This document shows, piece after piece, positions 1 through 64,000 of a stretch of 64,000 bases of DNA (the stretch's first letter is position 1; each line of letters begins with the position of its first letter). A program made the translations under genes and the position numbers. Under the pieces are notes generated by a model. It searched no databases. It saw only the letters and a program-made list of their open reading frames with translations, and was not told the DNA's origin. Origin of the DNA: Nodosilinea sp. P-1105 (GTDB lineage: Bacteria; Cyanobacteriota; Cyanobacteriia; Phormidesmidales; Phormidesmidaceae); contig NZ_SMDQ01000008.1 of the NCBI RefSeq assembly GCF_012911975.1, forward strand, positions 62,001 through 126,000, written 5' to 3'.

Positions 1-489
1 AAAGATGTGCGCTTTAGCGGTGCCCAAGCCGAAGGATGTTCGCCGATCGCCCAAGCCTTCAAAGAGGGTCGCGACTTTGTCACGCCGGTCAAGCCCAACA
101 CCATCGCCAAGTCCATCGCCATTGGTAATCCCGCTGACGGTATCTATGCCCTCGACATTGCCCGCAAAACCAATGGCAATATTGAATCAGTCACCGATGC
201 GGAAGTGGTGGACGGCATGAAGCTGCTGGCCGAAACCGAAGGCATCTTTACGGAGACGGCCGGGGGCACCACCATTGCCGTGCTCAAAAAGCTGGCTGAA
301 GCCGGCAAAATTGACCCGGATGAGTGCACTGTGGCCTACATCACAGGCAACGGCCTCAAGACCCAAGAAGCCGTTCAGGGTTACATCGGCGAACCTCTCG
401 CCATTGAACCCAAACTAGACAGCTTTGAGCGGGCTCTAGAGCGGGCTCGCACCTTGGATCGGTTGGAATGGCAACAGGTGCTGGTTTAG
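1..489 (+). CDS. thrC: Threonine synthase, C-terminal part (5' end outside window)
   Basis: The last 162 codons of a PLP-dependent threonine synthase, which converts O-phosphohomoserine to threonine in the cytoplasm. The frame is open from base 1, so the start and the PLP-lysine region lie upstream of the window. The visible part has the conserved AEGCSPI segment, the NPADG segment, the TETAGG stretch of the PLP phosphate-binding core and a Gly-rich TGNGLK motif near the end, all typical of the family. The stop is followed by a heptamer-repeat spacer and then a MoaD/ThiS-like gene on the same strand. I recall that this neighbour arrangement is common in cyanobacteria, so the two may be co-transcribed. 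The assignment is firm; only the 5' boundary is missing. Confidence 0.93.
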   Translation, partial: KDVRFSGAQAEGCSPIAQAFKEGRDFVTPVKPNTIAKSIAIGNPADGIYALDIARKTNGNIESVTDAEVVDGMKLLAETEGIFTETAGGTTIAVLKKLAEAGKIDPDECTVAYITGNGLKTQEAVQGYIGEPLAIEPKLDSFERALERARTLDRLEWQQVLV

Positions 490-493
490 TAGC

Positions 494-580
494 TGATACC
501 CGATACCCGATACCCCAGAAACCCACCCCTACCCCTCCCAGGAGGGGATGCCGGTATCCCATACCCAATATCCACCCCCT
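494..580. repeat. Heptamer tandem (GATACCC) and small hairpin between thrC and the MoaD-like gene
   Basis: GATACCC occurs three times head to tail at about 494-515, followed by a palindrome CCCCTCC-CA-GGAGGGG near 534-549 and further GTATCCC/ATACCC copies. Short tandem heptamers of this kind are a known cyanobacterial intergenic feature. Confidence 0.6.
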
Positions 581-633
581 GCTCTACAATTTCTTCTGCC
601 TGTCGTTTTTCTCGCTTTACCTATTTCATCAAC

Positions 634-909
634 ATGGCTGTAAAAGTACTGATTCCTACCCCGCTGCAGAAATTCACCAATAACCAGGCCGCCCTAGAAT
701 GCAAAGGGAATTCCATTGTGGAACTCCTGGATGACTTGGAAACGAACTGTCCTGGTATCAAAGCTCGTCTGTGCGACGATACGGGTGAACTGCGCCGCTT
801 TATTAACTTCTATGTCAACAGCGAAGATATTCGCTTTTTAGATGGCAAAAACACGGCCCTTAGTGACGGTGATGAAGTGAGTATTGTCCCTGCTGTTGCA
901 GGGGGTTGA
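634..909 (+). CDS. MoaD/ThiS-family ubiquitin-like sulfur carrier protein
   Basis: A 91-residue beta-grasp protein of the MoaD/ThiS family, which carries sulfur as a C-terminal thiocarboxylate after activation by an E1-like enzyme. The chain ends exactly in Ala-Gly-Gly, the di-glycine tail required for adenylation. The preceding [14 protein letters not shown] pattern matches the last strand of the fold. Length is normal for the family. The gene follows threonine synthase, not molybdopterin or thiamine genes. A comparable pairing of a sulfur carrier (CysO) with a PLP beta-family synthase (CysM) is known from mycobacteria, so a role in amino-acid sulfur transfer is possible but is inference here. 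A strong terminator-like hairpin lies 70 bases downstream. Confidence 0.85.
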
Positions 910-979
910 GGGGCCACCCTACCACCGGTTGGCAGGTGGGCATCACCTTCTTAGATCAACACAATTTAAGCAATTCAAG

Positions 980-1007
980 AGCCAGGGAGTTCCCCCTGGC
1001 TTTTTTT
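980..1007 (+). terminator. Rho-independent terminator after the thrC / MoaD-like pair
   Basis: Perfect 8-bp stem AGCCAGGG / CCCTGGCT with a 6-base loop, followed directly by seven T residues. It closes the thrC/MoaD-like transcription unit. Confidence 0.88.
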
Positions 1008-1309
1008 ATGCAGCCCATGTCCTGATTACCATCTTGCCCCCCTGCCTTGGTTAGACCCTCAAGATCACGGGGCCGCAGTCCGGCAGGTAGAAGTTAGCCA
1101 TGACAGAATCTAAAGTTTATGAAAAACCGTTTCCCAGTAACAACGGCCTCAAAGGTAGTCATTAAAATAATCCCTAAGTATTACCAACTAAGCCAGGGTG
1201 CGTGGCTTGGACGCTTCGCCTGGCGGGTTTGCTGGTTCAGCTAACGCGCTAGGTAGTGGTTTAGCTGGCCGCTCCTGACGCTAAGGTGATTAAATTCCTT
1301 TTTTCAGTT
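1008..1309. other. Gene-free stretch, possible 21-codon ORF
   Basis: No convincing gene. An ATG at 1100 opens a 21-codon frame ending at 1165 (begins MTESKVYEKPF) with no Shine-Dalgarno, perhaps a gene remnant. Bases 1190-1275 are rich in short GCTGG/CCAGC-like inverted segments. Confidence 0.4.
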
Positions 1310-1654
1310 ATGAGTTATAGCTTTGACATTATTGGTATTGCCCCGGTGCTGCAATTTTTTAGCCACCAACAACGGGTTGAAACCAGCCGCGATCGCAGCC
1401 AAGCCTATCTAGGCAGCTACTGCTGTACCCTAGATGGGTTTATCGAGGCCACTGAAATCGTTCATCATAAACCCGACTGGGACTGGGACGCCATTGTCAA
1501 TAAGATGGTGGAGTTTTGGCTAAACCAAGAAGACAACGTCCGCCACTGGAAACAACAATTTGCGTCCACTGAGGGTAGTGACCACCTGGTGGTTGCCCGG
1601 GTAGTCAACTACACCAGCCTACGCCACGAATTTGAGGCTCTATTTGACGATTGA
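1310..1654 (+). CDS. Conserved cyanobacterial hypothetical protein (114 aa)
   Basis: A small soluble protein of unknown function, rich in Trp and His in its second half, with no membrane segment and no catalytic motif that I recognise. I recall similar proteins beginning MSYSFDII in other cyanobacteria, and for that reason chose the ATG at 1310 over an in-frame GTG at 1286 that would add eight residues; no clear Shine-Dalgarno decides the matter. It stands alone, about 300 bases after the thrC-side terminator and 200 bases before nblS, with no obvious operon partner. Function cannot be assigned from sequence. Confidence 0.65.
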   Translation: MSYSFDIIGIAPVLQFFSHQQRVETSRDRSQAYLGSYCCTLDGFIEATEIVHHKPDWDWDAIVNKMVEFWLNQEDNVRHWKQQFASTEGSDHLVVARVVNYTSLRHEFEALFDD

Positions 1655-1853
1655 GGCGGTTCGGAAGCTATGATCACGAAGAACGTGCCAGAATAAGAGT
1701 GTTCTAGCCCATGCTTGATCCAGAATTTTGGTAAACCTTCCTTGCCTTTTGAGCTAGGTACAGGGACCATCCCCTGGTCAAGGTTGAGTTGGAATGTGCT
1801 TAAGGCGATATTCTTAAGGCGACGTTGGTTACTGCTGGCATTTTAAGGCACCG

Positions 1854-3875
1854 TTGATCAGGTTACTCGTTAAAATCCGCGATGTGTTTCTCCGCTGGTG
1901 GGGAGACTTTACCCTGCAGACCCGACTAATGGCGGGGGCAACATTAGTGGTGTCCTTAATTACCAGTGGGCTTACCTTTTGGGCGGTCAACACCATCCAG
2001 CATGATGCCCGTCTCAACGACACTCGCTTTGCCCGAGACCTGGGCTTGCTATTGGCGGCCAATGTCGCACCTTTGGTAAACGAGGCCGATCGCACTGAAC
2101 TGGCCCGCTTTTCCTACAGCTTTTACCAAAGCACCTCTAGTGTACGCTACATGCTCTATGCCGACGAAAATGGCGATATTTTCTTTGGCATTCCTTTTTC
2201 TGAAGCTGCGGTGCAAAACTCTCTGACCCTGCGGCGACGGATGCAGCTGCCCGAAGGGTACGCCCAAAACACCGATCGCCCCTTGGTTCGCCAGCACATT
2301 ACCCCCGCCGGGGAAGTCACCGATGTGTTCGTACCGCTCAACTACAACGGCGATCATCTGGGGGTGCTGGCCCTGGGAATTAACCCCAACCCCACCGTTG
2401 TAGCCTCCTCCCATTTGACTCGCGATGTCACCATTGCTGTCTTTGTCTCCATTTGGGTGATGGTTATTTTAGGAGCGGTCTTCAATGCCTTGACAATTAC
2501 CCAGCCGATCAAAGAACTGCTGACTGGGGTGAAAAATATTGCCGCCGGTAACTTCAAACAGCGAATTAACTTGCCCCTGGGCGGTGAGTTAGGCGAACTG
2601 ATCTATAGCTTTAACGATATGGCTGAGCGCCTAGAGCGCTACGAAGAGCAAAACATTGAAGAGCTGACGGCCGAAAAAGCCAAACTAGAAACCCTGGTAT
2701 CCACTATCGCCGATGGCGCTATTTTGCTCGATAGCGACATGCACGCGGTGCTGGTTAACCCCACAGCCCGCCGCATCTTCGGCTGGGATAACCAGTCCCT
2801 AGAAGGGCAAAACATCCTTGAACATTTTCCCAGTCCAGTCAGGGTGCAAATGACCCGGCCCCTGTTTCAAGCGGTTCAGGGGGATGCCGAAGCCATGGAA
2901 TTTCGGGTGCCTTTAACTGAGCCCAGTAACCGTACCCTACGCATCTTGCTGAACACCGTCTTGGACCAGGCCAAAGAAAATGTCAAAGGGCTCGCCATTA
3001 CGGTGCAAGATATCACCCGAGAAGTGGCCCTCAACGAAGCTAAGGCTCAATTTATCAGCAATGTCTCCCACGAGTTACGCACACCGCTGTTCAACATCAA
3101 GTCATTTATTGAGACTCTCCATGAATACGGTGAAGATCTGAGTGATAACGAACGTAAAGAATTCCTGGAAACCGCCAACCACGAGACCGATCGCCTTACC
3201 CGTTTAGTGAATGACGTTCTCGACTTGTCGCGCCTTGAATCAAACCGTCAGTATCAGCTTGATGCGGTAGATATCAGCCAACCGATTGAACAAACCTTGC
3301 GCACCCATAGACTGAACGCCAGGGACAAGCAAATCGAACTTCTGCAAGATGTTGAGCCTAACTTGCCACCAGTCTTTGGCAACTATGATTTGCTGTTGCA
3401 GGTCTTTAGCAACTTGGTGGGCAATGCCCTGAAATTTACTGAGCCTGGGGGACAGGTGATGCTACGAGCTTACCAACTCTCCAACTGCCACGATAATACC
3501 AGGGCCATGGACTGTATTCGGGTCGAGATCTCAGATACGGGTATAGGTATTGCTCTAGAAGACCAACAAGCTATTTTTGATCGCTTTTTCCGGGTAGAAA
3601 ATCGGGTTCATACCTTGGAAGGAACCGGTCTAGGGTTATCCATCGTGAAAAATATTATTGAAAAGCACAACAGCCAGGTGAGGCTGGTGAGTGAAGTGGG
3701 AGTCGGGACGACATTCTGGTTTGATTTGATGTTGAACCCCCCAGATCATAGCTCTGCCCTAGCCCATGGTCAGACAAGTGCGTCTGGCAACCAAGGAACT
3801 GAAGCCGAATCGCCTGTGACCATCACCCTAGAACCCGTGATTGCAGCAACCCTTGATCCCCCGTCCCTATCCTAG
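1854..3875 (+). CDS. nblS: Sensor histidine kinase NblS (Hik33/DspA type)
   Basis: A 673-residue membrane sensor kinase closely matching cyanobacterial NblS/Hik33, which controls high-light, nutrient and other stress responses, including phycobilisome degradation. In order: a short basic and aromatic N-terminus, TM1 about 26-47, an extracytoplasmic sensor domain to about 190, TM2 about 191-214, HAMP about 215-265, a linker coiled coil, PAS about 280-390, and the HisKA dimerisation domain with the phospho-accepting His406 in SHELRTP. The ATPase domain has an N box (about 516-529), DTGIGI (561-566) and GTGLGLS (590-596). The C-terminal tail beyond about 620 is Ser/Thr-rich. The start is TTG at 1854, preceded by AAGG at a 5-6 base gap, and agrees with the family's usual N-terminus. 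It is monocistronic. Confidence 0.93.
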   Translation: MIRLLVKIRDVFLRWWGDFTLQTRLMAGATLVVSLITSGLTFWAVNTIQHDARLNDTRFARDLGLLLAANVAPLVNEADRTELARFSYSFYQSTSSVRYMLYADENGDIFFGIPFSEAAVQNSLTLRRRMQLPEGYAQNTDRPLVRQHITPAGEVTDVFVPLNYNGDHLGVLALGINPNPTVVASSHLTRDVTIAVFVSIWVMVILGAVFNALTITQPIKELLTGVKNIAAGNFKQRINLPLGGELGELIYSFNDMAERLERYEEQNIEELTAEKAKLETLVSTIADGAILLDSDMHAVLVNPTARRIFGWDNQSLEGQNILEHFPSPVRVQMTRPLFQAVQGDAEAMEFRVPLTEPSNRTLRILLNTVLDQAKENVKGLAITVQDITREVALNEAKAQFISNVSHELRTPLFNIKSFIETLHEYGEDLSDNERKEFLETANHETDRLTRLVNDVLDLSRLESNRQYQLDAVDISQPIEQTLRTHRLNARDKQIELLQDVEPNLPPVFGNYDLLLQVFSNLVGNALKFTEPGGQVMLRAYQLSNCHDNTRAMDCIRVEISDTGIGIALEDQQAIFDRFFRVENRVHTLEGTGLGLSIVKNIIEKHNSQVRLVSEVGVGTTFWFDLMLNPPDHSSALAHGQTSASGNQGTEAESPVTITLEPVIAATLDPPSLS

Positions 3876-3988
3876 GTAAGGGCATCGTTATGGTAGCTAT
3901 TGCGCTAATTTCCATTGCAATGTGAGCTTAAGCTATATGAACCTGACCTTACAATTAAGATTAGAGCCGGTGCCGTCGTCGCCAGACC

Positions 3989-4504
3989 ATGCAGAATCTT
4001 CAACGTCAACAACAATCGCCTAGTAATCAAGAGCGCCAGACCGAAATTGAGTGCATCCAAGAGGTCATGCTGCTACTCGATAATTTATTTAATCGAGAAG
4101 AAGCGACAGTTAAGTCAGTGCTTGACTGCCTTTATGATGTGGGTTCTATCCGGTTAATTAATCAAAAGGTGAGTATTAAAGCCCTCCGTGGTCCGCTCAA
4201 GGGTATTGCTCGGTTTACAAAACCCGTCTTTCGCATTTTTGCCCTCCGCTGGTTCAAGAAGAACAGTCCCTGGCTGATCACCCGCTGGCTATTTAACCAG
4301 GTGAAATTTGAGGATAAGCCGTCTGCTTCCCAGCCAACAGACGATGAGGTCACCCTGATTGATGTGGTGCCTGTGCAAAATACATTGCCACCATTGGTCG
4401 AAAAGCAAGCGGCTGAAATTAATTCTCTGCGCGATCGCGTTAGTTGGCTGACGGTAACGGTGATCGTGCTAGCATTCCTTGGATGCCTAAACCTGCTGAC
4501 TTAG
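3989..4504 (+). CDS. Hypothetical protein with C-terminal membrane anchor
   Basis: 171 residues. The N-terminal ~90 residues are predicted soluble and helical (IQEVMLLLDNLFNREEATVK), the middle is basic and aromatic (FRIFALRWFKKNSPWL), an acidic linker follows, and the last ~22 residues form one hydrophobic segment (VTVIVLAFLGCLNLL) suitable for tail anchoring. I do not recognise a named family, though the layout resembles small cyanobacterial membrane-associated proteins. It lies 110 bases after nblS on the same strand, close enough for read-through, but nothing in the sequence ties the two functionally. It is followed by the first copy of an interspersed repeat. Confidence 0.65.
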   Translation: MQNLQRQQQSPSNQERQTEIECIQEVMLLLDNLFNREEATVKSVLDCLYDVGSIRLINQKVSIKALRGPLKGIARFTKPVFRIFALRWFKKNSPWLITRWLFNQVKFEDKPSASQPTDDEVTLIDVVPVQNTLPPLVEKQAAEINSLRDRVSWLTVTVIVLAFLGCLNLLT

Positions 4505-4516
4505 GGTTCATGATTT

Positions 4517-4577
4517 GCGGTATGCGGTTCAAAACGAGCCGTAGACCTTGCACCGTATACCGTAGACCCTGTTGACC
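4517..4577. repeat. Interspersed repeat family A, copy 1
   Basis: An AT/GC-mixed unit with inverted CGGTAT..ACCGTATACCG arms around GCCGTAGACC. Close relatives lie at 5346-5411 and 51228-51286. It forms an imperfect hairpin and is non-coding. Confidence 0.65.
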
Positions 4578-4649
4578 CGTCACCTCTGGCTTAACAGAAT
4601 GACAGAACACTAGGATGTTGACTAGGCCCATAGGGTATCACTAAGCCCA

Positions 4650-5279
4650 TTACTTCAATTGGTGACCACAGCTCCCACAAAAGCGATCCTCTGGACTAAC
4701 TGAGGCCCCACACTGGGTGCAAAACTGTCGTTGCCCCTTCGGGGTAGCCTCAGTATTCCCCATCTGCATCTCCATATTGCCCATGCGCATGGCCATGGGA
4801 TTAGCAGACATCTGCATATTACCCATGCGCATCGGCTGCATCGGTTGCATGGGTTCCATGGGTTCCATGGGCTGCATCGGTTCCATCGGTCGCATTTTAG
4901 GCACAGGCATATGGTCTGTCGGCTGCACCGCTATCGTTTGACCGCTGGCCCAGGCAGCAGCGCTAGTCGCCAAGCCAATTTGGCTGCCTTGGACTTGAAC
5001 CATCACGACCCCCTGGGCTGACACACAACGAATTAAAACCCCATTCCCCACTTGGGCTACTTGGGGCACGTCTGTCCAGGGTCCTGTGTGTACAGTATTG
5101 CTGGCCTGTTGTTGCTGGCCTGCGCCAGTGCTGGAAACCAAAATAATCGTGGCATTGCCCTGGTTATCTAGATAAATAGAATGGCCAGGACCAAGATCAC
5201 AGCGATAGGGCATAGTACAAGGGTCATGAGTTACCGTTACCATTGTGAAAGGTTTGACGCTAATGTCGCCGAGTTTCAC
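4650..5279 (-). CDS. Zinc-ribbon protein with methionine-rich tract
   Basis: A 209-residue cyanobacterial protein of unknown biochemical role. The first ~120 residues look like a single beta-rich domain (PGHSIYLDNQGNATIILVSS), which may be the effector part. Residues about 128-150 form a repetitive Met-Glx/Arg-Pro-Met tract, then Met-rich MGNMQM repeats to about 180. The C-terminus is a zinc ribbon with two CxxC pairs (CTQCG and CGSCG). The Met-rich tract recalls copper-binding segments, but that is inference. The start is GTG at 5279, chosen because the resulting MKLGDISVKPF N-terminus matches the family as I recall it and AAGAGAAAG lies just upstream. The gene stands alone between two copies of repeat family A. 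Confidence 0.75.
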   Translation of the reverse strand: MKLGDISVKPFTMVTVTHDPCTMPYRCDLGPGHSIYLDNQGNATIILVSSTGAGQQQQASNTVHTGPWTDVPQVAQVGNGVLIRCVSAQGVVMVQVQGSQIGLATSAAAWASGQTIAVQPTDHMPVPKMRPMEPMQPMEPMEPMQPMQPMRMGNMQMSANPMAMRMGNMEMQMGNTEATPKGQRQFCTQCGASVSPEDRFCGSCGHQLK

Positions 5280-5345
5280 CTTTCTCTTAAGATCTAGGGT
5301 TGAGCCAAAACAATCAATGACGAAAAAGGGGATCTAGGATGAACG

Positions 5346-5411
5346 GTCAGCGGTACACGGTTTAAGGCGAGCTGTAGACCACTCACCGTAAACCGTGCAC
5401 CCTGTCAGCCC
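5346..5411. repeat. Interspersed repeat family A, copy 2
   Basis: Matches 4517-4577 through the core CGGTTTAAGGCGAGCTGTAG and the flanking CACCGTAAACCGT arm. It sits in the 5280-5626 gap, which otherwise shows no gene. Confidence 0.65.
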
Positions 5412-5626
5412 AATACCTTTAACTGGATAGCCCACGAACCCCGATGATCTCTATCATCCAGCGTAGGCGGGAGGTAATTGTGGGGGCATTGTTCTAGCCA
5501 GTACTTCCACTGGAGGCGCGTCCCTGAGGTAACCTAAAACTATCCTGACTGACCATTAGACCTGATTGAAGGCAAACCGCCAAGCCATCCCGCGGGGTGG
5601 CGGTTGGCACTGTGCAACAACGACCT

Positions 5627-6106
5627 ATGGCCAAAAAAAGTGCAGGGCTGCTAATGTACCGCACCCAGTCTGGACAGCTGGAAGTATTGTTAGTGCATTC
5701 TGGCGGTCCCTATTGGGTGAAACGATACTGGCAGGCTTGGTCTATTCCTAAGGGGGAAATTGATCCGGGTGAAGACACCTTCGAAGCCGCCAAGCGAGAA
5801 TTTCAAGAAGAAACAGGGCAAATTCCCCAAGGGGTTTTCTACCGATTGCGTCCGGTGCGGCAGGCAGGAGGAAAGCTGGTTTTTGCTTGGGCCTTTGAAG
5901 GTGATTTTGATCCAGCGATGCTGCATAGCAATACTTTTGTTCTAGAATGGCCTCCCCATTCTGGGCAAATGCAAGAATTCCCAGAGGTGGATCGGGCCGC
6001 CTGGTTTTGCTTGGAAGAAGCTAAAAAGCGGATTATTAAAGCGCAGGCGCAGTTTTTAGAGGATTTAGTCGTTACCGTAGACCAGGCTCAGGCCACCTTG
6101 CCTTAA
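5627..6106 (+). CDS. NUDIX hydrolase
   Basis: A 159-residue hydrolase of nucleoside diphosphates linked to another group. The Nudix box is intact: Gly, five residues, Glu, seven residues, then REFQEETG (around residues 43-65), giving the metal-binding Glu cluster. The protein begins AKKSAGLLMYR, typical for the diadenosine-polyphosphate and mutT-like bacterial branch; the substrate cannot be read from the sequence. The ATG at 5627 was preferred to the in-frame GTG at 5597 because the conserved fold begins within five residues of it. The stop codon lies inside a 7-bp hairpin GCCTTAA / TTAAGGC (6100-6121) that has no T run. Monocistronic. Confidence 0.85.
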   Translation: MAKKSAGLLMYRTQSGQLEVLLVHSGGPYWVKRYWQAWSIPKGEIDPGEDTFEAAKREFQEETGQIPQGVFYRLRPVRQAGGKLVFAWAFEGDFDPAMLHSNTFVLEWPPHSGQMQEFPEVDRAAWFCLEEAKKRIIKAQAQFLEDLVVTVDQAQATLP

Positions 6107-6120
6107 ACCCTGTCTTAAGG

Positions 6121-6310
6121 CTACTGTGTACACGTAAGTCCCAGAACCTTTGCCGCCAGGGCTTTTCCCACTCTGCAGGAAGCGCAAGCTCTACATCCCC
6201 CACTCTTCGAGAAGCAAGCTACGCCCATTTTTGGGAGAGGGGGACGGTTGGCGTAGCCTGCCCAGAGGGCTTGGGGGTGAGGGCCGAGATGTGTATACAC
6301 GGTAGCTGCC
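6121..6310. repeat. Interspersed repeat family B, copy 1
   Basis: The core at 6210-6276 (GAAGCAAGCTACGCCCATTT through GAGGGCTTGGGGG) is almost identical to 42888-42954. It contains the inverted pair AGCTACGCC / GGCGTAGC, so it can fold as a long hairpin. The flank at 6127-6170 also resembles 42600-42640. Non-coding; it fills most of the 6107-6478 gap. Confidence 0.7.
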
Positions 6311-6478
6311 TTAAGGAGAGGGGCCTAAATGATTTGTCGGCTTTGCACAGCCTGTGATAGGGCTGCGCTAAAGCTAAGGAATGTTGCAATTCTGCTGCCT
6401 TGGCTTCAGGAACCTCTCTTGGGGCGAGGGGAAAGGCTTACAATAGCGACTCAGCGCCAACCATTCAGCAAATTACCT

Positions 6479-6925
6479 GTGTTTGCCACTGTTCTCATTG
6501 CTCTCAACAATTCCCCTTCTGACAACGCCATTGTAGAAGCTGCCGGAAATCTGGTGCTTGCCCCCCAAGCACGGGTGATTATGGTTCATGTTTTGCCCTA
6601 TGCCGATGATGTGGCTGGCCAAGATGCCTCTCGACCGCTGCCTGCCAATCACGACTTTCCCCACTACGACATTGAGCAACACCTCAGTGCTTGTGCCCAG
6701 CGACTGGTGGATAGTTCTCCTGTGATCGAGGTGGTCCCGGGGGAGCCCGACCGGGAAATCATTCGGCTGGCTAATATTTATCAAGTTGATTTGATTGTGT
6801 TGGGTAGCCGTGGCCTCCAGGGGGTGAATCGCATTATTGAAGGATCAGTTAGCAGCCAGGTCCTGGAACAGGCCCCCTGTACGGTCATGGTGGTTAAACC
6901 AAGAGGCCAAGGGGACAGGGGATAG
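6479..6925 (+). CDS. Universal stress protein (UspA family)
   Basis: A 148-residue single-domain universal stress protein, a soluble ATP-binding alpha/beta fold. The ATP motif Gly-x2-Gly-x9-Gly-Ser is complete in GSRGLQGV..IIEGS near residues 111-126, followed by the usual CTVMVVK last strand. The frame is open upstream to 6329, but those residues look unrelated and run through repeat DNA, so the GTG at 6479, which starts the first core strand (FATVLIAL), is the likeliest start; no good Shine-Dalgarno supports either choice. A variable loop rich in Asp, Pro and His (about 38-60) is normal for the family. The trigger and partner are unknown. Confidence 0.8.
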   Translation: MFATVLIALNNSPSDNAIVEAAGNLVLAPQARVIMVHVLPYADDVAGQDASRPLPANHDFPHYDIEQHLSACAQRLVDSSPVIEVVPGEPDREIIRLANIYQVDLIVLGSRGLQGVNRIIEGSVSSQVLEQAPCTVMVVKPRGQGDRG

Positions 6926-6980
6926 GGGACAGAGGACAGGGGATAGGCGGGGTTAGTCAGTTGACCTGCAGGGTCCTGGG

Positions 6981-7391
6981 TTAACTGGCGATAGGTTGAT
7001 TTTGATGTTGGTTTTGATGGCTCAAAAACTGCCGAAGCCGCCACATTGTTATGGTTTGGCCAAGATTTAGCGGTAACGCAGAAACCCCTTCTAGGCGCGA
7101 CTGGACCCATTGATCGCCCCAATACCACTGGTGAAATCCATCAATTCCCCCAGCTAGCACCATCTGTAAGCTGTGATCGGTTACCTGTTGAACCTGGTGA
7201 CGCACTTCAACCAAGCCTAGGTAACTATTAAACACAAGCCCTTCATGGAGCTGCTCAGGCAAGCCTTCGGCAAAGCGTTGGGGCCAAAGCCATTGACGAA
7301 ACTTTCCCGGTTGGAGCAAACTCGCTTTAATCTGTGGCTGGGTGGCGTCTACTTCGATGCGTAGATGGCTTTGTTGAAGGGTCCCTAGCAT
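6981..7391 (-). CDS. Conserved cyanobacterial hypothetical protein, SRPBCC-like
   Basis: 136 residues. It reads like a START/SRPBCC-type ligand-binding fold: an initial strand (HLRIEVDA), the helix and loop QPGKFRQWLWPQRF, then alternating strands and a closing helix ending LRQFL. I recall close relatives across cyanobacteria with no assigned function. The ATG at 7391 was taken over an in-frame GTG at 7412 because the family's N-terminus begins at MLGTLQQ. It converges with the universal stress protein gene and diverges from hslO. No membrane segment or signal peptide is visible. Confidence 0.65.
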   Translation of the reverse strand: MLGTLQQSHLRIEVDATQPQIKASLLQPGKFRQWLWPQRFAEGLPEQLHEGLVFNSYLGLVEVRHQVQQVTDHSLQMVLAGGIDGFHQWYWGDQWVQSRLEGVSALPLNLGQTITMWRLRQFLSHQNQHQNQPIAS

Positions 7392-7531
7392 AGCTTTGTT
7401 GGCAAACAACACCTCTCAGTATGCCAAAGAAGACCAGCCACCGCAGTCCTATATGCAGGCAACTAAAGCTGGGCCACCCTAGACCTTCTACAATATTCAA
7501 TAAGGATTGTTAAGTAACACTGGGGCAACGC

Positions 7532-8443
7532 ATGGCAGATCAACTAATTCGAGCGACCGCCGCTGATGGAGGCATTCGGGTGGTCGGGGTGATCACCAGT
7601 AAGCTAACGGAAGTCGCCCGGCAACGGCATCACCTATCCTATGTGGCTACAGCAGCCTTGGGGCGCACCATGGCGGCAGGACTGTTGTTGGCTTCTAGCA
7701 TGAAGCGATCGCAGTCTCGGGTCAATATTCGAGTGCGCGGCGATGGTCCCTTGGGGGGCATTTTGGTCGATGCCGGTTTAGACGGCACCGTGCGGGGGTA
7801 TGTGGATAATCCAACCATTGAGCTGCCCCCCAACGCGGCTGGCAAATTGGATGTGGGCGGAGCGGTAGGCCGCGAGGGTTATGTTTACGTGGTGCGAGAT
7901 ATAGGCTACGGCTACCCCTATTCCAGCACCGTCGAGTTGGTATCAGGGGAGATTGGTGACGACTTAACCCACTATCTGGTGAACTCTGAACAAACTCCGT
8001 CGGCCCTGGTGCTGGGGGTATTTGTGGGGGCCGATGGGGTCGAAGCAGCTGGTGGGCTGCTGCTGCAAATTTTGCCGCGGGCGGCTGAAGATGCCGAAAT
8101 GGTGTCGCTGCTGGAAAGTCGTCTATCGTCGCTGACGGGATTCACCCCCCTGCTCCGCGCCCACAAGACCCTACCCCAAATTTTTGATGGGTTGGTGGGA
8201 GACATGGGTCTCGAAATTTTGCCTGAATCTCAATTGGTTCAGTTCAATTGCCCTTGTTCTTTTGAGCGGATGTTGGGGGCATTGAAACTATTGGGAGAAG
8301 AAGAGCTGAGGGACATGATTGAAACTGATAACGGGGCCGAGGCCACCTGTCATTTCTGCAACCAGGTGTACCACACCAATAGTGACCAACTGGCCCAGCT
8401 AATTGAGGATTTACGAGATGAAAAGCAAGCGGCCAGGCAATAA
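7532..8443 (+). CDS. hslO: Redox-regulated chaperone Hsp33
   Basis: A 303-residue cytoplasmic holdase chaperone that is activated by disulfide formation under oxidative stress. The redox switch is intact: Cys240 and Cys242 (CPC) with Cys273 and Cys276 (CHFC) bind zinc when reduced. The N-terminal core shows the Gly-rich strands of the family (RGDGPLGGILVDAG). Length is normal. The ATG start at 7532 gives MADQLIRATAAD, matching the family start. It stands alone; TACAAT about 43 bases upstream could be a -10 element, but no clear -35 accompanies it. Confidence 0.94.
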   Translation: MADQLIRATAADGGIRVVGVITSKLTEVARQRHHLSYVATAALGRTMAAGLLLASSMKRSQSRVNIRVRGDGPLGGILVDAGLDGTVRGYVDNPTIELPPNAAGKLDVGGAVGREGYVYVVRDIGYGYPYSSTVELVSGEIGDDLTHYLVNSEQTPSALVLGVFVGADGVEAAGGLLLQILPRAAEDAEMVSLLESRLSSLTGFTPLLRAHKTLPQIFDGLVGDMGLEILPESQLVQFNCPCSFERMLGALKLLGEEELRDMIETDNGAEATCHFCNQVYHTNSDQLAQLIEDLRDEKQAARQ

Positions 8444-8569
8444 ATCTCTGGGGAATGAACTGACTCTCGCCTTATCATCTCAATTCACTGGAAAGGTATG
8501 GGTTGATTAACCAAGAGCGGCGGCGATACCCTCTGGGCAGGTCTTATATCAGGTCTTATATAAAGTAAC

Positions 8570-9376
8570 GTGGCCGTATCCGTGATCGAAACCCCGGAGC
8601 ATATCAAAGCCGCCGAGCTGGCCACCCACGAACTCAATGCCAGCTTTTTGACGGTCATGCTAGAAGGACGCTACACCGACGCCCATCTGGTGGCAGAGGG
8701 AGAGAATGCGGCCAAATTCACCGAGGAGGATTTGCGGATTATCGCCAGCCCCCTCGACTTTGTCGGCATCAACGTCTACCTGGCGGCGGCCTATGCCAAG
8801 GCGATCGACACTGCCCCTGGCTATGAATTCGTGCCCATTAACGACTCCCACCCCCGCACCGCTTCGCCCTGGCACCGGGTGACCCCCGAGGCGATATACT
8901 GGGCACCGCGATTCGTGCAGTCGCTGTGGAACGTTCAAGCTATCTACATCACCGAGAGCAGATGCAGCGCCAGCGATTCCCCCGACGACCAGGGCCATGT
9001 CTACGATACCGATCGCATTACCTATCTGCGCAGTTATCTCACCCAGCTCCAGCGGGCCACCGCCGATGGGGTGTCGGTACGCGGCTACTTCCACTGGAGC
9101 ACCCTGTTCGAGGAAAATACACCCCGTGCCCCGATTGACGTACCAATTCTCATTGCCCACGGCACTGCCGACCCACTGATTCCCATAGAGCTGAGCGAAG
9201 CAGAAGCCGCCCGTCGCTGTGAGGCCAGCGAGGATGTACAGTTTGCCCGCTATCCCGGATCCTCCCACGATGCCCGTGACGATACGGCAGTATATATTTT
9301 GGGCTGGGTGGTTGATCGCTTTGCCGGACGACCCAGCGCTTCAAACTGCGAGGGAGACTCGATCAGTCGATACTAA
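8570..9376 (+). pseudogene. Chimeric remnant: GH1 beta-glucosidase C-terminal half fused to alpha/beta-hydrolase tail
   Basis: An open frame of 268 codons joins pieces of two enzymes. Residues 5-178 match the second half of a family 1 beta-glucosidase: the FLTVMLEGRYTDA segment, PLDFVGINVY, SHPRTASPWHRVTPEA, and the nucleophile loop, here ITES (Glu129) instead of ITENG, then GYFHWST. At about residue 180 (near base 9110) the GH1 match stops just before the expected DNFEW, and the rest (VPILIAHGTADPLIP, PGSSHD) is the last third of an alpha/beta-hydrolase with its Asp201 and His233. The first half of the TIM barrel with the acid/base Glu is absent, as is the hydrolase serine. The GTG start is weak. 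A functional enzyme is unlikely; I call it a fused pseudogene. Confidence 0.75.
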
Positions 9377-9832
9377 AGCCCACCCGTTGACCATTTGCCT
9401 CAAAGGCATCGGGGGACATCAGGATTAATACCTAACCACCACTGACCACTGTGCACCCTCGCAAACCCAAATAGTTCAAGCCGGTCAAGCCTGATGACAA
9501 CAAGCTTAAGCCCCTCTCCACCGCCGAACATCAGTTGGCGATGGCCGATGAAGAGCGCCGCCTAATTCAAAGTCTAATTCCAGCAGTTAGGCTTTGACCT
9601 ATTTGGTGGCTTCAACGACCTGCCGGAGAGTGCCAAAACCACGAACGTTACTGTTACAAATGTTTATCAAGATTCTGGTTTAATCGTAGCAGGCGAAACA
9701 TTGTCTTGCCTTTAAAGTAAAGATTAAAAACCATTATCGAAAAATATAACTACCTCATCTTTTCTTCATATAAGATGAGGATAACTCGATAAAGTTTGAT
9801 CAAAATTTAATCGCTCTTTACAAAAAAACACA
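9377..9832 (+). other. Gene-free stretch with decayed coding remnants
   Basis: Two adjacent frames carry protein-like pieces: about 9467-9597 (ends STAEHQLAMADEERRLIQS) and, after a frame change near 9588, about 9590-9715 (QQLGFDLFGGFNDLPESAK..LIVAGETLSCL). They look like one small gene broken by an indel; family not recognised. The 9720-9830 part is AT-rich without features. Confidence 0.45.
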
Positions 9833-10033
9833 ATGAACATCCTCATTCAAGATCGCTATACCGTTACCGTACTTCCTGGTACACGAGATCATCGGGGCTA
9901 TTTTGTTCAAGATTCCACCTATGAATTGGTAGGGGTAAGCGATGCTGGTTGGGCTCGCATTTGCCTGGACAGTGCAGCTTGTTATTACGTTGATCCCGCT
10001 AACCTGCACGACAATTCCCCAGAGCTAGCATAG
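9833..10033 (+). CDS. Small hypothetical protein (66 aa)
   Basis: A 66-residue acidic protein starting MNILIQDRYTV, preceded by an A-rich leader (ACAAAAAAACACA) and no clear Shine-Dalgarno. It has a short predicted beta pattern and three Tyr and two Cys residues near the end. No family is recognised. It lies in an accessory-looking stretch between a chimeric pseudogene and another tiny gene, so it could be a young or decaying gene; coding status is moderate only. Confidence 0.45.
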   Translation: MNILIQDRYTVTVLPGTRDHRGYFVQDSTYELVGVSDAGWARICLDSAACYYVDPANLHDNSPELA

Positions 10034-10267
10034 GCTATGCCAAGTCCAGCCCATCAATCGGTAGAACGTCTTCCAGAAGTCACCTCAGTTCGTCAATAAG
10101 GGCCAAAGGGCTAACGTTAACCTCATTGACAACGGCGATCGCGTCATCAGTATCTTGACCGCTTTTAGCCAATATCTTTCATAGCTGGGCTGGCCAGTCA
10201 TTGATGTCATCTGAGCTATTGAAAGATCAATCTCGAAAGAATTAATCTCGAAAGAGAAGGAATTCCC
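10034..10267. other. Remnant stretch including repeat family D copy
   Basis: Bases 10060-10088 match, in reverse orientation, the GGTGACTTCTGG repeat found at 39606 and 59401. The minus strand here reads a short fragment ending AIAVVNEVNVSPLALIDELR with a stop just upstream, suggesting the tail of a lost gene. A direct repeat AATCTCGAAAGA occurs twice at about 10230-10255. Confidence 0.45.
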
Positions 10268-10477
10268 ATGCAACTCACCACTAAAATCTTTTCAGTGTAC
10301 ATATCAGACTTTGCCGTTGAACTACGAGACGATCAAAGTCAGTACTTTGGGCAAGGTCGGTTAGTTTGTAGCCAACACAATTATGAAAGCCTGCGGAAAT
10401 TTGCCAAGAACTTAGCGCTTAATCGGGCGGTTCCGCTGCAAGACTACACCCAGTCACAAGTACAGTACCAATACTAA
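10268..10477 (+). CDS. Small hypothetical protein (69 aa)
   Basis: 69 residues, beginning MQLTTKIFSVYISDF, with an excellent ribosome-binding site: AGAAGGA seven bases before the ATG. The sequence is soluble, with an aromatic and Gln-rich tail (QVQYQY). No family is recognised. Its last four bases overlap the end of the convergent UbiH-type gene. The strong Shine-Dalgarno makes a real gene likely, but function is unknown. Confidence 0.55.
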   Translation: MQLTTKIFSVYISDFAVELRDDQSQYFGQGRLVCSQHNYESLRKFAKNLALNRAVPLQDYTQSQVQYQY

Positions 10478-11772
10478 CGCCGCCCAACCTTAGCCAACCG
10501 GGGAACTTTCCCCAGTCGACCTGTCATCAGTCGTAGGGCGAGGCGTTTCAGCGGGGGAATGGCATTCAACACCTCGATGCCAAGGCGACGCAAAATCACT
10601 AAAGGCCAAATATGATTGGAAAAACTGCGGGTGAGCAGGTCAGTGAAGCTTAGAATGACCCAATTTTCCCAGCGCCGCCAGCGCTCGTAACGGCATAGAA
10701 CGTTCACTGTACCCAAGTCTAGCCCTCGACCAAAGGCGTCACTGAGCACCTCAGCTAAAGCCGCCGCATCCCGAATGCCCATGTTTAGGCCCTGCCCCCC
10801 CACAGGATGGCAACTGTGGGCGGCGTCGCCCACTAGGGCTAGGCGATGCTGCACGTAGCGATCGCATTGCATCAGTTGTACCGGAAACATCACAGGCCGG
10901 GTTAACCGCTTCAGTCGCCCCATTTGGCTGCCATAGCGACGCTCTAACTCGGCCATAAATTCCGCTTCTGGCAAATCAACCATAGCCCTAGCCTGATCGT
11001 GGGGGGCCGTCCAGACAATCTGGCACCGCTGGCCCGGCAGGGGCAAAATTGCAAACGGCCCACTGGGCCAAAACCGCTCATAGGCTGTATTTTGGTGGTC
11101 TGCCTCTGGCTCTAGCACAGTGGTAATGCAGGACTGCCAATACTGCCAGCCAAAGGTTTGAATCTCGGCTTGCCGCCGCAGGGGAGACTGCTTACCGTCA
11201 GCGGCCACCACTAGAGCAGCCTGTAAGGGGCGATCGCCTGCGGGAGTGGTCAATCGTCCCATCACCTGGTGGCTGCCCGGTTGCAGGTCCACAGTCAGGT
11301 TGGCCGAACTAAAGTAGTGGATGTTGGTCGCCTGCTCCACCGCCTGCTGCAGCGCCCGCATCAGCACCGGGTGCTCTGCCCCGTAATACACCGCCTCGGT
11401 GCCCAAATCCGCAGGTACAAACCGCACGGCCCGAGGATAGTCGCCATCAGACAAACGCACCTGCTGAAAATGAGTAATCTGCGGCCCCACCTGCGGCCAG
11501 AGCCCTAACCCTTTAAAGATATCCCCAGAGGTGAGGGAAAAGGCATAGGCCCGCTGCCGGGACGCAGCGGCCTCTGGGGTCTGGGCTTCTACCACAGCCA
11601 CCTGCATCCCTGAAGGGCTCAAGCCTAGGGCCAGGGTCAAACCAACAATGCCACCCCCGACAATCACCACATCCACAGTCACAGCAGACAGAGACGTTGG
11701 GCCTAAATCAGCCGCCGCTGCACGGTCTTGGACATGATCTTGAGGCTGGCGCAGGGATGGAGTAGTGGTCAT
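10474..11772 (-). CDS. FAD-dependent aromatic monooxygenase, UbiH/Coq6/VisC family
   Basis: A 432-residue flavoprotein hydroxylase. The Rossmann dinucleotide motif is VVIVGGGIVGLTLAL (about residues 35-49), the middle DG motif is VVAADGKQSPLRR, and the second FAD motif is ALVGDAAHSCHPVGGQGLN, all in the right order. In proteobacteria this family hydroxylates the ubiquinone ring; cyanobacteria make plastoquinone instead, so the substrate here may be a plastoquinone, tocopherol or other aromatic precursor, which is inference. A ~30-residue N-terminal extension precedes the fold. The ATG at 11772 is used. The divergent neighbour is a glutathione S-transferase; the two share about 150 bases of upstream DNA. 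Confidence 0.85.
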   Translation of the reverse strand: MTTTPSLRQPQDHVQDRAAAADLGPTSLSAVTVDVVIVGGGIVGLTLALGLSPSGMQVAVVEAQTPEAAASRQRAYAFSLTSGDIFKGLGLWPQVGPQITHFQQVRLSDGDYPRAVRFVPADLGTEAVYYGAEHPVLMRALQQAVEQATNIHYFSSANLTVDLQPGSHQVMGRLTTPAGDRPLQAALVVAADGKQSPLRRQAEIQTFGWQYWQSCITTVLEPEADHQNTAYERFWPSGPFAILPLPGQRCQIVWTAPHDQARAMVDLPEAEFMAELERRYGSQMGRLKRLTRPVMFPVQLMQCDRYVQHRLALVGDAAHSCHPVGGQGLNMGIRDAAALAEVLSDAFGRGLDLGTVNVLCRYERWRRWENWVILSFTDLLTRSFSNHIWPLVILRRLGIEVLNAIPPLKRLALRLMTGRLGKVPRLAKVGRR

Positions 11773-11925
11773 ACAGGCTAACGAAGCACGAACAAGGCCC
11801 TAAAAACTAGGCTATGTCTATTGTGGACCCAGGCTTCTACGGAAATCAACCTGAGTTCCCATTGGTTTGGAGTCGTAGGGTTGATTCGGCAAAATGAACA
11901 CGTTCACCTAATTCATCGGTAGATC

Positions 11926-12537
11926 ATGGCTCGACAACTCTACTACAGCGGGCGATCGCCCTATGCCCGCAAAGTCCGCATTGTTCTGGCTGAAAAACAA
12001 CTCTCTTACCAACATGTGGACACCAACATTCGGCAAAAGTCTCCCAAGTTTTTGCGCCTAAACCCGATTGGCAAGATTCCAGTGCTAGTGGATGACAATG
12101 GCCTGGTGTTTTGGGATTCGACTTTGATTGTCGAGTACTTAGACGACACCTACCCCGAGCCCTCCTTTTACCCCAGCGATCGCCTGGAGCGATGGCGCTG
12201 CCGCCAGGGGGAAGAACTGGCGGATGCTATGACCGACCAAGTGGTGGCCCTTTGGTTAGAAACCCGCAAAGGCGATCGCGCCGATGCCCAGGTTCAGGCC
12301 CAGCACCAGGTGGTAATTGATCGGTTGCTGACAGTGTTTGAGCAGCAATTACAGCTGACGCCCTATCTACTCAGCGATCGCCTCAGTGCTGTAGATATTG
12401 CCGCCGTATCTGGCCTGGGCTATTACAGCCTGCGCTTTGGCTTGGGCTGGCAGTCTCGCTACCCCCGTCTGGCCCACTGGTTTGATCAACTGCATCAGCG
12501 TCCTTCCCTACGGGATACCATACCCCAGCCCGATTAA
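11926..12537 (+). CDS. Glutathione S-transferase family protein
   Basis: A 203-residue soluble transferase. The N-terminal thioredoxin-like domain begins LYYSGRSPYARKVRI with the SPYARKVR active-site helix, and carries the cis-Pro motif GKIPVLVDD and the DSTLIVEYLD glutathione-binding turn. An all-helical C-terminal domain follows, including the LSAVDIAAVSGLGY N-capping region. Size is typical. It conjugates glutathione to electrophiles or acts in redox repair; the substrate is not readable. HIP1 octamers fall inside the gene, showing that it is not a recent arrival. ATG start at 11926; monocistronic. Confidence 0.85.
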   Translation: MARQLYYSGRSPYARKVRIVLAEKQLSYQHVDTNIRQKSPKFLRLNPIGKIPVLVDDNGLVFWDSTLIVEYLDDTYPEPSFYPSDRLERWRCRQGEELADAMTDQVVALWLETRKGDRADAQVQAQHQVVIDRLLTVFEQQLQLTPYLLSDRLSAVDIAAVSGLGYYSLRFGLGWQSRYPRLAHWFDQLHQRPSLRDTIPQPD

Positions 12538-12764
12538 GCCGCCCCTTACAGCACCCTGTATTGGTACTCACCGACTGATCAACTCAACGCTGAGGGACTT
12601 AGGCGATTTCTGGATAACAAAATACCGTCATAGGATGGGTGCACAAGCTTTACCGATCGCTCTATAACTGATGAGCGTGGGCAAGGCCCTTTGCCCGGGC
12701 TACATCAAAGGAAAATCTTTCCTAAAGATCACCTTTTCTAGAAGATCACCTTATCTAGTTTTAT
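12538..12764. other. Intergenic, small hairpin
   Basis: No gene seen. GGGCAAGGCCCTTTGCCC near 12679-12696 forms a compact hairpin, and the segment AGATCACCTT(TT)CTAG recurs in tandem around 12725-12760. Confidence 0.4.
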
Positions 12765-12992
12765 CTAGATATAAAACTGGCTCCGGTGCAACACCACCTC
12801 CCCATGGTCAGGCACCCAAGTCACCCAATAGTCTGGCGACTCTTGGCATAGCAGTTGGGCCGCATCGGCGGCATAGGCACTGGGCAAATCCGTCAACTGC
12901 ACCCAGGTGTCACGGGTATAGGTGATGTGGCAAGCCGGGTTCCAGTCGTAGGCAGCCGTGGTTTCGGTCTGGGTCTGGAGTTGAGGGGCCAT
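12765..12992 (-). CDS. Small conserved hypothetical protein (75 aa)
   Basis: 75 residues, acidic and Trp/Tyr-rich (HITYTRDTWVQLTDLPSAYA, SPDYWVTWVPDHGEVVLH). I recall similar short proteins in other filamentous cyanobacteria but no function. The start is decided by the ribosome-binding site: AGGAG lies eight bases before the ATG at 12992, whereas an in-frame start 33 bases further up has none. It points away from the giant gene locus that begins 700 bases to the right, so the two may share a divergent control region. Confidence 0.6.
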   Translation of the reverse strand: MAPQLQTQTETTAAYDWNPACHITYTRDTWVQLTDLPSAYAADAAQLLCQESPDYWVTWVPDHGEVVLHRSQFYI

Positions 12993-13697
12993 GGAATCGT
13001 CTCCTGTCAACGGGGATGAAGGCAATCAGCGCATCCCCTGCAATTGAGAGGATGGAATTTCTGTATCCATTTTTACAAAAAGGCCGTTTCCCTGGCTTAA
13101 ATTAGCTAGATAAGTTCATAATCCATGACAAAATTCAATCTCTCCCCCGACCCAGGTCGCAGATGACCCAGTCTCTGCAACGTTCACCCCTTGACCCAGC
13201 CAGACCCATAGAGTCTTTGGCATAGGAGCAATATGTTCTTATATTACGAAGTCAGTCGAAAGGTAAAATTGAATCAAATAGATCAAAATAAATCCGGATT
13301 GGCAGAATTCTTCCGTATAATCCACCTTAAGCTTGACTAGCTTGAGTTCCTGCCATTCTGATTGGTTTATTAGGCTTTAGGCGTTCTCGCTACTGGAGGC
13401 CAAGGTTGTTGATGTCGAGGGTATTGTGGGCACGGTTGGTCGCTGCGACACCCACTGGTTCCAGCCGCGCTTAGGGCTGGGGTTAATCCCTGACGGTTGA
13501 CTGGTTAACGGTTGACTGGTTTACGTCTGCTTAGGTTTGTTGGTTTTGAATTATTTGCCGTTGGTACAGCTGTTGCAGGCTGTGCCGATCGATCTGCGAT
13601 GCCATGGGCCAACCATTGCATGGGGTGGTCCTGTCCAGGAGTGATCAGGGCGCTGGGGGCTAGGTCTAGGAATATCCAATTTTTTTCAGGTCACAAT
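12993..13697. promoter_or_regulatory. Long leader/promoter region of the giant gene pair
   Basis: 705 bases without a gene. A good -10-like TATAAT lies at 13316-13321, but the nearest TTGGCA (13299-13304) is only 11 bases upstream, so a standard sigma70 promoter is not proven. A 6-bp hairpin CCAGCC / GGCTGG sits at 13461-13480, and GGTTGACTGGTT is tandemly repeated at about 13495-13522. If transcription starts near 13328, the leader is about 370 bases. Confidence 0.35.
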
Positions 13698-16600
13698 ATG
13701 GTTAACATCCCGATTTATGACGACTTGTCCCTAAGTTTAGTCGGGGAACGAGGTGCTGGGTCGGGGGATGTCACGGTGACGGGTATCCAGTTGGCCTCCC
13801 TGGGACTGGAGTTACCCCAGGGTGTGGCAGTGCTGATTCCGGGGGATTATATAGGTGCCCAGGGAGAACTCTTACCCACTGCCGTACTGAATCAGGTGCT
13901 GGAATTTCCGGCCCGGACCTTTCAGTTGAGTCAGATTGGGGTAGCGATCGCATGGACCAGCCTGCGGCTACGGTTCGCCTTAAATCCAGACCAGGCCGTG
14001 TCCCAGATTTGCCTGGACATCCACGATCTGCGCCTCAGCACCGCCCTGGTGCCCGGCTTTGAAATCGCCGGGCACCTGACATTGTGCTTTAACCTGAACC
14101 AGGTGCTTTCCCTGGATGATTCTGCCTTTAACCGACTGGAGGCGGGGGCCAGTGACACCATCCCCCTGGAGTTGGAGGGGCTGCGGTTAACCGAAGCGTA
14201 TTTCGCCATTCGTTGGAAGGAAACCCGGATTAACTACTGGCTGCGGGGGCTGGCCCCCAACTTTTTTGACCAGAGTGCCTCGATGGAAACCATCACCACC
14301 CTGCGGGTGCTGTTTGGTCGCCCAATTCCAGAAATTCGGCTGGATTGGCAGGCCTCAGGGGTAGAGAAAACCTTCACCCTGCCAGGGTTTAAGTTGGTGA
14401 CCCCCGAACGGGCAAAGTTTACCCTACTGCTGCAATCCCTAGAGAATCCCCAGCGCCTCGACAACCTGGCCTTCATCCTCACCCTAGATCCTCGGATTCC
14501 GCAAGACCCTGAGAAGCTCGATCCTAAACAGCGATTTACAGCCTACACCAATTTTGCTTGGGAGCGGCAGAACGGCCCCGGGCAGAGCGATCGCGAATTG
14601 CAACCCCCCAGTGACGACAACAGCGAACCCACCGATGGCCAGGCCCCCTTCTTGCAGTTGGATGCGATGCCAGGGGCACCGGTCAGCCTGGTGCTGTTAC
14701 AGATACGTTTAGACCAGGGGGGACTGCCGGGCTTTTTCAGACAGCTCGACGAACCTTTAACGGCCCTGAGCTTTGATCGCAACGGCACCGACCCCCTGGC
14801 GGCAAAAACCGTCACAAGCTTCCGAGACTTCATTCCCCTGCGGGGAGATGACTGGGGTGGCGAACCCGCTACCCCAGCCCCCAAGACCCCCGACGAAATC
14901 CAAGACCTGACCGCTAACCACACCCTGGAACCCGGTCTCACCGTCACCCTGAACCCCTTTATCCTGCCTTTCCTGAATCGCCCGGCAGACGACAGCAAAG
15001 ACAGCAGCGGCAACAGTCGGGTGCCCAAACAGCGGATTCGGGTCAACCACAATAGCCGGAAGTTTCGGGGCCATGCCACTTTTGGGACCCGCGAAATCTC
15101 CATGCCCCTGGCCATTGGGGTGCTGATCGGTGAGCTGGAATTTGACACCAGCATTAATTTGAAGTTCAACTGGGAAACCTTTGCCTTCCGGGTCGAGCAC
15201 AGTGGCGGCATTCGCCTGCTTTCAGATCAAGAGCAGCTACCGGAAAAGCAGTTTCTGGGCCTCACCTGGCGATTCAAGGGGGGCAAGTTGAGTGGGGATA
15301 ACCGCTACCACCACCTCACCCTGATCACCCAAAACTACGACTACAAGCTGATCCAGGGCACAGGGGCCGTGATTGAGGTGGACTACACCCGGGCCAGCGA
15401 TGACCCCATCACCTTTGCCATCAGCGACCTGGCCATTTCCGCCAAGGGCTTGAGCATTACCGCCGCTGTCACCGATCGCCCTGCTCGCCTGAATGGGGTA
15501 GACACCCGCTTCCGGTTCCATGGCAGCCGGTTGTCCATTGTGGAAAATCGCATCCAGGCGTTTACCCTGGCGGGGTCAGGCCCCCTGCCACCGGCTCTGG
15601 TGGGCGATGCCATGGTGGATGTGTCGCTCCAGTTTGCCCAGCGGGAGGGCAACCTCACCCTGGTGGAGGGCAGTGCCCGCCTCAGTAAAGACAAGCTACT
15701 CAGCTGTAAGGGCACCCGGTTTGCGTTTGCGGTGGATGCCATTGGGCTGAAATTTGTCAACGAAGGCAAGTTTCACCTTTACTTCACCCTCACTGGCAGC
15801 GCCCAGTTCCGCCTGGCCCCTGGGGATAGCCCGGATGGCCCCCTGGCCCTGCTCAGTGCAATCAAAATTGAAATGGTGGACTGTCCCCTAACTGGGGATA
15901 TGAGTGTCATCGCCCGTCACGTCAACTTCCTGATTGATTTGCCCAAGCCGGTGTCCTTTAACCTGCTGGGCTGCTTTGAAATGGAGATTCGTGGCTTTGG
16001 CTTTGTACCCCAGTTTGACAAGTTCGATGGGGCCGGGGCCATGCGCATTGCCGGGCAGGTGAAGTTTGCCCAGGGGGGCGGAGACGCCATCAGTGCCCGG
16101 ATTGATGTCCATGACCTGTATGTCGGACTGCCCCGGCCTGGGAGCTTTATTCCCCGCCTCCATCTGCGGGAGCTGACCGTCGAAATCAGTGCGGGTAAAG
16201 CCTTTAACCTGTATGGGGTAGTGGAGTTTATCGACGAACCCGACGCCACTGGGTTTGCCGGGGAAGGGCGGCTGGAAATCAAGGGTATGCCCGTGATAGC
16301 GGCCAGTTTTTCGTTCCTGCGGGTGCGGCGGGATGAAACCGCGCCCTGGGTGCGGGCCTGGTTCATTTTCCTGCAAATTGAGCAGGTCACCTTCCGTATT
16401 CCCTATGTGGAACTCTATCTTCGAGAGGTGGGCCTGGGCTTTGGCTATCGCTACACCATTGCCAGCATTCGGGCCGCCGATGAGGCGGGGGATCTGCGCT
16501 CCCTGCTGCAAGAATTACGGCAGTTGTCTAGAACCCAGGGGGATCTGACCCGCCGCGATCGCTGGGCCGTAGACCTGGAAAAAGCCGGGGAACCCCTGCG

Positions 16601-19600
16601 GTGGACCATTGTGCTGCGGGCCTTGATTTCCCAAACGTCGGCCTCCCCCAACTCCCTTAAGTGGATAGAGGCGGCCGAGAAGGTGCTGCCCTGCCTGTAC
16701 GTGATGGATGCGATCATCGCCTTCCGCAGTGACTTAACCTTCTTCATGGCGGTGCGCTGCTGGTTAAACACCAACTACTGGGGCTTTGTCACCAATCAGC
16801 AGGGATTGCGGGAGCGACCCCTGTTTAGCGGGTTTGTGCTGCTGTCGGTGCGACAAAAGCGCTTCATTGCCCAAATTTCCTCTAACCCCGACGGCAGCCT
16901 GGGGCATTTGGTGCCGGTTCCTCCCATGGTGGAGCGGATTGTCAACAATGGTCAGTTTTCGGCCACCCTGTTGATTGAACCGGGGCTGGTCCATGCAGAG
17001 TTGGGCTGGCCCAACATGCTGCGCTGGTCCACCAAGATTGGGCCGCTGGAAGTGGATATTCGGGGCGGGGCGATTTTCCGCACCTCCACCGACAACCTGG
17101 TGATTGGGGTCAGTTTCTATGCCCGGGGGGGTTTCAGGTTTGAAGCAGAAAAGAACCTGCGCCTGTTTGGGGCTCGGGTCTCAGCGGAGGTGCATGCTGC
17201 CTTTGGGGCTCGCTACATCGGCCTGATGGACTTTAACGACCCGATTGGCGGGTCAGCCTTCTATGCCGCCATTGGCCTGGAGGTGCGGATTCGGGTGGCG
17301 ATTGAGTTTTGGATCAAGTTTATTTTTGTCACCCGTCGTTTCCGCCTCAGCTTCTCCCTGGAATTTACTGCCGCGGCAGAAATTGGGTTAGCCGGGGTCA
17401 ACCCCAATGGGGCTGGGTTCCGGGCCCAGGGCACCCTATCGGTGCGGTTCATGGGTCGGGGGATTCAACTAGGCGTGCGGGTGGGCTTCCGAGAACACAA
17501 TATCCAAATTGCCCGCAGTCGCACAGAACCCTTCTTGAATATGGGCCTGGAAGCGACGGACGTGGAGGCGGTGCCTGGGGTAGGCGGTGGGACCCCAGAG
17601 GTCGCGTCATCTCCTCAGCCCATGGCTATGACAGCTAGTCCGGCAGTAACGGCCAGCCCGGCTGCCATGGCTAGTCCGGTGGCCATGGCGGCGGTTCCCG
17701 AGGGCAGCACAGTTGAAGTGCCCCCAACCCAGCAGGAGACGGAAGACCAGCTGCAAGACTTCCTGGGCAATCGCAGCTTCACCGCCCCCAATTACGATGT
17801 CTTTTGGATCGAAGCCCCAGAGGAAACAGAGGATGGATCGACCCAGGACCCCTATGGCTATTTTGTCCTGGTTCCCCGGGGAGAACCGCCGGTGGGTAGC
17901 CAGGCGATCGAGGAGCAGGGCTTTTTGCCGGTTCCCCCCGCTTCAGATGAGGCCAATCCGATGGAGGCAGATTTTACTCTAGAGCTGCCCAGGGACGACG
18001 CTCTGGCTCTAGACCAGTACGACCCCCTGCTGGGGGACTGGCAATCCCGCTCTGGGGGTGAGCGCTTTGACTGGCGGGTGAACTGGGAGGCTACGGTGAT
18101 CTCGGGCACCCTTTTTGATTCCCACACAGAACAGCCAGTGGTAGAAAACGGCGAACCACAGCAGGGTACCCAAGCCCTGAAGAATTACCTGGTGTTTGGG
18201 TTCATTGTCGATGAGAACGACCTGCCTCAAGGGGATCCTGATTTGCTAAGCGATCGCAACCATGACCAGTCCCTGACGGATGAGCGAGTACACAACCCCA
18301 CCGCTGATTCCTTTGAGTCGGCGGTGCGGGGGGCGGTGGAGCAATTCAGTGGATCGCCCTTCTTCAAGCGAGATCCCAATTCGGCCTACGACCAGGCCCT
18401 GGAAGCCGCCTTCCAGCCCAACACCACGGTCTACAACGACTCTGGCGAGGCCGATGCCATCTCGGATCTCGCCATCTCGAATCTGAACCAGCAGGCCCAT
18501 CAACTGCGGGGGCTGGTGGTTCAGGATCTGGTCAGTGACCTGCGGGACTATGCTGTGGCCCCGGTGGACCAAAAACCCTCAATCAGTGGCATGATTGGCT
18601 TTCAGATGGGGCTGGTGTTCCGCTACCAGGGTCCGCCCCCCCACTGGCTCAGCCACGCAATTCCCCCCGCACAGCAGGAGACCGCCCTGCCCAAGATCTA
18701 CCAGCGGCTCGGCCCCAGCAGCACCAGCCCTGATCTGCAAGAGGCGCGCCAGGTGCGCAGCTTCAATGTGGCTAGCACCAACTTTGCCACCAATCCCCCC
18801 CAGTTTCAGCGGGTGGAGCAATTTACCGATGCCAATACCATCGCCTTTGCTTGGGATTTGGTGTGGCCAGACCGCCCTGATGCTAACTGTAGTGCCTGTC
18901 AGGCTGCCCCAGAGCAACACCTGATTCACTACCAGGTGTTGCGCCGCTCCCTAGACGGCAGCGAACAGGAGACGACCTACACCGTGAAAGGGGCCGAAGT
19001 GCTGCACTTTGACACTAAGGACAAGGACAGCGATGGGGTGCTCAAACACCTCCAGCCCCGCTTCCAGGTGGTCGACCATTTCAATGCTGAAACCCTGGCG
19101 GATCAGGCGAACCTGCCCGTCACTGGTCGTAGTTATGTGTACACCATTACCCCCATCGATCTGGCCAACCATCGCGGTCGTCCCCTCACCCTGGTGGCCA
19201 CCCGCTACCCCAACGAGCCGCCCCGGGTGCCCGTGGATGCCCAACTGCGGGTCAGCTATCGGTTGAGGCGCCAGGAGGACCAAACCCTGGTGATTGATAT
19301 CCCCAATGGTCAGGGAACAGAGCCCCTGCTAACCCCGATTAGCGATCGCCCGGTGGCCCCGCCCCTGCTGCTGCCCCAGTTGCCCGCAGATGAGGCGACC
19401 CAGGAACCGGGGGCCGGTCAGGGAATTTTGGTGAGCTGGACCGACCCGGCGCCTCCCTTGCAGGGGCCCCTGGTGCCCATTGCCGACTACCGGCTGATTT
19501 TCCGCCGCGAAACCCTGCTACCCATTGGCAGTTATGGCCTGGACAATTCCATTCAGGGGCCGCGCACCAAGACCCTACCCACCAGCAATGCCCGGCCACT

Positions 19601-22600
19601 GCCCACCGACATTGTGATTCCCCTAGACGCCAGGGGCTCCCAGAGCCGACGCCAGGCCCGGATTCCCCTGGGGGATCTGCAAGCGGTAGGCATTTTCCCG
19701 CCTGGGGAACCTGGGGAGCGCCCCCAGTGGCAACCCCTGTCCTGGCGGGTCTACATCCAAACCGAGTCGGCCAATGGGGTGCCTTCGGCCCTGGCCCCGG
19801 TGGAACTGTTGTTGCGGCTAGACACCCCTGATGGCGGCGAAGAGCGGCAGTTGTCGGAACTGGAATGGCTGCCCCAGCCCATACGCCTGCCGGTGTTGCC
19901 ACCAGAAGACTTGCGGGCAAGCACGGGCAAAGCCCATGTGCCCATGCCCCAGCCCGCCTATGACCACCTGCGGCAGGGAGGGAATCTCGCCTTAGCCATG
20001 GGCTATGGTGAGCACCCAGCCCATTTACGGCTGGTGCGCTTTCGCTGGAACCAGGGACCCAGCGACCAAAGCCAGTACCCCCTGGAACTGACAGGGGGCT
20101 ATCACATCTTGCAGTTGGATGTGGATGCCCATACAGACCGGGTGCTGCAAGGGGAAGATCCCGAGGCCTTTGCCCGAGCCCTGAAGCCAGTGCAGGAAGT
20201 GCAGATGCTGCCGGCAGAGGACCTGTGGCTGACCCCGGAAGATACTCTGAATGGCAGTGTCTGGGAGGCCTGGTACTCCAGTGCCATGGTCCGCCGCCGC
20301 CGTCCAGAGGTTAAGGCCCAGCAGCGGTCTGAGCTTGACCTGGGTCCCTGGTATTCTTGGCGGGAATCGGTGCTGGTGTGGCCTGCCTGGCCTGGTCTGA
20401 GCAACCCAGGCCGGACCCAGACGGAGGGACTACACCCGCTGCTGACCCAGATCCTGCGGGCCCTGGAGGCGGATTACACCCTGGATGTGCAGACCACTCC
20501 GCCGATGCAGCCCGTGGACCTGGCCGGGTTCCTCAACACTACGGCCTATAAAGCCGATCCCTACGGCTGGGGAATTTTGCAGCGGCTGGGGCTGTCGGTG
20601 GGGCTGTCGTTGCGATCGCAAACCACCAACGACCTGCTCACAGGCCCGACTCTGGTGACCGCGCTGCAAACGGTGCTGGCGCCCTTGCAGATCGCCTCGG
20701 GGGCATTGGGAGACTGGCAGGACTATCTGCCCCACCTGTATCTTGAACTGCTGGTGCAGCCCTCCCACAGCATTAGCCCCGAGCCGACGGATAGCCTGGA
20801 ACTGGATGGGTTATTAGCCATGGTCCAGATCAGTCTGCGGCCCCGGATTCAGCAGCGGCAACGCTACGGCCAAGTACACATTCGGGGACGGGCGGGTACC
20901 CCGGTACCCCTACAATTGACCCTGCCGGGTCCCTGCAGTGTGATCGACCAGTCGGATCGCGATCGCGGCCAGATCGAGCTGCCCGCCGCCCCCGATGAAC
21001 CGATACAGTTCTCTGTGGTGCTGCCCTTAACCGGGGAAACCACGCTGCTGTTTCGCAGTGCGGCCTTACCCACCGTGACCCTGAATATGGAAGGCCCGTC
21101 TGAGGGGACCGAGCCCCCAGAGGTTGGTGCTGTCACCTCCTTCCTGCCGACGGACGAACGCTCTGCCTATTTCGCGGTGGACATCGAAACCCTGGCCTCC
21201 CAGTGGGCCAACTCCACCACCCTGGCGGGGCAGCAGTGGCAGCAGTTGCGAGACTATCTGGAATTTCTCAACCCCGACGACACCCCCGGCCCCAACCGGA
21301 TTCACCTGCCTGTGGGCCCATCCCGAGAAGGTGACATTGCCGCCCTGCTGCCCGATGTGCTGGCCTGGGCCCAACGGTTCTTTGACGCCAGTGGCATGGT
21401 CACGACCGAGGTCAACGGCCTAAACCAAACGGCCCCGGGCCCCTGGTTAGTCACCGCCTATCCCCAGCGGGGTACCCCCGCCTACGCCAGCCCCGACCCC
21501 AGCGGTCGCCTGCGCTACGACCACCTGATCGAAAGCCGCTGGGCCCACAACTACCGCTACTACATTCGCCCCTACAGCCGCTACGACTTGCTCTGGCAGG
21601 GGCTGCTGCAATCGCCCATACTGTTTCCAGAGGAACGGCCAGAGGTAGCGGTGGTGATGGTCGACATTGTCCCTGATCCCCAGGTGGGTGGCCTGGATGT
21701 GGTGCTGGATCGCACCCAGCCAGTGGATGCCCCGCTGATCATCCATTCTGAGCGGTTAGATAACACCAGCACCCCTGGCCAGTCTGCCCCCCCTGGCCGC
21801 ACCTGGGAAGTGATGCTGGCCCAGCACCCAGAACAACGACTGGCCCAGCGCAACCAGACCCTGGCCCGCCAGCTAGACTTCCGGGGCGTAGCCTTTACCC
21901 TGCTGCGGCAGTTGGCCGATCCCGACTGGCCTGACCAACTGAGGGCCGCCAGTACTGGCGATCTTGATTGGACCCTGGCCCCGGTTGAACAGGTCTATCC
22001 GGCCCTGCCTGCGGCCTACCCCGCACAGCCAGACCATGTGGATTTGACCCAAGTCAAGGCAGAGGTGGCCCGCAGCCTCGATCTGCCCCATCGCCTCAGC
22101 CCCTTCCAGCAGGGGGCCATGGTGTTGCAGTGGCAGGCCCTGCCCTATTTCTATCACCACCGGTTCCTGGCCGTGGCCCAGACCTCTACCCTCGTCTCCA
22201 GAACCAATGAAACGACCCAGCAGGATTTTGAGTACCGGTCTCCTGATCCAGAAGCCTGGGTGGATGCCCTGACCCTCAACTGGACGCCGGTCGCCCCCTT
22301 CGAGGGCGAGACAGTGTCTCTGCGCACCCGCCGTGTTCAGATTCCCCTGCGGCGGTTTTGGGATTGTATGCCCGAGGATGCCCAGGAACGGTGGCAGGCG
22401 GAAGCACCGTTGGACAAAGACACCCCAGGGAACTCAGGGACGGCTGGGCTGGTGAGAAAGTACGCCTCGCTGCCCGACCCAGAGGTGGTATATCAAATTG
22501 CGGAGCGGTTCAGCGGCAACATCGAAGTCCAGGCGGAATATGTCTTTGAGCCAGCCACCCCGGAGGCCGATAACGGCAATGGATCCTCCAGCCCAGCCCG

Positions 22601-25600
22601 CTACACCCGGCGCCAGTTGGGGCAGCGCTTTCTGGCGGCAGTGGTGCAGCTTAACTCGCCCACAGCCGATCGGCCCCATGGGGATTACTGGTTGGAAACC
22701 ACCCTGCAGCAGCTCAGCGAAATCGAGCTGCGACACGACAGCCTGAGCGATTTGCGATCGCCCACCGCCAGTAAGGTAGCCTTTGCAGATCACTGGCTGT
22801 CGGTGATTAGCGTCTTGACCCGCCGCGATCGCAACAACCTGTGGCTGGCCCTGATCGCTGGCCAGTTGAGCCCAGCCAAACTAGCCAATCAGGGGCTGAC
22901 ATTAACCGACGACCAGGTCGCCACTGTTTTGGATGATTGGTTCTCCAGCCATCCGATCACCGCCCATAGCCTGGCGGACTTGCCCCCCGCCCTGCTAGCC
23001 AAGGTGGACTATCCCGAACTGCCCTACCGCCCCGACCTGGTGTCAGGGCTGGTGTTGCCCCTGTCTTTCCAGAACCAGTTGTGTTTGCGGGCAGCCCTAC
23101 CCGAAGCTACCCCCAGCGATCAGCAGCTACGGTTGATCTGGCGGGGTGCTCTCTCAGGCACCCAGGATCAAGAACTGCGCGCCTATGATCGAGACTTACC
23201 GTCCTTCCATCAAGCGGTGGAAAACCTGAGTCAGCAAATCAGACAGTCTGTCGTTACCAGCGCCTACAGGGTGCCGGTGCGCCCCCGTCCCGATGCCCCC
23301 CTACCGGGCACTCTAACCATTCAGCTGACCTACCCCCCAGCGGCTGACCCTGGCTGGGTTTTGGGCTGGCGCAACGGCCTTTCTACCCTGGAGCAGGAAG
23401 CGCTGCAGGGGTTGGTGGGGGATGCCCCCTTCACCACGGCGGTGACTCAGTTGATCGAGCAGATTAATGCAACATATGTCGAGTTTTCAGCCACCACGTC
23501 TCCGCTCACGCCCATCAGCACCCCAGCGGTGCCAGAGGGACTACCGCTCACCATTCGCCAGAGGTCTAGTGTCTTCCAGCTAGTTACCTACACCCTGATC
23601 TGGACTGGTCCTATGACCCCCAGCCAGGAGCAGCAGTTAGAGCAGTGGGGCGAAGGATTATCAGAGTTCTTCACTTCAACTATCCAGACGCTGATCGAAG
23701 AAGAAGTGCGGCCACAGTTTCCAGCCGATCAGTACCCCAGTAACCGGGACAGCGAGGCCATTGAATTTGAACAACGGGTGGACGATGCTGACTTTGTCTG
23801 GCCTCGGGTCGATCGCAACCAGCTAGCCGCCCAAATCCAGGCAGACCTCAGCCATCTAGAAATTCAAGCCAGCCGCTTACGCTGGCAGGGGGTAGTGCCG
23901 ACCTCCACCGCCGATTTGCGGCAGCGGGTGCAGGTGGTGCTACGGCCTGGGGATCCCTTCCTGGAGGCCTTCCAGCGGTTAATGAACCAGCTTGATCAGG
24001 CCGTATTTACGGTGGCGTTGGGCCGCCAATACCTGCGCCTGCGGCAGAGCCTGACCGCCACAGAACGAGATGTCCTGACGGAGCGGTTTGAGCCCACTGA
24101 GCTGACGCCCCTGTTTGACGACTGGGCCGATGGCCAGGCCATAGACGAGCTGTATCAAACCTGGTTCAGCCAGGATGCTATTGCTACAGTGCCTGCTGCT
24201 GACCGGGTGGCCGAACTTGACCCTGACTTGCAGGCCGTGGTTGATTTTCCAGAGCCAGAGGAGCTGGTGCTGGTACGCACTGGAGTCTTGACGGCGGCGG
24301 AGACCGATGCCCTGCTGAACCTACCAGGGGATGCAGAATTCAAAGCCGCCCTGCGACAATTGACCCGCCCCCGCCAGGGGGACTTATCTGCGGTCCTCCA
24401 GGACCAGTTACGGCTTGATCCAGAGGCCTCAACCCTGAGCTGGCAGGGAGATCCCCCCTCCCAGGCGCAGCTCGATGCCCTGCGGGAAATTCCAGGGGAC
24501 GAGGCCTTCCACCGAGCCCTGGGAGATCTGGTGACTGCTCTGGCGATCGCAACCGCGGAATCTACCGAGTCAGTCGTTATAGACCCCATCGCCATTGCCC
24601 CTGCACCGGCCACCGCTCGGGCTGTGGCTCCCCAGGGGTTGGATCAAATTCCAGCGGCCCTTGCTGACAAGGTGCAGCTTTCCCTGAATCAGGACGGCTC
24701 CGCCTATACCCAGCTCACCTGGACCGGCCCCCTCACCGATGCCGCCATGGCCACCCTGCAAAACTGGGCTCAAACCGCCGACCTGGTGCCCGTGGTTCGC
24801 CGCCTGATCCAGGAGCGACAGGGGCTGGTGCTGTCGCGGGAATTGCCCGACTACAGCTTGCCCACGCCCCTGCAAGGACGGCTGCACCTGTACCCCAATA
24901 AGCTGGTATGGACAGGAGACCTGTTAACCAGCCCCCAATGGCAGGCTCTGACCAGGTTGCGGGACACAGCAGCCGACGATGCCGCCCTGGCAGGGGCCAT
25001 AGACGCCCTCTTGACTACCCCGGCAGAGCAATTTCCGGTGGTAGCGATCGCAGCCCCCGGACTAGATCCCCGCCCCCAACCCCAACAACGGCCCGACTTA
25101 TTCAAAGCGCCGGATCTGGCGGCCCAGTTTGCCGACCAGCTGCCCGACTTTATTCCCCCTGAGGCAGCCAGCACCCTGCTGACTCACCAACTGGTGATTC
25201 AGCCAGACCGGGTGAGCTGGCTGGGGCCAGTCCACCACCAGGAACAATTAGACGCCCTGGCCCAACTGCCTGGGGATGCCGCCTTCAAAACCGCGATCGC
25301 CGATCTCCATACCCAACTCAGCCAACAAGAGAGCACCATCCCCTTTGATACCCCCGCCCCCCGGCGTCCCCTCCCCACCGAGTTGCCCGAGAACCTCCAG
25401 GCCAAACTGCTGCTGGGCCGCACCCAAATCCGTTACCACGGCCTAATCACCCTGACCGAGCGCAGAGCGTTGCGCGACCTAGTCTCTCCTTCAGCCCCCG
25501 ACCAGCAAGCCATCCAACGACTCTTCGAGCAATCCCTAAGCCTCCAGGGCAACCAACTGCAAATCCGCGCCCGCCGCGGCAGCGCCCAGCCTAGCCCTCT

Positions 25601-25628
25601 GAGGGATCTTAGTGTCAAGGAGGAATGA
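13698..25628 (+). CDS. Giant beta-rich repeat protein A (3976 aa)
   Basis: One uninterrupted frame of 3976 codons. No signal peptide, transmembrane helix or catalytic motif is visible. Roughly: residues 1-1290 alternate amphipathic beta strands and Gly/Phe-rich turns (YLREVGLGFGYRY) and recall, from memory only, large proteins with a DUF6603-like region; about 1300-1350 is an Ala/Ser/Pro/Met low-complexity hinge; about 1700-1960 has two FnIII-like stretches; 2000-3080 is mixed Pro/Gln-rich beta structure; about 3090-3970 holds some ten divergent ~60-residue repeats with pattern L-W-x-G..LT..Q...L..LPGD..F..A. The ATG at 13698 was chosen because CAGG lies eight bases upstream and the in-frame TTG at 13512 adds an unlikely Cys-rich leader. 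HIP1 sites inside argue for long residence. Paired with giant B; function unknown. Confidence 0.8.
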   Translation: MVNIPIYDDLSLSLVGERGAGSGDVTVTGIQLASLGLELPQGVAVLIPGDYIGAQGELLPTAVLNQVLEFPARTFQLSQIGVAIAWTSLRLRFALNPDQAVSQICLDIHDLRLSTALVPGFEIAGHLTLCFNLNQVLSLDDSAFNRLEAGASDTIPLELEGLRLTEAYFAIRWKETRINYWLRGLAPNFFDQSASMETITTLRVLFGRPIPEIRLDWQASGVEKTFTLPGFKLVTPERAKFTLLLQSLENPQRLDNLAFILTLDPRIPQDPEKLDPKQRFTAYTNFAWERQNGPGQSDRELQPPSDDNSEPTDGQAPFLQLDAMPGAPVSLVLLQIRLDQGGLPGFFRQLDEPLTALSFDRNGTDPLAAKTVTSFRDFIPLRGDDWGGEPATPAPKTPDEIQDLTANHTLEPGLTVTLNPFILPFLNRPADDSKDSSGNSRVPKQRIRVNHNSRKFRGHATFGTREISMPLAIGVLIGELEFDTSINLKFNWETFAFRVEHSGGIRLLSDQEQLPEKQFLGLTWRFKGGKLSGDNRYHHLTLITQNYDYKLIQGTGAVIEVDYTRASDDPITFAISDLAISAKGLSITAAVTDRPARLNGVDTRFRFHGSRLSIVENRIQAFTLAGSGPLPPALVGDAMVDVSLQFAQREGNLTLVEGSARLSKDKLLSCKGTRFAFAVDAIGLKFVNEGKFHLYFTLTGSAQFRLAPGDSPDGPLALLSAIKIEMVDCPLTGDMSVIARHVNFLIDLPKPVSFNLLGCFEMEIRGFGFVPQFDKFDGAGAMRIAGQVKFAQGGGDAISARIDVHDLYVGLPRPGSFIPRLHLRELTVEISAGKAFNLYGVVEFIDEPDATGFAGEGRLEIKGMPVIAASFSFLRVRRDETAPWVRAWFIFLQIEQVTFRIPYVELYLREVGLGFGYRYTIASIRAADEAGDLRSLLQELRQLSRTQGDLTRRDRWAVDLEKAGEPLRWTIVLRALISQTSASPNSLKWIEAAEKVLPCLYVMDAIIAFRSDLTFFMAVRCWLNTNYWGFVTNQQGLRERPLFSGFVLLSVRQKRFIAQISSNPDGSLGHLVPVPPMVERIVNNGQFSATLLIEPGLVHAELGWPNMLRWSTKIGPLEVDIRGGAIFRTSTDNLVIGVSFYARGGFRFEAEKNLRLFGARVSAEVHAAFGARYIGLMDFNDPIGGSAFYAAIGLEVRIRVAIEFWIKFIFVTRRFRLSFSLEFTAAAEIGLAGVNPNGAGFRAQGTLSVRFMGRGIQLGVRVGFREHNIQIARSRTEPFLNMGLEATDVEAVPGVGGGTPEVASSPQPMAMTASPAVTASPAAMASPVAMAAVPEGSTVEVPPTQQETEDQLQDFLGNRSFTAPNYDVFWIEAPEETEDGSTQDPYGYFVLVPRGEPPVGSQAIEEQGFLPVPPASDEANPMEADFTLELPRDDALALDQYDPLLGDWQSRSGGERFDWRVNWEATVISGTLFDSHTEQPVVENGEPQQGTQALKNYLVFGFIVDENDLPQGDPDLLSDRNHDQSLTDERVHNPTADSFESAVRGAVEQFSGSPFFKRDPNSAYDQALEAAFQPNTTVYNDSGEADAISDLAISNLNQQAHQLRGLVVQDLVSDLRDYAVAPVDQKPSISGMIGFQMGLVFRYQGPPPHWLSHAIPPAQQETALPKIYQRLGPSSTSPDLQEARQVRSFNVASTNFATNPPQFQRVEQFTDANTIAFAWDLVWPDRPDANCSACQAAPEQHLIHYQVLRRSLDGSEQETTYTVKGAEVLHFDTKDKDSDGVLKHLQPRFQVVDHFNAETLADQANLPVTGRSYVYTITPIDLANHRGRPLTLVATRYPNEPPRVPVDAQLRVSYRLRRQEDQTLVIDIPNGQGTEPLLTPISDRPVAPPLLLPQLPADEATQEPGAGQGILVSWTDPAPPLQGPLVPIADYRLIFRRETLLPIGSYGLDNSIQGPRTKTLPTSNARPLPTDIVIPLDARGSQSRRQARIPLGDLQAVGIFPPGEPGERPQWQPLSWRVYIQTESANGVPSALAPVELLLRLDTPDGGEERQLSELEWLPQPIRLPVLPPEDLRASTGKAHVPMPQPAYDHLRQGGNLALAMGYGEHPAHLRLVRFRWNQGPSDQSQYPLELTGGYHILQLDVDAHTDRVLQGEDPEAFARALKPVQEVQMLPAEDLWLTPEDTLNGSVWEAWYSSAMVRRRRPEVKAQQRSELDLGPWYSWRESVLVWPAWPGLSNPGRTQTEGLHPLLTQILRALEADYTLDVQTTPPMQPVDLAGFLNTTAYKADPYGWGILQRLGLSVGLSLRSQTTNDLLTGPTLVTALQTVLAPLQIASGALGDWQDYLPHLYLELLVQPSHSISPEPTDSLELDGLLAMVQISLRPRIQQRQRYGQVHIRGRAGTPVPLQLTLPGPCSVIDQSDRDRGQIELPAAPDEPIQFSVVLPLTGETTLLFRSAALPTVTLNMEGPSEGTEPPEVGAVTSFLPTDERSAYFAVDIETLASQWANSTTLAGQQWQQLRDYLEFLNPDDTPGPNRIHLPVGPSREGDIAALLPDVLAWAQRFFDASGMVTTEVNGLNQTAPGPWLVTAYPQRGTPAYASPDPSGRLRYDHLIESRWAHNYRYYIRPYSRYDLLWQGLLQSPILFPEERPEVAVVMVDIVPDPQVGGLDVVLDRTQPVDAPLIIHSERLDNTSTPGQSAPPGRTWEVMLAQHPEQRLAQRNQTLARQLDFRGVAFTLLRQLADPDWPDQLRAASTGDLDWTLAPVEQVYPALPAAYPAQPDHVDLTQVKAEVARSLDLPHRLSPFQQGAMVLQWQALPYFYHHRFLAVAQTSTLVSRTNETTQQDFEYRSPDPEAWVDALTLNWTPVAPFEGETVSLRTRRVQIPLRRFWDCMPEDAQERWQAEAPLDKDTPGNSGTAGLVRKYASLPDPEVVYQIAERFSGNIEVQAEYVFEPATPEADNGNGSSSPARYTRRQLGQRFLAAVVQLNSPTADRPHGDYWLETTLQQLSEIELRHDSLSDLRSPTASKVAFADHWLSVISVLTRRDRNNLWLALIAGQLSPAKLANQGLTLTDDQVATVLDDWFSSHPITAHSLADLPPALLAKVDYPELPYRPDLVSGLVLPLSFQNQLCLRAALPEATPSDQQLRLIWRGALSGTQDQELRAYDRDLPSFHQAVENLSQQIRQSVVTSAYRVPVRPRPDAPLPGTLTIQLTYPPAADPGWVLGWRNGLSTLEQEALQGLVGDAPFTTAVTQLIEQINATYVEFSATTSPLTPISTPAVPEGLPLTIRQRSSVFQLVTYTLIWTGPMTPSQEQQLEQWGEGLSEFFTSTIQTLIEEEVRPQFPADQYPSNRDSEAIEFEQRVDDADFVWPRVDRNQLAAQIQADLSHLEIQASRLRWQGVVPTSTADLRQRVQVVLRPGDPFLEAFQRLMNQLDQAVFTVALGRQYLRLRQSLTATERDVLTERFEPTELTPLFDDWADGQAIDELYQTWFSQDAIATVPAADRVAELDPDLQAVVDFPEPEELVLVRTGVLTAAETDALLNLPGDAEFKAALRQLTRPRQGDLSAVLQDQLRLDPEASTLSWQGDPPSQAQLDALREIPGDEAFHRALGDLVTALAIATAESTESVVIDPIAIAPAPATARAVAPQGLDQIPAALADKVQLSLNQDGSAYTQLTWTGPLTDAAMATLQNWAQTADLVPVVRRLIQERQGLVLSRELPDYSLPTPLQGRLHLYPNKLVWTGDLLTSPQWQALTRLRDTAADDAALAGAIDALLTTPAEQFPVVAIAAPGLDPRPQPQQRPDLFKAPDLAAQFADQLPDFIPPEAASTLLTHQLVIQPDRVSWLGPVHHQEQLDALAQLPGDAAFKTAIADLHTQLSQQESTIPFDTPAPRRPLPTELPENLQAKLLLGRTQIRYHGLITLTERRALRDLVSPSAPDQQAIQRLFEQSLSLQGNQLQIRARRGSAQPSPLRDLSVKEE
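17600..17750 (+). repeat. Ala-Ser-Pro-Met low-complexity hinge in giant protein A
   Basis: Coding repeat with recurring AGTCCGG/GCCATGG units giving TASPAVTASPAAMASPVAM. It probably forms a flexible linker between the N-terminal beta region and the rest. Confidence 0.65.
22969..25540 (+). repeat. About ten divergent ~60-residue repeats at the C-terminus of giant protein A
   Basis: Protein-level repeats, not DNA-level. Approximate units: 22969-23241, 23270-23480, 23530-23706, 23817-24000, 24219-24370, 24384-24545, 24640-24815, 24857-25020, 25158-25325 and 25370-25540. Shared pattern: Leu-rich start, strand, (L/V)xWxG, (L/M)T, Gln/Glu, LxxLPGDxxFxxAhxxL. Two units carry the same LPGD(A)xFK core. 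Confidence 0.65.
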
Positions 25629-25860
25629 GGCAGAAAGCACAAGGCAGAAGGCAGAAGCTAGAAGGCAGAAGACAGAAGGCAGAAGACAGAAGACAGAAAA
25701 CCCGATACCCACCACCTAAAATCCCCACTCCCCATCTCCCCCACTCCCCATCTCCCCCACTCCTGATCTCCTGATCTCCTCATCTCCTCATCTCCCCATC
25801 TCCCCCACTCCTCATCTCCCCATCTCCCCATCTCCCCCACCCACCCCACTCCCATGCCCC
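25627..25860. repeat. Two low-complexity tracts between the giant genes
   Basis: 25627-25697 is a purine tract of AGGCAGA/AGACAGA heptamers; 25722-25860 is a pyrimidine tract of CCCCATCT / CCCCACTC octamers running up to the giant B start. Irregular spacing and no spacers exclude CRISPR. Confidence 0.75.
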
Positions 25861-25877
25861 CCATCCCCCCCACCGCT

Positions 25878-28800
25878 ATGAACTCCGTCACCGTCACCGG
25901 CCCCTTCTGGTCAGCGGAAATAGAGGTAATTCAGCTGGCTAATCCCCGTACCAACTGGGCATTTCGCTCACTGTTTTTGGACCTGCAGCCGCGATCGCGG
26001 TTGGGGCAGGAGCGGCTGCTGTTGCCAGGGACGATGATTTTACTGGGCTGGGCCCGACGAGTGACGGTTCAGCCTAGTCCTGGGGTCGCCTTCACCTGGT
26101 CCCAGACGGTGGTGATTCCTCCGGCCTTGCCGCCAGAGGTCTTGCGGCACCACTTGAATAATGGGGATCTGTGCCTGTTGCTGGTGCAGGCAGACCCCAA
26201 GGCCTGGCCCGAATCGTTTCCCACCAGGGCAGGAGAGGCGTTTTTCCCCCCTTTGACCTGCCTGAATGGCTCCATTCCCCTGGACCGCCTGGCCACCAGT
26301 GCCACCGATGCCGAGGCCGCTACCCAGGCTCTGTACCAGGCCCTGAGGCTGTCCCTGCCCAGGGCCACCAGCTGGCAACAGCGGCGTGATCGGGTTAATG
26401 ACGGAGAAGGGGCAGCCCGCCTGCTCAGCCTGGTATCGGTACACAGCAGCGGCCTGTCCCTTTACAGCCCTTTTTCTTTGCCCTGGCAGTCTCAGCCCCT
26501 GGCGGCCCCCTTACAGTTGGCCCAGACTTTCCCGGGTCGCCAACAGTTTCGCCTGAGCCTGGAGCTAGACCGCCTCACCCAGGAGGAAGCCGCTGCCCTA
26601 ACAGCGGCCTGGGCCCAGTTGGGTCAAATGCTAAATCCCCTGAATCCGCTCAACCCGGCTCCTGGGTCGGCAGTGCCCCCAGTACCCAGCTGGGTCACCC
26701 TGGATGTGATCAACCCCCAGGCGGTGCCGCCGCTGTTCTGGCAGATCACCGCTTGGGATACAACCCCGGTCCTGCATCTGCCCGCCGATGAACTGAGCCT
26801 CACCCTCAGCGACCAACCCCCCAGTAGTCAGACCCATCCCCCCACTTCCCTGGCTCAAATTACGCCCCAGGTGGTCCAGGTCCAAGCCTCTCCTAACATA
26901 GCTGAGGCGATAGAACTGTTTCTCACCACGGCCCCCGAGGCTACAGCGGAGGCCCCTGATGACGATGCCCCTACCCTGACCTACAGATACAGGGGGGTGG
27001 AAACCAGTCCCCACCAGCCCTGGCAGGAGACTATTCAACTCACCAACCTGACCACCGCCTTTGACCCAGTGGGCGTGCCGCGCTTTTTGCGATCGCGCCA
27101 GCAGCAACCTCGGCCCCTGTGGTCTGGGGAAGCGGCTACACCTCTGAGCGAACCCTTGCTCTGGGGATTTATGCCCCTAGAGAATGGCTGGGCCCAGTTG
27201 CCGATTGTGAACCTGACCGAGCAGATCTATCTGGATAGTCGGGTGGCCCGTCCGCCCCAAACCGATGTCCCCCCTAGGGCCTCGAGCTTAATCCAGGGGG
27301 CGGTGTCGTTGGGCAACCACCAGCCCCTACTGCGAACTGCCCACCGCCACGAGCAACCGTGGAACCTGGTCTTAACCAACGGCCAGGCCCTGAGCGGTTC
27401 CTGGATTTTGCAGGTGCCCCCTGAAGCAGAGCCAGAGGATCCGGACGTCAACCCTGCCCTACCCCGGCGCTTGAGCCAGGTTGAACTCACCCTGCGCCAG
27501 CCCCAACTCACCCTGAATGGCCTGTTTTGGCTGAGCACCGGCCAACCCCGCCTTGAGGATGCCCTGCCGGATTTTGACGACTGGGTAGACGGCCTCCGCC
27601 CCCAGGCACTGACCACCATCAATGCCGCCAGTGATGTCTTCCCGCCGCCCCTGGTCTGCACCTTTGATCGCCTCACCCTGACCTGCCGCCACAGCCCAGG
27701 CCAACCGGCGTCGGCCCAGTTAGGTCCCTGGCAGTTTACCTATGGGGTCAACCCTGTTTCCCAGGTCTGGCTGGCGGATGACACCTCTGAAACGGCCCCT
27801 GAGGTGTCAGTACCCACGCCCCCTCTGCAACGGTTGATAGCCATGGGGGTGCTGCCCACTGACCTATTTCAGGCTTACCTGCCCCTGGTGTGGCAGCGCC
27901 ATAGTGCCCTACCCATGGTGCAGGCCCTGCCCCTGACCCAAAGCCAGTCTCCGCCCAACTACCCCAGTGCCAGCCGCCAGCTCATCCCCTATGAGCTACC
28001 GGTGTCTGACCAGGGACTACCCGAGGACTGGATTTTTGGCGTCACCGGAGACAGCGGGGCGGCGGCCTGGCCCCAGGCCCAAACAACTCTCAGTCCAGCC
28101 CAGGAATGGCGCACCCTGGCCGATTTACCCTGGGTTTCTCTATCCCTGGCGGGCTTAATGCTGCGACCCCAGGCCGATACCCTGACGGCTGACTACCGCT
28201 ACGACCTGCCCTACACCGACGAAGTGCAGGCCCTGGCCCAACTGCCGGAGGTGATCCCCGACCCGGATGCCCTGTCCCCTTTGCCCGCTGGGGAACCGCC
28301 CCAGCCACCGCCTCCCCTGACCCGAGAAACCCTGGCGGCCCACTGGCAGACCCTGAGCAATCTGGCCAGCCTGGCCCAGGCCGATGGCACCTTCGCCTTC
28401 GCGGTGGAGGCAGGCCCCAGGGAGGTGATGGGGCTGATCCACCCCTACCCCTGGCCGGTTGAGGTGGCGGTGGATCTCGAGTCCTACCCGGGCCAGCTTA
28501 CCCTAACCGACGGCCACACCCTGGAATTAACTGGGGATGCGGCACTGGAGGGCATTTCTGGGCAGTTTCAACGGGTAGACGGTAGCCTCAGGCTGCTGCC
28601 GAATGGACTGTCCCCAGATGGACTGTCCCCCTATACCCTGACCGCCGGTAGCCTGGCCGCCTACCCCGACGGTGGGGGACTGCAAGATCAGCGGGGCTGG
28701 ACCCGTTTTGTCACCACCCAGACCGATCTGCTGGTGCGATCGCCCCTGACCCTGCAGCGCGATCGCAACACCACTGTGGCTTACACCCTCACCTCTCTAG

Positions 28801-31800
28801 AGCAGCCCATGGCGTTGCAGGTGGGCCACCACACCTGGCAGTTCTGGTTTCGGGATTTGCCCTGCCAGAGCGAGGGCCAGCATTTCCGCCGCCGCGACAC
28901 CCTGTCTCCCCTGGCGACCCAGCTGAACACCGATGTGAATGACCCAGAGGCGCGATCGCAGTTCTACAACGCCCTCAACGGTTATGAATGGCGGCTGGGG
29001 GAGAGTGCCCCCCCAGAAGACCCCCCAGAAGACCCCCCAGAGCAATCTCCAGAGCAATCTCCAGAGCAGCCCCCGGCCTATCTAGAGCTGTTGGGCCTGC
29101 ATTTTTACCCCCTCACCCTGGAGGCAGTGGATATCGAGGGCGACACCGTCACCACCGTGGAGATGGTGGGCCGGCTGCAATTGCCCCTGGTGCCTGCCAC
29201 GGGCGAGCTGGAGGAAGTGAGCAACGCCGTGCGCCTGCACTTTAGTTCCAGCCAGACCGAAGCATCCCTGACCCTAACCCAGATCCAGTTGGAATCTGAG
29301 GTGGCGGAATGGCCCCTGGGCACCACCCAGGGAGAACTGGACAATGCCCCAATGCTCTCCTGGACGGCCATGGGGCTGACCTACCGGGACGGGGAGCCGG
29401 TGATTCAACTGGGAGATCCAGCGGCGGGGGAACGGGGCCAGGTGTGGCTGCGATTTGTCCTGTTTGACCAGATCTGGTCGGTGCCCTTCGCCCCGTTTCA
29501 ACTGCCCGCCGCCCCTGGGTCAGTCTTTACCTATGACTTCCCAGCCCCCACTGCCTTCACTCACCTGGCCCCCTTACAGGTGGATCTGTCTCTGGATCTA
29601 GAGGACTGGCACCACCAGGTCTCCCTGGTGCTGGAGGTGCAAATTGGTCGGGGACACAGCACTGGTAATCAGCCACAATCAGCCTTCCTAGCCCAGGTGC
29701 GGTTTGACTTACTGCAGCACACCCAAACCTGGGAAACCGCCGACTTTTTCTTTGGTGATCTGCAGGGGCGAGAAACCCCTAAAGATCGCCCTGAGGTGGT
29801 GTTTTGGCCCGGCACCCTGCAGTTTCAGTGGCAGGGTTACCAGGCCCAATCCCAGCTGTATCAAGCCGAGGATTTGCAACTGCTACCGGGGTGGCACCTG
29901 CAGGGCTCCGACCAGGCTCCCGGCTTTGCGGCCCTCACCTTTACCCCCAGCGTGACTACCCCAGAAACCGCTGACTCGCGGCTGCAGCTGGTGACCCTGG
30001 AACTAGACACCGCCTTTATGGAAATGCTGCTGTTTTGCCAGTGGGGAGAGGGGTTGCAGCAGGGGGGGCAAACCGAGGCAGATCGGTCTCAGGTGTATCG
30101 CTCTTCAGCCGGAAATCTAGCGGTGGGTTATACGGCCCGCTGGGATGTCTCCCGGTCAGACCAGAGCAGTCCCCCCTGGCAAGAATCACTGCTGATTAAC
30201 GGCTTTTTAGAGGTGCAGAACCTGCTGTCCTGGCCCCTGGACATGGCCGTGGCCACAGACCAGAACCAGACCACCCTCACCCTGCCAGCCGCCATGGCCG
30301 CAGGCCAGCCCCAACTCCTAAAACATGTGCGCCACACGGCCCGGATCTTGTTTAACCAGCATGTCCCGGAGGCCGCGTTACTTCAGCCGGGGCCAGAGGA
30401 ACTGCTATTTGACTTTGCGCCCGATCGCCCGTGGGAATTTTTGGCGGTGGTAGAGCACCAGTTAATTACCGTGCTACCCCAGTCCCTGGATTTGAGCCAC
30501 CACAAATTGCGGGATGACCGTCGCTGGACCGTCACCCAAACAGTGCGATTGGGGCTGCCGGCCCAGCTAAAGCAGTTTGCCCTGGCCCAGCGGCCGCACC
30601 GAACCGTAGACCCAGCCCAGGGGGTGCAACCCCTGGACCAGGCCCTGGGGGGCTCCCTGGGGAAGGATCTCTGGGAGGTGCTGGCCACCGGAGACAATTC
30701 CGCCCTGGATCAATTAATGGCCAAAACCCTGCTGGTGGATCTCAGCAATCCCCATTGGATTCGCCAGGCCCCCATCCCCACAGGGTCCCCGACCACCCTG
30801 CAATTTTTACCCAACGGAGCCCAGTTGGGCATTCCCAGCAATCCCCAAGACTACGTAGGCTCTGACCCCCACGACCCCCTCTGGCTCCTGCTGGCCCTGC
30901 CCTTTGTCGGTCGTCTGCAGCATCAAGGTCGGGATCTGCCTGCAGCCGCTGATATCCTGCCCAGTGGACTGCAAGTAGATCCGATCGTGGCGATCGCTGC
31001 CCAACCTGCCGGGGACACCCTCTCCCTGGCCCACCTGCTAGCCGCTTGGGGCAACACCCAGCCGCTCACCAGGGTGGTGTCCAGCTTCGACACCGCCCTG
31101 GGCCGCACCTGGGCTCGCTTAGATCCCCTCTCCCTGGAAGAAAGCTGGTTCCGCCTGCAAAACCCCCAGCCAGAACCCAGCCTGGAGGGCCTACAGAGTG
31201 TGATGGCCACCCGGCCCGATACCCCCGCCCGCCTCAGTCGGGCCACCGCCCTCCAGCAAGCCTTTAATCCCAACCGTCAGAGTTATCCGCCCCAGCCCAG
31301 TCTCGATTCACCTCCAGACCTACCCACGCCTAGTCTGCTGGTCGTACCCAACCTGGAGGAAGGTGAGAACGGGTTACAAGTCTTCTATCAGTTTCAAGCC
31401 GGTATAGATCGGAACCGGGTGCAAGACGAATCGGGCCTCAGCCCAGCCATCGACCTGACCATTCAACAGCCCGGCAGGGTCGAGTGGTCTTCCAGTGGCT
31501 TGCGCCTGACGGGTGACACCCTGATTGCTTCCGCCGCCTTCCCCCAGCGGTTAGTCGACGCTTGCCGCCAAACCAACGAAATCACCCTGGAGGCCTGGAT
31601 TTACCTGACCGATGACCAGGTGACCTCGCAGGGGCAAGGGCCCAAACGCATTGTTACGCTGTCTCTCGACCACGATAACCGCTACGTTACCCTGGGCCAT
31701 GGCTTCGATGGGCATCGGGGAGGGGCAGTAATCAATGGACGATTGCGCACCAGCAGACAGAACAGTGCCAATGGCATGCCCAGTGTGACCACGGCGGATC

Positions 31801-34800
31801 GCAGTCTGGGGGCAGGCCTTTCCCACATTGTCTATACCCGCAACTCTCAGGGAGCGGTGCGCATTTACATCAACGGTGTAGAACGCGGGCGGGGCACTGT
31901 GGGAGGGAACTTGTTCCCTGAAGCCTCTAATGAACGCAACTTTCGTCTGGCCCTGGGGGATGAAATCATCGGACAACGGGCCTGGCGGGGGGAATATCGA
32001 CAGGTGGCCATTTATAATCTGGCCTGGTCTGCCCAGGAGGTGCAGCGACGTCATCAAGCCGGGGTCCAGAGTCATGCCTCCCCCCCCTGGCAGATGACCG
32101 GCTTACACCTGTGTACGAGTAAGCTGTGGGCTGTAGCGCCAGAAACGGCCCAGGTCAACCGCTACGCCGCCGCCACCCAACTGTCGGTGCTATCCCCCGA
32201 CCCAAGCCAGCCCTATGCTTTACCGGTCAGCCTGGCGGTCAGTCCCTACCTGGGGCTAGAGTTTCGCCCGGCCCCAGGGCACTACACCCGGCAACTGGTG
32301 TCCGCCGAGCTGCTGTGCCTGAACCCGGCGGCGCGGCAACTGCGCCCCGTGGCCAGCCACCTGTGGGAGGATGCCGCCAGCCCAGACAGCTCAAACCCGA
32401 CTCCCCCGGAGCAGCAAATTGCGACCTGGGCGCAGCAGACCCACCTGCGCTTGGCCCCCCAGTCCTCCGTGGCGATCTTGCGCTATCGCCAGATCAATCG
32501 CCTGGTTCCCCCTGATTCAACCCCTGAGACCACAACGGCACCAGACAGGCTCACTCCCCCAGTGGCCCCCCTCACCACCACCTACGATTTCCAGGTGGTG
32601 CCAGCCCTGATCCTACCGGCCCAACTGACCCAGCGGGTATTTCAGTTGCGATCGCGGGTAGACCAACTGCGGTTTCGCCAGGGGCAATTTGGCGGACCTC
32701 CCCTGGCTGAAGGTCTGAAGGCTTTTGAAGTCGCTCCGCCCCAGGTGACTGGGGTGCAACCGTTCTATCTGACTGAACGTCCCCCGGTAGTGGATACCGA
32801 GTCAGCCACCCCCTCCATTGAGCCCTGGCCCTGGGGCCTCAGCGCCCTCCGGTTTAGCGTAAATTACACCGAAGAGCAGCAGGGGATCCTTGGCATGTTC
32901 TACCCTGCCGTCAAGCAGAATCCCGACCAGAACCAGAACCAAGACCAGGACCAAAATCCCGACGACCAGGACCAGAACCAGAACCAAGACCAGGACCAGA
33001 ATCCTGACAACCAGGACCGGAATCAAGACCAGCAGGGCAAGACCGATCCCCCCTACCGCCGTTGGTGGCAAGCCCCCCACTATCAGGTGCAATTCCGTTC
33101 TGCCCTGGCTGAGGACGGACCAGCCGCTGGTCTGCCGCCCTATTTTCGAGCCCCGGCGATCAAGGGCCTGCTGCCCACCTGCCCCAACCTCCGGCTGCCC
33201 CCGACCACAGCGGATGACACTGGCTGGCAGCCGGTGCTGCCCGGTGCCCTGCGCTACTTCCTCACCGGCGACCGGGCCGGGGTATTTTTAAGCCTGCGCC
33301 ATCAGCTTGTGAACCAGTTTGGCTCCCATGACACCCTGGCCTCCGGTAGTGTGCCGGTGCAGCATCGCGTTCCCCGCCCCGTGCCCCTGCCCCCCAACAC
33401 GGCCCCGACCACGGCCCTGCGCCCCTGGGCGCATTATTTTGCCCCAGGCCAGGGCCAGGCCATCAACCAAACCCCCTTTGACACAGCCTTTTTTGCCGAG
33501 GTGGTGAGGGAGAATGGCGGTAATCAACCGGCCCAGGGGCTGTTGATTACCCTGGTACCTCCGGCAAGGGGTGAAATCGATGGGGAGTGGACAGGGGAGG
33601 TGCGTCTGGCAAGGGGTGAAATCGATGGGGAGTGGACAGAGGAGGTGTGTCTGCAACTCCAGGACCTAAACCCGTCTGATTCCCCGGCGTCATGGGCCGT
33701 CCGATTAAGCCTACTAGGGCCAGATCAACCCCTGGTTTACAGCTCGGAGAATGAGACTTACAGCCTCGACCCTACCCAGCAGCAGACCCTGGCAACCCTG
33801 CTACGGGCTAAAGTGCCAGGAGATGTGTTGACCCTGCAAGCCCAGGTCACGCCCCCGGGGTCCGGCTCTGGTTTTTACCAGACCCTCAGCTTTCCCCTGC
33901 GGCTAACGGATTTTGACCGCTCTCCCCTGCCCCTGGAACCATACTTCATTCAGTTTGAGGATCCAGAATATAACCGCCAACTGGCCTCTGCCGCCGCCCA
34001 CGCCACCCAGGAAGTGCTGATTCCTGCTGCGAATGACCAGTCTGAATCGGCCAGCCATTCGGTGCAGCTGTCTTGCGATCGCACCGAATACAACCCCGAC
34101 AGTACCCTGGCCCTGCGCTACGACTGGGATGATGACACCAAAAGCGGTCAGGCCATCCTGACCATCCGGCGAACTCGGGCCGGGGTGACCACCTCGCTAG
34201 TGCCAGGGCCCTCCTCTAATCTCGCCCTTGACCAACTCGCTCCCCGCCAGCTCATTCAACTCCCCCTGGCGGACCTCCGTCTCCACAGTCAGCGGGACCA
34301 GGTGGCGTCCCTGACCACCGGCACCGTGCTCGAGTTTCAGCTCACGATCCAGACAAAGGATGAAATTTCTGTCCAGCCAGAGGACAAGCCAGAGGATGAA
34401 ACTGCCAAGCCCTCCCCCGACCCGGTCGTACTGACGGTGGATATTGTCGAAGACCCCGTCACCCCGGCTACCGAGGCCGCCTATGGGCTCCTGCGCCAGC
34501 GTCACCCCGGCCAGGTGGAATGTGTGCGCTTCGCCTGGGGACCCATGCCCCAGCGGATTGACCTGATTCAACCCGAGGACCTGCGCACAGAAATTGTCCG
34601 CCGCCGCGCCGTCTTTCAGTGGCAGGATGCCGTACGCCCCGTCGCCCCTGGGGCGGAGCCCGTCCACTATGCCATCCAAAAGATCAGCCAAACCGGATCG
34701 ACCTATAGTCCTCCACCTCCGCTTATCTACGACTTTATGAGCTTGTACAGTGGCAATTCCCAAAATGGTGAATCGTTTGAACTCACCGTAGATGGTCTAA

Positions 34801-35294
34801 CTCTGGTGATGACAGCCACCAGGGTCAACCCAAACACTGGAGACACCCAACCGCAAAACGTGACCATTAGTGAACATGGCGTTGGCGTCTCGGGATCTGA
34901 CGGTCTCGGAATCGGCCACCACGGCAACTGGGTCGAAACCCTGCGGCTGAGTTTTCAAGGACAATCGGTTCACTTGCTGTCGGTCACCTTTGGGTCCACC
35001 AAAGACAACTCCTCCTTCACCCTCAACCATGGGGACGGGTCTGAAATCATTCAGGCTAAAACCCGAGAGCAAATGGACACTCCCAATCCCGAGTTTGACT
35101 TTGAGCAAGCGGGCATTGTCACCGACCAACGCACTGGGAAAATTTTTGACTTTTCGGTGCCCGCCTTGGGTACCGATGACGACTATTTTTTGCGTGCCCT
35201 GAGGGTGCACCCCTGGGGCGGTTTTGCCAGGGTTGATTGGTCTGGGTACAGCGGCGATCCGCAAAAAGCGGCAAGGGCCAGCCGACGAAGCTAA
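25878..35294 (+). CDS. Giant protein B with LamG-like domain (3138 aa)
   Basis: An uninterrupted frame of 3138 codons, 249 bases after giant A on the same strand. No signal peptide or membrane segment. Residues 1-1800 are Pro/Gln/Leu-rich beta structure with no family that I recognise. About 1830-2065 is a LamG/concanavalin-like domain (ITLEAWIYL, IVTLSLD, SHIVYTR, VRIYINGV, FRLALGD, QVAIYNLAWSAQEV). About 2347-2390 is an Asn/Asp/Gln repeat. At 2562-2591 a 15-residue unit is duplicated. About 2950-3100 resembles the beta-sandwich of cyanobacterial PEP-CTERM proteins (ESFELTVDGLTL, SDGLGIG, ETLRLSF, VTFG) but lacks the sorting tail. The ATG at 25878 is preferred to 25854, which lies in the pyrimidine tract. 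Probably a binding or scaffold partner of giant A; inference. Confidence 0.8.
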   Translation: MNSVTVTGPFWSAEIEVIQLANPRTNWAFRSLFLDLQPRSRLGQERLLLPGTMILLGWARRVTVQPSPGVAFTWSQTVVIPPALPPEVLRHHLNNGDLCLLLVQADPKAWPESFPTRAGEAFFPPLTCLNGSIPLDRLATSATDAEAATQALYQALRLSLPRATSWQQRRDRVNDGEGAARLLSLVSVHSSGLSLYSPFSLPWQSQPLAAPLQLAQTFPGRQQFRLSLELDRLTQEEAAALTAAWAQLGQMLNPLNPLNPAPGSAVPPVPSWVTLDVINPQAVPPLFWQITAWDTTPVLHLPADELSLTLSDQPPSSQTHPPTSLAQITPQVVQVQASPNIAEAIELFLTTAPEATAEAPDDDAPTLTYRYRGVETSPHQPWQETIQLTNLTTAFDPVGVPRFLRSRQQQPRPLWSGEAATPLSEPLLWGFMPLENGWAQLPIVNLTEQIYLDSRVARPPQTDVPPRASSLIQGAVSLGNHQPLLRTAHRHEQPWNLVLTNGQALSGSWILQVPPEAEPEDPDVNPALPRRLSQVELTLRQPQLTLNGLFWLSTGQPRLEDALPDFDDWVDGLRPQALTTINAASDVFPPPLVCTFDRLTLTCRHSPGQPASAQLGPWQFTYGVNPVSQVWLADDTSETAPEVSVPTPPLQRLIAMGVLPTDLFQAYLPLVWQRHSALPMVQALPLTQSQSPPNYPSASRQLIPYELPVSDQGLPEDWIFGVTGDSGAAAWPQAQTTLSPAQEWRTLADLPWVSLSLAGLMLRPQADTLTADYRYDLPYTDEVQALAQLPEVIPDPDALSPLPAGEPPQPPPPLTRETLAAHWQTLSNLASLAQADGTFAFAVEAGPREVMGLIHPYPWPVEVAVDLESYPGQLTLTDGHTLELTGDAALEGISGQFQRVDGSLRLLPNGLSPDGLSPYTLTAGSLAAYPDGGGLQDQRGWTRFVTTQTDLLVRSPLTLQRDRNTTVAYTLTSLEQPMALQVGHHTWQFWFRDLPCQSEGQHFRRRDTLSPLATQLNTDVNDPEARSQFYNALNGYEWRLGESAPPEDPPEDPPEQSPEQSPEQPPAYLELLGLHFYPLTLEAVDIEGDTVTTVEMVGRLQLPLVPATGELEEVSNAVRLHFSSSQTEASLTLTQIQLESEVAEWPLGTTQGELDNAPMLSWTAMGLTYRDGEPVIQLGDPAAGERGQVWLRFVLFDQIWSVPFAPFQLPAAPGSVFTYDFPAPTAFTHLAPLQVDLSLDLEDWHHQVSLVLEVQIGRGHSTGNQPQSAFLAQVRFDLLQHTQTWETADFFFGDLQGRETPKDRPEVVFWPGTLQFQWQGYQAQSQLYQAEDLQLLPGWHLQGSDQAPGFAALTFTPSVTTPETADSRLQLVTLELDTAFMEMLLFCQWGEGLQQGGQTEADRSQVYRSSAGNLAVGYTARWDVSRSDQSSPPWQESLLINGFLEVQNLLSWPLDMAVATDQNQTTLTLPAAMAAGQPQLLKHVRHTARILFNQHVPEAALLQPGPEELLFDFAPDRPWEFLAVVEHQLITVLPQSLDLSHHKLRDDRRWTVTQTVRLGLPAQLKQFALAQRPHRTVDPAQGVQPLDQALGGSLGKDLWEVLATGDNSALDQLMAKTLLVDLSNPHWIRQAPIPTGSPTTLQFLPNGAQLGIPSNPQDYVGSDPHDPLWLLLALPFVGRLQHQGRDLPAAADILPSGLQVDPIVAIAAQPAGDTLSLAHLLAAWGNTQPLTRVVSSFDTALGRTWARLDPLSLEESWFRLQNPQPEPSLEGLQSVMATRPDTPARLSRATALQQAFNPNRQSYPPQPSLDSPPDLPTPSLLVVPNLEEGENGLQVFYQFQAGIDRNRVQDESGLSPAIDLTIQQPGRVEWSSSGLRLTGDTLIASAAFPQRLVDACRQTNEITLEAWIYLTDDQVTSQGQGPKRIVTLSLDHDNRYVTLGHGFDGHRGGAVINGRLRTSRQNSANGMPSVTTADRSLGAGLSHIVYTRNSQGAVRIYINGVERGRGTVGGNLFPEASNERNFRLALGDEIIGQRAWRGEYRQVAIYNLAWSAQEVQRRHQAGVQSHASPPWQMTGLHLCTSKLWAVAPETAQVNRYAAATQLSVLSPDPSQPYALPVSLAVSPYLGLEFRPAPGHYTRQLVSAELLCLNPAARQLRPVASHLWEDAASPDSSNPTPPEQQIATWAQQTHLRLAPQSSVAILRYRQINRLVPPDSTPETTTAPDRLTPPVAPLTTTYDFQVVPALILPAQLTQRVFQLRSRVDQLRFRQGQFGGPPLAEGLKAFEVAPPQVTGVQPFYLTERPPVVDTESATPSIEPWPWGLSALRFSVNYTEEQQGILGMFYPAVKQNPDQNQNQDQDQNPDDQDQNQNQDQDQNPDNQDRNQDQQGKTDPPYRRWWQAPHYQVQFRSALAEDGPAAGLPPYFRAPAIKGLLPTCPNLRLPPTTADDTGWQPVLPGALRYFLTGDRAGVFLSLRHQLVNQFGSHDTLASGSVPVQHRVPRPVPLPPNTAPTTALRPWAHYFAPGQGQAINQTPFDTAFFAEVVRENGGNQPAQGLLITLVPPARGEIDGEWTGEVRLARGEIDGEWTEEVCLQLQDLNPSDSPASWAVRLSLLGPDQPLVYSSENETYSLDPTQQQTLATLLRAKVPGDVLTLQAQVTPPGSGSGFYQTLSFPLRLTDFDRSPLPLEPYFIQFEDPEYNRQLASAAAHATQEVLIPAANDQSESASHSVQLSCDRTEYNPDSTLALRYDWDDDTKSGQAILTIRRTRAGVTTSLVPGPSSNLALDQLAPRQLIQLPLADLRLHSQRDQVASLTTGTVLEFQLTIQTKDEISVQPEDKPEDETAKPSPDPVVLTVDIVEDPVTPATEAAYGLLRQRHPGQVECVRFAWGPMPQRIDLIQPEDLRTEIVRRRAVFQWQDAVRPVAPGAEPVHYAIQKISQTGSTYSPPPPLIYDFMSLYSGNSQNGESFELTVDGLTLVMTATRVNPNTGDTQPQNVTISEHGVGVSGSDGLGIGHHGNWVETLRLSFQGQSVHLLSVTFGSTKDNSSFTLNHGDGSEIIQAKTREQMDTPNPEFDFEQAGIVTDQRTGKIFDFSVPALGTDDDYFLRALRVHPWGGFARVDWSGYSGDPQKAARASRRS
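31365..32070 (+). other. LamG/concanavalin-like domain within giant protein B
   Basis: Jelly-roll pattern: a start strand after FYQFQAG, the EAWIYL strand, the VTLSLD strand, YINGVERGRG and a terminal VAIYNLAWSAQEVQRRH. Such domains usually bind carbohydrate or protein on surfaces. Confidence 0.65.
32917..33045 (+). repeat. Asn/Asp/Gln-rich repeat in giant protein B
   Basis: Tandem AACCAGGACCAG-type codons encode NPDQNQNQDQDQNPDDQ and similar, about 43 residues. A low-complexity, probably disordered linker. Confidence 0.8.
33563..33652 (+). repeat. 45-bp tandem duplication in giant protein B
   Basis: Units 33563-33607 and 33608-33652 differ at two bases and keep the frame, repeating ARGEIDGEWT with GEVRL / EEVCL. 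The near identity suggests a recent duplication. Confidence 0.85.
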
Positions 35295-35453
35295 AGACCA
35301 ATCAGATCAGGCTTAAGAATATCCCAACTAAAAAAACATCCCTTCCAAAGATGCGAACTTGGCCCAACGGGCCGGTTGCGGTGAGACTCCAGATAAGTAT
35401 TTAGTTGGAACTCTCTAAACCGATATTTTTCAACCAACAATCGATACGATCAT

Positions 35454-35477
35454 GGGGCCATCCTTGGGGATGGCCCC
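35454..35477 (+). terminator. Perfect 10-bp hairpin between giant B and the acetyltransferase
   Basis: GGGGCCATCC / GGATGGCCCC with loop TTGG, followed by AATTTGTTG. It may terminate the giant transcript or fold in the leader of the next gene; the T tail is weak. The rest of 35295-35501 shows no gene. Confidence 0.55.
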
Positions 35478-35501
35478 AATTTGTTGTGCCCAATTTTTGC
35501 C

Positions 35502-36092
35502 ATGTCCCCCTCCTCCCCAGTCCAGCTCGATCGCTACACCAACGGCACCTATAGCCCTGGGGCTCCCCTCTGGCGGCAGGTGTTGTGGTACTTTGTCGGC
35601 CAGCCCCTGGTGCAGGCCCACTGGTTACCGATGTCGGGGCTAAAGGTGGCCTTGCTGCGGGCCTTTGGGGCCACCCTTGGCCAGGGGGTGCGGATCAAGC
35701 CGGGGGTGCGGGTGAAGTTTCCCTGGCGGTTGACCGTAGGGGACCATGTGTGGATTGGCGAAGACGCCTGGATAGACAACCTGGCCCCGGTCACCATCGA
35801 TAGCCACAGCTGTATCTCCCAGGGGGTTTACCTCTGTACTGGCAACCACGATTGGAGCCATCCCCACTTTGCCCTGGGCACCGCCCCGATTCACCTGCAA
35901 GCGGGGTGCTGGCTGGGGGCAAAGGCGGTGGTGGGGCCAGGGGTGACGGTGGAGGCGGGGGCGATTTTGGCCCTGGGGGGGGTGGCGGGTCAGTCGCTGG
36001 CGGCGATGACCATTTATGCTGGCAATCCGGCCCAGCCGATTAAATCACGGGTGATGAAAGACGCCTTTCTGAGCCAAAAACAAACCGATTAA
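35502..36092 (+). CDS. WcaF-like colanic acid/polysaccharide O-acetyltransferase
   Basis: A 196-residue left-handed beta-helix acetyltransferase. Hexapeptide repeats run through the middle and C-terminus (IKPGVRVKFP, VGDHVWIGEDAWIDN, CISQGVYLCTGNHDW, GAKAVVGPGVTVEAG). The TGNHDW segment contains the catalytic His of the family. The N-terminal YTNGTYSPG-LWRQVLWYFVG region is typical of WcaF, which acetylates exopolysaccharide precursors using acetyl-CoA. ATG at 35502 chosen over upstream TTG codons, which run into a hairpin. It follows the giant locus by 200 bases on the same strand; a role in decorating surface polysaccharide is plausible but no other polysaccharide genes adjoin it. Confidence 0.85.
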   Translation: MSPSSPVQLDRYTNGTYSPGAPLWRQVLWYFVGQPLVQAHWLPMSGLKVALLRAFGATLGQGVRIKPGVRVKFPWRLTVGDHVWIGEDAWIDNLAPVTIDSHSCISQGVYLCTGNHDWSHPHFALGTAPIHLQAGCWLGAKAVVGPGVTVEAGAILALGGVAGQSLAAMTIYAGNPAQPIKSRVMKDAFLSQKQTD

Positions 36093-36101
36093 ATGTCCGA
36101 T

Positions 36102-36719
36102 TTAAGGAACAGTTAGAGTGCTGCCCAAGGCGGCGATCGCATCATTGACCTGGGCCTGGGCGGCGTCAGTGGCGGCCACCAGCAGTAAAAATATTGAGTC
36201 TCCCCGCTGGCGGGCATAGATCTGGCCTGCGATCGGCTGCGGCGGGGCATTGCCCTGGGTGAGGCGGCCAGTCCAGCTGATTTGGACCCCATTGCCGGCA
36301 ATCGGTTGCGGTGGACCCAGCAAAAACCCCTCCCCATGGCGGAAAGTTTGCTCAGCCATGGCGACCAATTCTGCTTCTGAGAGGGCGGCGCGATCGGGGG
36401 GGAGAGGGGAAACAGCCACGGTGTAAGCCAGGCTGCCATCGGGGGCTTGCAACAGGGGGGCGTTGGCCACCGTGCTCACCTGATAGCCGTCTAAAATGCC
36501 CACTTGAAAGCGCCCCTGAGGATCTTCGTATTGACCGCTAACCATGGGCAAGGTGGGGGCCAGGGTGGGCGGCGGCGGATTGCCCTGGGCTACAACTGAC
36601 CCAGAACCCCTGGCAGCAGTCTGATTAGACGACAGCATCAAAGGTCCCATGGTTAAGCTAATGACCACCGCCAAGCCAACTAAAATCAGGAGCCGCGATC
36701 GCCGTAATAACCGTTTCAT
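36102..36719 (-). CDS. Secreted or membrane-anchored hypothetical protein
   Basis: 205 residues with a clear N-terminal signal or anchor (basic MKRLLRRSR then LLILVGLAVVISLTMGPLM, residues 10-28), a Pro-rich linker, and a soluble domain beginning YEDPQGRFQVGILDGYQV. The domain resembles periplasmic proteins that describe a lipoprotein-like beta fold (PsbP-like in style: EDPQGRFQVGILDGY, SGNGVQISWTGR), but I would not assign it there. ATG at 36719. It converges with the acetyltransferase gene, only nine bases from its stop. Confidence 0.65.
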   Translation of the reverse strand: MKRLLRRSRLLILVGLAVVISLTMGPLMLSSNQTAARGSGSVVAQGNPPPPTLAPTLPMVSGQYEDPQGRFQVGILDGYQVSTVANAPLLQAPDGSLAYTVAVSPLPPDRAALSEAELVAMAEQTFRHGEGFLLGPPQPIAGNGVQISWTGRLTQGNAPPQPIAGQIYARQRGDSIFLLLVAATDAAQAQVNDAIAALGSTLTVP

Positions 36720-36833
36720 GGTGATGCCCTAATCTGATCAACGCCAAGCATAGCAAGCCCCTAGGCTGACTGGCACCCCTTGTATCAAATCGCTTCATAA
36801 TGGAACTAATCGCGTAGCATTACCCCTCAGACT

Positions 36834-37466
36834 ATGGCCGACCCCGTCACCCTCGAAGATATCTATGCCCTGTTTCAAACCTCCCAGGCTGAGGCCGATC
36901 GCCGGGCCGTTGAGGCCGATCGCCGGGCCGTTGAGGCCGATCGCCGGGCCGCTGAGGCCGATCGTCGGATAGCAGAGCTCAATGCTGAGGCTGATCGTCG
37001 CTTGCAGCGGTTAGAGCGAATTGCGGCCAACACCAGCCGCGAGGTGGCGGGGTTAACCACCCGCTGGGGTCAGTTTGTGGAAAATCTGGTCGAACCAGCG
37101 GTGGTGCGTCTGTTTCGAGAGCGGGGGATTGAGGTGCAGGAAACGGCTCGACGGATGCGATCGCAGCGACCGGGGGCTGAAATGGAAATTGACATCTTTG
37201 CCGTCAATGGGGATGTGGCGGTGGCGATTGAGGTAAAATCTCGGCTGTCTCGCCAGGATATCGAGGATTTTTTGGCTCGGATGGCCCGGTTTCGGCAGGC
37301 CTTTCCCCACTACCAGGACTACCAAATTTATGGGGCAGTGGCGGGCATTGAAATCGACGAGGGAGTCGACCGCTATGCCTACCAGCGGGGGCTATTTGTG
37401 ATTAAACAAACGGGAGATACGGTCACCATTGCCAATAATGCCGCTTTTCAGCCTACAGCCTGGTAA
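36834..37466 (+). CDS. PD-(D/E)XK-like nuclease with tandem heptad coiled coil
   Basis: 210 residues. Residues 20-47 consist of four near-identical heptads, EADRRAV/A, encoded by 21-bp DNA repeats, forming a coiled coil to about residue 75. The C-terminal half has a PD-(D/E)XK nuclease signature: Glu-x-Asp in GAEMEIDIF, a Glu and Lys in AIEVKS, then FLARMARFRQAFPHY. I recall similar cyanobacterial proteins annotated DUF3782 or endonuclease-like, often in many copies per genome; their role is unproven. Variable heptad number between strains is likely. The ATG at 36834 gives MADPVTLEDIYALFQ. Monocistronic, with no partner methylase or transposase nearby. Confidence 0.75.
   Translation: MADPVTLEDIYALFQTSQAEADRRAVEADRRAVEADRRAAEADRRIAELNAEADRRLQRLERIAANTSREVAGLTTRWGQFVENLVEPAVVRLFRERGIEVQETARRMRSQRPGAEMEIDIFAVNGDVAVAIEVKSRLSRQDIEDFLARMARFRQAFPHYQDYQIYGAVAGIEIDEGVDRYAYQRGLFVIKQTGDTVTIANNAAFQPTAW
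36891..36974 (+). repeat. Four 21-bp tandem repeats encoding heptads
   Basis: Units at 36891, 36912, 36933 and 36954, consensus GAGGCCGATCGCCGGGCCGT+T; the third and fourth diverge slightly. Each unit contains GCCGATCGCC, close to HIP1. Confidence 0.9.
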
Positions 37467-37508
37467 TTCCCTAGGTTTAACCCCGACAAGTACAGCGATA
37501 CAGTCTGG

Positions 37509-38723
37509 CTAGCAGGGGCAATAGGCTTCCACACAGCGGGCAAACATTTCTACCCCCAGGCCCAGGGCGGTTTCATCGAAGTCAAAGCGGGGATGGTGGT
37601 GGGGATAGGCCAGGGATTTTTCAGTGTTGGCAGAGCCCAGGAAAAAGTAGCAGCCCGGCACCTCCTGAAGGAAGAAGGCCATGTCTTCGCCGCCCATGGT
37701 GTGGCACTCGGGCACGACCCCAGCCGGGGTTTCCACCACCGACAAGGCCACCGATCGCACCAAATCAGCCATGGCAGCATCGTTAATCACCGGTGGGTAC
37801 AGGGCTTTGTAGTCAAAGCTGTAGCTGGCCCCGTGGCTCTGGCAAACCCCGCCAATCACCTGCTCTAGGCGCTGGGCAAAATAGTCGCTGTAGGCCTGAT
37901 CGAAATAGCGCACGGTGCCGCCAAAAGTGACGCTATCGGCAATCACGTTGGGTGCTTTGCCCCCATGGAACTGGCCCACGGTGACCACAGCGGACTTAGT
38001 CGGATCCACATTACGGGCCACGATAGTTTGCAGGGCATTCACCACCTGGGCCCCCACCACAATCGAATCCACCGTCTGGTGGGGCAGGGCTCCGTGCCCC
38101 CCTTTGCCCTGGATGGTGCAGCTGAAAAATTCTGAAGCCGCCATCAGGGCACCGGTACGGACGCCTACGGTGCCCAGGGGCAGGTTGTTCCACAGGTGCA
38201 GGCCAATGATAGCTTCCACATCGGGGTTTTTGAGCGCCCCGGCTTCGATCATCGGTTTGGCCCCCCCCGGCCCCTCTTCGGCGGGCTGAAAGATCAGCTT
38301 GATGGTGCCCTTGAAGCTGTGGCGATGCTGGGACAGGTAGTAGGCGGTGCCCAGGGCGATCGCCACATGGCCGTCATGGCCACAGGCATGCATAATGCCA
38401 TCGTGCTGGGAACGATAGGGCACCTGGTTCTCTTCTTGGATGGGCAGAGCATCCATATCCGCCCGAATGCCCAGCACTGGGCCAGGGGAAGTACCTTCAA
38501 TCACCGCCACCAGACCGGTTTCAGCGACCGCATCCCGGTAAGGGATGCCCCATTGGTCCAGTTGGGTACGAATAAAGTCTGCCGTCAGCCACTCCTTAAA
38601 CCCCAACTCTGGCCGCTGGTGAATCCGCCGCCGCCATTCCACCAATTGGGGTTGCAACCCTTGAATGGCTGGGCGAATGCGCGAATGGTCGACGGGACTG
38701 GGCGGGGCGGTGGTGGCAAACAT
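37509..38723 (-). CDS. M20 family metallo-amidohydrolase/carboxypeptidase
   Basis: A 404-residue cytoplasmic amidohydrolase of the N-acyl-amino-acid/IAA-amino-acid hydrolase group, which releases amino acids from N-acyl conjugates. Zinc and active-site features are present: GIRADMDALPI, MHACGHDGHVA with its metal His residues, QPAEEGPGG with the metal and catalytic Glu pair, and HTMGGEDMAF near the end. The dimerisation domain lies between (KGKGGHGALPHQTVD). ATG at 38723. Length is normal, and no signal peptide is visible. It stands alone; the true substrate cannot be read from sequence. Confidence 0.9.
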   Translation of the reverse strand: MFATTAPPSPVDHSRIRPAIQGLQPQLVEWRRRIHQRPELGFKEWLTADFIRTQLDQWGIPYRDAVAETGLVAVIEGTSPGPVLGIRADMDALPIQEENQVPYRSQHDGIMHACGHDGHVAIALGTAYYLSQHRHSFKGTIKLIFQPAEEGPGGAKPMIEAGALKNPDVEAIIGLHLWNNLPLGTVGVRTGALMAASEFFSCTIQGKGGHGALPHQTVDSIVVGAQVVNALQTIVARNVDPTKSAVVTVGQFHGGKAPNVIADSVTFGGTVRYFDQAYSDYFAQRLEQVIGGVCQSHGASYSFDYKALYPPVINDAAMADLVRSVALSVVETPAGVVPECHTMGGEDMAFFLQEVPGCYFFLGSANTEKSLAYPHHHPRFDFDETALGLGVEMFARCVEAYCPC

Positions 38724-39018
38724 AGGGTACAGGGATGAATCAGGGATAGAGGCTTGAGGTTAGGGAACAGCCCCAACCATAAGCTGGTGGCGTCGTGGCC
38801 TGGGGAAGGCGGCCTAGGTACAGCATAAACCAGTCGCCCCGGCCCCATTGTCTAGATCAGGTGTCTTTGTCAACGGCCGATGGCAAGCGACAGTGGCTTG
38901 GGGGGCGTCACTTACTTGGCGATCGCCAGATCGGCATAGAGGGGAGTGGCATTACAGTGAGATAATTAACCCAGTGGCTAGGCTTTAGCCACCCTTGACC
39001 TCGACCGAGAACGCCCCT

Positions 39019-39432
39019 ATGACCATCGCTGAGCAGCTGATTCGGATGGCCGAAGACGAGCTGACCGAGTACAGTACCGATGCCCGCAAAATTGAAAAGC
39101 TCCGCCGCAAGTTTAGCTTTGCTGTGCCTTACCCCAAGCAAAAGGCGGTGCGGGACCAGGTGGCCGCCAGCCTGCCAACCAACGTTGTGGCCAAGCTAGC
39201 CGAGGGCAACCGCCAAACCATCGCCTTACCCTTTTGGGGCATTGGCGGCCTGGGGCTACTGCTAGGCATTTCCGGGCGACAGCCCCTGGATTTTATCGCC
39301 ACTGGCGTGGGCTTTTACCTGGCCTTCCAAATCCAAAAGTGGGGCTGGGAACTGCAAGCCAAGCGCCTGGTGGTGCAAACGCTGGATGATATTGAGGCCA
39401 GTATGCACCAGCCCCAACCCGAGGCTCCTTAG
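39019..39432 (+). CDS. Small membrane protein (137 aa)
   Basis: The first ~80 residues are charged and helical (IAEQLIRMAEDELTEYSTD); two hydrophobic segments follow, about 84-103 (LPFWGIGGLGLLLGI) and 104-120 (LDFIATGVGFYLAF), then a basic amphipathic tail. This suggests a cytoplasmic domain with a hairpin membrane anchor. No family is recognised. The ATG at 39019 was chosen over an in-frame TTG at 38995. It converges with the GH57 gene, with a hairpin and a repeat copy between them. Confidence 0.6.
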   Translation: MTIAEQLIRMAEDELTEYSTDARKIEKLRRKFSFAVPYPKQKAVRDQVAASLPTNVVAKLAEGNRQTIALPFWGIGGLGLLLGISGRQPLDFIATGVGFYLAFQIQKWGWELQAKRLVVQTLDDIEASMHQPQPEAP

Positions 39433-39581
39433 TACCGCAAGGCAGAAGAACGAAGAACGAAAAGGACTTCCAGGACACACAAGGGCTTCCGCGTCAGAGT
39501 ACTAGATAGATGTCGGCGACACAGATTTCCAGTAAAAAAGAGCTTTCAACCTAATCATCCCCTCCTGGGAGAAGTAGGGGT

Positions 39582-39604
39582 GGCTTCCTCTAGGCGAGGA
39601 AGCC
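39582..39604. terminator. 9-bp hairpin between convergent genes
   Basis: GGCTTCCTC / GAGGAAGCC with a 5-base loop. It lies between two converging genes, so it could act in both directions, but no T run follows on either strand. Confidence 0.45.
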
Positions 39605-39605
39605 G

Positions 39606-39633
39606 TTAGGTGACTTCTGGGAAACGTTCTCCC
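39606..39633. repeat. Repeat family D, copy next to GH57 stop
   Basis: TTAGGTGACTTCTGGGAAAC + GTTCTCCC, matching 59401-59428 at all but two bases and 10060-10088 in inverse orientation. One frame reads GDFWETF. With the adjacent 39582-39604 hairpin it recalls an element end, but this is speculative. Confidence 0.55.
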
Positions 39634-41126
39634 TAATCAAAATCGTGGGTCAAGATCGCTTGCCCCCGCTGATAGATTTCCTTGGCGTAGTCGGTCCAGG
39701 TGCCCTGGCCCCAGTAGCGGAAACAACTGGTTTGCAGCAGCAAATTATGCAGCAGGGCATTGCGGTAGCGGGGTTGTCGCTCTAGGGCTTCCCCCTGTTC
39801 AGGTTGGCGGGTCATGGTCTGGTGAAACTGGGCACTCAGCCGCTCTAGGGGCACCATGACGTTGTCATAGCCATCAACCCAACTGCGATCGCTGGTCCAA
39901 GAGCCCCCCTGCATATGAAAGTTGCTGTCCTGGAGCTGGATCGCAGCAATGGCTGCAGCGACGGCCTCTGCACCAGTGCGATCGCCCAGTTCGGCCCACA
40001 GACGACTTTGACCAATTGCCTGGCAGCTGGGGAAGACCTCAGGACCATAGCCCGCCTCGGCCAGCAGTTCCAAATACTCGGTGCCATTGAAGCCAACGAC
40101 GCCCCTGCGGCCACCCCCCTGATCCCGCATCTCGTACCAGGACCGCATAAAGGCGCTAGGGAACTCGTTCATCATCACGCCGCCATTTTCGCCGTCGCTG
40201 ATTTGGCTGACCAGGGGCGGTACAACGCCATCCCCCAGGGTTACAGGGTGCAGGGTTTTAGCTTCCCAGTAGGGCTGCATTTGGCCCACCAGTTTGGTGT
40301 CCGAGCCCTGGGTTTTAATCAATACCGTGATATCGGCCACCTGGCCCGCAGAATTTTTCGCCACCAGCTGGTGGGGCAGGTGAGGTTGGGCCAGGGGATG
40401 CCCCCCCAGGGATTCCACCGTGTGTTCTTGCACCAGCAACCACTGATAGCCGCACTGCTTGAGCATGCTGACAAAAGCGTAAAGCACGTCAGGGTGGTTA
40501 GGCAGGTGCATTTCCGGCGGCGAAAACCCCCGCACCCGGGCCAGGGCATCCAGGCCAAAAATCGCGGCAAAGTGATGCTGCCAGGCGCGAATGTGCAACT
40601 TCAAATCGGGGATGGGAGTGGAGGGCACCACGGCGTGGCCCCAGCAGGTACCCAACCATTCCACATGGGGCTGGTAAGCGGGGTCGTGGGTAATTCGTCG
40701 CAGCTTATCGAGAATGTCGTGGCGCCCCATTTGCTGTAGTCCCCACAGCAGGGTGCCCGAGTAGTCAAGCATCACCCGAGGATTACAGCCCTGGTTGACC
40801 AACTCAGGAATGAAGTCCCCCAGGCGGGCATAGCAGTAGGCAAAGGGGCCAGCGTTGTGATTATCCCCATCGTAGGGATGCTCAAACATGTACTGCAGGT
40901 GGTTGATCAATTCCCCCTGACTCCCCGCCGGGATGGTGGGCTGGTGCATGTGGAGAGCGATCGCAAACCCGGCCTGAATCTGGTCCAGGGATAGATTGGT
41001 ATGGGGCAAAAACACCGACTGCTGAGACCCCATGGCAGCGGCGATCTCTGCCTCCCAGCCGGCGATGGGGGGCAACCCGTCCTCCAGGGCCGATAAATTT
41101 AGGGGTGACATAGTAGCGCCGGTCAT
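39633..41126 (-). CDS. Glycoside hydrolase family 57-like protein
   Basis: 497 residues with the GH57 plan: the N-terminal strand FAIALHMHQPTIP, the MLDYSGTLLWGLQQ region, the catalytic-loop candidates GFSPPEMHLP and DGENGGVMMNEFP, and C-terminal helices. GH57 enzymes act on alpha-glucans (amylase, branching or amylopullulanase types); the exact activity is not clear and the family includes divergent cyanobacterial members of unknown substrate. Start: the ATG at 41126 has TAAGGA about seven bases upstream; a second ATG lies 15 bases further in. No signal peptide, so probably cytoplasmic, perhaps in glycogen turnover. Confidence 0.82.
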   Translation of the reverse strand: MTGATMSPLNLSALEDGLPPIAGWEAEIAAAMGSQQSVFLPHTNLSLDQIQAGFAIALHMHQPTIPAGSQGELINHLQYMFEHPYDGDNHNAGPFAYCYARLGDFIPELVNQGCNPRVMLDYSGTLLWGLQQMGRHDILDKLRRITHDPAYQPHVEWLGTCWGHAVVPSTPIPDLKLHIRAWQHHFAAIFGLDALARVRGFSPPEMHLPNHPDVLYAFVSMLKQCGYQWLLVQEHTVESLGGHPLAQPHLPHQLVAKNSAGQVADITVLIKTQGSDTKLVGQMQPYWEAKTLHPVTLGDGVVPPLVSQISDGENGGVMMNEFPSAFMRSWYEMRDQGGGRRGVVGFNGTEYLELLAEAGYGPEVFPSCQAIGQSRLWAELGDRTGAEAVAAAIAAIQLQDSNFHMQGGSWTSDRSWVDGYDNVMVPLERLSAQFHQTMTRQPEQGEALERQPRYRNALLHNLLLQTSCFRYWGQGTWTDYAKEIYQRGQAILTHDFD

Positions 41127-41249
41127 AGGCAGTCCTTATTAACGTAATCAGAAAACAAGATTACTTTTAGTGTGGCACCCCAGGCGGCATTTACAGCACG
41201 GCTGACAGAAAATTTCTGGCTGGTGGGTCTGCCGATGCCCCAGAGCCAG

Positions 41250-42500
41250 TTAGAAGGTGATGTCCAGCCCAAGCAATAGACCGCTTTGGGACTGATCCAA
41301 GCCAAATTGGCTGATGCCCTCGCCAATCAGGTACCTGGAGTATTTATACTGATAGGCCAACTGTAGGGCCAACGTGTTGGTAAAGCGGTAGCGAGCACCA
41401 GCCAGCAGGTTCCAGGCAAATGCTTCGTCGGCCCCAATCGCCAACCCAGAGATGCCGCCCTGGAGGCCCAGACCCCACCGGTCAGACAGTTCAAGGCTGA
41501 GTTTGGCTCCCACCATCGGCTTCACCAGCACCGTAGAGTCGCTGCGGCTGAGCTCTCTCAGCACGACAGGACCGAGGTCAACGTCAAATTCGAGGGAGCT
41601 ACTGAGCGCTACCAGACTCAGACCCAGGTAGGGATCGACCAACAGCCGCGGATAGGTCGGGGCATTGGTGGTAGTGGTGCCCAAGAACTGATCGACGACT
41701 CGATAATAACCGCCCAGGTTGAATGTGGTCGTCCGCCCGGTGGCCGTCACATCCACGTCTAAGGGAATGCCCGGTGGAATCGGCTGGCCCGTCCGCAGCG
41801 AGGCTAACTCTGCAACTAGAGGAGGCAGGGGAAAGTCAATAATAGTGCGCCCATCCCGCACAAAAATGTGGGACAAATCGGCAAAAAAGCCGTACTGGGG
41901 ATTGCGAGCTTCGAAGCGCAGGGCACCGGAAAAGACTTTGTCGAGGCTGAGAATGTCGCCCAAACCCGTTGAAACCGACTGGGTGAAGCCCCCCACCGTC
42001 ACATCGGTATTTACACTAAAGGGTACAAAGATATAGGGCTCCAGCACAAATTCCCAGTCATCCCCCCGGTTAGCGGGTCTCACCTGGGCCAGGGCAGGCC
42101 CAGGCTGGGAACTGGGCAACGCCGTTTCCTCGACCGTCGACCCTGGGTCTAGGGGGATTAGACTCTCCGCTGTTGCCACCCAAGTGTCAGGGTTGTCGTA
42201 GTTTTCGGGTAGCTCAGCAAAGGACAAGGGTAAGGCTTGCATAGCCGTGGGGTCAGCTGACCCCAGGTCTGATTCAACCGTGAGGCTCTCAGCAAACATT
42301 TCGGCCAGGTTCCCAGAGATCTCTGGGGTTTCAGTGATGCCCACATCAAGCACCAGGTCATCCCCATGGGCTTCGCCGGTAGCGGATTCAATCGTTGGGG
42401 CAGGGGATGCTGAGGCTGGGGACTGGGCTGAGGCAAAGGCGATCGCCAACACTCCCCCACCCAAGAACATTCGTTTCAAAAATCCATGATTTAAGCGCAT
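41250..42500 (-). CDS. Outer-membrane beta-barrel protein candidate
   Basis: 416 residues. A signal peptide (FLGGGVLAIAFASAQSPASA, about 12-31) is followed by an acidic, low-complexity stretch to about 140 and then alternating strands ending in LLLGLDITF, with a C-terminal Phe as expected for BAM-inserted barrels. Strands such as FNLGGYYRVV, YPRLLVDPYLGL and NTLALQLAYQYKY support a barrel of about 8-12 strands. The ATG at 42500 has GAGG eight bases upstream. Function unknown; the ~110-residue acidic spacer before the barrel is unusual. Confidence 0.72.
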   Translation of the reverse strand: MRLNHGFLKRMFLGGGVLAIAFASAQSPASASPAPTIESATGEAHGDDLVLDVGITETPEISGNLAEMFAESLTVESDLGSADPTAMQALPLSFAELPENYDNPDTWVATAESLIPLDPGSTVEETALPSSQPGPALAQVRPANRGDDWEFVLEPYIFVPFSVNTDVTVGGFTQSVSTGLGDILSLDKVFSGALRFEARNPQYGFFADLSHIFVRDGRTIIDFPLPPLVAELASLRTGQPIPPGIPLDVDVTATGRTTTFNLGGYYRVVDQFLGTTTTNAPTYPRLLVDPYLGLSLVALSSSLEFDVDLGPVVLRELSRSDSTVLVKPMVGAKLSLELSDRWGLGLQGGISGLAIGADEAFAWNLLAGARYRFTNTLALQLAYQYKYSRYLIGEGISQFGLDQSQSGLLLGLDITF

Positions 42501-42978
42501 GAGTTCACCCTCACAAAATGTTTATAGAAACTCTGACCTTTAACAACCCCAAACCCTCAGTTTGGGATCATCAAAATCGCTGGAAGAGCGCTGCTAAGTA
42601 CACATAAGTCCTGAGACCCTTGTGGGCAGGGCTTTCCCTCCATCCCCCAGCCCCTTCCTCCCAGGGCGGGAGGTAGGGGAGTAGAGCTTTCAAAGCCCCT
42701 CGCCCTTCTGGGAGAGGGGTTTGGGGAGAGGGAAGACCTCAGCCGAGAGCGAGTTTCTCCCGTTTGGGCTTTCCCTCCATCCCCCAGCCCCTTCCTCCCA
42801 GGGCGGGAGGTAGGGGAGCCGGAAACTCTTATCTGGTCTTACTTTTGCCCATTTTGAAACCCTTGTCTGGCCTTCCCCATCCTACGGGAAGCAAGCTACG
42901 TCCATTTTGGGGAGAGGGGGATTGTTGGCGTAGCCTGCCCAGAGGGCTTGGGGGAGGCACAGATCCTCCCCCCTTTGC
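42501..42978. repeat. Intergenic block with repeat family B copy 2 and a 51-bp direct repeat
   Basis: Gene-free 478 bases. An exact 51-bp unit (GCTTTCCCTCCATCCCCCAG through GGTAGGGGAG) occurs at 42631-42681 and again at 42768-42818. Bases 42888-42954 are nearly identical to 6210-6276. The block is G/C-runs and hairpins throughout, without a coding frame. Confidence 0.8.
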
Positions 42979-44160
42979 CTACTGCGGCATGTCAACACTG
43001 AGCAGGGCCGATGTGCCATCGGAACCTAAACCATCGATGGCAGAGATTGGCATCACCTTAAGCTCATCGGTATCAGCCAGCTGGCTAAGGTCAAACATGG
43101 TGTAGTTCAACCCGTAATAGGTGCGGAGAAACACCCGCGCTTGACTGAGATCCGCCAGAATCGTCCAGGGGGTATATTCGGTGTCCCCCATGGCCAGGGC
43201 ATCCCCTTCCCCACCTCCGCTGCCAGGGGGATCGTAGGTGATATCTTTAGGCCGATCAAAGTTATTCATCACCCGGGCCAGGGTGAGAATCGCCCCATCG
43301 GGGTCAGACGCTTTCTCGGCAAACTGGGCATAGTAAACCGCCCGCACGAACCGGCCAACAGAAGTATTTGAGCTGGGCAAGCTGGCGGTGGCAATGCCCG
43401 AGTCGGGCTGATTCACCGGCAAAGTGCCAAACGTACCCGTTGACTGATCCACATTGCTCAGGTGGGTGTAGTTATTGAGGTTGGTCAGGTGCCAGTCAAA
43501 CTGGGGGCCGTTGGTCATCACCCCCACCGGGTTGTCGTAGATTACCATCTCACCTTCGTGAAATTCGACCACGATGGTGGCCCCGGTGCGATCGTTCAGC
43601 ACAAAGTGCACCGGAGCCTCTGCCCCACCAATCGCGGCCGCCGGGGTAAACACCACGGCCTGGTCGGCCAGGGCAGCCTTGACTTCCTCAACAGTCTGAA
43701 ACTGCCCCAGCGCCCAAGACCCCATGTCGTTAACCGAGAGCAGCGACTGGGTTACATCCAGCTGTCGCTGAGTCCCCGCCGCCGAGGGATAAGCCAGGAT
43801 GCTGATCGAAAGCCCTTGCTCGTTGATCCCTTCGACCACCTTGAGTTCATTCGCTGTCAGGGGAGAGGTGTCGGTGGGCGCACGGTTGGGAATCGTCACC
43901 GCAAACATGGCGTACTGGGCGGTGTAGGTCAACGGTGGAACGCCGTCCACATCCGATTCAAAAGTTTGCCCTGCCGGAAAGTAGGTCAACAACCAGGGTA
44001 AATCTCCCCCCAGCTCCATTGTTCGCCCATGATAGGCGTTGCCGTTGGCATCGAGATAGGTGAGCTTGGTGCAGGCCATGACCGGTGCCACATTGGCCAA
44101 CCCCACCAGTCCCAGGGCAATAGCAATCATCGATTCACGCAAACGGGCTCTAGAAAACAT
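42979..44160 (-). CDS. Exported linear-amide hydrolase, choloylglycine/penicillin V acylase family (Ntn)
   Basis: 393 residues. The signal peptide (MIAIALGLVGLANVAPVMA) is followed directly by Cys30, which after cleavage becomes the N-terminal nucleophile of this Ntn-hydrolase family. Downstream motifs fit: NAYHGRTMELG, the Asn/Arg-rich core, TNGPQFDWHLTNLNNYTHLS. Relatives hydrolyse conjugated bile salts, penicillin V or acyl-homoserine lactones; an amide or lactone target in the periplasm is likely here, but the substrate is unknown. Start: GGAG eight bases before the ATG at 44160 and the position of the Cys decide it. The same frame stays open upstream to 44391 and encodes a second signal-like sequence (see separate entry). 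Confidence 0.85.
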   Translation of the reverse strand: MFSRARLRESMIAIALGLVGLANVAPVMACTKLTYLDANGNAYHGRTMELGGDLPWLLTYFPAGQTFESDVDGVPPLTYTAQYAMFAVTIPNRAPTDTSPLTANELKVVEGINEQGLSISILAYPSAAGTQRQLDVTQSLLSVNDMGSWALGQFQTVEEVKAALADQAVVFTPAAAIGGAEAPVHFVLNDRTGATIVVEFHEGEMVIYDNPVGVMTNGPQFDWHLTNLNNYTHLSNVDQSTGTFGTLPVNQPDSGIATASLPSSNTSVGRFVRAVYYAQFAEKASDPDGAILTLARVMNNFDRPKDITYDPPGSGGGEGDALAMGDTEYTPWTILADLSQARVFLRTYYGLNYTMFDLSQLADTDELKVMPISAIDGLGSDGTSALLSVDMPQ

Positions 44161-44391
44161 TGTCAATCTCCAAACACCAGAATTTGACTTAAAAGTAGGC
44201 TTTGCCAATCGGTCGGCAAAATTTTTAGGCAAGTCTGCCTCTAACATCGCCCTATGCCAACGGTAGGCAAACTCAGGGGAAGTTGATTGGGCAAACTGAG
44301 TAGAGGCTGCTGAGGGTGAGATATTGACCAACCCCACCAGCCCCGATATAAACGCAATGGTTAACCCATGACGATACTGTTTAAAGAGCAT
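44161..44391 (-). pseudogene. Duplicated signal-peptide segment upstream of the acylase
   Basis: In frame with the acylase, 77 codons begin MLFKQYRHGLTIAFISGLVG and carry a second secretion signal ending SPSAAS, then a short linker with no Ntn domain. It parallels the real leader (GLVGLVNIS versus GLVGLANVA). It is either an alternative long start or, more likely, the leftover 5' end of a paralogue. Confidence 0.5.
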
Positions 44392-44432
44392 AGTTAGACT
44401 CTAGTTATTGTTGTCTTTCAAACACCTTTACC

Positions 44433-45422
44433 CTAAAACGACTGCCGAAGATATAAATTGAACAGGGTGCCCCTCGGGCTGTTGTCATTCCGGAGAACGA
44501 CCCCGCCGTAGCCAACTGTCAGCAGACCTCCCTCCCAAAGAGCCCCCCCTAACGTGCCCCCTACCCCCAGCCAAGACTGAGCATTGTTATTGTCAACACC
44601 ATCGCTGGAGGTGGCCCCGCCGCCAATGTAGTAGGCACCTAGTGCAGCAAAATATTTTTCTCCTAAATCTGTTGAGAGCTGGCTTTCTAACCTAAATATG
44701 GGCGCTTGAGACGTGACATTAGGTCTGAAATTAAAACTCGAGAATGAAGGCGAATTATTGTTGGTGAAAACATCTACTGAGGGGATGATCTCCAGCAGCG
44801 TGCGATTACCAGGTGCCCAGTTTGGCCCCAGATTAATGGTGGTAGGTAACCCTGCCCGAAAAGCAAAGCGGTTCGACCCAATGTTGATCACCTGATCAGT
44901 GCGGTAGTTTCCGGTAGGGAGGGTTACGTTTAATAACCCTTTCATGACGACATTGGGATTTTCTTCGGAAAAGTAGTACTGCACATATTCTGGAATATCA
45001 ACCACAGGGGCACCAAGAATGCCAATTCGGAGCTCAGCCTGGGCATCAGCTAGTCCAGTATTCTGACGAGAGGCACGTAGCTCCCCTGCACTTGCACCAG
45101 CATCTACAGTGACGACGGGTTGAGTTAGGACAATCTGAGTTGAAGTATCAGCAATGGAGAAATTGCGAATATAGGTAAATACAAAAGCCGTGGTATTGAC
45201 ATCAATATCCAGTTCTGGCAAGGGTTCGCTGATATCAAAAGAGGTGTTAGTCTGGAAGTTTTTGATCTGAAAGAGAGCAGCATTTGTGTCAGTTGGGGCT
45301 GGCAGAAACTGGCGTGGCCCATAGGCTTGAGCCTGGACAGGTTCAGAACTCACTAAAGCAGTAGCCAGGCAGACAACCCCGGCGAATATGGATCTAACTT
45401 TCTGGCTAATATCTAATCCCAT
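44433..45422 (-). CDS. Outer-membrane transporter-like barrel (phenol-degradation MetA-type)
   Basis: 329 residues. A signal peptide (IFAGVVCLATALVSSEPVQAQA, about 12-33) leads into many short strands, such as TAFVFTYIRNFS, FAFRAGLPTTINLG and YFAALGAYYIGGG, ending in LFNLYLRQSF with a C-terminal Phe. The pattern recalls outer-membrane channels of the MetA-pathway phenol-degradation family. ATG at 45422 chosen over TTG at 45440 because the signal peptide begins within ten residues of it. Substrate unknown. It lies 40 bases from the end of the duplicated acylase leader on the same strand. Confidence 0.68.
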   Translation of the reverse strand: MGLDISQKVRSIFAGVVCLATALVSSEPVQAQAYGPRQFLPAPTDTNAALFQIKNFQTNTSFDISEPLPELDIDVNTTAFVFTYIRNFSIADTSTQIVLTQPVVTVDAGASAGELRASRQNTGLADAQAELRIGILGAPVVDIPEYVQYYFSEENPNVVMKGLLNVTLPTGNYRTDQVINIGSNRFAFRAGLPTTINLGPNWAPGNRTLLEIIPSVDVFTNNNSPSFSSFNFRPNVTSQAPIFRLESQLSTDLGEKYFAALGAYYIGGGATSSDGVDNNNAQSWLGVGGTLGGALWEGGLLTVGYGGVVLRNDNSPRGTLFNLYLRQSF

Positions 45423-45798
45423 GTCGTCACTCCACCACAATAAAGAAACGTGAAACTAAACTTAAGTCGGTAAATTCTAGTAGATAGGCCAGAAGCCAGA
45501 ATCTAGGCCCTTCTTGTATTCTGAATCCTGACCCCTGAATACTATGACGGACATAGCTTACCAGCTTAAAGAATACGCCCGAAAAACAAGCTGCCAAGAA
45601 ACGTGAGGCTGATTGCCTGACACGTCTCTACTGTAGGTTGGGTCGATTGGGTGCAGCGCAGCGTTCGCGTAGCGTGTGTTTTGCCCTCAGCGTCTCCTCT
45701 CCAGGGGAGAAAACCCAACACTCGTCGAGGATTTAGGGCTTGTTGGGTTCTGCTAGCGCGCCACCCAACCTACGGCTAATTTGAACCAATCCCTAGCT
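45423..45798. repeat. Gene-free stretch with MITE-like repeat (family C, copy 1)
   Basis: Bases 45633-45773 (141 bp) begin GTAGGTTGGGT and end ACCCAACCTAC, perfect 11-bp inverted ends, and contain internal short hairpins. The inner segment TTGTTGGGTTCTGCTAGCGC is repeated, inverted, at 55210-55244. The remainder of the gap shows nothing coding. Confidence 0.7.
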
Positions 45799-46797
45799 CT
45801 ATTGCTGAAAAGCGAAAATAGTTTTCCAGTCATCTTTCATGCTGACCACCGTCCAGCCATTCTCCGCCGAAGCATTTAGGGAAGCATTGTCAGGCTCGGC
45901 ATAGGCAAATTCCCGCTCGGCATCGTCGTGGTTGATCATCAACTGCATGGAGGGCTGCTGCTGCTGGGAATAGGTCAGATGAGGAATGTCGCCCCCAGAG
46001 CGCACATTGCCAGCGGAGAAGATCGGGGGCTTACCGATGTGGAGATCCATACCAATGGGCTTGCCCTCTTTGTCGGTGACCAGGACAAGCTCTGGCAAGC
46101 GCCAAATCACCATTTCGCCATCGTGCTCCCGCCAATCTTTTTGGATGTGGGTGCCAATCACCTGCTGGGGTGGCACACCATAGAAAGGCTCACTGATTTG
46201 CCGCATTAAATCGATGCCGCCGCCAGAGCAGATCCAGGTTTGGAAGCCGTTGTCTCGCAAGTAGTCGAGCAATTCGACCATGGGCAGATAGGTGACTTCG
46301 GTCACAGGCACCCCCAAGGTGGGATACTCGGCAGTGGCAAAGAACTGCTGCACCTCGGCTTCGTACTCTGCCTGGGTGCGATCAGCATAGACCGCGGCCA
46401 AAAGCTCGGTTAGAGTCTCTTCTTCGGCCGTTTTGAAGTAGTCAAAGTCTTGGTCTAACAGCGCTTTGTAGGGCTGCTGCGATCGCAACTCCGGGTTTGC
46501 CGCCACCAGAGCATCCACCTCTGCCATGGTAAACAGCAGTTGAGGGTAGGGTTGCTCGGCCCAGAGAGTGCCGTCGTTGTCAAAGGTGGCAATGCGATCC
46601 TCTGGGGCGACAAAATCGGGGCTGTCGGGGTCAGTCACCCGAGCCACAAACTCGATAATGCCTTGCTTGACCTTGCCGTCATTCCAGTGGGGCAATGGAT
46701 CATTGGCAACAGCAAAAGCCGACCCCAGAAGACCATTAGCCCAAATTAAAACCACAGCCAGGGTCGCAGCCATGATCAGGTACATTAACTTTTTCAT
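45799..46797 (-). CDS. Exported HAD-superfamily phosphatase
   Basis: 332 residues. N-terminal signal (LMYLIMAATLAVVLIWANGLLGSAFA), then the HAD motif I as DNDGT (about residue 73), motif II serine in ICSGGG, and acidic residues of motif IV in NHDDAERE. The FDNDGTLWAEQPYPQ segment is typical of the nonspecific acid-phosphatase branch found in periplasmic proteins. Likely a periplasmic phosphatase; substrate not clear. The ATG at 46797 has AGGTG nearby, while the upstream TTG at 46812 does not lead into anything conserved. Confidence 0.8.
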   Translation of the reverse strand: MKKLMYLIMAATLAVVLIWANGLLGSAFAVANDPLPHWNDGKVKQGIIEFVARVTDPDSPDFVAPEDRIATFDNDGTLWAEQPYPQLLFTMAEVDALVAANPELRSQQPYKALLDQDFDYFKTAEEETLTELLAAVYADRTQAEYEAEVQQFFATAEYPTLGVPVTEVTYLPMVELLDYLRDNGFQTWICSGGGIDLMRQISEPFYGVPPQQVIGTHIQKDWREHDGEMVIWRLPELVLVTDKEGKPIGMDLHIGKPPIFSAGNVRSGGDIPHLTYSQQQQPSMQLMINHDDAEREFAYAEPDNASLNASAENGWTVVSMKDDWKTIFAFQQ

Positions 46798-46989
46798 CCT
46801 CACACCTAACAAGTCTGCATAAAAACCTGGGTTGTTACGACAGTCACCTAGGTAACAACCCTATATCTAGAGAAAGACCAACGACCATGCAAACTTGGAA
46901 CGATTTAGGGATCTGGGAGTATTAGTAAAAATATCCGATCCACCGCCAGTACTTTAGGGAGAAAGTAAGGCCCCGTCAACCTTTAGTAA

Positions 46990-48381
46990 TTAGCCCAGAC
47001 GGTTTTTGTACATGATCCCGTCTTTCATAATCACCAAAAAGTTCGCTGCCGGATCCTCAATCAGCTGAATATTCTCCAGCGGATCCCCATTCACCAGCAG
47101 CAAATCTGCCAGAGCACCCTCTTCTACAACCCCGAGCTTGCCGTCGTAGGGGTTGCGCGGCCCAGACATCGCCAGTAAATCGGCATTGGTGCTGGTGGCC
47201 ATCTTCAGCACTTCCGCCGGGGTGTACCACCGCACCATCTTGGCCAGCTTGGCTCCCTGACGCGGAGATCCTTGAGGGTTGAATAGCGTGTCTGTACCCC
47301 AGGCAGTTTTAATGTTGTACTTCTTGGCCAGGTTATAGGCCCTATCGGTACCCTCAGCCACCATCAGCTGCCTGGCCCGGTTGGCCGATCCCTCTGGGTA
47401 AGGGTTGCGGTCTTCATCGTCGAGGAAGGGCTGCATACTCAGCCAGGCGCCTTTCTCTGCAATCATCTGCGCGGTTTCCTCACCCATCAACTGACCGTGC
47501 TCAATGCTTTTAACTCCTGCCCGCAGCGCTGTCTGAATGGCTTTGTCGGTATAGGCATGGACGGCCACATAAGTGTTCCAGTTTTCCGCCACATCCACCG
47601 CCGCTTTAAACTCGGCTTCGGTGTATTCGCTGACGTCGATCGGGTCGTGGGCTGAGGCCACCCCGCCCCCCGCCGCCAGCTTAATCTGGCTGGCCCCCCG
47701 CATTAGCTGCTCACGGGAACGGCGCAGCACCTCGGGCACTCCATCGGCGATCGCACTCACCCCGATCTCTTCCGCTGGGCTCAGCGGCGACATCGGCGTC
47801 CTAGGTAGCTCTTCGACTTCTCGAAAATCGCCGTGGCCACTGGTCTGGGAAATCATCGCCCCTGACGGCCAGATGCGCGGCCCCACCACATCGCCCCGAT
47901 CAATCGATCGCTTCAGTTCAAACACCGGCCCGGCCACATCGCGGACGCTGGTGAACCCGCGCAGCAGCATGGCTGTGGCATTTTCTTCCGCTTTGCGAAA
48001 CAGCAGCTCCGGTGAGCCCGCCCCCGCCTCCAGTTCTTCCTGGGTGCTGGTCTCCATAAACAGGTGGGTGTGGGCATCGATCAGCCCCGGCATCAGCACC
48101 CGCCCCTCGCCATTGATTCGAGTCAGGTCACTGCCCGCCGGAATCGGAAACGGTCGGGTATCGATGGTTTCAATCTGGTTGCCCACCACCAGGACGTTGG
48201 AGGGTGCCGACAGTTGCTCGGCAGTGCCGTCAAATATCCGCACGTTTTCAAATAGAACGGCGGTGGGCTGGGACGTTTGGGGCGCTGGGCTCTGAGCAAA
48301 GGTCAATGGAGACATGAAACCGATCAGCCCTAGCAGCAAAACGCCTAGGGCCAGGGCAATGTAGCGCGATCGCATAGACAT
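46990..48381 (-). CDS. Exported metal-dependent amidohydrolase (imidazolonepropionase-like)
   Basis: 463 residues. Signal peptide about 8-30 (ALALGVLLLGLIGFMSPLTFA), then an amidohydrolase-superfamily TIM barrel: LMPGLIDAHTHLF with the HxH metal pair, a KLAAGGG strand with the Lys-carbamate candidate, AVHAYTDKA with His, SIEHGQLM with His, and TAWGTDTLF with the metal Asp. The family acts on dipeptides, imidazolones or similar cyclic amides. Exported members are often prolidase-like (Xaa-Pro dipeptidase), but substrate cannot be decided. ATG at 48381; a second ATG lies two codons on. Normal length. Confidence 0.83.
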   Translation of the reverse strand: MSMRSRYIALALGVLLLGLIGFMSPLTFAQSPAPQTSQPTAVLFENVRIFDGTAEQLSAPSNVLVVGNQIETIDTRPFPIPAGSDLTRINGEGRVLMPGLIDAHTHLFMETSTQEELEAGAGSPELLFRKAEENATAMLLRGFTSVRDVAGPVFELKRSIDRGDVVGPRIWPSGAMISQTSGHGDFREVEELPRTPMSPLSPAEEIGVSAIADGVPEVLRRSREQLMRGASQIKLAAGGGVASAHDPIDVSEYTEAEFKAAVDVAENWNTYVAVHAYTDKAIQTALRAGVKSIEHGQLMGEETAQMIAEKGAWLSMQPFLDDEDRNPYPEGSANRARQLMVAEGTDRAYNLAKKYNIKTAWGTDTLFNPQGSPRQGAKLAKMVRWYTPAEVLKMATSTNADLLAMSGPRNPYDGKLGVVEEGALADLLLVNGDPLENIQLIEDPAANFLVIMKDGIMYKNRLG

Positions 48382-48661
48382 AGAAATAATTTGGTTGAAT
48401 TAAGGGTTGGGTTCTTAGCCAAGGGAAGAATTAACACTGGGAGGGAAAGAACTATCCCTGACTAGAGCCCTCAGCAGGGTACCAGCAGTCTTCTGCTCGG
48501 GCAAACCAGCATTAACGTATGTAAAGCCCCGTCCTAGCGGTCAGAATCGGACATGAACCCCCTATCTATACGTCTGGAAAGCTTTGAAACACAAGGGATT
48601 TCCTTTCAGCCTTCAGCCTTCTGCGCACGGGCTACGCCCTACTGTCTTCTGCCTTCCAGTG
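48382..48661. other. Intergenic, no gene seen
   Basis: 280 bases between two minus-strand genes. Nothing coding; a short GGGCTACGCCC palindrome near 48632-48642 echoes the GCTACGCC arm of repeat family B. Confidence 0.4.
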
Positions 48662-49918
48662 CTAGGGAGCCACCCCAAACCATTTGCGATAGATCTGAGC
48701 ATAGGTGTCATCTTCTCGCAGGGCGAGAATAGCTAGGTTGACCGGAGTACGGTAAGGGCTGCCCTCGGGCATGGCGATCGCATAGAATTTTTCCAAAAAT
48801 GGCGTACCCACTACCTCAAACCTGACCTCGGGCTCAAAGGTCGCAAAGTGCAGCAAGATCGGTCGCGGGGCAATAATAGCGTCCACCTCCTGATCCGCCA
48901 GGGCTTGGTAGGCTTGCTCGGGCTGGTCAAACTTAATCACCCGGCGAAGGTTGTGCCCCTCCAGATACTCCACCACCGTATCGTCGGCCACCAGGGCCAC
49001 AGGGCGATTTTGCAGATCCTCCAGACCATGAATACCGCCCCGCAGCTCTTGCAGGGTCATCTCGGCGGTGAGCCCCGCCGTGAAATAGGTCAGGTAAACA
49101 ATCCCGACAAACACCCAAAATAGAGCCACCAGCCTGCCCACCGGGGCATCGGGCATTTCTTCCGCCTGCCCTACCAGGGCCAGGACCGTCCACCACAACG
49201 CCTCAAAAATCCCTGGGAAGTAGGCAGTATGCTCAATCACACTGTTCTGGCTTTTGCGCTCAAAGTACCAGACCACATGGGCGGGTATCACCATCAGTAA
49301 CGCCACCACAGCCGATAACCGCAGCAAATTGGGCCTAGTGATGCGCTGCAAAATCTCTTGCTCAGCCGAGCGGCGTTGCTGAGAGGGCTCTGGCACCATA
49401 ATTTGCAGGCCCGCTGCCAAAATCGGGTGAGAAAAGTCGAACTCCCGCTCATACTGGCTGGTAATGGGGATGGCCGCCACCGCCAAATCGGCTTCGCCCG
49501 TCCGCAGCGCCGCCAGCACGTCGTGCACTTTGGTATGGGTAGTGATAGCGACCGGGGTTTGCTCCCAGTGAAGATGCTCAGCCACCGCCCGACCGATATC
49601 TACGCTAAAACCCACCAACTCTCCATCTTGCTCAAAGGCGTCGGGGCGCATCAGGTGCGTGGCAATGCGCAGCGGAGGTGGGGCAGCGGATTCTTCAGAC
49701 ATAGCACCGGGTAAGTCTAATTCTGGTTGAGGATGGGCTGGAGCGATCGCCAGCAGAAGTACACAAACTACCCCCGTCACCACCCCAACCATTAACCCCG
49801 ACCTGGATCGCAATCTGCCCCAACGCCGCCGCTTCTGTCGATGAGTAAAACGCCTAAAAGTAAGCCATAGCTGACGCTTCACAACTGATCCAGGAAACCG
49901 ATTAAGTGGATTCTGCAT
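48662..49918 (-). CDS. Glutamate-receptor-like ion channel with substrate-binding domain (GluR0 type)
   Basis: 418 residues from the ATG at 49918 (a GTG at 49972 overlaps a strong AGGAGG and would add 18 residues). A basic leader and anchor segment (about 44-64) precede a type 3 solute-binding domain split by a channel insert: first lobe (PPLRIATHLMRPDAFE, GFSVDIGRAVAEHLHW, AVAAIPITSQYEREFDFSHPI), then a TM helix (LSAVVALLMVIPAHVVWYF), the pore loop (FEALWWTVLALVG), a TM helix (LVALFWVFVGIVYLTYFTAGL) with a TAxLTA-like gating motif, then the second lobe. The usual potassium filter TVGYGD is replaced by LALVGQAEEMPD. Likely a ligand-gated channel with altered ion choice. Confidence 0.82.
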   Translation of the reverse strand: MQNPLNRFPGSVVKRQLWLTFRRFTHRQKRRRWGRLRSRSGLMVGVVTGVVCVLLLAIAPAHPQPELDLPGAMSEESAAPPPLRIATHLMRPDAFEQDGELVGFSVDIGRAVAEHLHWEQTPVAITTHTKVHDVLAALRTGEADLAVAAIPITSQYEREFDFSHPILAAGLQIMVPEPSQQRRSAEQEILQRITRPNLLRLSAVVALLMVIPAHVVWYFERKSQNSVIEHTAYFPGIFEALWWTVLALVGQAEEMPDAPVGRLVALFWVFVGIVYLTYFTAGLTAEMTLQELRGGIHGLEDLQNRPVALVADDTVVEYLEGHNLRRVIKFDQPEQAYQALADQEVDAIIAPRPILLHFATFEPEVRFEVVGTPFLEKFYAIAMPEGSPYRTPVNLAILALREDDTYAQIYRKWFGVAP

Positions 49919-50097
49919 CGCATATAGATCACGAGTGGCACACCATTGGAGATGTAACCCACTATTATGCACCTCCTAGAACAGGAGCTTAACTTTAATT
50001 TAACGTGAGAAGCTTGCCAGACAAGCTGTGTCTTCTACCCACCCATCGCTATCTTCGGCTTTAACCGTGACGGCTCACACCTAGCTTAGAGCAAAGA

Positions 50098-50652
50098 CTA
50101 CCCTTCACCATCAGCGTCAGATCGGGCATCGCCACCTAATCTTGGCGGATTAGGCGGATTGAGGTAATCTCTTTTACTTTTATTACTGCTATTACTGCGC
50201 ACATAGAGAATTAGCGCGATCGAAGCAATGACCAGGCTAATGCCAGCCCCGAGATTAAACACATCTGCAGCACTCGTCAACTCTAATACGCTACTGGCAA
50301 AATTAATCACCAGCAATACCATTACCACACTGATCAAGGTGACCTTGAGATCCTCAAATTCCTCGATGGCAAACCAGCGAGGCAACCGTAGGGATGAACT
50401 GATAAATAAGTGATACAGCCCGATCGCAGTAATGTACAAGACCACGCCTAAAAACAAAAGGTCTAGAACTTCAATAGCTTCTAGGGCGACTTTTTTTGAG
50501 GCTTCTGTGGTAAACTCTGCTGCCAAAAACATACTACCAACATTTCTGACAGTGACAATGGCCCCAAAAACCAAAATAGCGCCTGAGCTTACCAAAGCTG
50601 AAGCAACCGCCAAACTAATTAGATGGCGAGCATTCAATAGCAAACGTTCCAT
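50098..50652 (-). CDS. UPF0114/YqhA-family membrane protein
   Basis: 184 residues with three or four membrane segments (ISLAVASALVSSGAILVFGAIV, LLFLGVVLYITAIGLYHLF, VTLISVVMVLLVINFASSVL, LGAGISLVIASIALILYV). The pattern and the SLRLPRWFAIEEFEDLK loop match the YqhA/UPF0114 group, whose role is unknown. The ATG at 50652 follows GGAAGGA. A charged, Pro/Gly-rich tail (about 158-184) extends beyond the usual end. Monocistronic. Confidence 0.8.
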   Translation of the reverse strand: MERLLLNARHLISLAVASALVSSGAILVFGAIVTVRNVGSMFLAAEFTTEASKKVALEAIEVLDLLFLGVVLYITAIGLYHLFISSSLRLPRWFAIEEFEDLKVTLISVVMVLLVINFASSVLELTSAADVFNLGAGISLVIASIALILYVRSNSSNKSKRDYLNPPNPPRLGGDARSDADGEG

Positions 50653-50786
50653 GGGTCCTTCCGGTTAACTGCCAGCCCCTACGATCAGACAGTTTCTGTC
50701 TGACACCTGATACCTAAGGCCTGATACCCTTGCTCAAACCCGTCACACTTCAGTAGCGGGACATCAGTAGCGGAACATGAGAGTGA

Positions 50787-51140
50787 TTATAGGCTAATTC
50801 CCAGCTCGTCTATTAGCCAGTTCACCACCTGCTGCCGCTCCCCAGGGGTGAGGTAGAACCGGCCCTGGTAACGAAGGCGATCGTTGATGTCTTCAACATC
50901 AGCCAGGGTAAACAGCCCCGCTGTGGTGGCAATGGTGCAGAGAATATCGTCCTTGCCCTGCTGATCAAGCCCGCCGTAGCGATATCGAGCGATGTACTGC
51001 CCTAGCTTGTCAAAGTCATAGCTGTCTTGGGCTAGGCGTTGCTTCTTCTCTTCAGGGATAGTTTCCCCAGCAGCCATTTTGGCGTAGTCGGTGTCTAGTA
51101 TGTTGAGCCGGATGATGTTGGGCTGTTGATTAAAACTCAA
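50787..51140 (-). CDS. Hypothetical protein (117 aa)
   Basis: 117 residues, soluble and helical, rich in Tyr and Asp (SYDFDKLGQYIARYRYGG), with no motif that I recognise. The start is a TTG at 51140 supported by AGGAGG six bases upstream, so the gene is real despite the rare codon. It lies between the UPF0114 gene and the deformylase, with repeat family A copy 3 just behind it. Function unknown. Confidence 0.6.
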   Translation of the reverse strand: MSFNQQPNIIRLNILDTDYAKMAAGETIPEEKKQRLAQDSYDFDKLGQYIARYRYGGLDQQGKDDILCTIATTAGLFTLADVEDINDRLRYQGRFYLTPGERQQVVNWLIDELGISL

Positions 51141-51227
51141 ACTGCCTCCTTTGCTTCAGCGCACCATGGCTTTAAGGTGATTCTCTCGTGAGCTAGTGGT
51201 TTGTCAAGCCAGAGATAACGGGGCTAC

Positions 51228-51286
51228 GGTTCACGGTATGCGGTTCACGGTCAGCCGTAGACCTTGCACCTTAAACCGTAAACCTC
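51228..51286. repeat. Interspersed repeat family A, copy 3
   Basis: GGTTCACGGTATGCGGTTCA through the CACC..TAAACCGTA arm, matching 4517-4577 and 5346-5411 in part. Together with 51141-51402, which holds no gene, it separates the hypothetical gene and def. Confidence 0.6.
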
Positions 51287-51402
51287 AGGCCGCATCTCCC
51301 GGCATGAGGTTTTGACTGAACACCCGTGATCAGGTCAGACGATTAATCTGGACTCCAGGATAGGGCAGATTTTCGAGATGCCTCAGTTCTGTTGGATATT
51401 TT

Positions 51403-51978
51403 TCAGGAACTGGCTGGGGTTGTTGCATCCTGTAATATCACCGAGCCAAATGTGTCGATTACCATGGCCTGGTAATCCTGTTCTGACAGCACATCGGCCG
51501 ATGACGCCACCCGGTCCAGGAAAACGTGACCGGCCAGATGGTCCAGCTCATGCTGCACAATCCGGGCCACAAAGTCTGACCAGATCTGGTGCTGGGGCTG
51601 CCCCCAACGATCTAAATAGGCGACCGCTACAGTTTGGTAGCGCCGCACCTGCCCCCGCAGACCGGGCACACTCAGGCAACCTTCCCAGCCTTTCACCTGG
51701 TCTGGGCTGTGGGCGACTATCCAGGGGTTGATCAGCACGGTGGGGTCCATCGCTGGGGCCTGGGGATAGCGCAGGTTCGGTCGAGAAGCCACAACCACAA
51801 TCTGCTGTGACCAACCCAACTGGGGGGCCGCAATACCCACCCCATGGGCAGCTTCTACAGTGGTGAGCAGTTGGTCAATGTGTCCCTGCACCTGGGGATC
51901 GGCCAGGTTGGACACAGGGCGCGATCGCCGCCGCAAAATCGGATTCCCGAGGGTAATTAACGGTGTCGATGGATCCAT
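51403..51978 (-). CDS. def: Peptide deformylase
   Basis: A 191-residue cytoplasmic metalloenzyme that removes the formyl group from nascent proteins. All three family motifs are intact: GVGIAAPQLG (46-55), EGCLSVP with Cys101 as metal ligand, and HELDH with His143, Glu144 and His147. Length is normal. The ATG at 51978 gives MDPSTPLITLGNPILRRRS. It converges with no neighbour; about 340 bases separate it from dnaA, which is divergent. Confidence 0.95.
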   Translation of the reverse strand: MDPSTPLITLGNPILRRRSRPVSNLADPQVQGHIDQLLTTVEAAHGVGIAAPQLGWSQQIVVVASRPNLRYPQAPAMDPTVLINPWIVAHSPDQVKGWEGCLSVPGLRGQVRRYQTVAVAYLDRWGQPQHQIWSDFVARIVQHELDHLAGHVFLDRVASSADVLSEQDYQAMVIDTFGSVILQDATTPASS

Positions 51979-52317
51979 AGATCAAAAAGTTGAGGCCATT
52001 GTTGAGGCCATTGAAACATCCTCGTCTAACCTCCAGGTTAGCGTGCTTGAATAGACCAACAGGGATATCAAGCCATGATCTCCCTGTCTATCACCAATGG
52101 ATCATCAAACCAATGGATCAACCTTTGGTATCCCTTGGGGGATGGGTCAACGCTGCGCACCCGCTCACTGGCACCATATGTAGACCAAAAGACACTTTAT
52201 GTAACCATATCTAGTACCCTATAGATCCCTGGGGGGTGTGTCCCCTGGGTAGGGGTCAGGCACTCGGCATCCCCGCAGGGGCTGCACCAGTTTGTCAACG
52301 TTGTTCAGAGGTGGGCT
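51979..52317. promoter_or_regulatory. Divergent def-dnaA intergenic region
   Basis: 339 bases of leader for dnaA and def. CCAATGGATCA occurs twice, about 16 bases apart, near 52093-52120. I looked for DnaA boxes (TTWTNCACA) and saw none, so an origin is not supported here. Confidence 0.4.
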
Positions 52318-53697
52318 GTGGATCAGGCGCTGAATCGATTGTGGGAAGAAGTGCTGCAACAGCTGCAATTACAGCTGAGTCGCCCCACCTTTGAAACCTG
52401 GATCAAGCCAGCCCAGGCCCAGGCCTTGAGCGATCAGGCCCTGGTAATTTCTACCCCCAACCCCTTTGCCCGCAATTGGGTGCAAAAGCACTATGTCGAT
52501 ACCATTAGTCGGGTGGTGCAGGATATTTTAGGTAAGCCGGTGGATGTGCAAGTCACCGTAGCGGACACCGTCGCCGACCCGATGCCATCTCCGACGGTGG
52601 CTGATCAGGCCTGGCCAAAGCCGGTTCCTCGCCCAACCCCCATCCACCGACCTGCCCCAGACCCCCAGCAGGACGCTTACAACGCCCTTAACCCCAAGGC
52701 GGTCTTTTCCCGGTTTGTGGTGGGGGCCAACAACCGCATGGCCCATGCCGCCGCCCTGGCGGTAGCCGAGTCGCCGGGGCGGGAGTTTAACCCGCTGTTT
52801 CTCTGTGGCGGTGTGGGTCTGGGCAAAACCCACCTGATGCAAGCCATCGGTCACTACCGGCAGGAAATTTCTGCCCAGGCGCGGGTGGCCTATGTGTCCA
52901 CCGAACAGTTCACGAATGACCTGATTGCTGCCATTCGCAAAGACAGCATGCAACATTTCCGCTCCCACTATCGGGATGTGGATATTCTGCTGGTGGATGA
53001 TATTCAGTTTATTGAAGGCAAAGAATACACCCAAGAAGAGTTTTTTCACACCTTCAATACCCTGCACGAAGCGGGCAAACAAATTGTGCTGGCGTCAGAC
53101 CGGCCGCCCAATCAAATTCAGCGATTGCAAGACCGGTTGATCTCTCGATTTTCCATGGGATTGATTGCCGATATCCAGCCGCCCGACTATGAGACCCGCA
53201 TGGCCATTTTGCAAAAAAAGGCAGAGTACGAGCATGTGCAATTGCCCCGAGAGGCGATCGAGTACATCGCCGCTAACTACACCTCCAACATTCGTGAACT
53301 GGAGGGGGCGCTGATCCGGGCGATCGCCTACACCTCCATCTCGGGCCTGACCATGAGTGTGGAAAATTTGACGACGGTGCTGACCCCGTCTAAGGAAAAG
53401 ATCGAAGCGTCCCCGACGGCGGTGCTGACGGCGGTGGCAGAGCAGTTCAATGTCTCGGTGGAAGACCTGAAAGGCAGTTCTCGCCGTCGGGAAATCAGCC
53501 AGGCTCGCCAGATTGGCATGTACCTGATGCGGCAGCACACGGAACTGAGTTTGCCTAAGATTGGTGAAGCGTTCGGCGGCAAAGACCACACGACCGTGAT
53601 GTACGGCTGCAACACGGTAGAAAAAAAGATGAAGCGAGATCTGGATCTGGCCCAAATCATTCGCAAGCTGGGCGATCGCATCCAGCTCAATGGTTAA
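52318..53697 (+). CDS. dnaA: Chromosomal replication initiator DnaA
   Basis: 459 residues with all four domains: N-terminal domain I ([22 protein letters not shown]), a Pro-rich domain II (about 90-115), AAA+ domain III with Walker [10 protein letters not shown] (164-172) and Walker B LLVDD (224-228), and domain IV with the DNA-binding helix-turn-helix ending in [12 protein letters not shown] (about 423-436). It opens the replication origin and acts in initiation. The GTG at 52318 starts a protein of normal length. Divergent from def. A short inverted TTGGCT / AGCCAA pair spans the region just after the stop. Confidence 0.96.
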
Positions 53698-53832
53698 TTG
53701 GCTCAATCCTTGCTCCCAGGAAGAACATTGAGTTCTGGGGTAAGCCAATGCAGCCGGTCTGGCAACAGACCACCTGGCGTTTACGGTCGGTCGGCCCTGC
53801 TGTAGGATCATTGCTTGTCTTATTGTTTGGCC

Positions 53833-55098
53833 ATGCCTTCCCAGCCCCTTCTGCAAGCCCTGGTTCCCTGCCCCACGGGTCCTCTCCAGGTTCCCCTTGA
53901 GGGTCCGCCCCAGTCTGCGGGGAGGGGGGAAGCTGGGGTTGGGCTGGGGCGCGATCGCCCCCTGGACCTGTCCCTGGTGATTCCCACCTACAACGAAGCG
54001 GCCAATGTGGCTGTGTTAGTGGAGCAGCTGACCCAATTGTTGGAGGGGGTGATGCCCCACCGCTACGAGCTGATTTTGGTCGACGACGACAGCCCCGATC
54101 GCACCTGGAAAACAGCCCTGGGCTTGACCCCCACCTATCCCCAGCTGCGGGTGATGCGCCGCCGGACAGAGCGCGGCCTATCTTCGGCGGTGATTCGGGG
54201 TTGGCAGGTGGCGAGGGGCCAGATTTTGGCGGTGATTGATGCCGATTTGCAACATCCTCCCCAGGTGTTAACGGATCTGCTGGCTGCTATGCACCAGGGG
54301 GCGGACCTGGCGGTGGCCAGCCGCCATGTGACCGGGGGTGGAGTGAGCGACTGGAACCTGGCCCGCCGCCTGCTATCCCGGGGGGCCCAAACCTTGGGGT
54401 TGTTGTTGCTGCCCCAGGTGGTGGGGCGAGTGAGCGATCCGATGAGTGGTTATTTTATGGTGCAGCGGCGGGCGATCGCGGGGCCGATCCTCAATCCCAA
54501 AGGCTACAAAATTCTGCTAGAAGTGCTGGGGCGGGGCAAGGTTCACACCATTGCAGAAGTGGGCTATGTGTTTCAAGAGCGCCAGCAGGGGGCCAGCAAA
54601 GTCACCTGGCGCCAGTATGTAGACTACATGCATCACCTGCTGCGGCTGCGGCTGGGGGGTCGCATCTCTCAGGTGCATCAGCGGTTTCCCCTGAAGCGGT
54701 TTGTGCGGTTTGGCCTGGTGGGGTTGAGCGGGGTAGTGGTGGATATGGCCATGCTCTATCTGCTGCATGGCAGCCTGGGGTTGCCCCTCACCCGCAGCAA
54801 AATTGTGGCGGCGGAGGTGGCGATCATCAACAACTTTATTTGGAACGATGCCTGGACCTTCGCCGATGTGAGTTTGCAGCAGCGGGGCTGGTCAGCGCGG
54901 CTGAAGCGATTCCTCAAGTTCAACCTGATCTGCCTGGCGGGGCTGGTGCTGAATGTGCTGGTGCTGAATGGGGTGTACAACCTGGTGTTTGGCCAACGGT
55001 GGGCCTATCTGGCCAATTTGATTGCGATCGCGGTGGTCACCTTTTGGAATTTTTGGCTGAATCTAAAGCTGAGCTGGCGAGTCACCCAAATCAAATAA
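53833..55098 (+). CDS. GT2 glycosyltransferase with C-terminal GtrA membrane domain
   Basis: 421 residues joining two domains: a dolichol-phosphate-mannose-synthase-like family 2 transferase (LVIPTYNEAANV, the DDDSPDRT nucleotide site, DADLQHPP with metal Asp, and MSGYFMV) to about residue 250, and a GtrA-type four-helix membrane domain afterwards (FGLVGLSGVVVDMAMLYLLH, LICLAGLVLNVLVLNGVYN). Such fusions transfer a sugar to a polyprenyl-phosphate carrier and help flip it across the membrane for cell-surface glycan. The ATG at 53833 was preferred to the in-frame TTG at 53815; the first ~45 residues (LQVPLEGPPQSAGRG) are low complexity. Monocistronic. Confidence 0.85.
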   Translation: MPSQPLLQALVPCPTGPLQVPLEGPPQSAGRGEAGVGLGRDRPLDLSLVIPTYNEAANVAVLVEQLTQLLEGVMPHRYELILVDDDSPDRTWKTALGLTPTYPQLRVMRRRTERGLSSAVIRGWQVARGQILAVIDADLQHPPQVLTDLLAAMHQGADLAVASRHVTGGGVSDWNLARRLLSRGAQTLGLLLLPQVVGRVSDPMSGYFMVQRRAIAGPILNPKGYKILLEVLGRGKVHTIAEVGYVFQERQQGASKVTWRQYVDYMHHLLRLRLGGRISQVHQRFPLKRFVRFGLVGLSGVVVDMAMLYLLHGSLGLPLTRSKIVAAEVAIINNFIWNDAWTFADVSLQQRGWSARLKRFLKFNLICLAGLVLNVLVLNGVYNLVFGQRWAYLANLIAIAVVTFWNFWLNLKLSWRVTQIK

Positions 55099-55332
55099 CA
55101 CCAGGGCTGCTTAATGTTACAGCTTTGCCCCCCCGCCCCCCAATTCTGGGGGGATCTGAAGCCCCCAAGTTTGGGGGTTTGGGGGCTAAGACCATACAAG
55201 CCATAGTTTGTAGGTTGGGTGGCGCGCCAGCAGAACCCAACAAGGCTGACTGCTGTTGGGTGACCCTGCGTTTCCCCCAATCTACGGGACTCTAAGTTTT
55301 AGTCTTACCGATGCTCTACCTGGTTCAACGGG
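55099..55332. repeat. Intergenic repeats, including family C copy 2
   Basis: 55130-55190 has G/C palindromes (CCCCCAATTCTGGGGG and GCCCCCAAGTTTGGGGGTTTGGGGGC). Bases 55210-55244 match the inner part of the element at 45737-45773 in opposite orientation. The two flanking genes converge here. Confidence 0.65.
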
Positions 55333-56238
55333 TTACCCATTGGAGCTAACCGCTGGGGTTGTTTGCGCCTCTGCCTTGGCCTGTTCAGCCATCTGCTTCA
55401 GCCGCTGAATCCGATCGTCGATGGGGGGATGGGTCATAAACAGCCGCATCATCCCTTCTTTGGAAAGGGGATTGACGATAAATAAAGGCGAAAAAGCCGG
55501 GTTGCCGTGGATCGGCACCTTTTGGCCCAGGTCTTCCAGCTTTTCTAGGGCCCTGACCAGGGCCAGGGGGTTACCGGTGATGTCGGCAGCCCCGGCATCA
55601 GCGGCGTATTCTCGGGTGCGGGAAATGGCCATGCGAATCAGACCAGCCGCCACGGGGCCTACCACCAGCAAAAACAAAATCACCAGGGGGTTGTTGCCCC
55701 GCCGACCGCCCACCCGGGCCATGGGAAAATATAGCGCCCCCAGGGTCAAAATTCGGCCTAAAAAGGTCAGGGAACCAGCTAACGTACCGGCAACCGCTTG
55801 GGTGAGGGTGTCGCGGTTGCGCACGTGGGTCAGTTCGTGGGCGATCACGGCGTCCAATTCGTCCGGCGGTAGCAGGTCAATAATGCCCTGGGTGAGGGCG
55901 ATCGCCGCGTGGTTAGGGTCACGCCCAGTGGCAAAGGCATTGGGCGACTCTGAGGGCACCACATAGAGGGTTGGGGTAGGAATGCCAGCCCGATCGCTCA
56001 GACGTTCCAGTCGATCGCACAGATCGGGAGCCTCTTCTCGGGGGGTGGGCTTGGCCTGAAAGGCAGACAGGGCAGCGCGATCGGAATAGTACCAAGAGCC
56101 AAAGCTACTCAAGGCCGCAAACCCCAGGCCATAGTACAGCCCTTGCTCATTGCCCACCAGTAAATAGCCCGCCAGCACAATTAAGCCGCTGAGCAATGCC
56201 AGCAGGGCGAATGTCTTGAACAAGTTCATGCCAGCCAT
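55333..56238 (-). CDS. htpX: M48-family membrane metalloprotease (HtpX-like)
   Basis: A 301-residue zinc protease of the inner membrane. Two N-terminal membrane segments (FALLALLSGLIVLAGYLLV, LYYGLGFAALSSF) precede the catalytic part: HELTH with His134, Glu135 and His138, another membrane segment (LAGSLTFLGRILTLGALYFP), and the EYAADAGA third-ligand Glu. Members degrade misfolded membrane proteins, so it serves quality control. The start ATG at 56238 is decided by AGGA eight bases upstream; an in-frame start at 56271 has none. The C-terminal Ala/Gln/Glu-rich tail is variable. The gene ends in convergence with the GT2-GtrA gene. Confidence 0.87.
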   Translation of the reverse strand: MAGMNLFKTFALLALLSGLIVLAGYLLVGNEQGLYYGLGFAALSSFGSWYYSDRAALSAFQAKPTPREEAPDLCDRLERLSDRAGIPTPTLYVVPSESPNAFATGRDPNHAAIALTQGIIDLLPPDELDAVIAHELTHVRNRDTLTQAVAGTLAGSLTFLGRILTLGALYFPMARVGGRRGNNPLVILFLLVVGPVAAGLIRMAISRTREYAADAGAADITGNPLALVRALEKLEDLGQKVPIHGNPAFSPLFIVNPLSKEGMMRLFMTHPPIDDRIQRLKQMAEQAKAEAQTTPAVSSNG

Positions 56239-56285
56239 AGCCGTGATCCTCAACGTAAATAGTTCTAGCATCCCAGAGTCAGGGC

Positions 56286-56990
56286 CTAACTCGCTCTATC
56301 TTGGGGCAGAGCTGGGGCCCAAGGCTGCTGCGGCAGAGCTGACAACCAGGGGGCCAACTGGCGAAATAACTGTCGCACCAGGGCCATATCTTTCAGGCCA
56401 GGCTGCACTTCCACCCCACTGGATAGATCAATTCCTTGAGGCCCTTGGGGGCTGAGGGTGGATAGGGCCTGGGCCACGTTGGCTGGGGTTAACCCCCCGG
56501 CCAACCACCAGGGACAACTGGGGGCAAAGGTTTGCAGGGCCTGCCAGTCTAGGGTAAGGCCAGTACCGCCTAATTGGTCCGGGTGATAAGCATCCAGCAA
56601 CAGGGCATCCACATGGGGGGCATAGGTATGGGCCAGGGTTAAATCGTCGGCCTGACGCACCCGAATCGCTTTAATCAGTTTGGTGTGGGGCAACCGTTGC
56701 CGCAGCTGTTGACACTGATCGATGGGTTCGGTGCCATGGAGTTGCACCGCCTGTAGTTGGCTTTGCTGGACCCTGGCCACCATCTGGGACAAATCGGCAT
56801 TGGCAAACACGCCGACGGTGGTCACAGGGCGATCACTGGCGGCCAGGGCTTGGGTAATGGGGGTTAACGCCGCTGGGGTCACATAGCGAGGGGATTGGGG
56901 TACGCAAATAAACCCTAAACTGGTGGCCCCTAACTCTGCGATCGCCAGGGCCTGCTCCACCTGGGTAATGCCACAAATCTTGACCTGCAT
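56286..56990 (-). CDS. trpF: Phosphoribosylanthranilate isomerase
   Basis: A 234-residue TIM-barrel enzyme of tryptophan synthesis that isomerises phosphoribosyl-anthranilate. Family motifs are in order: VKICGITQ with the catalytic Cys at the first strand, LGFICVPQSPRYV, VGVFANAD, QLHGTEP, DALLLDAYHPDQLGGTG with the catalytic Asp, and the phosphate-binding LAGGLTPANV and GIDLSSGVE. The ATG at 56990 opens directly on the first strand (MQVKICG); an upstream in-frame TTG at 57008 adds six residues of no merit. Divergent from psaK, with about 100 bases between. Confidence 0.94.
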   Translation of the reverse strand: MQVKICGITQVEQALAIAELGATSLGFICVPQSPRYVTPAALTPITQALAASDRPVTTVGVFANADLSQMVARVQQSQLQAVQLHGTEPIDQCQQLRQRLPHTKLIKAIRVRQADDLTLAHTYAPHVDALLLDAYHPDQLGGTGLTLDWQALQTFAPSCPWWLAGGLTPANVAQALSTLSPQGPQGIDLSSGVEVQPGLKDMALVRQLFRQLAPWLSALPQQPWAPALPQDRAS

Positions 56991-57012
56991 GTTAACTCTA
57001 TTGAACATTCTG

Positions 57013-57041
57013 TTAAGTAAGATTCTACGGCTTCTTATAAT
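57013..57041 (+). promoter_or_regulatory. Likely psaK promoter
   Basis: Perfect -10 TATAAT at 57036-57041 and TTAAGT (3 of 6 matches) 17 bases upstream at 57013-57018. Predicted start is about 40 bases before the psaK GTG. Confidence 0.5.
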
Positions 57042-57088
57042 CCGAAATGATTCAAGCTGTGATCAGATTCAGATTAGGAGCGATAACA

Positions 57089-57361
57089 GTGCTATTTTCA
57101 ACCGTGTTGCTAGCCCAAACCGTCCCAACTACCCCTGAGTGGTCGTTTAAGGTGGCGTTGATCATGATTCTCTGCAACGTTTTTGTGTTGGCAATTGGTA
57201 AATATGCGATTCAAAAACCTGGGGCGGGGCCGGCCCTGCCAGTAGGGTTGCCTATGGTGTTTGAAGGGTTCGGCTTGCCAGAGTTGTTGGCCATTGGCAG
57301 CTTGGGACACATTCTCGGGGCTGGAATGATTTTAGGCTTGGGTAATGCTGGTCTACTGTAG
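57089..57361 (+). CDS. psaK: Photosystem I reaction centre subunit PsaK
   Basis: A 90-residue thylakoid membrane protein that sits at the periphery of photosystem I and binds chlorophyll; some forms help couple phycobilisomes in high light. Features: a hydrophobic leader-like start (LFSTVLLAQT), membrane helix 1 about 13-32 (WSFKVALIMILCNVFVLAIG), a loop with KYAIQKPGAGPALP, and helix 2 with the conserved FGLPELLAIGSLGHILGAGMILGL. GTG at 57089 was chosen because TTAGGAG lies exactly eight bases upstream and the N-terminus matches the usual PsaK length; an ATG at 57047 would add 14 unlikely residues. The 8-bp hairpin at 57372-57399 may end the transcript. It stands alone. Confidence 0.9.
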   Translation: MLFSTVLLAQTVPTTPEWSFKVALIMILCNVFVLAIGKYAIQKPGAGPALPVGLPMVFEGFGLPELLAIGSLGHILGAGMILGLGNAGLL

Positions 57362-57371
57362 CCCAGGCTGC

Positions 57372-57399
57372 CCTAGACCGCTGGAGGGCTGGGTCTAGG
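57372..57399 (+). terminator. Hairpin after psaK
   Basis: CCTAGACC / GGTCTAGG, 8-bp stem with a 12-base loop, starting eleven bases after the stop. No T tail, so termination is only possible. Confidence 0.4.
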
Positions 57400-57559
57400 T
57401 ATCTGGCGATCGCGGCTTACCAGATCTAGCAAACCCAGTAAATCCAGCAAATCCCTCCATTAGAATAGAAATATACCGGGAGAGACCTGACTCCATTCTG
57501 TACAACCTGTACACCCAACCCCAGGGCATATCCCGGTTGCTGTTCCTAGGACTTAGGTT

Positions 57560-58771
57560 ATGCAATCCAGCTGGCGTATTGGGGCGATTCTCGGCATTCC
57601 GTTATTTGTCGATAGCTCCTGGTTTATTATTCTGGCTTTGGTGACTGTTTCCTATGGGTTGCAGCCAGCCTGGCATGCTATGTGGGGCAACCTAGCCTGG
57701 GTGATGGGCCTGGCCCTGGCCCTGCTGCTGTTTAGCTCTGTGCTACTCCATGAGTTGGGCCACAGCATTGCCGCCAAAATACAGGGCATTGGCGTCAACT
57801 CCATCACACTTTTTTTATTTGGTGGCATCGCCTCCATCGATAAAGAATCTAAGACCCCTGGAGATGCACTCAAAGTCGCGATCGCTGGGCCGCTGGTCAG
57901 TTTTGGCCTGTTTCTATTGCTAGCGGCTATTTCCATCAGCCCTGGATTGCCTGAGCCGGTGGCCGTAATTACGGCCAATGTGGCTCAAATTAACCTGGTA
58001 CTCACCCTGTTTAATCTGATTCCAGGGCTACCCCTGGATGGGGGCCAGGTCCTGAAGTCGCTAGTCTGGAAATTTACCGGTAGTCGCATGCAGGGCATTC
58101 GCTGGGCAGCTCGATCGGGTCAAACCCTGGGTTGGTTGGCCATTATCGTCGGCGTTTCTCTGGCCCTGTTGTACCAAGACTTCTCTGGGCTATGGATTGC
58201 CGCCATTGGTTGGTTTGCTTTGCGTAATGCAGCCGCCTACAACCAGGTCACCAATTTGCAAGAGGCCATGTTGTCCCTGACCGCCGTTGATGCCATGGCT
58301 CGCGACTTTCGAGTGGTGGATGCAGAGATCAGCATCCGTCAATTTGCAGATAGCTATCTGCTCGAAGAAAACCGCCAGCCAGTCTACTTTGCCGCCTCTG
58401 AAGGCCGCTATCGGGGGTTGGTGACCGTCGATGATATCCGCGCCATCGAGCGCAGTCAGTGGGAGGTCATCACCCTGCACGAAATGGCAAAACCACTACT
58501 CACGATCCCCGCAGTGCGAGAAAGCACCCCCCTCACAGAAGTGATCGACCAGCTTGAAACCCAAGAAATTCCCAGGATTACAGTGCTAACCCCCGCCGAT
58601 GCGGTGGCTGGCACCCTCGACCGGGGAGATGTTGTCCAGGCGATCGCCCAGCGCCTGGGGATGAAAGTGCCCCCGGCAATGATTCAACGGATCAAGGACG
58701 AAGGGCAGTATCCGCCCGGCCTACAGTTGCCGTCCATCGCCCGATCGGTCATGGAAGAGGCCAAGGCTTAG
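57560..58771 (+). CDS. Site-2 protease (M50) with CBS domains
   Basis: A 403-residue intramembrane metalloprotease. Several membrane helices frame HELGHS (His64, Glu65, His68) and the third-ligand motif NLIPGLPLDGGQ (about 153-164). The C-terminal part from about 240 holds two CBS-like units (AVDAMARDFRVVD, ADSYLLEENRQPVYF, LVTVDDI, LTEVIDQLETQEIPRITVL) and a charged tail. CBS domains often bind adenine nucleotides, so activity may respond to energy state. Targets are usually membrane-bound anti-sigma factors or transcription factors. ATG at 57560. Monocistronic. Confidence 0.88.
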   Translation: MQSSWRIGAILGIPLFVDSSWFIILALVTVSYGLQPAWHAMWGNLAWVMGLALALLLFSSVLLHELGHSIAAKIQGIGVNSITLFLFGGIASIDKESKTPGDALKVAIAGPLVSFGLFLLLAAISISPGLPEPVAVITANVAQINLVLTLFNLIPGLPLDGGQVLKSLVWKFTGSRMQGIRWAARSGQTLGWLAIIVGVSLALLYQDFSGLWIAAIGWFALRNAAAYNQVTNLQEAMLSLTAVDAMARDFRVVDAEISIRQFADSYLLEENRQPVYFAASEGRYRGLVTVDDIRAIERSQWEVITLHEMAKPLLTIPAVRESTPLTEVIDQLETQEIPRITVLTPADAVAGTLDRGDVVQAIAQRLGMKVPPAMIQRIKDEGQYPPGLQLPSIARSVMEEAKA

Positions 58772-58947
58772 GGGTGCAGATTCTGCTGCTCAAGGTAATT
58801 CAGCCGAATGCGGCCAGGCTTGATCTTGGAGCCTCAGAGTATTGGTTGAGCGTGCCAGAGCACTATGCAGTCCTTGACCCAGTTGATTCACCTGCCGGGT
58901 TGGCCTACCTGGACAGCGTATAGCTAGCTAATTTTCCAGATAGCACT

Positions 58948-59142
58948 GTGGGTAAGAATAAGGAGTATCGCAAGCAATTAGAAGGGCACAGGCGAGCATT
59001 AGCTGAGCATCTTGCCAAAATTGCCCAAGAGCAAGAAAAGCCTTCTGCCTCACAAGATCAAGGATTGATCAGTCATTGGGAAAAAACCGTAGCTAACTGT
59101 AGACAGCAAATTGCCAAGCTCGAAAGGAGGCTTAAGCTATGA
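58948..59142 (+). CDS. Small basic helical protein, upstream gene of overlapping pair
   Basis: 64 residues, highly charged and helical throughout (YRKQLEGHRRALAEHLAKIAQEQEK, NCRQQIAKLERRLKL), suited to coiled-coil formation. The GTG start at 58948 lacks a strong Shine-Dalgarno. The stop overlaps the start of the next gene by four bases (ATGA), a sign of translational coupling. The pairing of a basic with an acidic partner recalls toxin-antitoxin or structural small-gene pairs, but I recognise neither; function unknown. Confidence 0.6.
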   Translation: MGKNKEYRKQLEGHRRALAEHLAKIAQEQEKPSASQDQGLISHWEKTVANCRQQIAKLERRLKL

Positions 59143-59381
59143 CTCAAGCTATCTCGCAATCATCCTTGACGCGACTCAAGCGCTATTTGGCAGATTATCG
59201 ACCTCAGCTTGAGAAGGCGATCGCAGCCATCCAAATCCTTGAAACCCAAGGTTCTGACGCTAATGAAGAAGCCTTTACCCAAGCCTTAGCCGACCTCCAT
59301 GTGTGTGCCACTGTCTTAGAGTCTTATTCTGAAGGTATGGTGGATGCGATCGACCAATTTACCGAGGAGCAACCAGATTAG
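59139..59381 (+). CDS. Small acidic helical protein, downstream gene of overlapping pair
   Basis: 80 residues, acidic, helical (TRLKRYLADYRPQLEKAIAAIQILE, ADLHVCATVLESYSEGMVDAI) with one Cys. The ATG overlaps the stop of the upstream gene by four bases, and AAAGGAGG precedes it at a suitable gap inside that gene. This makes a coupled two-gene operon. No family is recognised. Its stop lies beside the end of the decayed nuclease-like frame on the other strand. Confidence 0.6.
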   Translation: MTQAISQSSLTRLKRYLADYRPQLEKAIAAIQILETQGSDANEEAFTQALADLHVCATVLESYSEGMVDAIDQFTEEQPD

Positions 59382-59767
59382 ATGAAGCGATATTTAGAAC
59401 TTAGGTGACTTCTAGGAAACTTTCTCCCGAGTGGTGGGCAATGCTTACAAATAGCAGTCCCCCCGCTTTCCCCCAGAACGGCTATAGGTGGACCGTTCCC
59501 CGCAGGAACGACCGATAGCGTCAACGTCATAGGGACACTCACAGCCTGGTAATCCATCCGCAGGGTGTCACCATCGCCCACAGAGACAATGGTGGCCCTC
59601 GGCAGGTTGAGGCTGGCGAGGGCGGGGGTGGGGGCTGTCACCTGGCCCTGGTCGGAAGTGCTGATAATGCCCTGGGCTGGGATGAACCATAGGACGGCAG
59701 GCAGTCCCCTGATCCCGTTGAGCTGAAGCCATTCGAGATCGCCCCTGGCTGTATCCTTGCCGACTAT
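59378..59767 (-). pseudogene. Truncated SNase-like remnant
   Basis: The minus strand stays open for 129 codons without a good start. The middle reads LPRATIVSVGDGDTLRMDY, the first strand and metal-binding loop of staphylococcal-nuclease-like proteins (usually VVxVxDGDT), then the match ends and the frame runs into repeat family D (59401-59428, here with an in-frame TAG in the plus frame). The preceding part has a hydrophobic stretch (GLPAVLWFIPAQGII) that may be an old signal peptide. The catalytic Arg and Glu are missing, so it is a decayed gene. The rest of 59382-59821 holds nothing else. Confidence 0.5.
59401..59428. repeat. Repeat family D, copy
   Basis: TTAGGTGACTTCTAGGAAAC + TTTCTCCC, differing from 39606-39633 at two positions, one of which puts a stop in the GDFWETF reading. 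Confidence 0.55.
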
Positions 59768-59821
59768 TCAAGATTAGCCAAGCTGACTGACCAGCCCTGA
59801 TGAATCACCATCTGCACTGGA

Positions 59822-61438
59822 CTAATAGTCGATGACTTCACCGGATAGCGCCGGGGTTGTCGCCGGGGGTTGGCGCACGAGACTGGCTTGCTCATAGGCG
59901 AAGGCAAAGCCCAGTAGCTTTGGCTCGCTATAGGCCTCGGCCATAAATGACAGGCCGATGGGTAGCCCCGCCTCCGTAAAACCCATGGGTACAGTGATAT
60001 CGGGGAAGCCAGACAGATTAGCTAGATACCCGGCCTCGTAAGGGTCGTCGGCACTGCAAACGTAGGTGGGGTCAGCCTCAACAGTGTAAATGGGGCTGGC
60101 TGGGCAGGCCATGGTTGGGTAAATCAGCGCATCAATACTATTCTCAGCCATGGCCTCTAGCAGTAACTGTCGCACCCTCGGTAGTTCATAGGTCAGGTTA
60201 TACAGCAAACCAGGGTCTGCTAAGCCGCTGGCTTCCAGGGCAGCCTCTAGGCTCTCTAACCGGGCGGGGTTCATAGGAGTGGCTGAGTCTGCGATCGCAG
60301 GTACCTGACTGGCTTCGATCAGTGCTGGCAGGGTCTGGGGAAACGGGTCGGGCAGCGTCGCCAGATAGGCCTCGATCTGGAACTTAAACTCGTTATCCCA
60401 GGCGGGGGTCATGTAGGTCCAGGGCGAGTCTAGCGCCTCAGGCAGATCGATGGGCACCACAGTGGCTCCGAGACCTTCGATTTGAGCGATCGCCTCGGCG
60501 GTTAGGGCATCGACCCTGGGGTTGCCGCCTAAAAAGTTTTGCACCAGACCAATGCGGGCACCACTTAAGGCGTCGGCGTCGAGAAACTGGGTATAGTCGG
60601 CAATGGGTGTGCTAGGGCCACTGAGGGTAACTGGGTCGGCTGGGTCTGGGGCGGCCATGACTCCCAGGGCGATCGCGGCATCGGTTACCGTGCGAGCCAT
60701 AGGACCAACCACATCAAACGACAGCGTCAGGGGCACAATGCCCGACCGACTGGTCAGCCCCAGGGTAGGCTTGATCCCCACTAGCCCTGCCACCGCCGCT
60801 GGCCCCCGAATCGAACCGGCTGTATCGCTGCCTGTACCCAAGACCGCAAAGTTGGCAGCGATCGCCGCCGCCGTGCCGCTGCTAGAGCCCGAGGCATCGC
60901 GGCCTAGATTGTAGGGGTTCAGGGTCAATCCCCCCATTGAGCTATAGCCCAGTCGCCCGTAGGAGGCGGCAAATTCGCTCATATTCGCCTTGGCCAAAAT
61001 GATGGCTCCAGCGGCCCGCAACTGTTGCACCACAAACGCATCTGTCAGGGGTATGGCCTCGGCCAGTACTGCTGAGCCAGCGGTGGTGGGTAGGTCCACA
61101 GTATTGAAGTTGTCTTTGAGGATGACAGGAATGCCGTGGAGTGGCCCCATAATCTCTCCGGCGGCTCTGGCGGTATCCATCTCAGCAGCGATGGCCAGCG
61201 CCTCGGGGTTGACTGTAATTAGCGCATTGATAGCCGGGCCTTGGCTGTCGTAGGCCTCAATGCGATTGAGATAAAGCTGCACCAACTCAACCGAGGTGAG
61301 GGCTTCGGCCTCAAAGGCGGCCTGAATATCGGATAGGGTAGCCTCTTGCAACTCAAAGCGTTCTGCCCAGGCCGGGCGCAGGCTGCTGCTCAATGTCGTT
61401 ATTACCGTCAGTAGAGCCAGTCGTTTAGAAAACCCCAT
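59822..61438 (-). CDS. Exported amidase (amidase-signature family)
   Basis: A 538-residue serine amidase with a signal peptide (LALLTVITTLSSSLRPAWA, about 7-25). The Ser-cisSer-Lys triad sites are present: Lys in GIPVILKDN, Ser in the Gly/Ser-rich SGSSSGTAAA loop and the nucleophile in GSDTAGSIRGPA. The family cleaves amides, from amino-acid derivatives to peptides. The size and signal peptide place it in the periplasm, unlike the cytoplasmic GatA. ATG at 61438. It follows a small gene on the same strand by three bases, so the two form one transcription unit. Confidence 0.87.
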   Translation of the reverse strand: MGFSKRLALLTVITTLSSSLRPAWAERFELQEATLSDIQAAFEAEALTSVELVQLYLNRIEAYDSQGPAINALITVNPEALAIAAEMDTARAAGEIMGPLHGIPVILKDNFNTVDLPTTAGSAVLAEAIPLTDAFVVQQLRAAGAIILAKANMSEFAASYGRLGYSSMGGLTLNPYNLGRDASGSSSGTAAAIAANFAVLGTGSDTAGSIRGPAAVAGLVGIKPTLGLTSRSGIVPLTLSFDVVGPMARTVTDAAIALGVMAAPDPADPVTLSGPSTPIADYTQFLDADALSGARIGLVQNFLGGNPRVDALTAEAIAQIEGLGATVVPIDLPEALDSPWTYMTPAWDNEFKFQIEAYLATLPDPFPQTLPALIEASQVPAIADSATPMNPARLESLEAALEASGLADPGLLYNLTYELPRVRQLLLEAMAENSIDALIYPTMACPASPIYTVEADPTYVCSADDPYEAGYLANLSGFPDITVPMGFTEAGLPIGLSFMAEAYSEPKLLGFAFAYEQASLVRQPPATTPALSGEVIDY

Positions 61439-61441
61439 GCC

Positions 61442-61759
61442 CTATTCCTCACTTATATAGCTGCCCTGGGGATTCCTATCCCCGGTGCGTCTTAACCCTA
61501 GTTCAGGGGTGGATATGGCTCTGTACCAGAGATTACCTAGCAGCTTCAGGGGCACCACCACATCACTCTGGTAGGTTCTGGTGTCGGGGTAGGTGAGCAC
61601 CACGTCATTGATCGCCCCTCGCACCCCCTCCGGTGAGCCCATCACCAGATGGCGCAATCGCTCCCGCCCTGGCTGGGGGTTGGGGGTGGTCAGGTGCAAA
61701 GGATTTGGATCTCCCAGGTCTTGAAGACCTCGGAGATCTGGGCGGGTAAAACACAACAT
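61442..61759 (-). CDS. Hypothetical protein upstream of the amidase (105 aa)
   Basis: 105 residues of no recognised family, Pro/Arg-rich (LRGLQDLGDPNP, RERLRHLVMGSPEGVRGAINDVVLTYPDTRTYQSDVVVPLK). The start is the ATG at 61759, because GGAGG lies eight bases upstream; the in-frame TTG at 61774 would sit on top of that site. It ends three bases before the amidase start, so the two are co-translated. A hairpin can hide its ribosome-binding site (see regulatory entry). Confidence 0.6.
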   Translation of the reverse strand: MLCFTRPDLRGLQDLGDPNPLHLTTPNPQPGRERLRHLVMGSPEGVRGAINDVVLTYPDTRTYQSDVVVPLKLLGNLWYRAISTPELGLRRTGDRNPQGSYISEE

Positions 61760-62180
61760 CAGGGTTTCCTCCAAAGAAACGAATGGGTAGGAAACCCAAA
61801 ATTTGGCCGCTCCCAGACATGGTGCAGTTCGGAGCGGCCACGAGTAAAATGCTACTCAGCCTCCGAGACAGCCGTTATCTGTCGAAGGGGTCAGCCGCTG
61901 GTGGGTGTTGGCGCACCTTCCAGCGGCGCTCGACCAAATTTTGGGGACCAAGCTGCACGCACTACAGCTCTAAGTCAAAAATGTAACCTACCTCTCGACC
62001 GGACGCAAGTAAACTCGCTACCGTTTTTTTACTCAACCCTAGAGAAGCCTTTCTTAACAAGATACACTCGGGGTATGGGCATCCTGTTTTTAGGCTGTGT
62101 GTCTCGAAGAATAGTGAAGACACCCCTTCACCATCCCCTTTCGTCCGTCACCATCAGCGCCAGCAGGACTGCACTCCAGC
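61760..62180. other. Gene-free stretch before hsdR
   Basis: 421 bases without a gene. Besides the hairpin above, GGCCGCTCC / GGAGCGGCC (61805-61839) forms a 9-bp stem with a 17-base loop. Confidence 0.4.
61762..61797 (-). promoter_or_regulatory. Shine-Dalgarno-sequestering hairpin before the small gene
   Basis: On the minus strand, GGGTTTCCT (61797-61789) pairs with AGGAAACCC (61770-61762), a perfect 9-bp stem with an 18-base loop. The 3' arm overlaps the GGAGG site and ends three bases before the ATG, so folding would block translation of the small gene and, by coupling, the amidase. Confidence 0.5.
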
Positions 62181-64000
62181 ATGACATCCCCAAACCAGAA
62201 CCCGGAACAACTGGCCCGCGACAAAATCGACGACCTACTCAGAGCCGCAGGCTGGGTCGTCCAGCCCAAAAACCGCATTGACCTGGGGGCCAGCCTGGGA
62301 GTCGCTGTCCGCGAGTACCAGACGGATGTCGGCCCGGCAGACTATGTTTTGTTCGTCGATCGCCAACCCGTCGGCGTCATCGAAGCCAAGCGCAAAGAAG
62401 AAGGCCACCGGCTCACCATCGTTGAAGACCAGTCTGGAGAGTATGCCGACAGCAGGCTGAAGTACCTGAATAACCAACCCCTACCCTTCGTTTACGAAAG
62501 TACCGGCGTCGTCACCCGCTTTACCGATCGCCGGGACCCCAAACCGCGATCGCGCCCGATCTTCTCCTTCCACAAGCCAGAGACTTTTCAAGCGTGGCTG
62601 AAGCAAGACAAATCCCTACGAGCCCGTCTCCTGGACCTGCCGGGGCTAGACCCCGAAAATTTGCGCGATTGCCAGATTCGAGCTATTACCCAGCTTGATC
62701 AATCTTTCAAAGAGAACCGGCCCCGGGCTCTGGTGCAGATGGCCACCGGCAGCGGCAAGACCTTTACCGCCATCACCTCGGTGTATCGTCTGCTGAAGCA
62801 TGCCAAGGCCAAGCGGGTGCTGTTTCTGGTGGATACCAAGAACCTGGGGGAGCAGGCCGAGCAGGAATTCATGGCCTATACCCCCAGCGACGACAACCGC
62901 CAGTTCACTGAACTCTATGCGGTCCAGCGGTTGCAGTCTCGCTACCTGCCCCAAGATGCCCAGGTCTGCATTTCCACCATTCAGCGGCTGTATTCCATCC
63001 TCAAAGGCGAGGAGCTGGATGAAGCCGCCGAGGAGACCAACCCCAACGAACTGGTGCAGGCGAAGCAACCAGTGCCGGTGGCCTACAACCCCCGGGTGCC
63101 CATCGAGTTCTTCGACGTTATCATCATCGACGAATGCCACCGCTCTATCTACAACCTGTGGAAACAGGTGCTCGACTACTTCGACGCCTTCTTGATCGGC
63201 CTCACGGCTACCCCCGACAAGCGCACCTTCGGCTTCTTCAACGAAAACGTGGTGAGCGAGTACACTCACGAGCAGGCGGTGACCGACGGGGTGAATGTGG
63301 GCCACGAGGTCTACACCATCGAAACGGAGATTACCCAGAACGGCAGCCGTATTGTCGCTAGGGAATATGTGGGCAAGCGAGAGAAGCTCTCCCGGCGGCA
63401 GCGCTGGGAACAGCTCGACGAGGACATGGCCTACTCGGGCAAGCAGCTGGACCGGGATGTAGTCAACCCCAGCCAGATCCGCAATGTCATCAAAGCCTTT
63501 CGGCAGAAGCTGCCGGAGATGTTTCCAGGGCGCACAGAAGTGCCCAAGACCCTGATTTTCGCCAAAAATGACAGCCACGCCGACGACATCATCAAAATCG
63601 TGCGGGAAGAGTTCGGGGAGGGCAACGACTTCTGCAAAAAGGTCACCTATAAGGCCCAGGAAGACCCCAAGTCGGTGCTGGCCCAGTTCCGCAATGCCTA
63701 CAATCCCCGCATTGCCGTCACCGTGGACATGATCGCCACTGGCACCGATGTGAAGCCCATCGAGTGCCTACTGTTTATGCGGGATGTGCGGTCCAAGAAC
63801 TACTTTGACCAAATGAAGGGCCGGGGTACCCGCACCCTGGACCAGGACAACCTACGGAAGGTGACCCCCTCGGCCCGGTCGGCCAAGACCCACTTTGTGA
63901 TTGTGGATGCAGTGGGGGTGACCAAAACCCTCAAAACCGAGACCCGCCCCCTGGAGCGCAAGAAAGGCGTTGCCCTAAAGGACTTGATGATGGCCGTTAT
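62181..64000 (+). CDS. hsdR: Type I restriction endonuclease subunit R, N-terminal part (3' end outside window)
   Basis: 606 codons of an ATP-driven type I restriction subunit that cuts unmethylated foreign DNA after translocating it; it works with HsdM and HsdS, which must lie beyond the window. The N-terminal nuclease domain shows the PD-(D/E)XK core in YQTDVGPADYVLF and GVIEAKRK. The motor has Walker A MATGSGKTF, the DECH box IIIDECHRS, LTATP, and the late helicase motif MKGRGTRTL. ATG at 62181. The frame is open to the last base. No methylase or specificity gene is visible upstream. Confidence 0.92.
   Translation, partial: MTSPNQNPEQLARDKIDDLLRAAGWVVQPKNRIDLGASLGVAVREYQTDVGPADYVLFVDRQPVGVIEAKRKEEGHRLTIVEDQSGEYADSRLKYLNNQPLPFVYESTGVVTRFTDRRDPKPRSRPIFSFHKPETFQAWLKQDKSLRARLLDLPGLDPENLRDCQIRAITQLDQSFKENRPRALVQMATGSGKTFTAITSVYRLLKHAKAKRVLFLVDTKNLGEQAEQEFMAYTPSDDNRQFTELYAVQRLQSRYLPQDAQVCISTIQRLYSILKGEELDEAAEETNPNELVQAKQPVPVAYNPRVPIEFFDVIIIDECHRSIYNLWKQVLDYFDAFLIGLTATPDKRTFGFFNENVVSEYTHEQAVTDGVNVGHEVYTIETEITQNGSRIVAREYVGKREKLSRRQRWEQLDEDMAYSGKQLDRDVVNPSQIRNVIKAFRQKLPEMFPGRTEVPKTLIFAKNDSHADDIIKIVREEFGEGNDFCKKVTYKAQEDPKSVLAQFRNAYNPRIAVTVDMIATGTDVKPIECLLFMRDVRSKNYFDQMKGRGTRTLDQDNLRKVTPSARSAKTHFVIVDAVGVTKTLKTETRPLERKKGVALKDLMMAV

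Follow-up and report, generated by a model that had tools for sequence, protein, structure and literature searches.

GluR0 of Synechocystis PCC 6803, a Group 1 receptor discussed for its channel activity, is K+-selective, which leaves open how a K+ filter gave way to the non-selective filter of animal receptors. Passages of one source (PMC13099474) describe its pore as oriented opposite to that of KcsA and report GluR0 in cell-volume regulation under high K+. Prokaryotic receptors without the TVGYG filter are already known as well: Ger et al. 2010 (PMC2950845) assigned 10 of the 22 receptors that they compared to a 'Group 2', in which the P regions were unrecognised. These receptors, from cyanobacteria and proteobacteria, resemble the protein described here in topology and in having no K+ filter. 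The same authors describe two residues as conserved throughout both groups, 1 and 2: an Arg in the S1 half of the ligand-binding domain (LBD) for the alpha-carboxylate of the ligand and an Asp in the S2 half for its alpha-amino group.

Our protein is encoded in a 64,000-nucleotide stretch of DNA from Nodosilinea sp. P-1105, which we call the window and on whose minus strand (-) all of its features given below lie. The longest possible reading frame starts at a GTG at 49972 (48662-49972, 436 aa), which is residue 1 of the numbering used here. The gene itself (48662..49918, 418 aa) probably starts at the ATG at 49918, residue 19, because the frame above it is not open in the closest relative (L010, 81% identical), which has in-frame stops upstream of that position. 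From the N terminus, the protein consists of a hydrophobic segment that is a probable Sec signal or anchor (residues 56-82, 49727..49807; Kyte-Doolittle 19-residue peak 2.68), the S1 half of the LBD (residues about 99-200, 49373..49678; Pfam SBP_bac_3 and alignment with structure 2pyy), an M1 transmembrane helix (residues 214-238, 49259..49333; AlphaFold and hydropathy), a P-loop, an M3-equivalent helix (residues 277-311, 49040..49144; AlphaFold and clade profile) and the S2 half (residues about 313-436, 48665..49036; Pfam and 2pyy alignment). In Pfam, SBP_bac_3 scores 77.6 bits (cut-off 26.4) over residues 103-433, with the pore interrupting it, Lig_chan matches residues 222-323 (54.6 bits, cut-off 30.8) and Lig_chan-Glu_bd stays below its cut-off (25.5 vs 30), while NCBIfam gave only models far under theirs. 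An AMPA-type amino-terminal domain and M4 are absent: the frame stops after S2 with no further Pfam domain, and hydropathy shows no hydrophobic segment beyond residue 303. Two glutamate-binding-domain halves thus flank a two-transmembrane pore, the topology given in passages of PMC2950845, and by its predicted layout and descent the protein is a prokaryotic ionotropic glutamate receptor (iGluR) homologue, as a GluR0-like split LBD had suggested in the original prediction made from the sequence of the window.

The pore consists of a 16-residue helix (residues 251-266, 49175..49222) and the filter loop VGQAEEMPDA (residues 267-276, 49145..49174), which replaces VGYGD in the alignment. TVGYG is absent from residues 260-280, which read WWTVLALVGQAEEMPDAPVGR, and YFTAGLTAEMT lies in the helix that comes next, its YFTAGLTA carrying the TAxLTA gating motif; both features had been anticipated correctly. 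What had been overstated is the departure from known prokaryotic forms: because Group 2 was described in 2010, as passages of PMC2950845 show, that headline is not new. What the same prediction missed is that the ligand pocket has neither the S1 Arg nor the S2 Asp, a loss more unusual than that of TVGYG.

An AlphaFold model of the single chain (18-row alignment as input, 418-residue numbering converted) had a mean pLDDT of 79.4, with only moderate confidence in the membrane part (pLDDT blocks 64-83). Between the two LBD halves, the model places a helix, a short helix, a loop and a helix, the short helix and loop being the pore helix and filter loop given above. At 16 residues, the predicted pore helix is too short to span the membrane, and its hydropathy (19-residue Kyte-Doolittle maximum 1.35) lies below that of the membrane helices (2.19 and 2.07). 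The model thus has the P-loop between transmembrane helices expected of a homologue, and it was the lack of such a re-entrant segment that, according to the original prediction, would have pointed to a transporter component or sensor. All 50 Foldseek matches listed were chains of AMPA receptors, the best with E 4.4e-24 over 370 columns (rmsd 8.0 and a TM-score of 0.47 to the query). The superpositions are loose throughout, with TM-scores of 0.43-0.56 to the query and rmsd values of 5.7-9.4. With VIA-align, the first 13 rows were binding proteins or isolated binding domains, and 9rn4_B, with its pore included, aligned over 321 residues (Z 24.4, rmsd 6.3).

Of 388 genomes of the class in which relatives were sought, 105 had matches at E ≤ 1e-15; the loci compared do not include all of the weaker matches. 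Five loci (L006, L009, L028, L047 and L056) were dropped before a first alignment. The alignment used for the counts below has 66 rows, 37 of them without GYG and 29 with it. Another 13 near-duplicate or partial rows (L021, L029, L040, L044, L048, L050, L052, L057, L063, L065, L068, L076 and L078) were dropped before the tree, which was built without the filter columns and does not include L079, L081-L087 (copies), L098, L099 or L100. Thirty-six of the 37 non-GYG rows form one clade (support 100/99) spanning Cyanobacteria and Proteobacteria, and the nine proteobacterial rows (L089-L097) are a single group within it (100/100). The remaining row, L053, represents a separate loss of GYG, as it lies outside the clade and has the longer loop. 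Counted from the conserved Trp to the conserved Arg, the loop measures 20 residues in each of the 29 GYG rows but 18 in 35 of the 36 clade rows, the other one, L096, having 19. All 36 clade rows have Gln269, and position 271 is Asp or Glu in 34 of the 37 non-GYG rows. Since a loop of this kind is conserved in 36 related rows and the window gene is under purifying selection (see below), the unusual loop is not a matter of chance. By its topology without a K+ filter the window protein falls into Group 2, and we take four of the listed Group 2 accessions to be from Nostoc/Anabaena. Plant GLRs may also show a link by loop length.

The original prediction had proposed aligning the pore with GluR0 and AMPA receptors, and profiles of the pore alone ranked different channels first for the clade and for its sister rows. 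For a profile of 21 clade rows, the best 60 of 385 PDB matches were all named glutamate receptors, mostly of the AMPA type (best E 3e-10), in a database that is very rich in AMPA entries and with weaker K+-channel matches possible beyond these 60. For a control profile of 13 TVGYG sister rows (best E 2e-14), the best 60 of 536 matches were K+ channels or K+-channel constructs except for one, which is listed simply as Lmo2059 protein. In the HMMER alignment, the Gln of the clade profile falls on the second Gln in the QQGCD of AMPA receptors, the acid of the profile falls on the Asp of that motif, and the M3-equivalent stretch aligns with AMPA-receptor SSYTANLAAFLTV. The Pfam K+-channel model Ion_trans_2 (cut-off 22.5 bits) had no match to the window protein at 0.001; it scored 38.2 and 53.5 bits in the GYG proteins L007 and L043 and fell just under the cut-off in the clade members L016 (21.0 bits) and L095 (21.3 bits), in which a trace of K+-channel similarity persists. 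By best match, then, the clade pore is AMPA-like and without a K+ filter.

Because the loop, with VGQAEE in place of the TVGYG of Group 1 GluR0, is two residues shorter and aligns best with AMPA receptors, we predict a non-K+-selective cation channel and consider it fairly likely that the filter does not select K+. The altered ion selectivity put forward in the original prediction is a reasonable expectation. Acidic residues at 271 and 272 suggest that the predicted channel is possibly permeable to Ca2+. We know of no electrical recording from any member of the non-GYG pore clade. Selectivity is not safely read from sequence, as is shown by a rotifer receptor whose pore has a TXVGYG motif: passages of PMC3483616 report it to be Na+-permeable, while passages of PMC11479355 call it K+-selective.

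In the ligand pocket, Tyr174 (49451..49453) aligns with the S1 Arg and Pro369 (48866..48868) with the S2 Asp, whose roles are taken from passages of PMC2950845; the two residues described there as totally conserved in Group 2 are thus both missing from the window protein. Because an amino-acid receptor would have this pair, we file the protein as a homologue and not as a glutamate receptor proper. Of the 66 rows, 45 have the S2 Asp and 62 the S1 Arg, which is replaced by Tyr in the window protein and L010, by Leu in L035 and by Lys in L075. The window protein belongs to a nine-row subclade (100/100) with Pro at the S2 site in eight rows and Ser in one; seven rows keep the S1 Arg, and the window protein and L010 have neither residue. 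In S1, Asp111 (49640..49642) is shared by eight of the nine rows, the ninth having a gap in a broken frame. The other cyanobacterial clade rows have the S2 Asp in 18 of 18 cases and Phe at position 111 in 17 of 18. With L028, a partial row that reads APAP at the S2 site, the subclade is represented here by ten genomes of different species, including that of the window.

The pocket varies elsewhere too. Eight of the nine proteobacterial rows have Gly or Ala at the S2 site, a loss separate from that of the subclade; these eight (L090-L097, from Paraburkholderia, Pararobbsia, Dyella, Rhodospirillales and Acetobacteraceae) keep the S1 Arg. Four GYG rows deviate at the S2 Asp, although in L069 the residue is maybe shifted by one column and not lost. 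A third kind of change is seen in L035:1501-2658 (-), which has a short filter, stands alone on a long branch and combines Leu at the S1 Arg with a retained S2 Asp. As a control, we looked at ordinary solute-binding proteins from the window's genome, in which the Arg and an acid are retained in all four rows obtained (L001, L003, L004 and L005) from five loci tried, L002 giving no row in phmmer; L008 was left out. Given the loss of the alpha-carboxylate Arg and the alpha-amino Asp and the gain of Asp111, it is probable that a free alpha-amino acid, bound in the standard manner, is not the ligand, while Asp111, or Arg176 two residues past the lost Arg, might rescue amino-acid binding.

The reading towards which we lean is a cation channel that is not K+-selective and responds to something other than an alpha-amino acid bound canonically. 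A periplasmic clamshell of S1 and S2, fused around an inverted two-helix pore, would assemble as a tetramer into a ligand-gated channel. By homology with iGluRs, the ligand would shut the clamshell, pull on M3 and so open the tetrameric cation pore; the filter Gln-Ala-Glu-Glu-Met-Pro would pass cations without selecting for K+, and the ligand that drives closure would be no free alpha-amino acid in the usual pose. A channel with the same kind of pore could instead still be gated by glutamate or a related amino acid, held in a rearranged pocket in which Asp111 replaces the S2 Asp. The S1 Arg kept in most of the subclade, the rise of Asp111 in the very subclade that lost the S2 Asp and an LBD like amino-acid-binding proteins in both sequence and fold fit such gating; we nevertheless regard it as unlikely, since the window protein and L010 are without both Arg and Asp and since position 111 is ligand-facing by our own assumption.

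Selection and gene context bear on two further alternatives. Compared with L081, a copy of the gene of L010, dN/dS over residues 99-436 is 0.15 (S1 0.22, pore 0.09, S2 0.13), the other comparisons being largely saturated at silent sites. The window gene is under purifying selection, and this low ratio indicates that the changed pocket is maintained. A degenerating GluR0 copy, that is, a pseudogene drifting in pore and pocket, might be suggested by a scattered gene (matches at E ≤ 1e-50 in 3 of the 26 genomes of the genus) and by the second, intact iGluR homologue of the same genome (L007:1447-2646 (-)), which has the K+ filter TTVGYGD. The dN/dS of 0.15 largely refutes this, the frame is intact, and the changes in pore and pocket are both shared with another species; we rejected the pseudogene reading, which is now hardly credible. 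In this paralogue, the S1 Arg is retained and Thr stands in for the S2 Asp; with its filter, K+ flux could be served elsewhere. Distinctly improbable, though less so, is a non-conducting, membrane-anchored solute sensor or transporter accessory built on an iGluR scaffold. It would account for the alteration of both the filter and the pocket signatures, and of 25 loci, several with only about 1.5 kb of flank, L010/L081 (a single gene, from the same genus) alone retain the neighbours of the window gene: a UPF0114 membrane protein (50098-50652 (-), upstream of the channel gene), an amidohydrolase and a HAD protein. Against it, the pore is the slowest-evolving part relative to L081, Gln269 is kept by every clade row in Cyanobacteria and Proteobacteria alike, a pore loop is predicted by AlphaFold and Pfam finds no ABC permease domain in the window protein or four neighbouring genes (E ≤ 0.001). 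From the same comparison of neighbours, within its limited flanks, a conserved operon or transporter partner was rejected, and the gene context gives no clue to the ligand.

Among known systems, the best PDB sequence match is the LBD of NpGluR0 from Nostoc punctiforme, solved with L-glutamate (2pyy; E 7.7e-41), which keeps the S1 Arg and S2 Asp where the window protein has Tyr and Pro. Six genomes with 97-100% identity to the S2 of 2pyy all have the pore TLATQADEMPK, which places the crystallised NpGluR0 with the non-GYG pore type, as read from these six near-identical genomes and not from N. punctiforme's own gene by name. One type of clade member would therefore already have a glutamate-bound LBD crystal structure. 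At residue 268, which aligns with the AMPA Q/R position, the six have Thr and the window protein Gly. GluR0 of Synechocystis shares the S1-M1-P-M3-S2 layout but has a K+ filter, and a related osmotic or ionic role for the window protein is only a guess. A different architecture is seen in L043:318-2738 (+), L042, L044 and L046 (731-807 aa, four open frames) and in L056, which is broken into two frames: these five homologues carry an N-terminal OpuAC domain (glycine-betaine-binding, PF04069; E 9e-47 to 2.6e-44). The four intact ones all have TVGYGD and could be betaine-sensing K+ channels, in which two stacked periplasmic binding domains reproduce the eukaryotic ATD+LBD plan with another binding-protein family; the best matches of our literature search included no title on them.

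Open-licence literature yielded no earlier report, in titles, abstract openings and passages, of a clade-wide short filter with an AMPA-first match or of the double pocket loss, and no paper, in titles and abstract openings, on the pore or pocket of the window's subclade. The non-GYG clade offers natural bacterial proteins beyond the K+-filter step, with the TVGYG sister group as a control, and the subclade offers pocket remodelling outside animals, with ligand switching testable in a small bacterial protein. AMPA receptors (GluA1-4), ranked best among the matches listed for both the pore-only profile and the whole model, share with the window protein a Gln and an acid in the filter and a TA motif in M3; the window protein differs in having no amino-terminal domain, no M4 and a filter loop one residue shorter in the HMMER alignment. 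More tentatively, the window protein may be a bacterial counterpart of insect ionotropic receptors (IRs), with an AMPA-like, non-K+ pore and an amino-acid pocket dismantled stepwise under purifying selection, so that a chemically different ligand is sensed; the S2 Asp would have gone first, in the whole subclade, and the S1 Arg later, in the window's lineage. The comparison is one of how the proteins would work: IRs are a protostome animal family, and we do not propose a common origin of the pocket loss. If this reading is true, ligand switching arose independently in bacteria.
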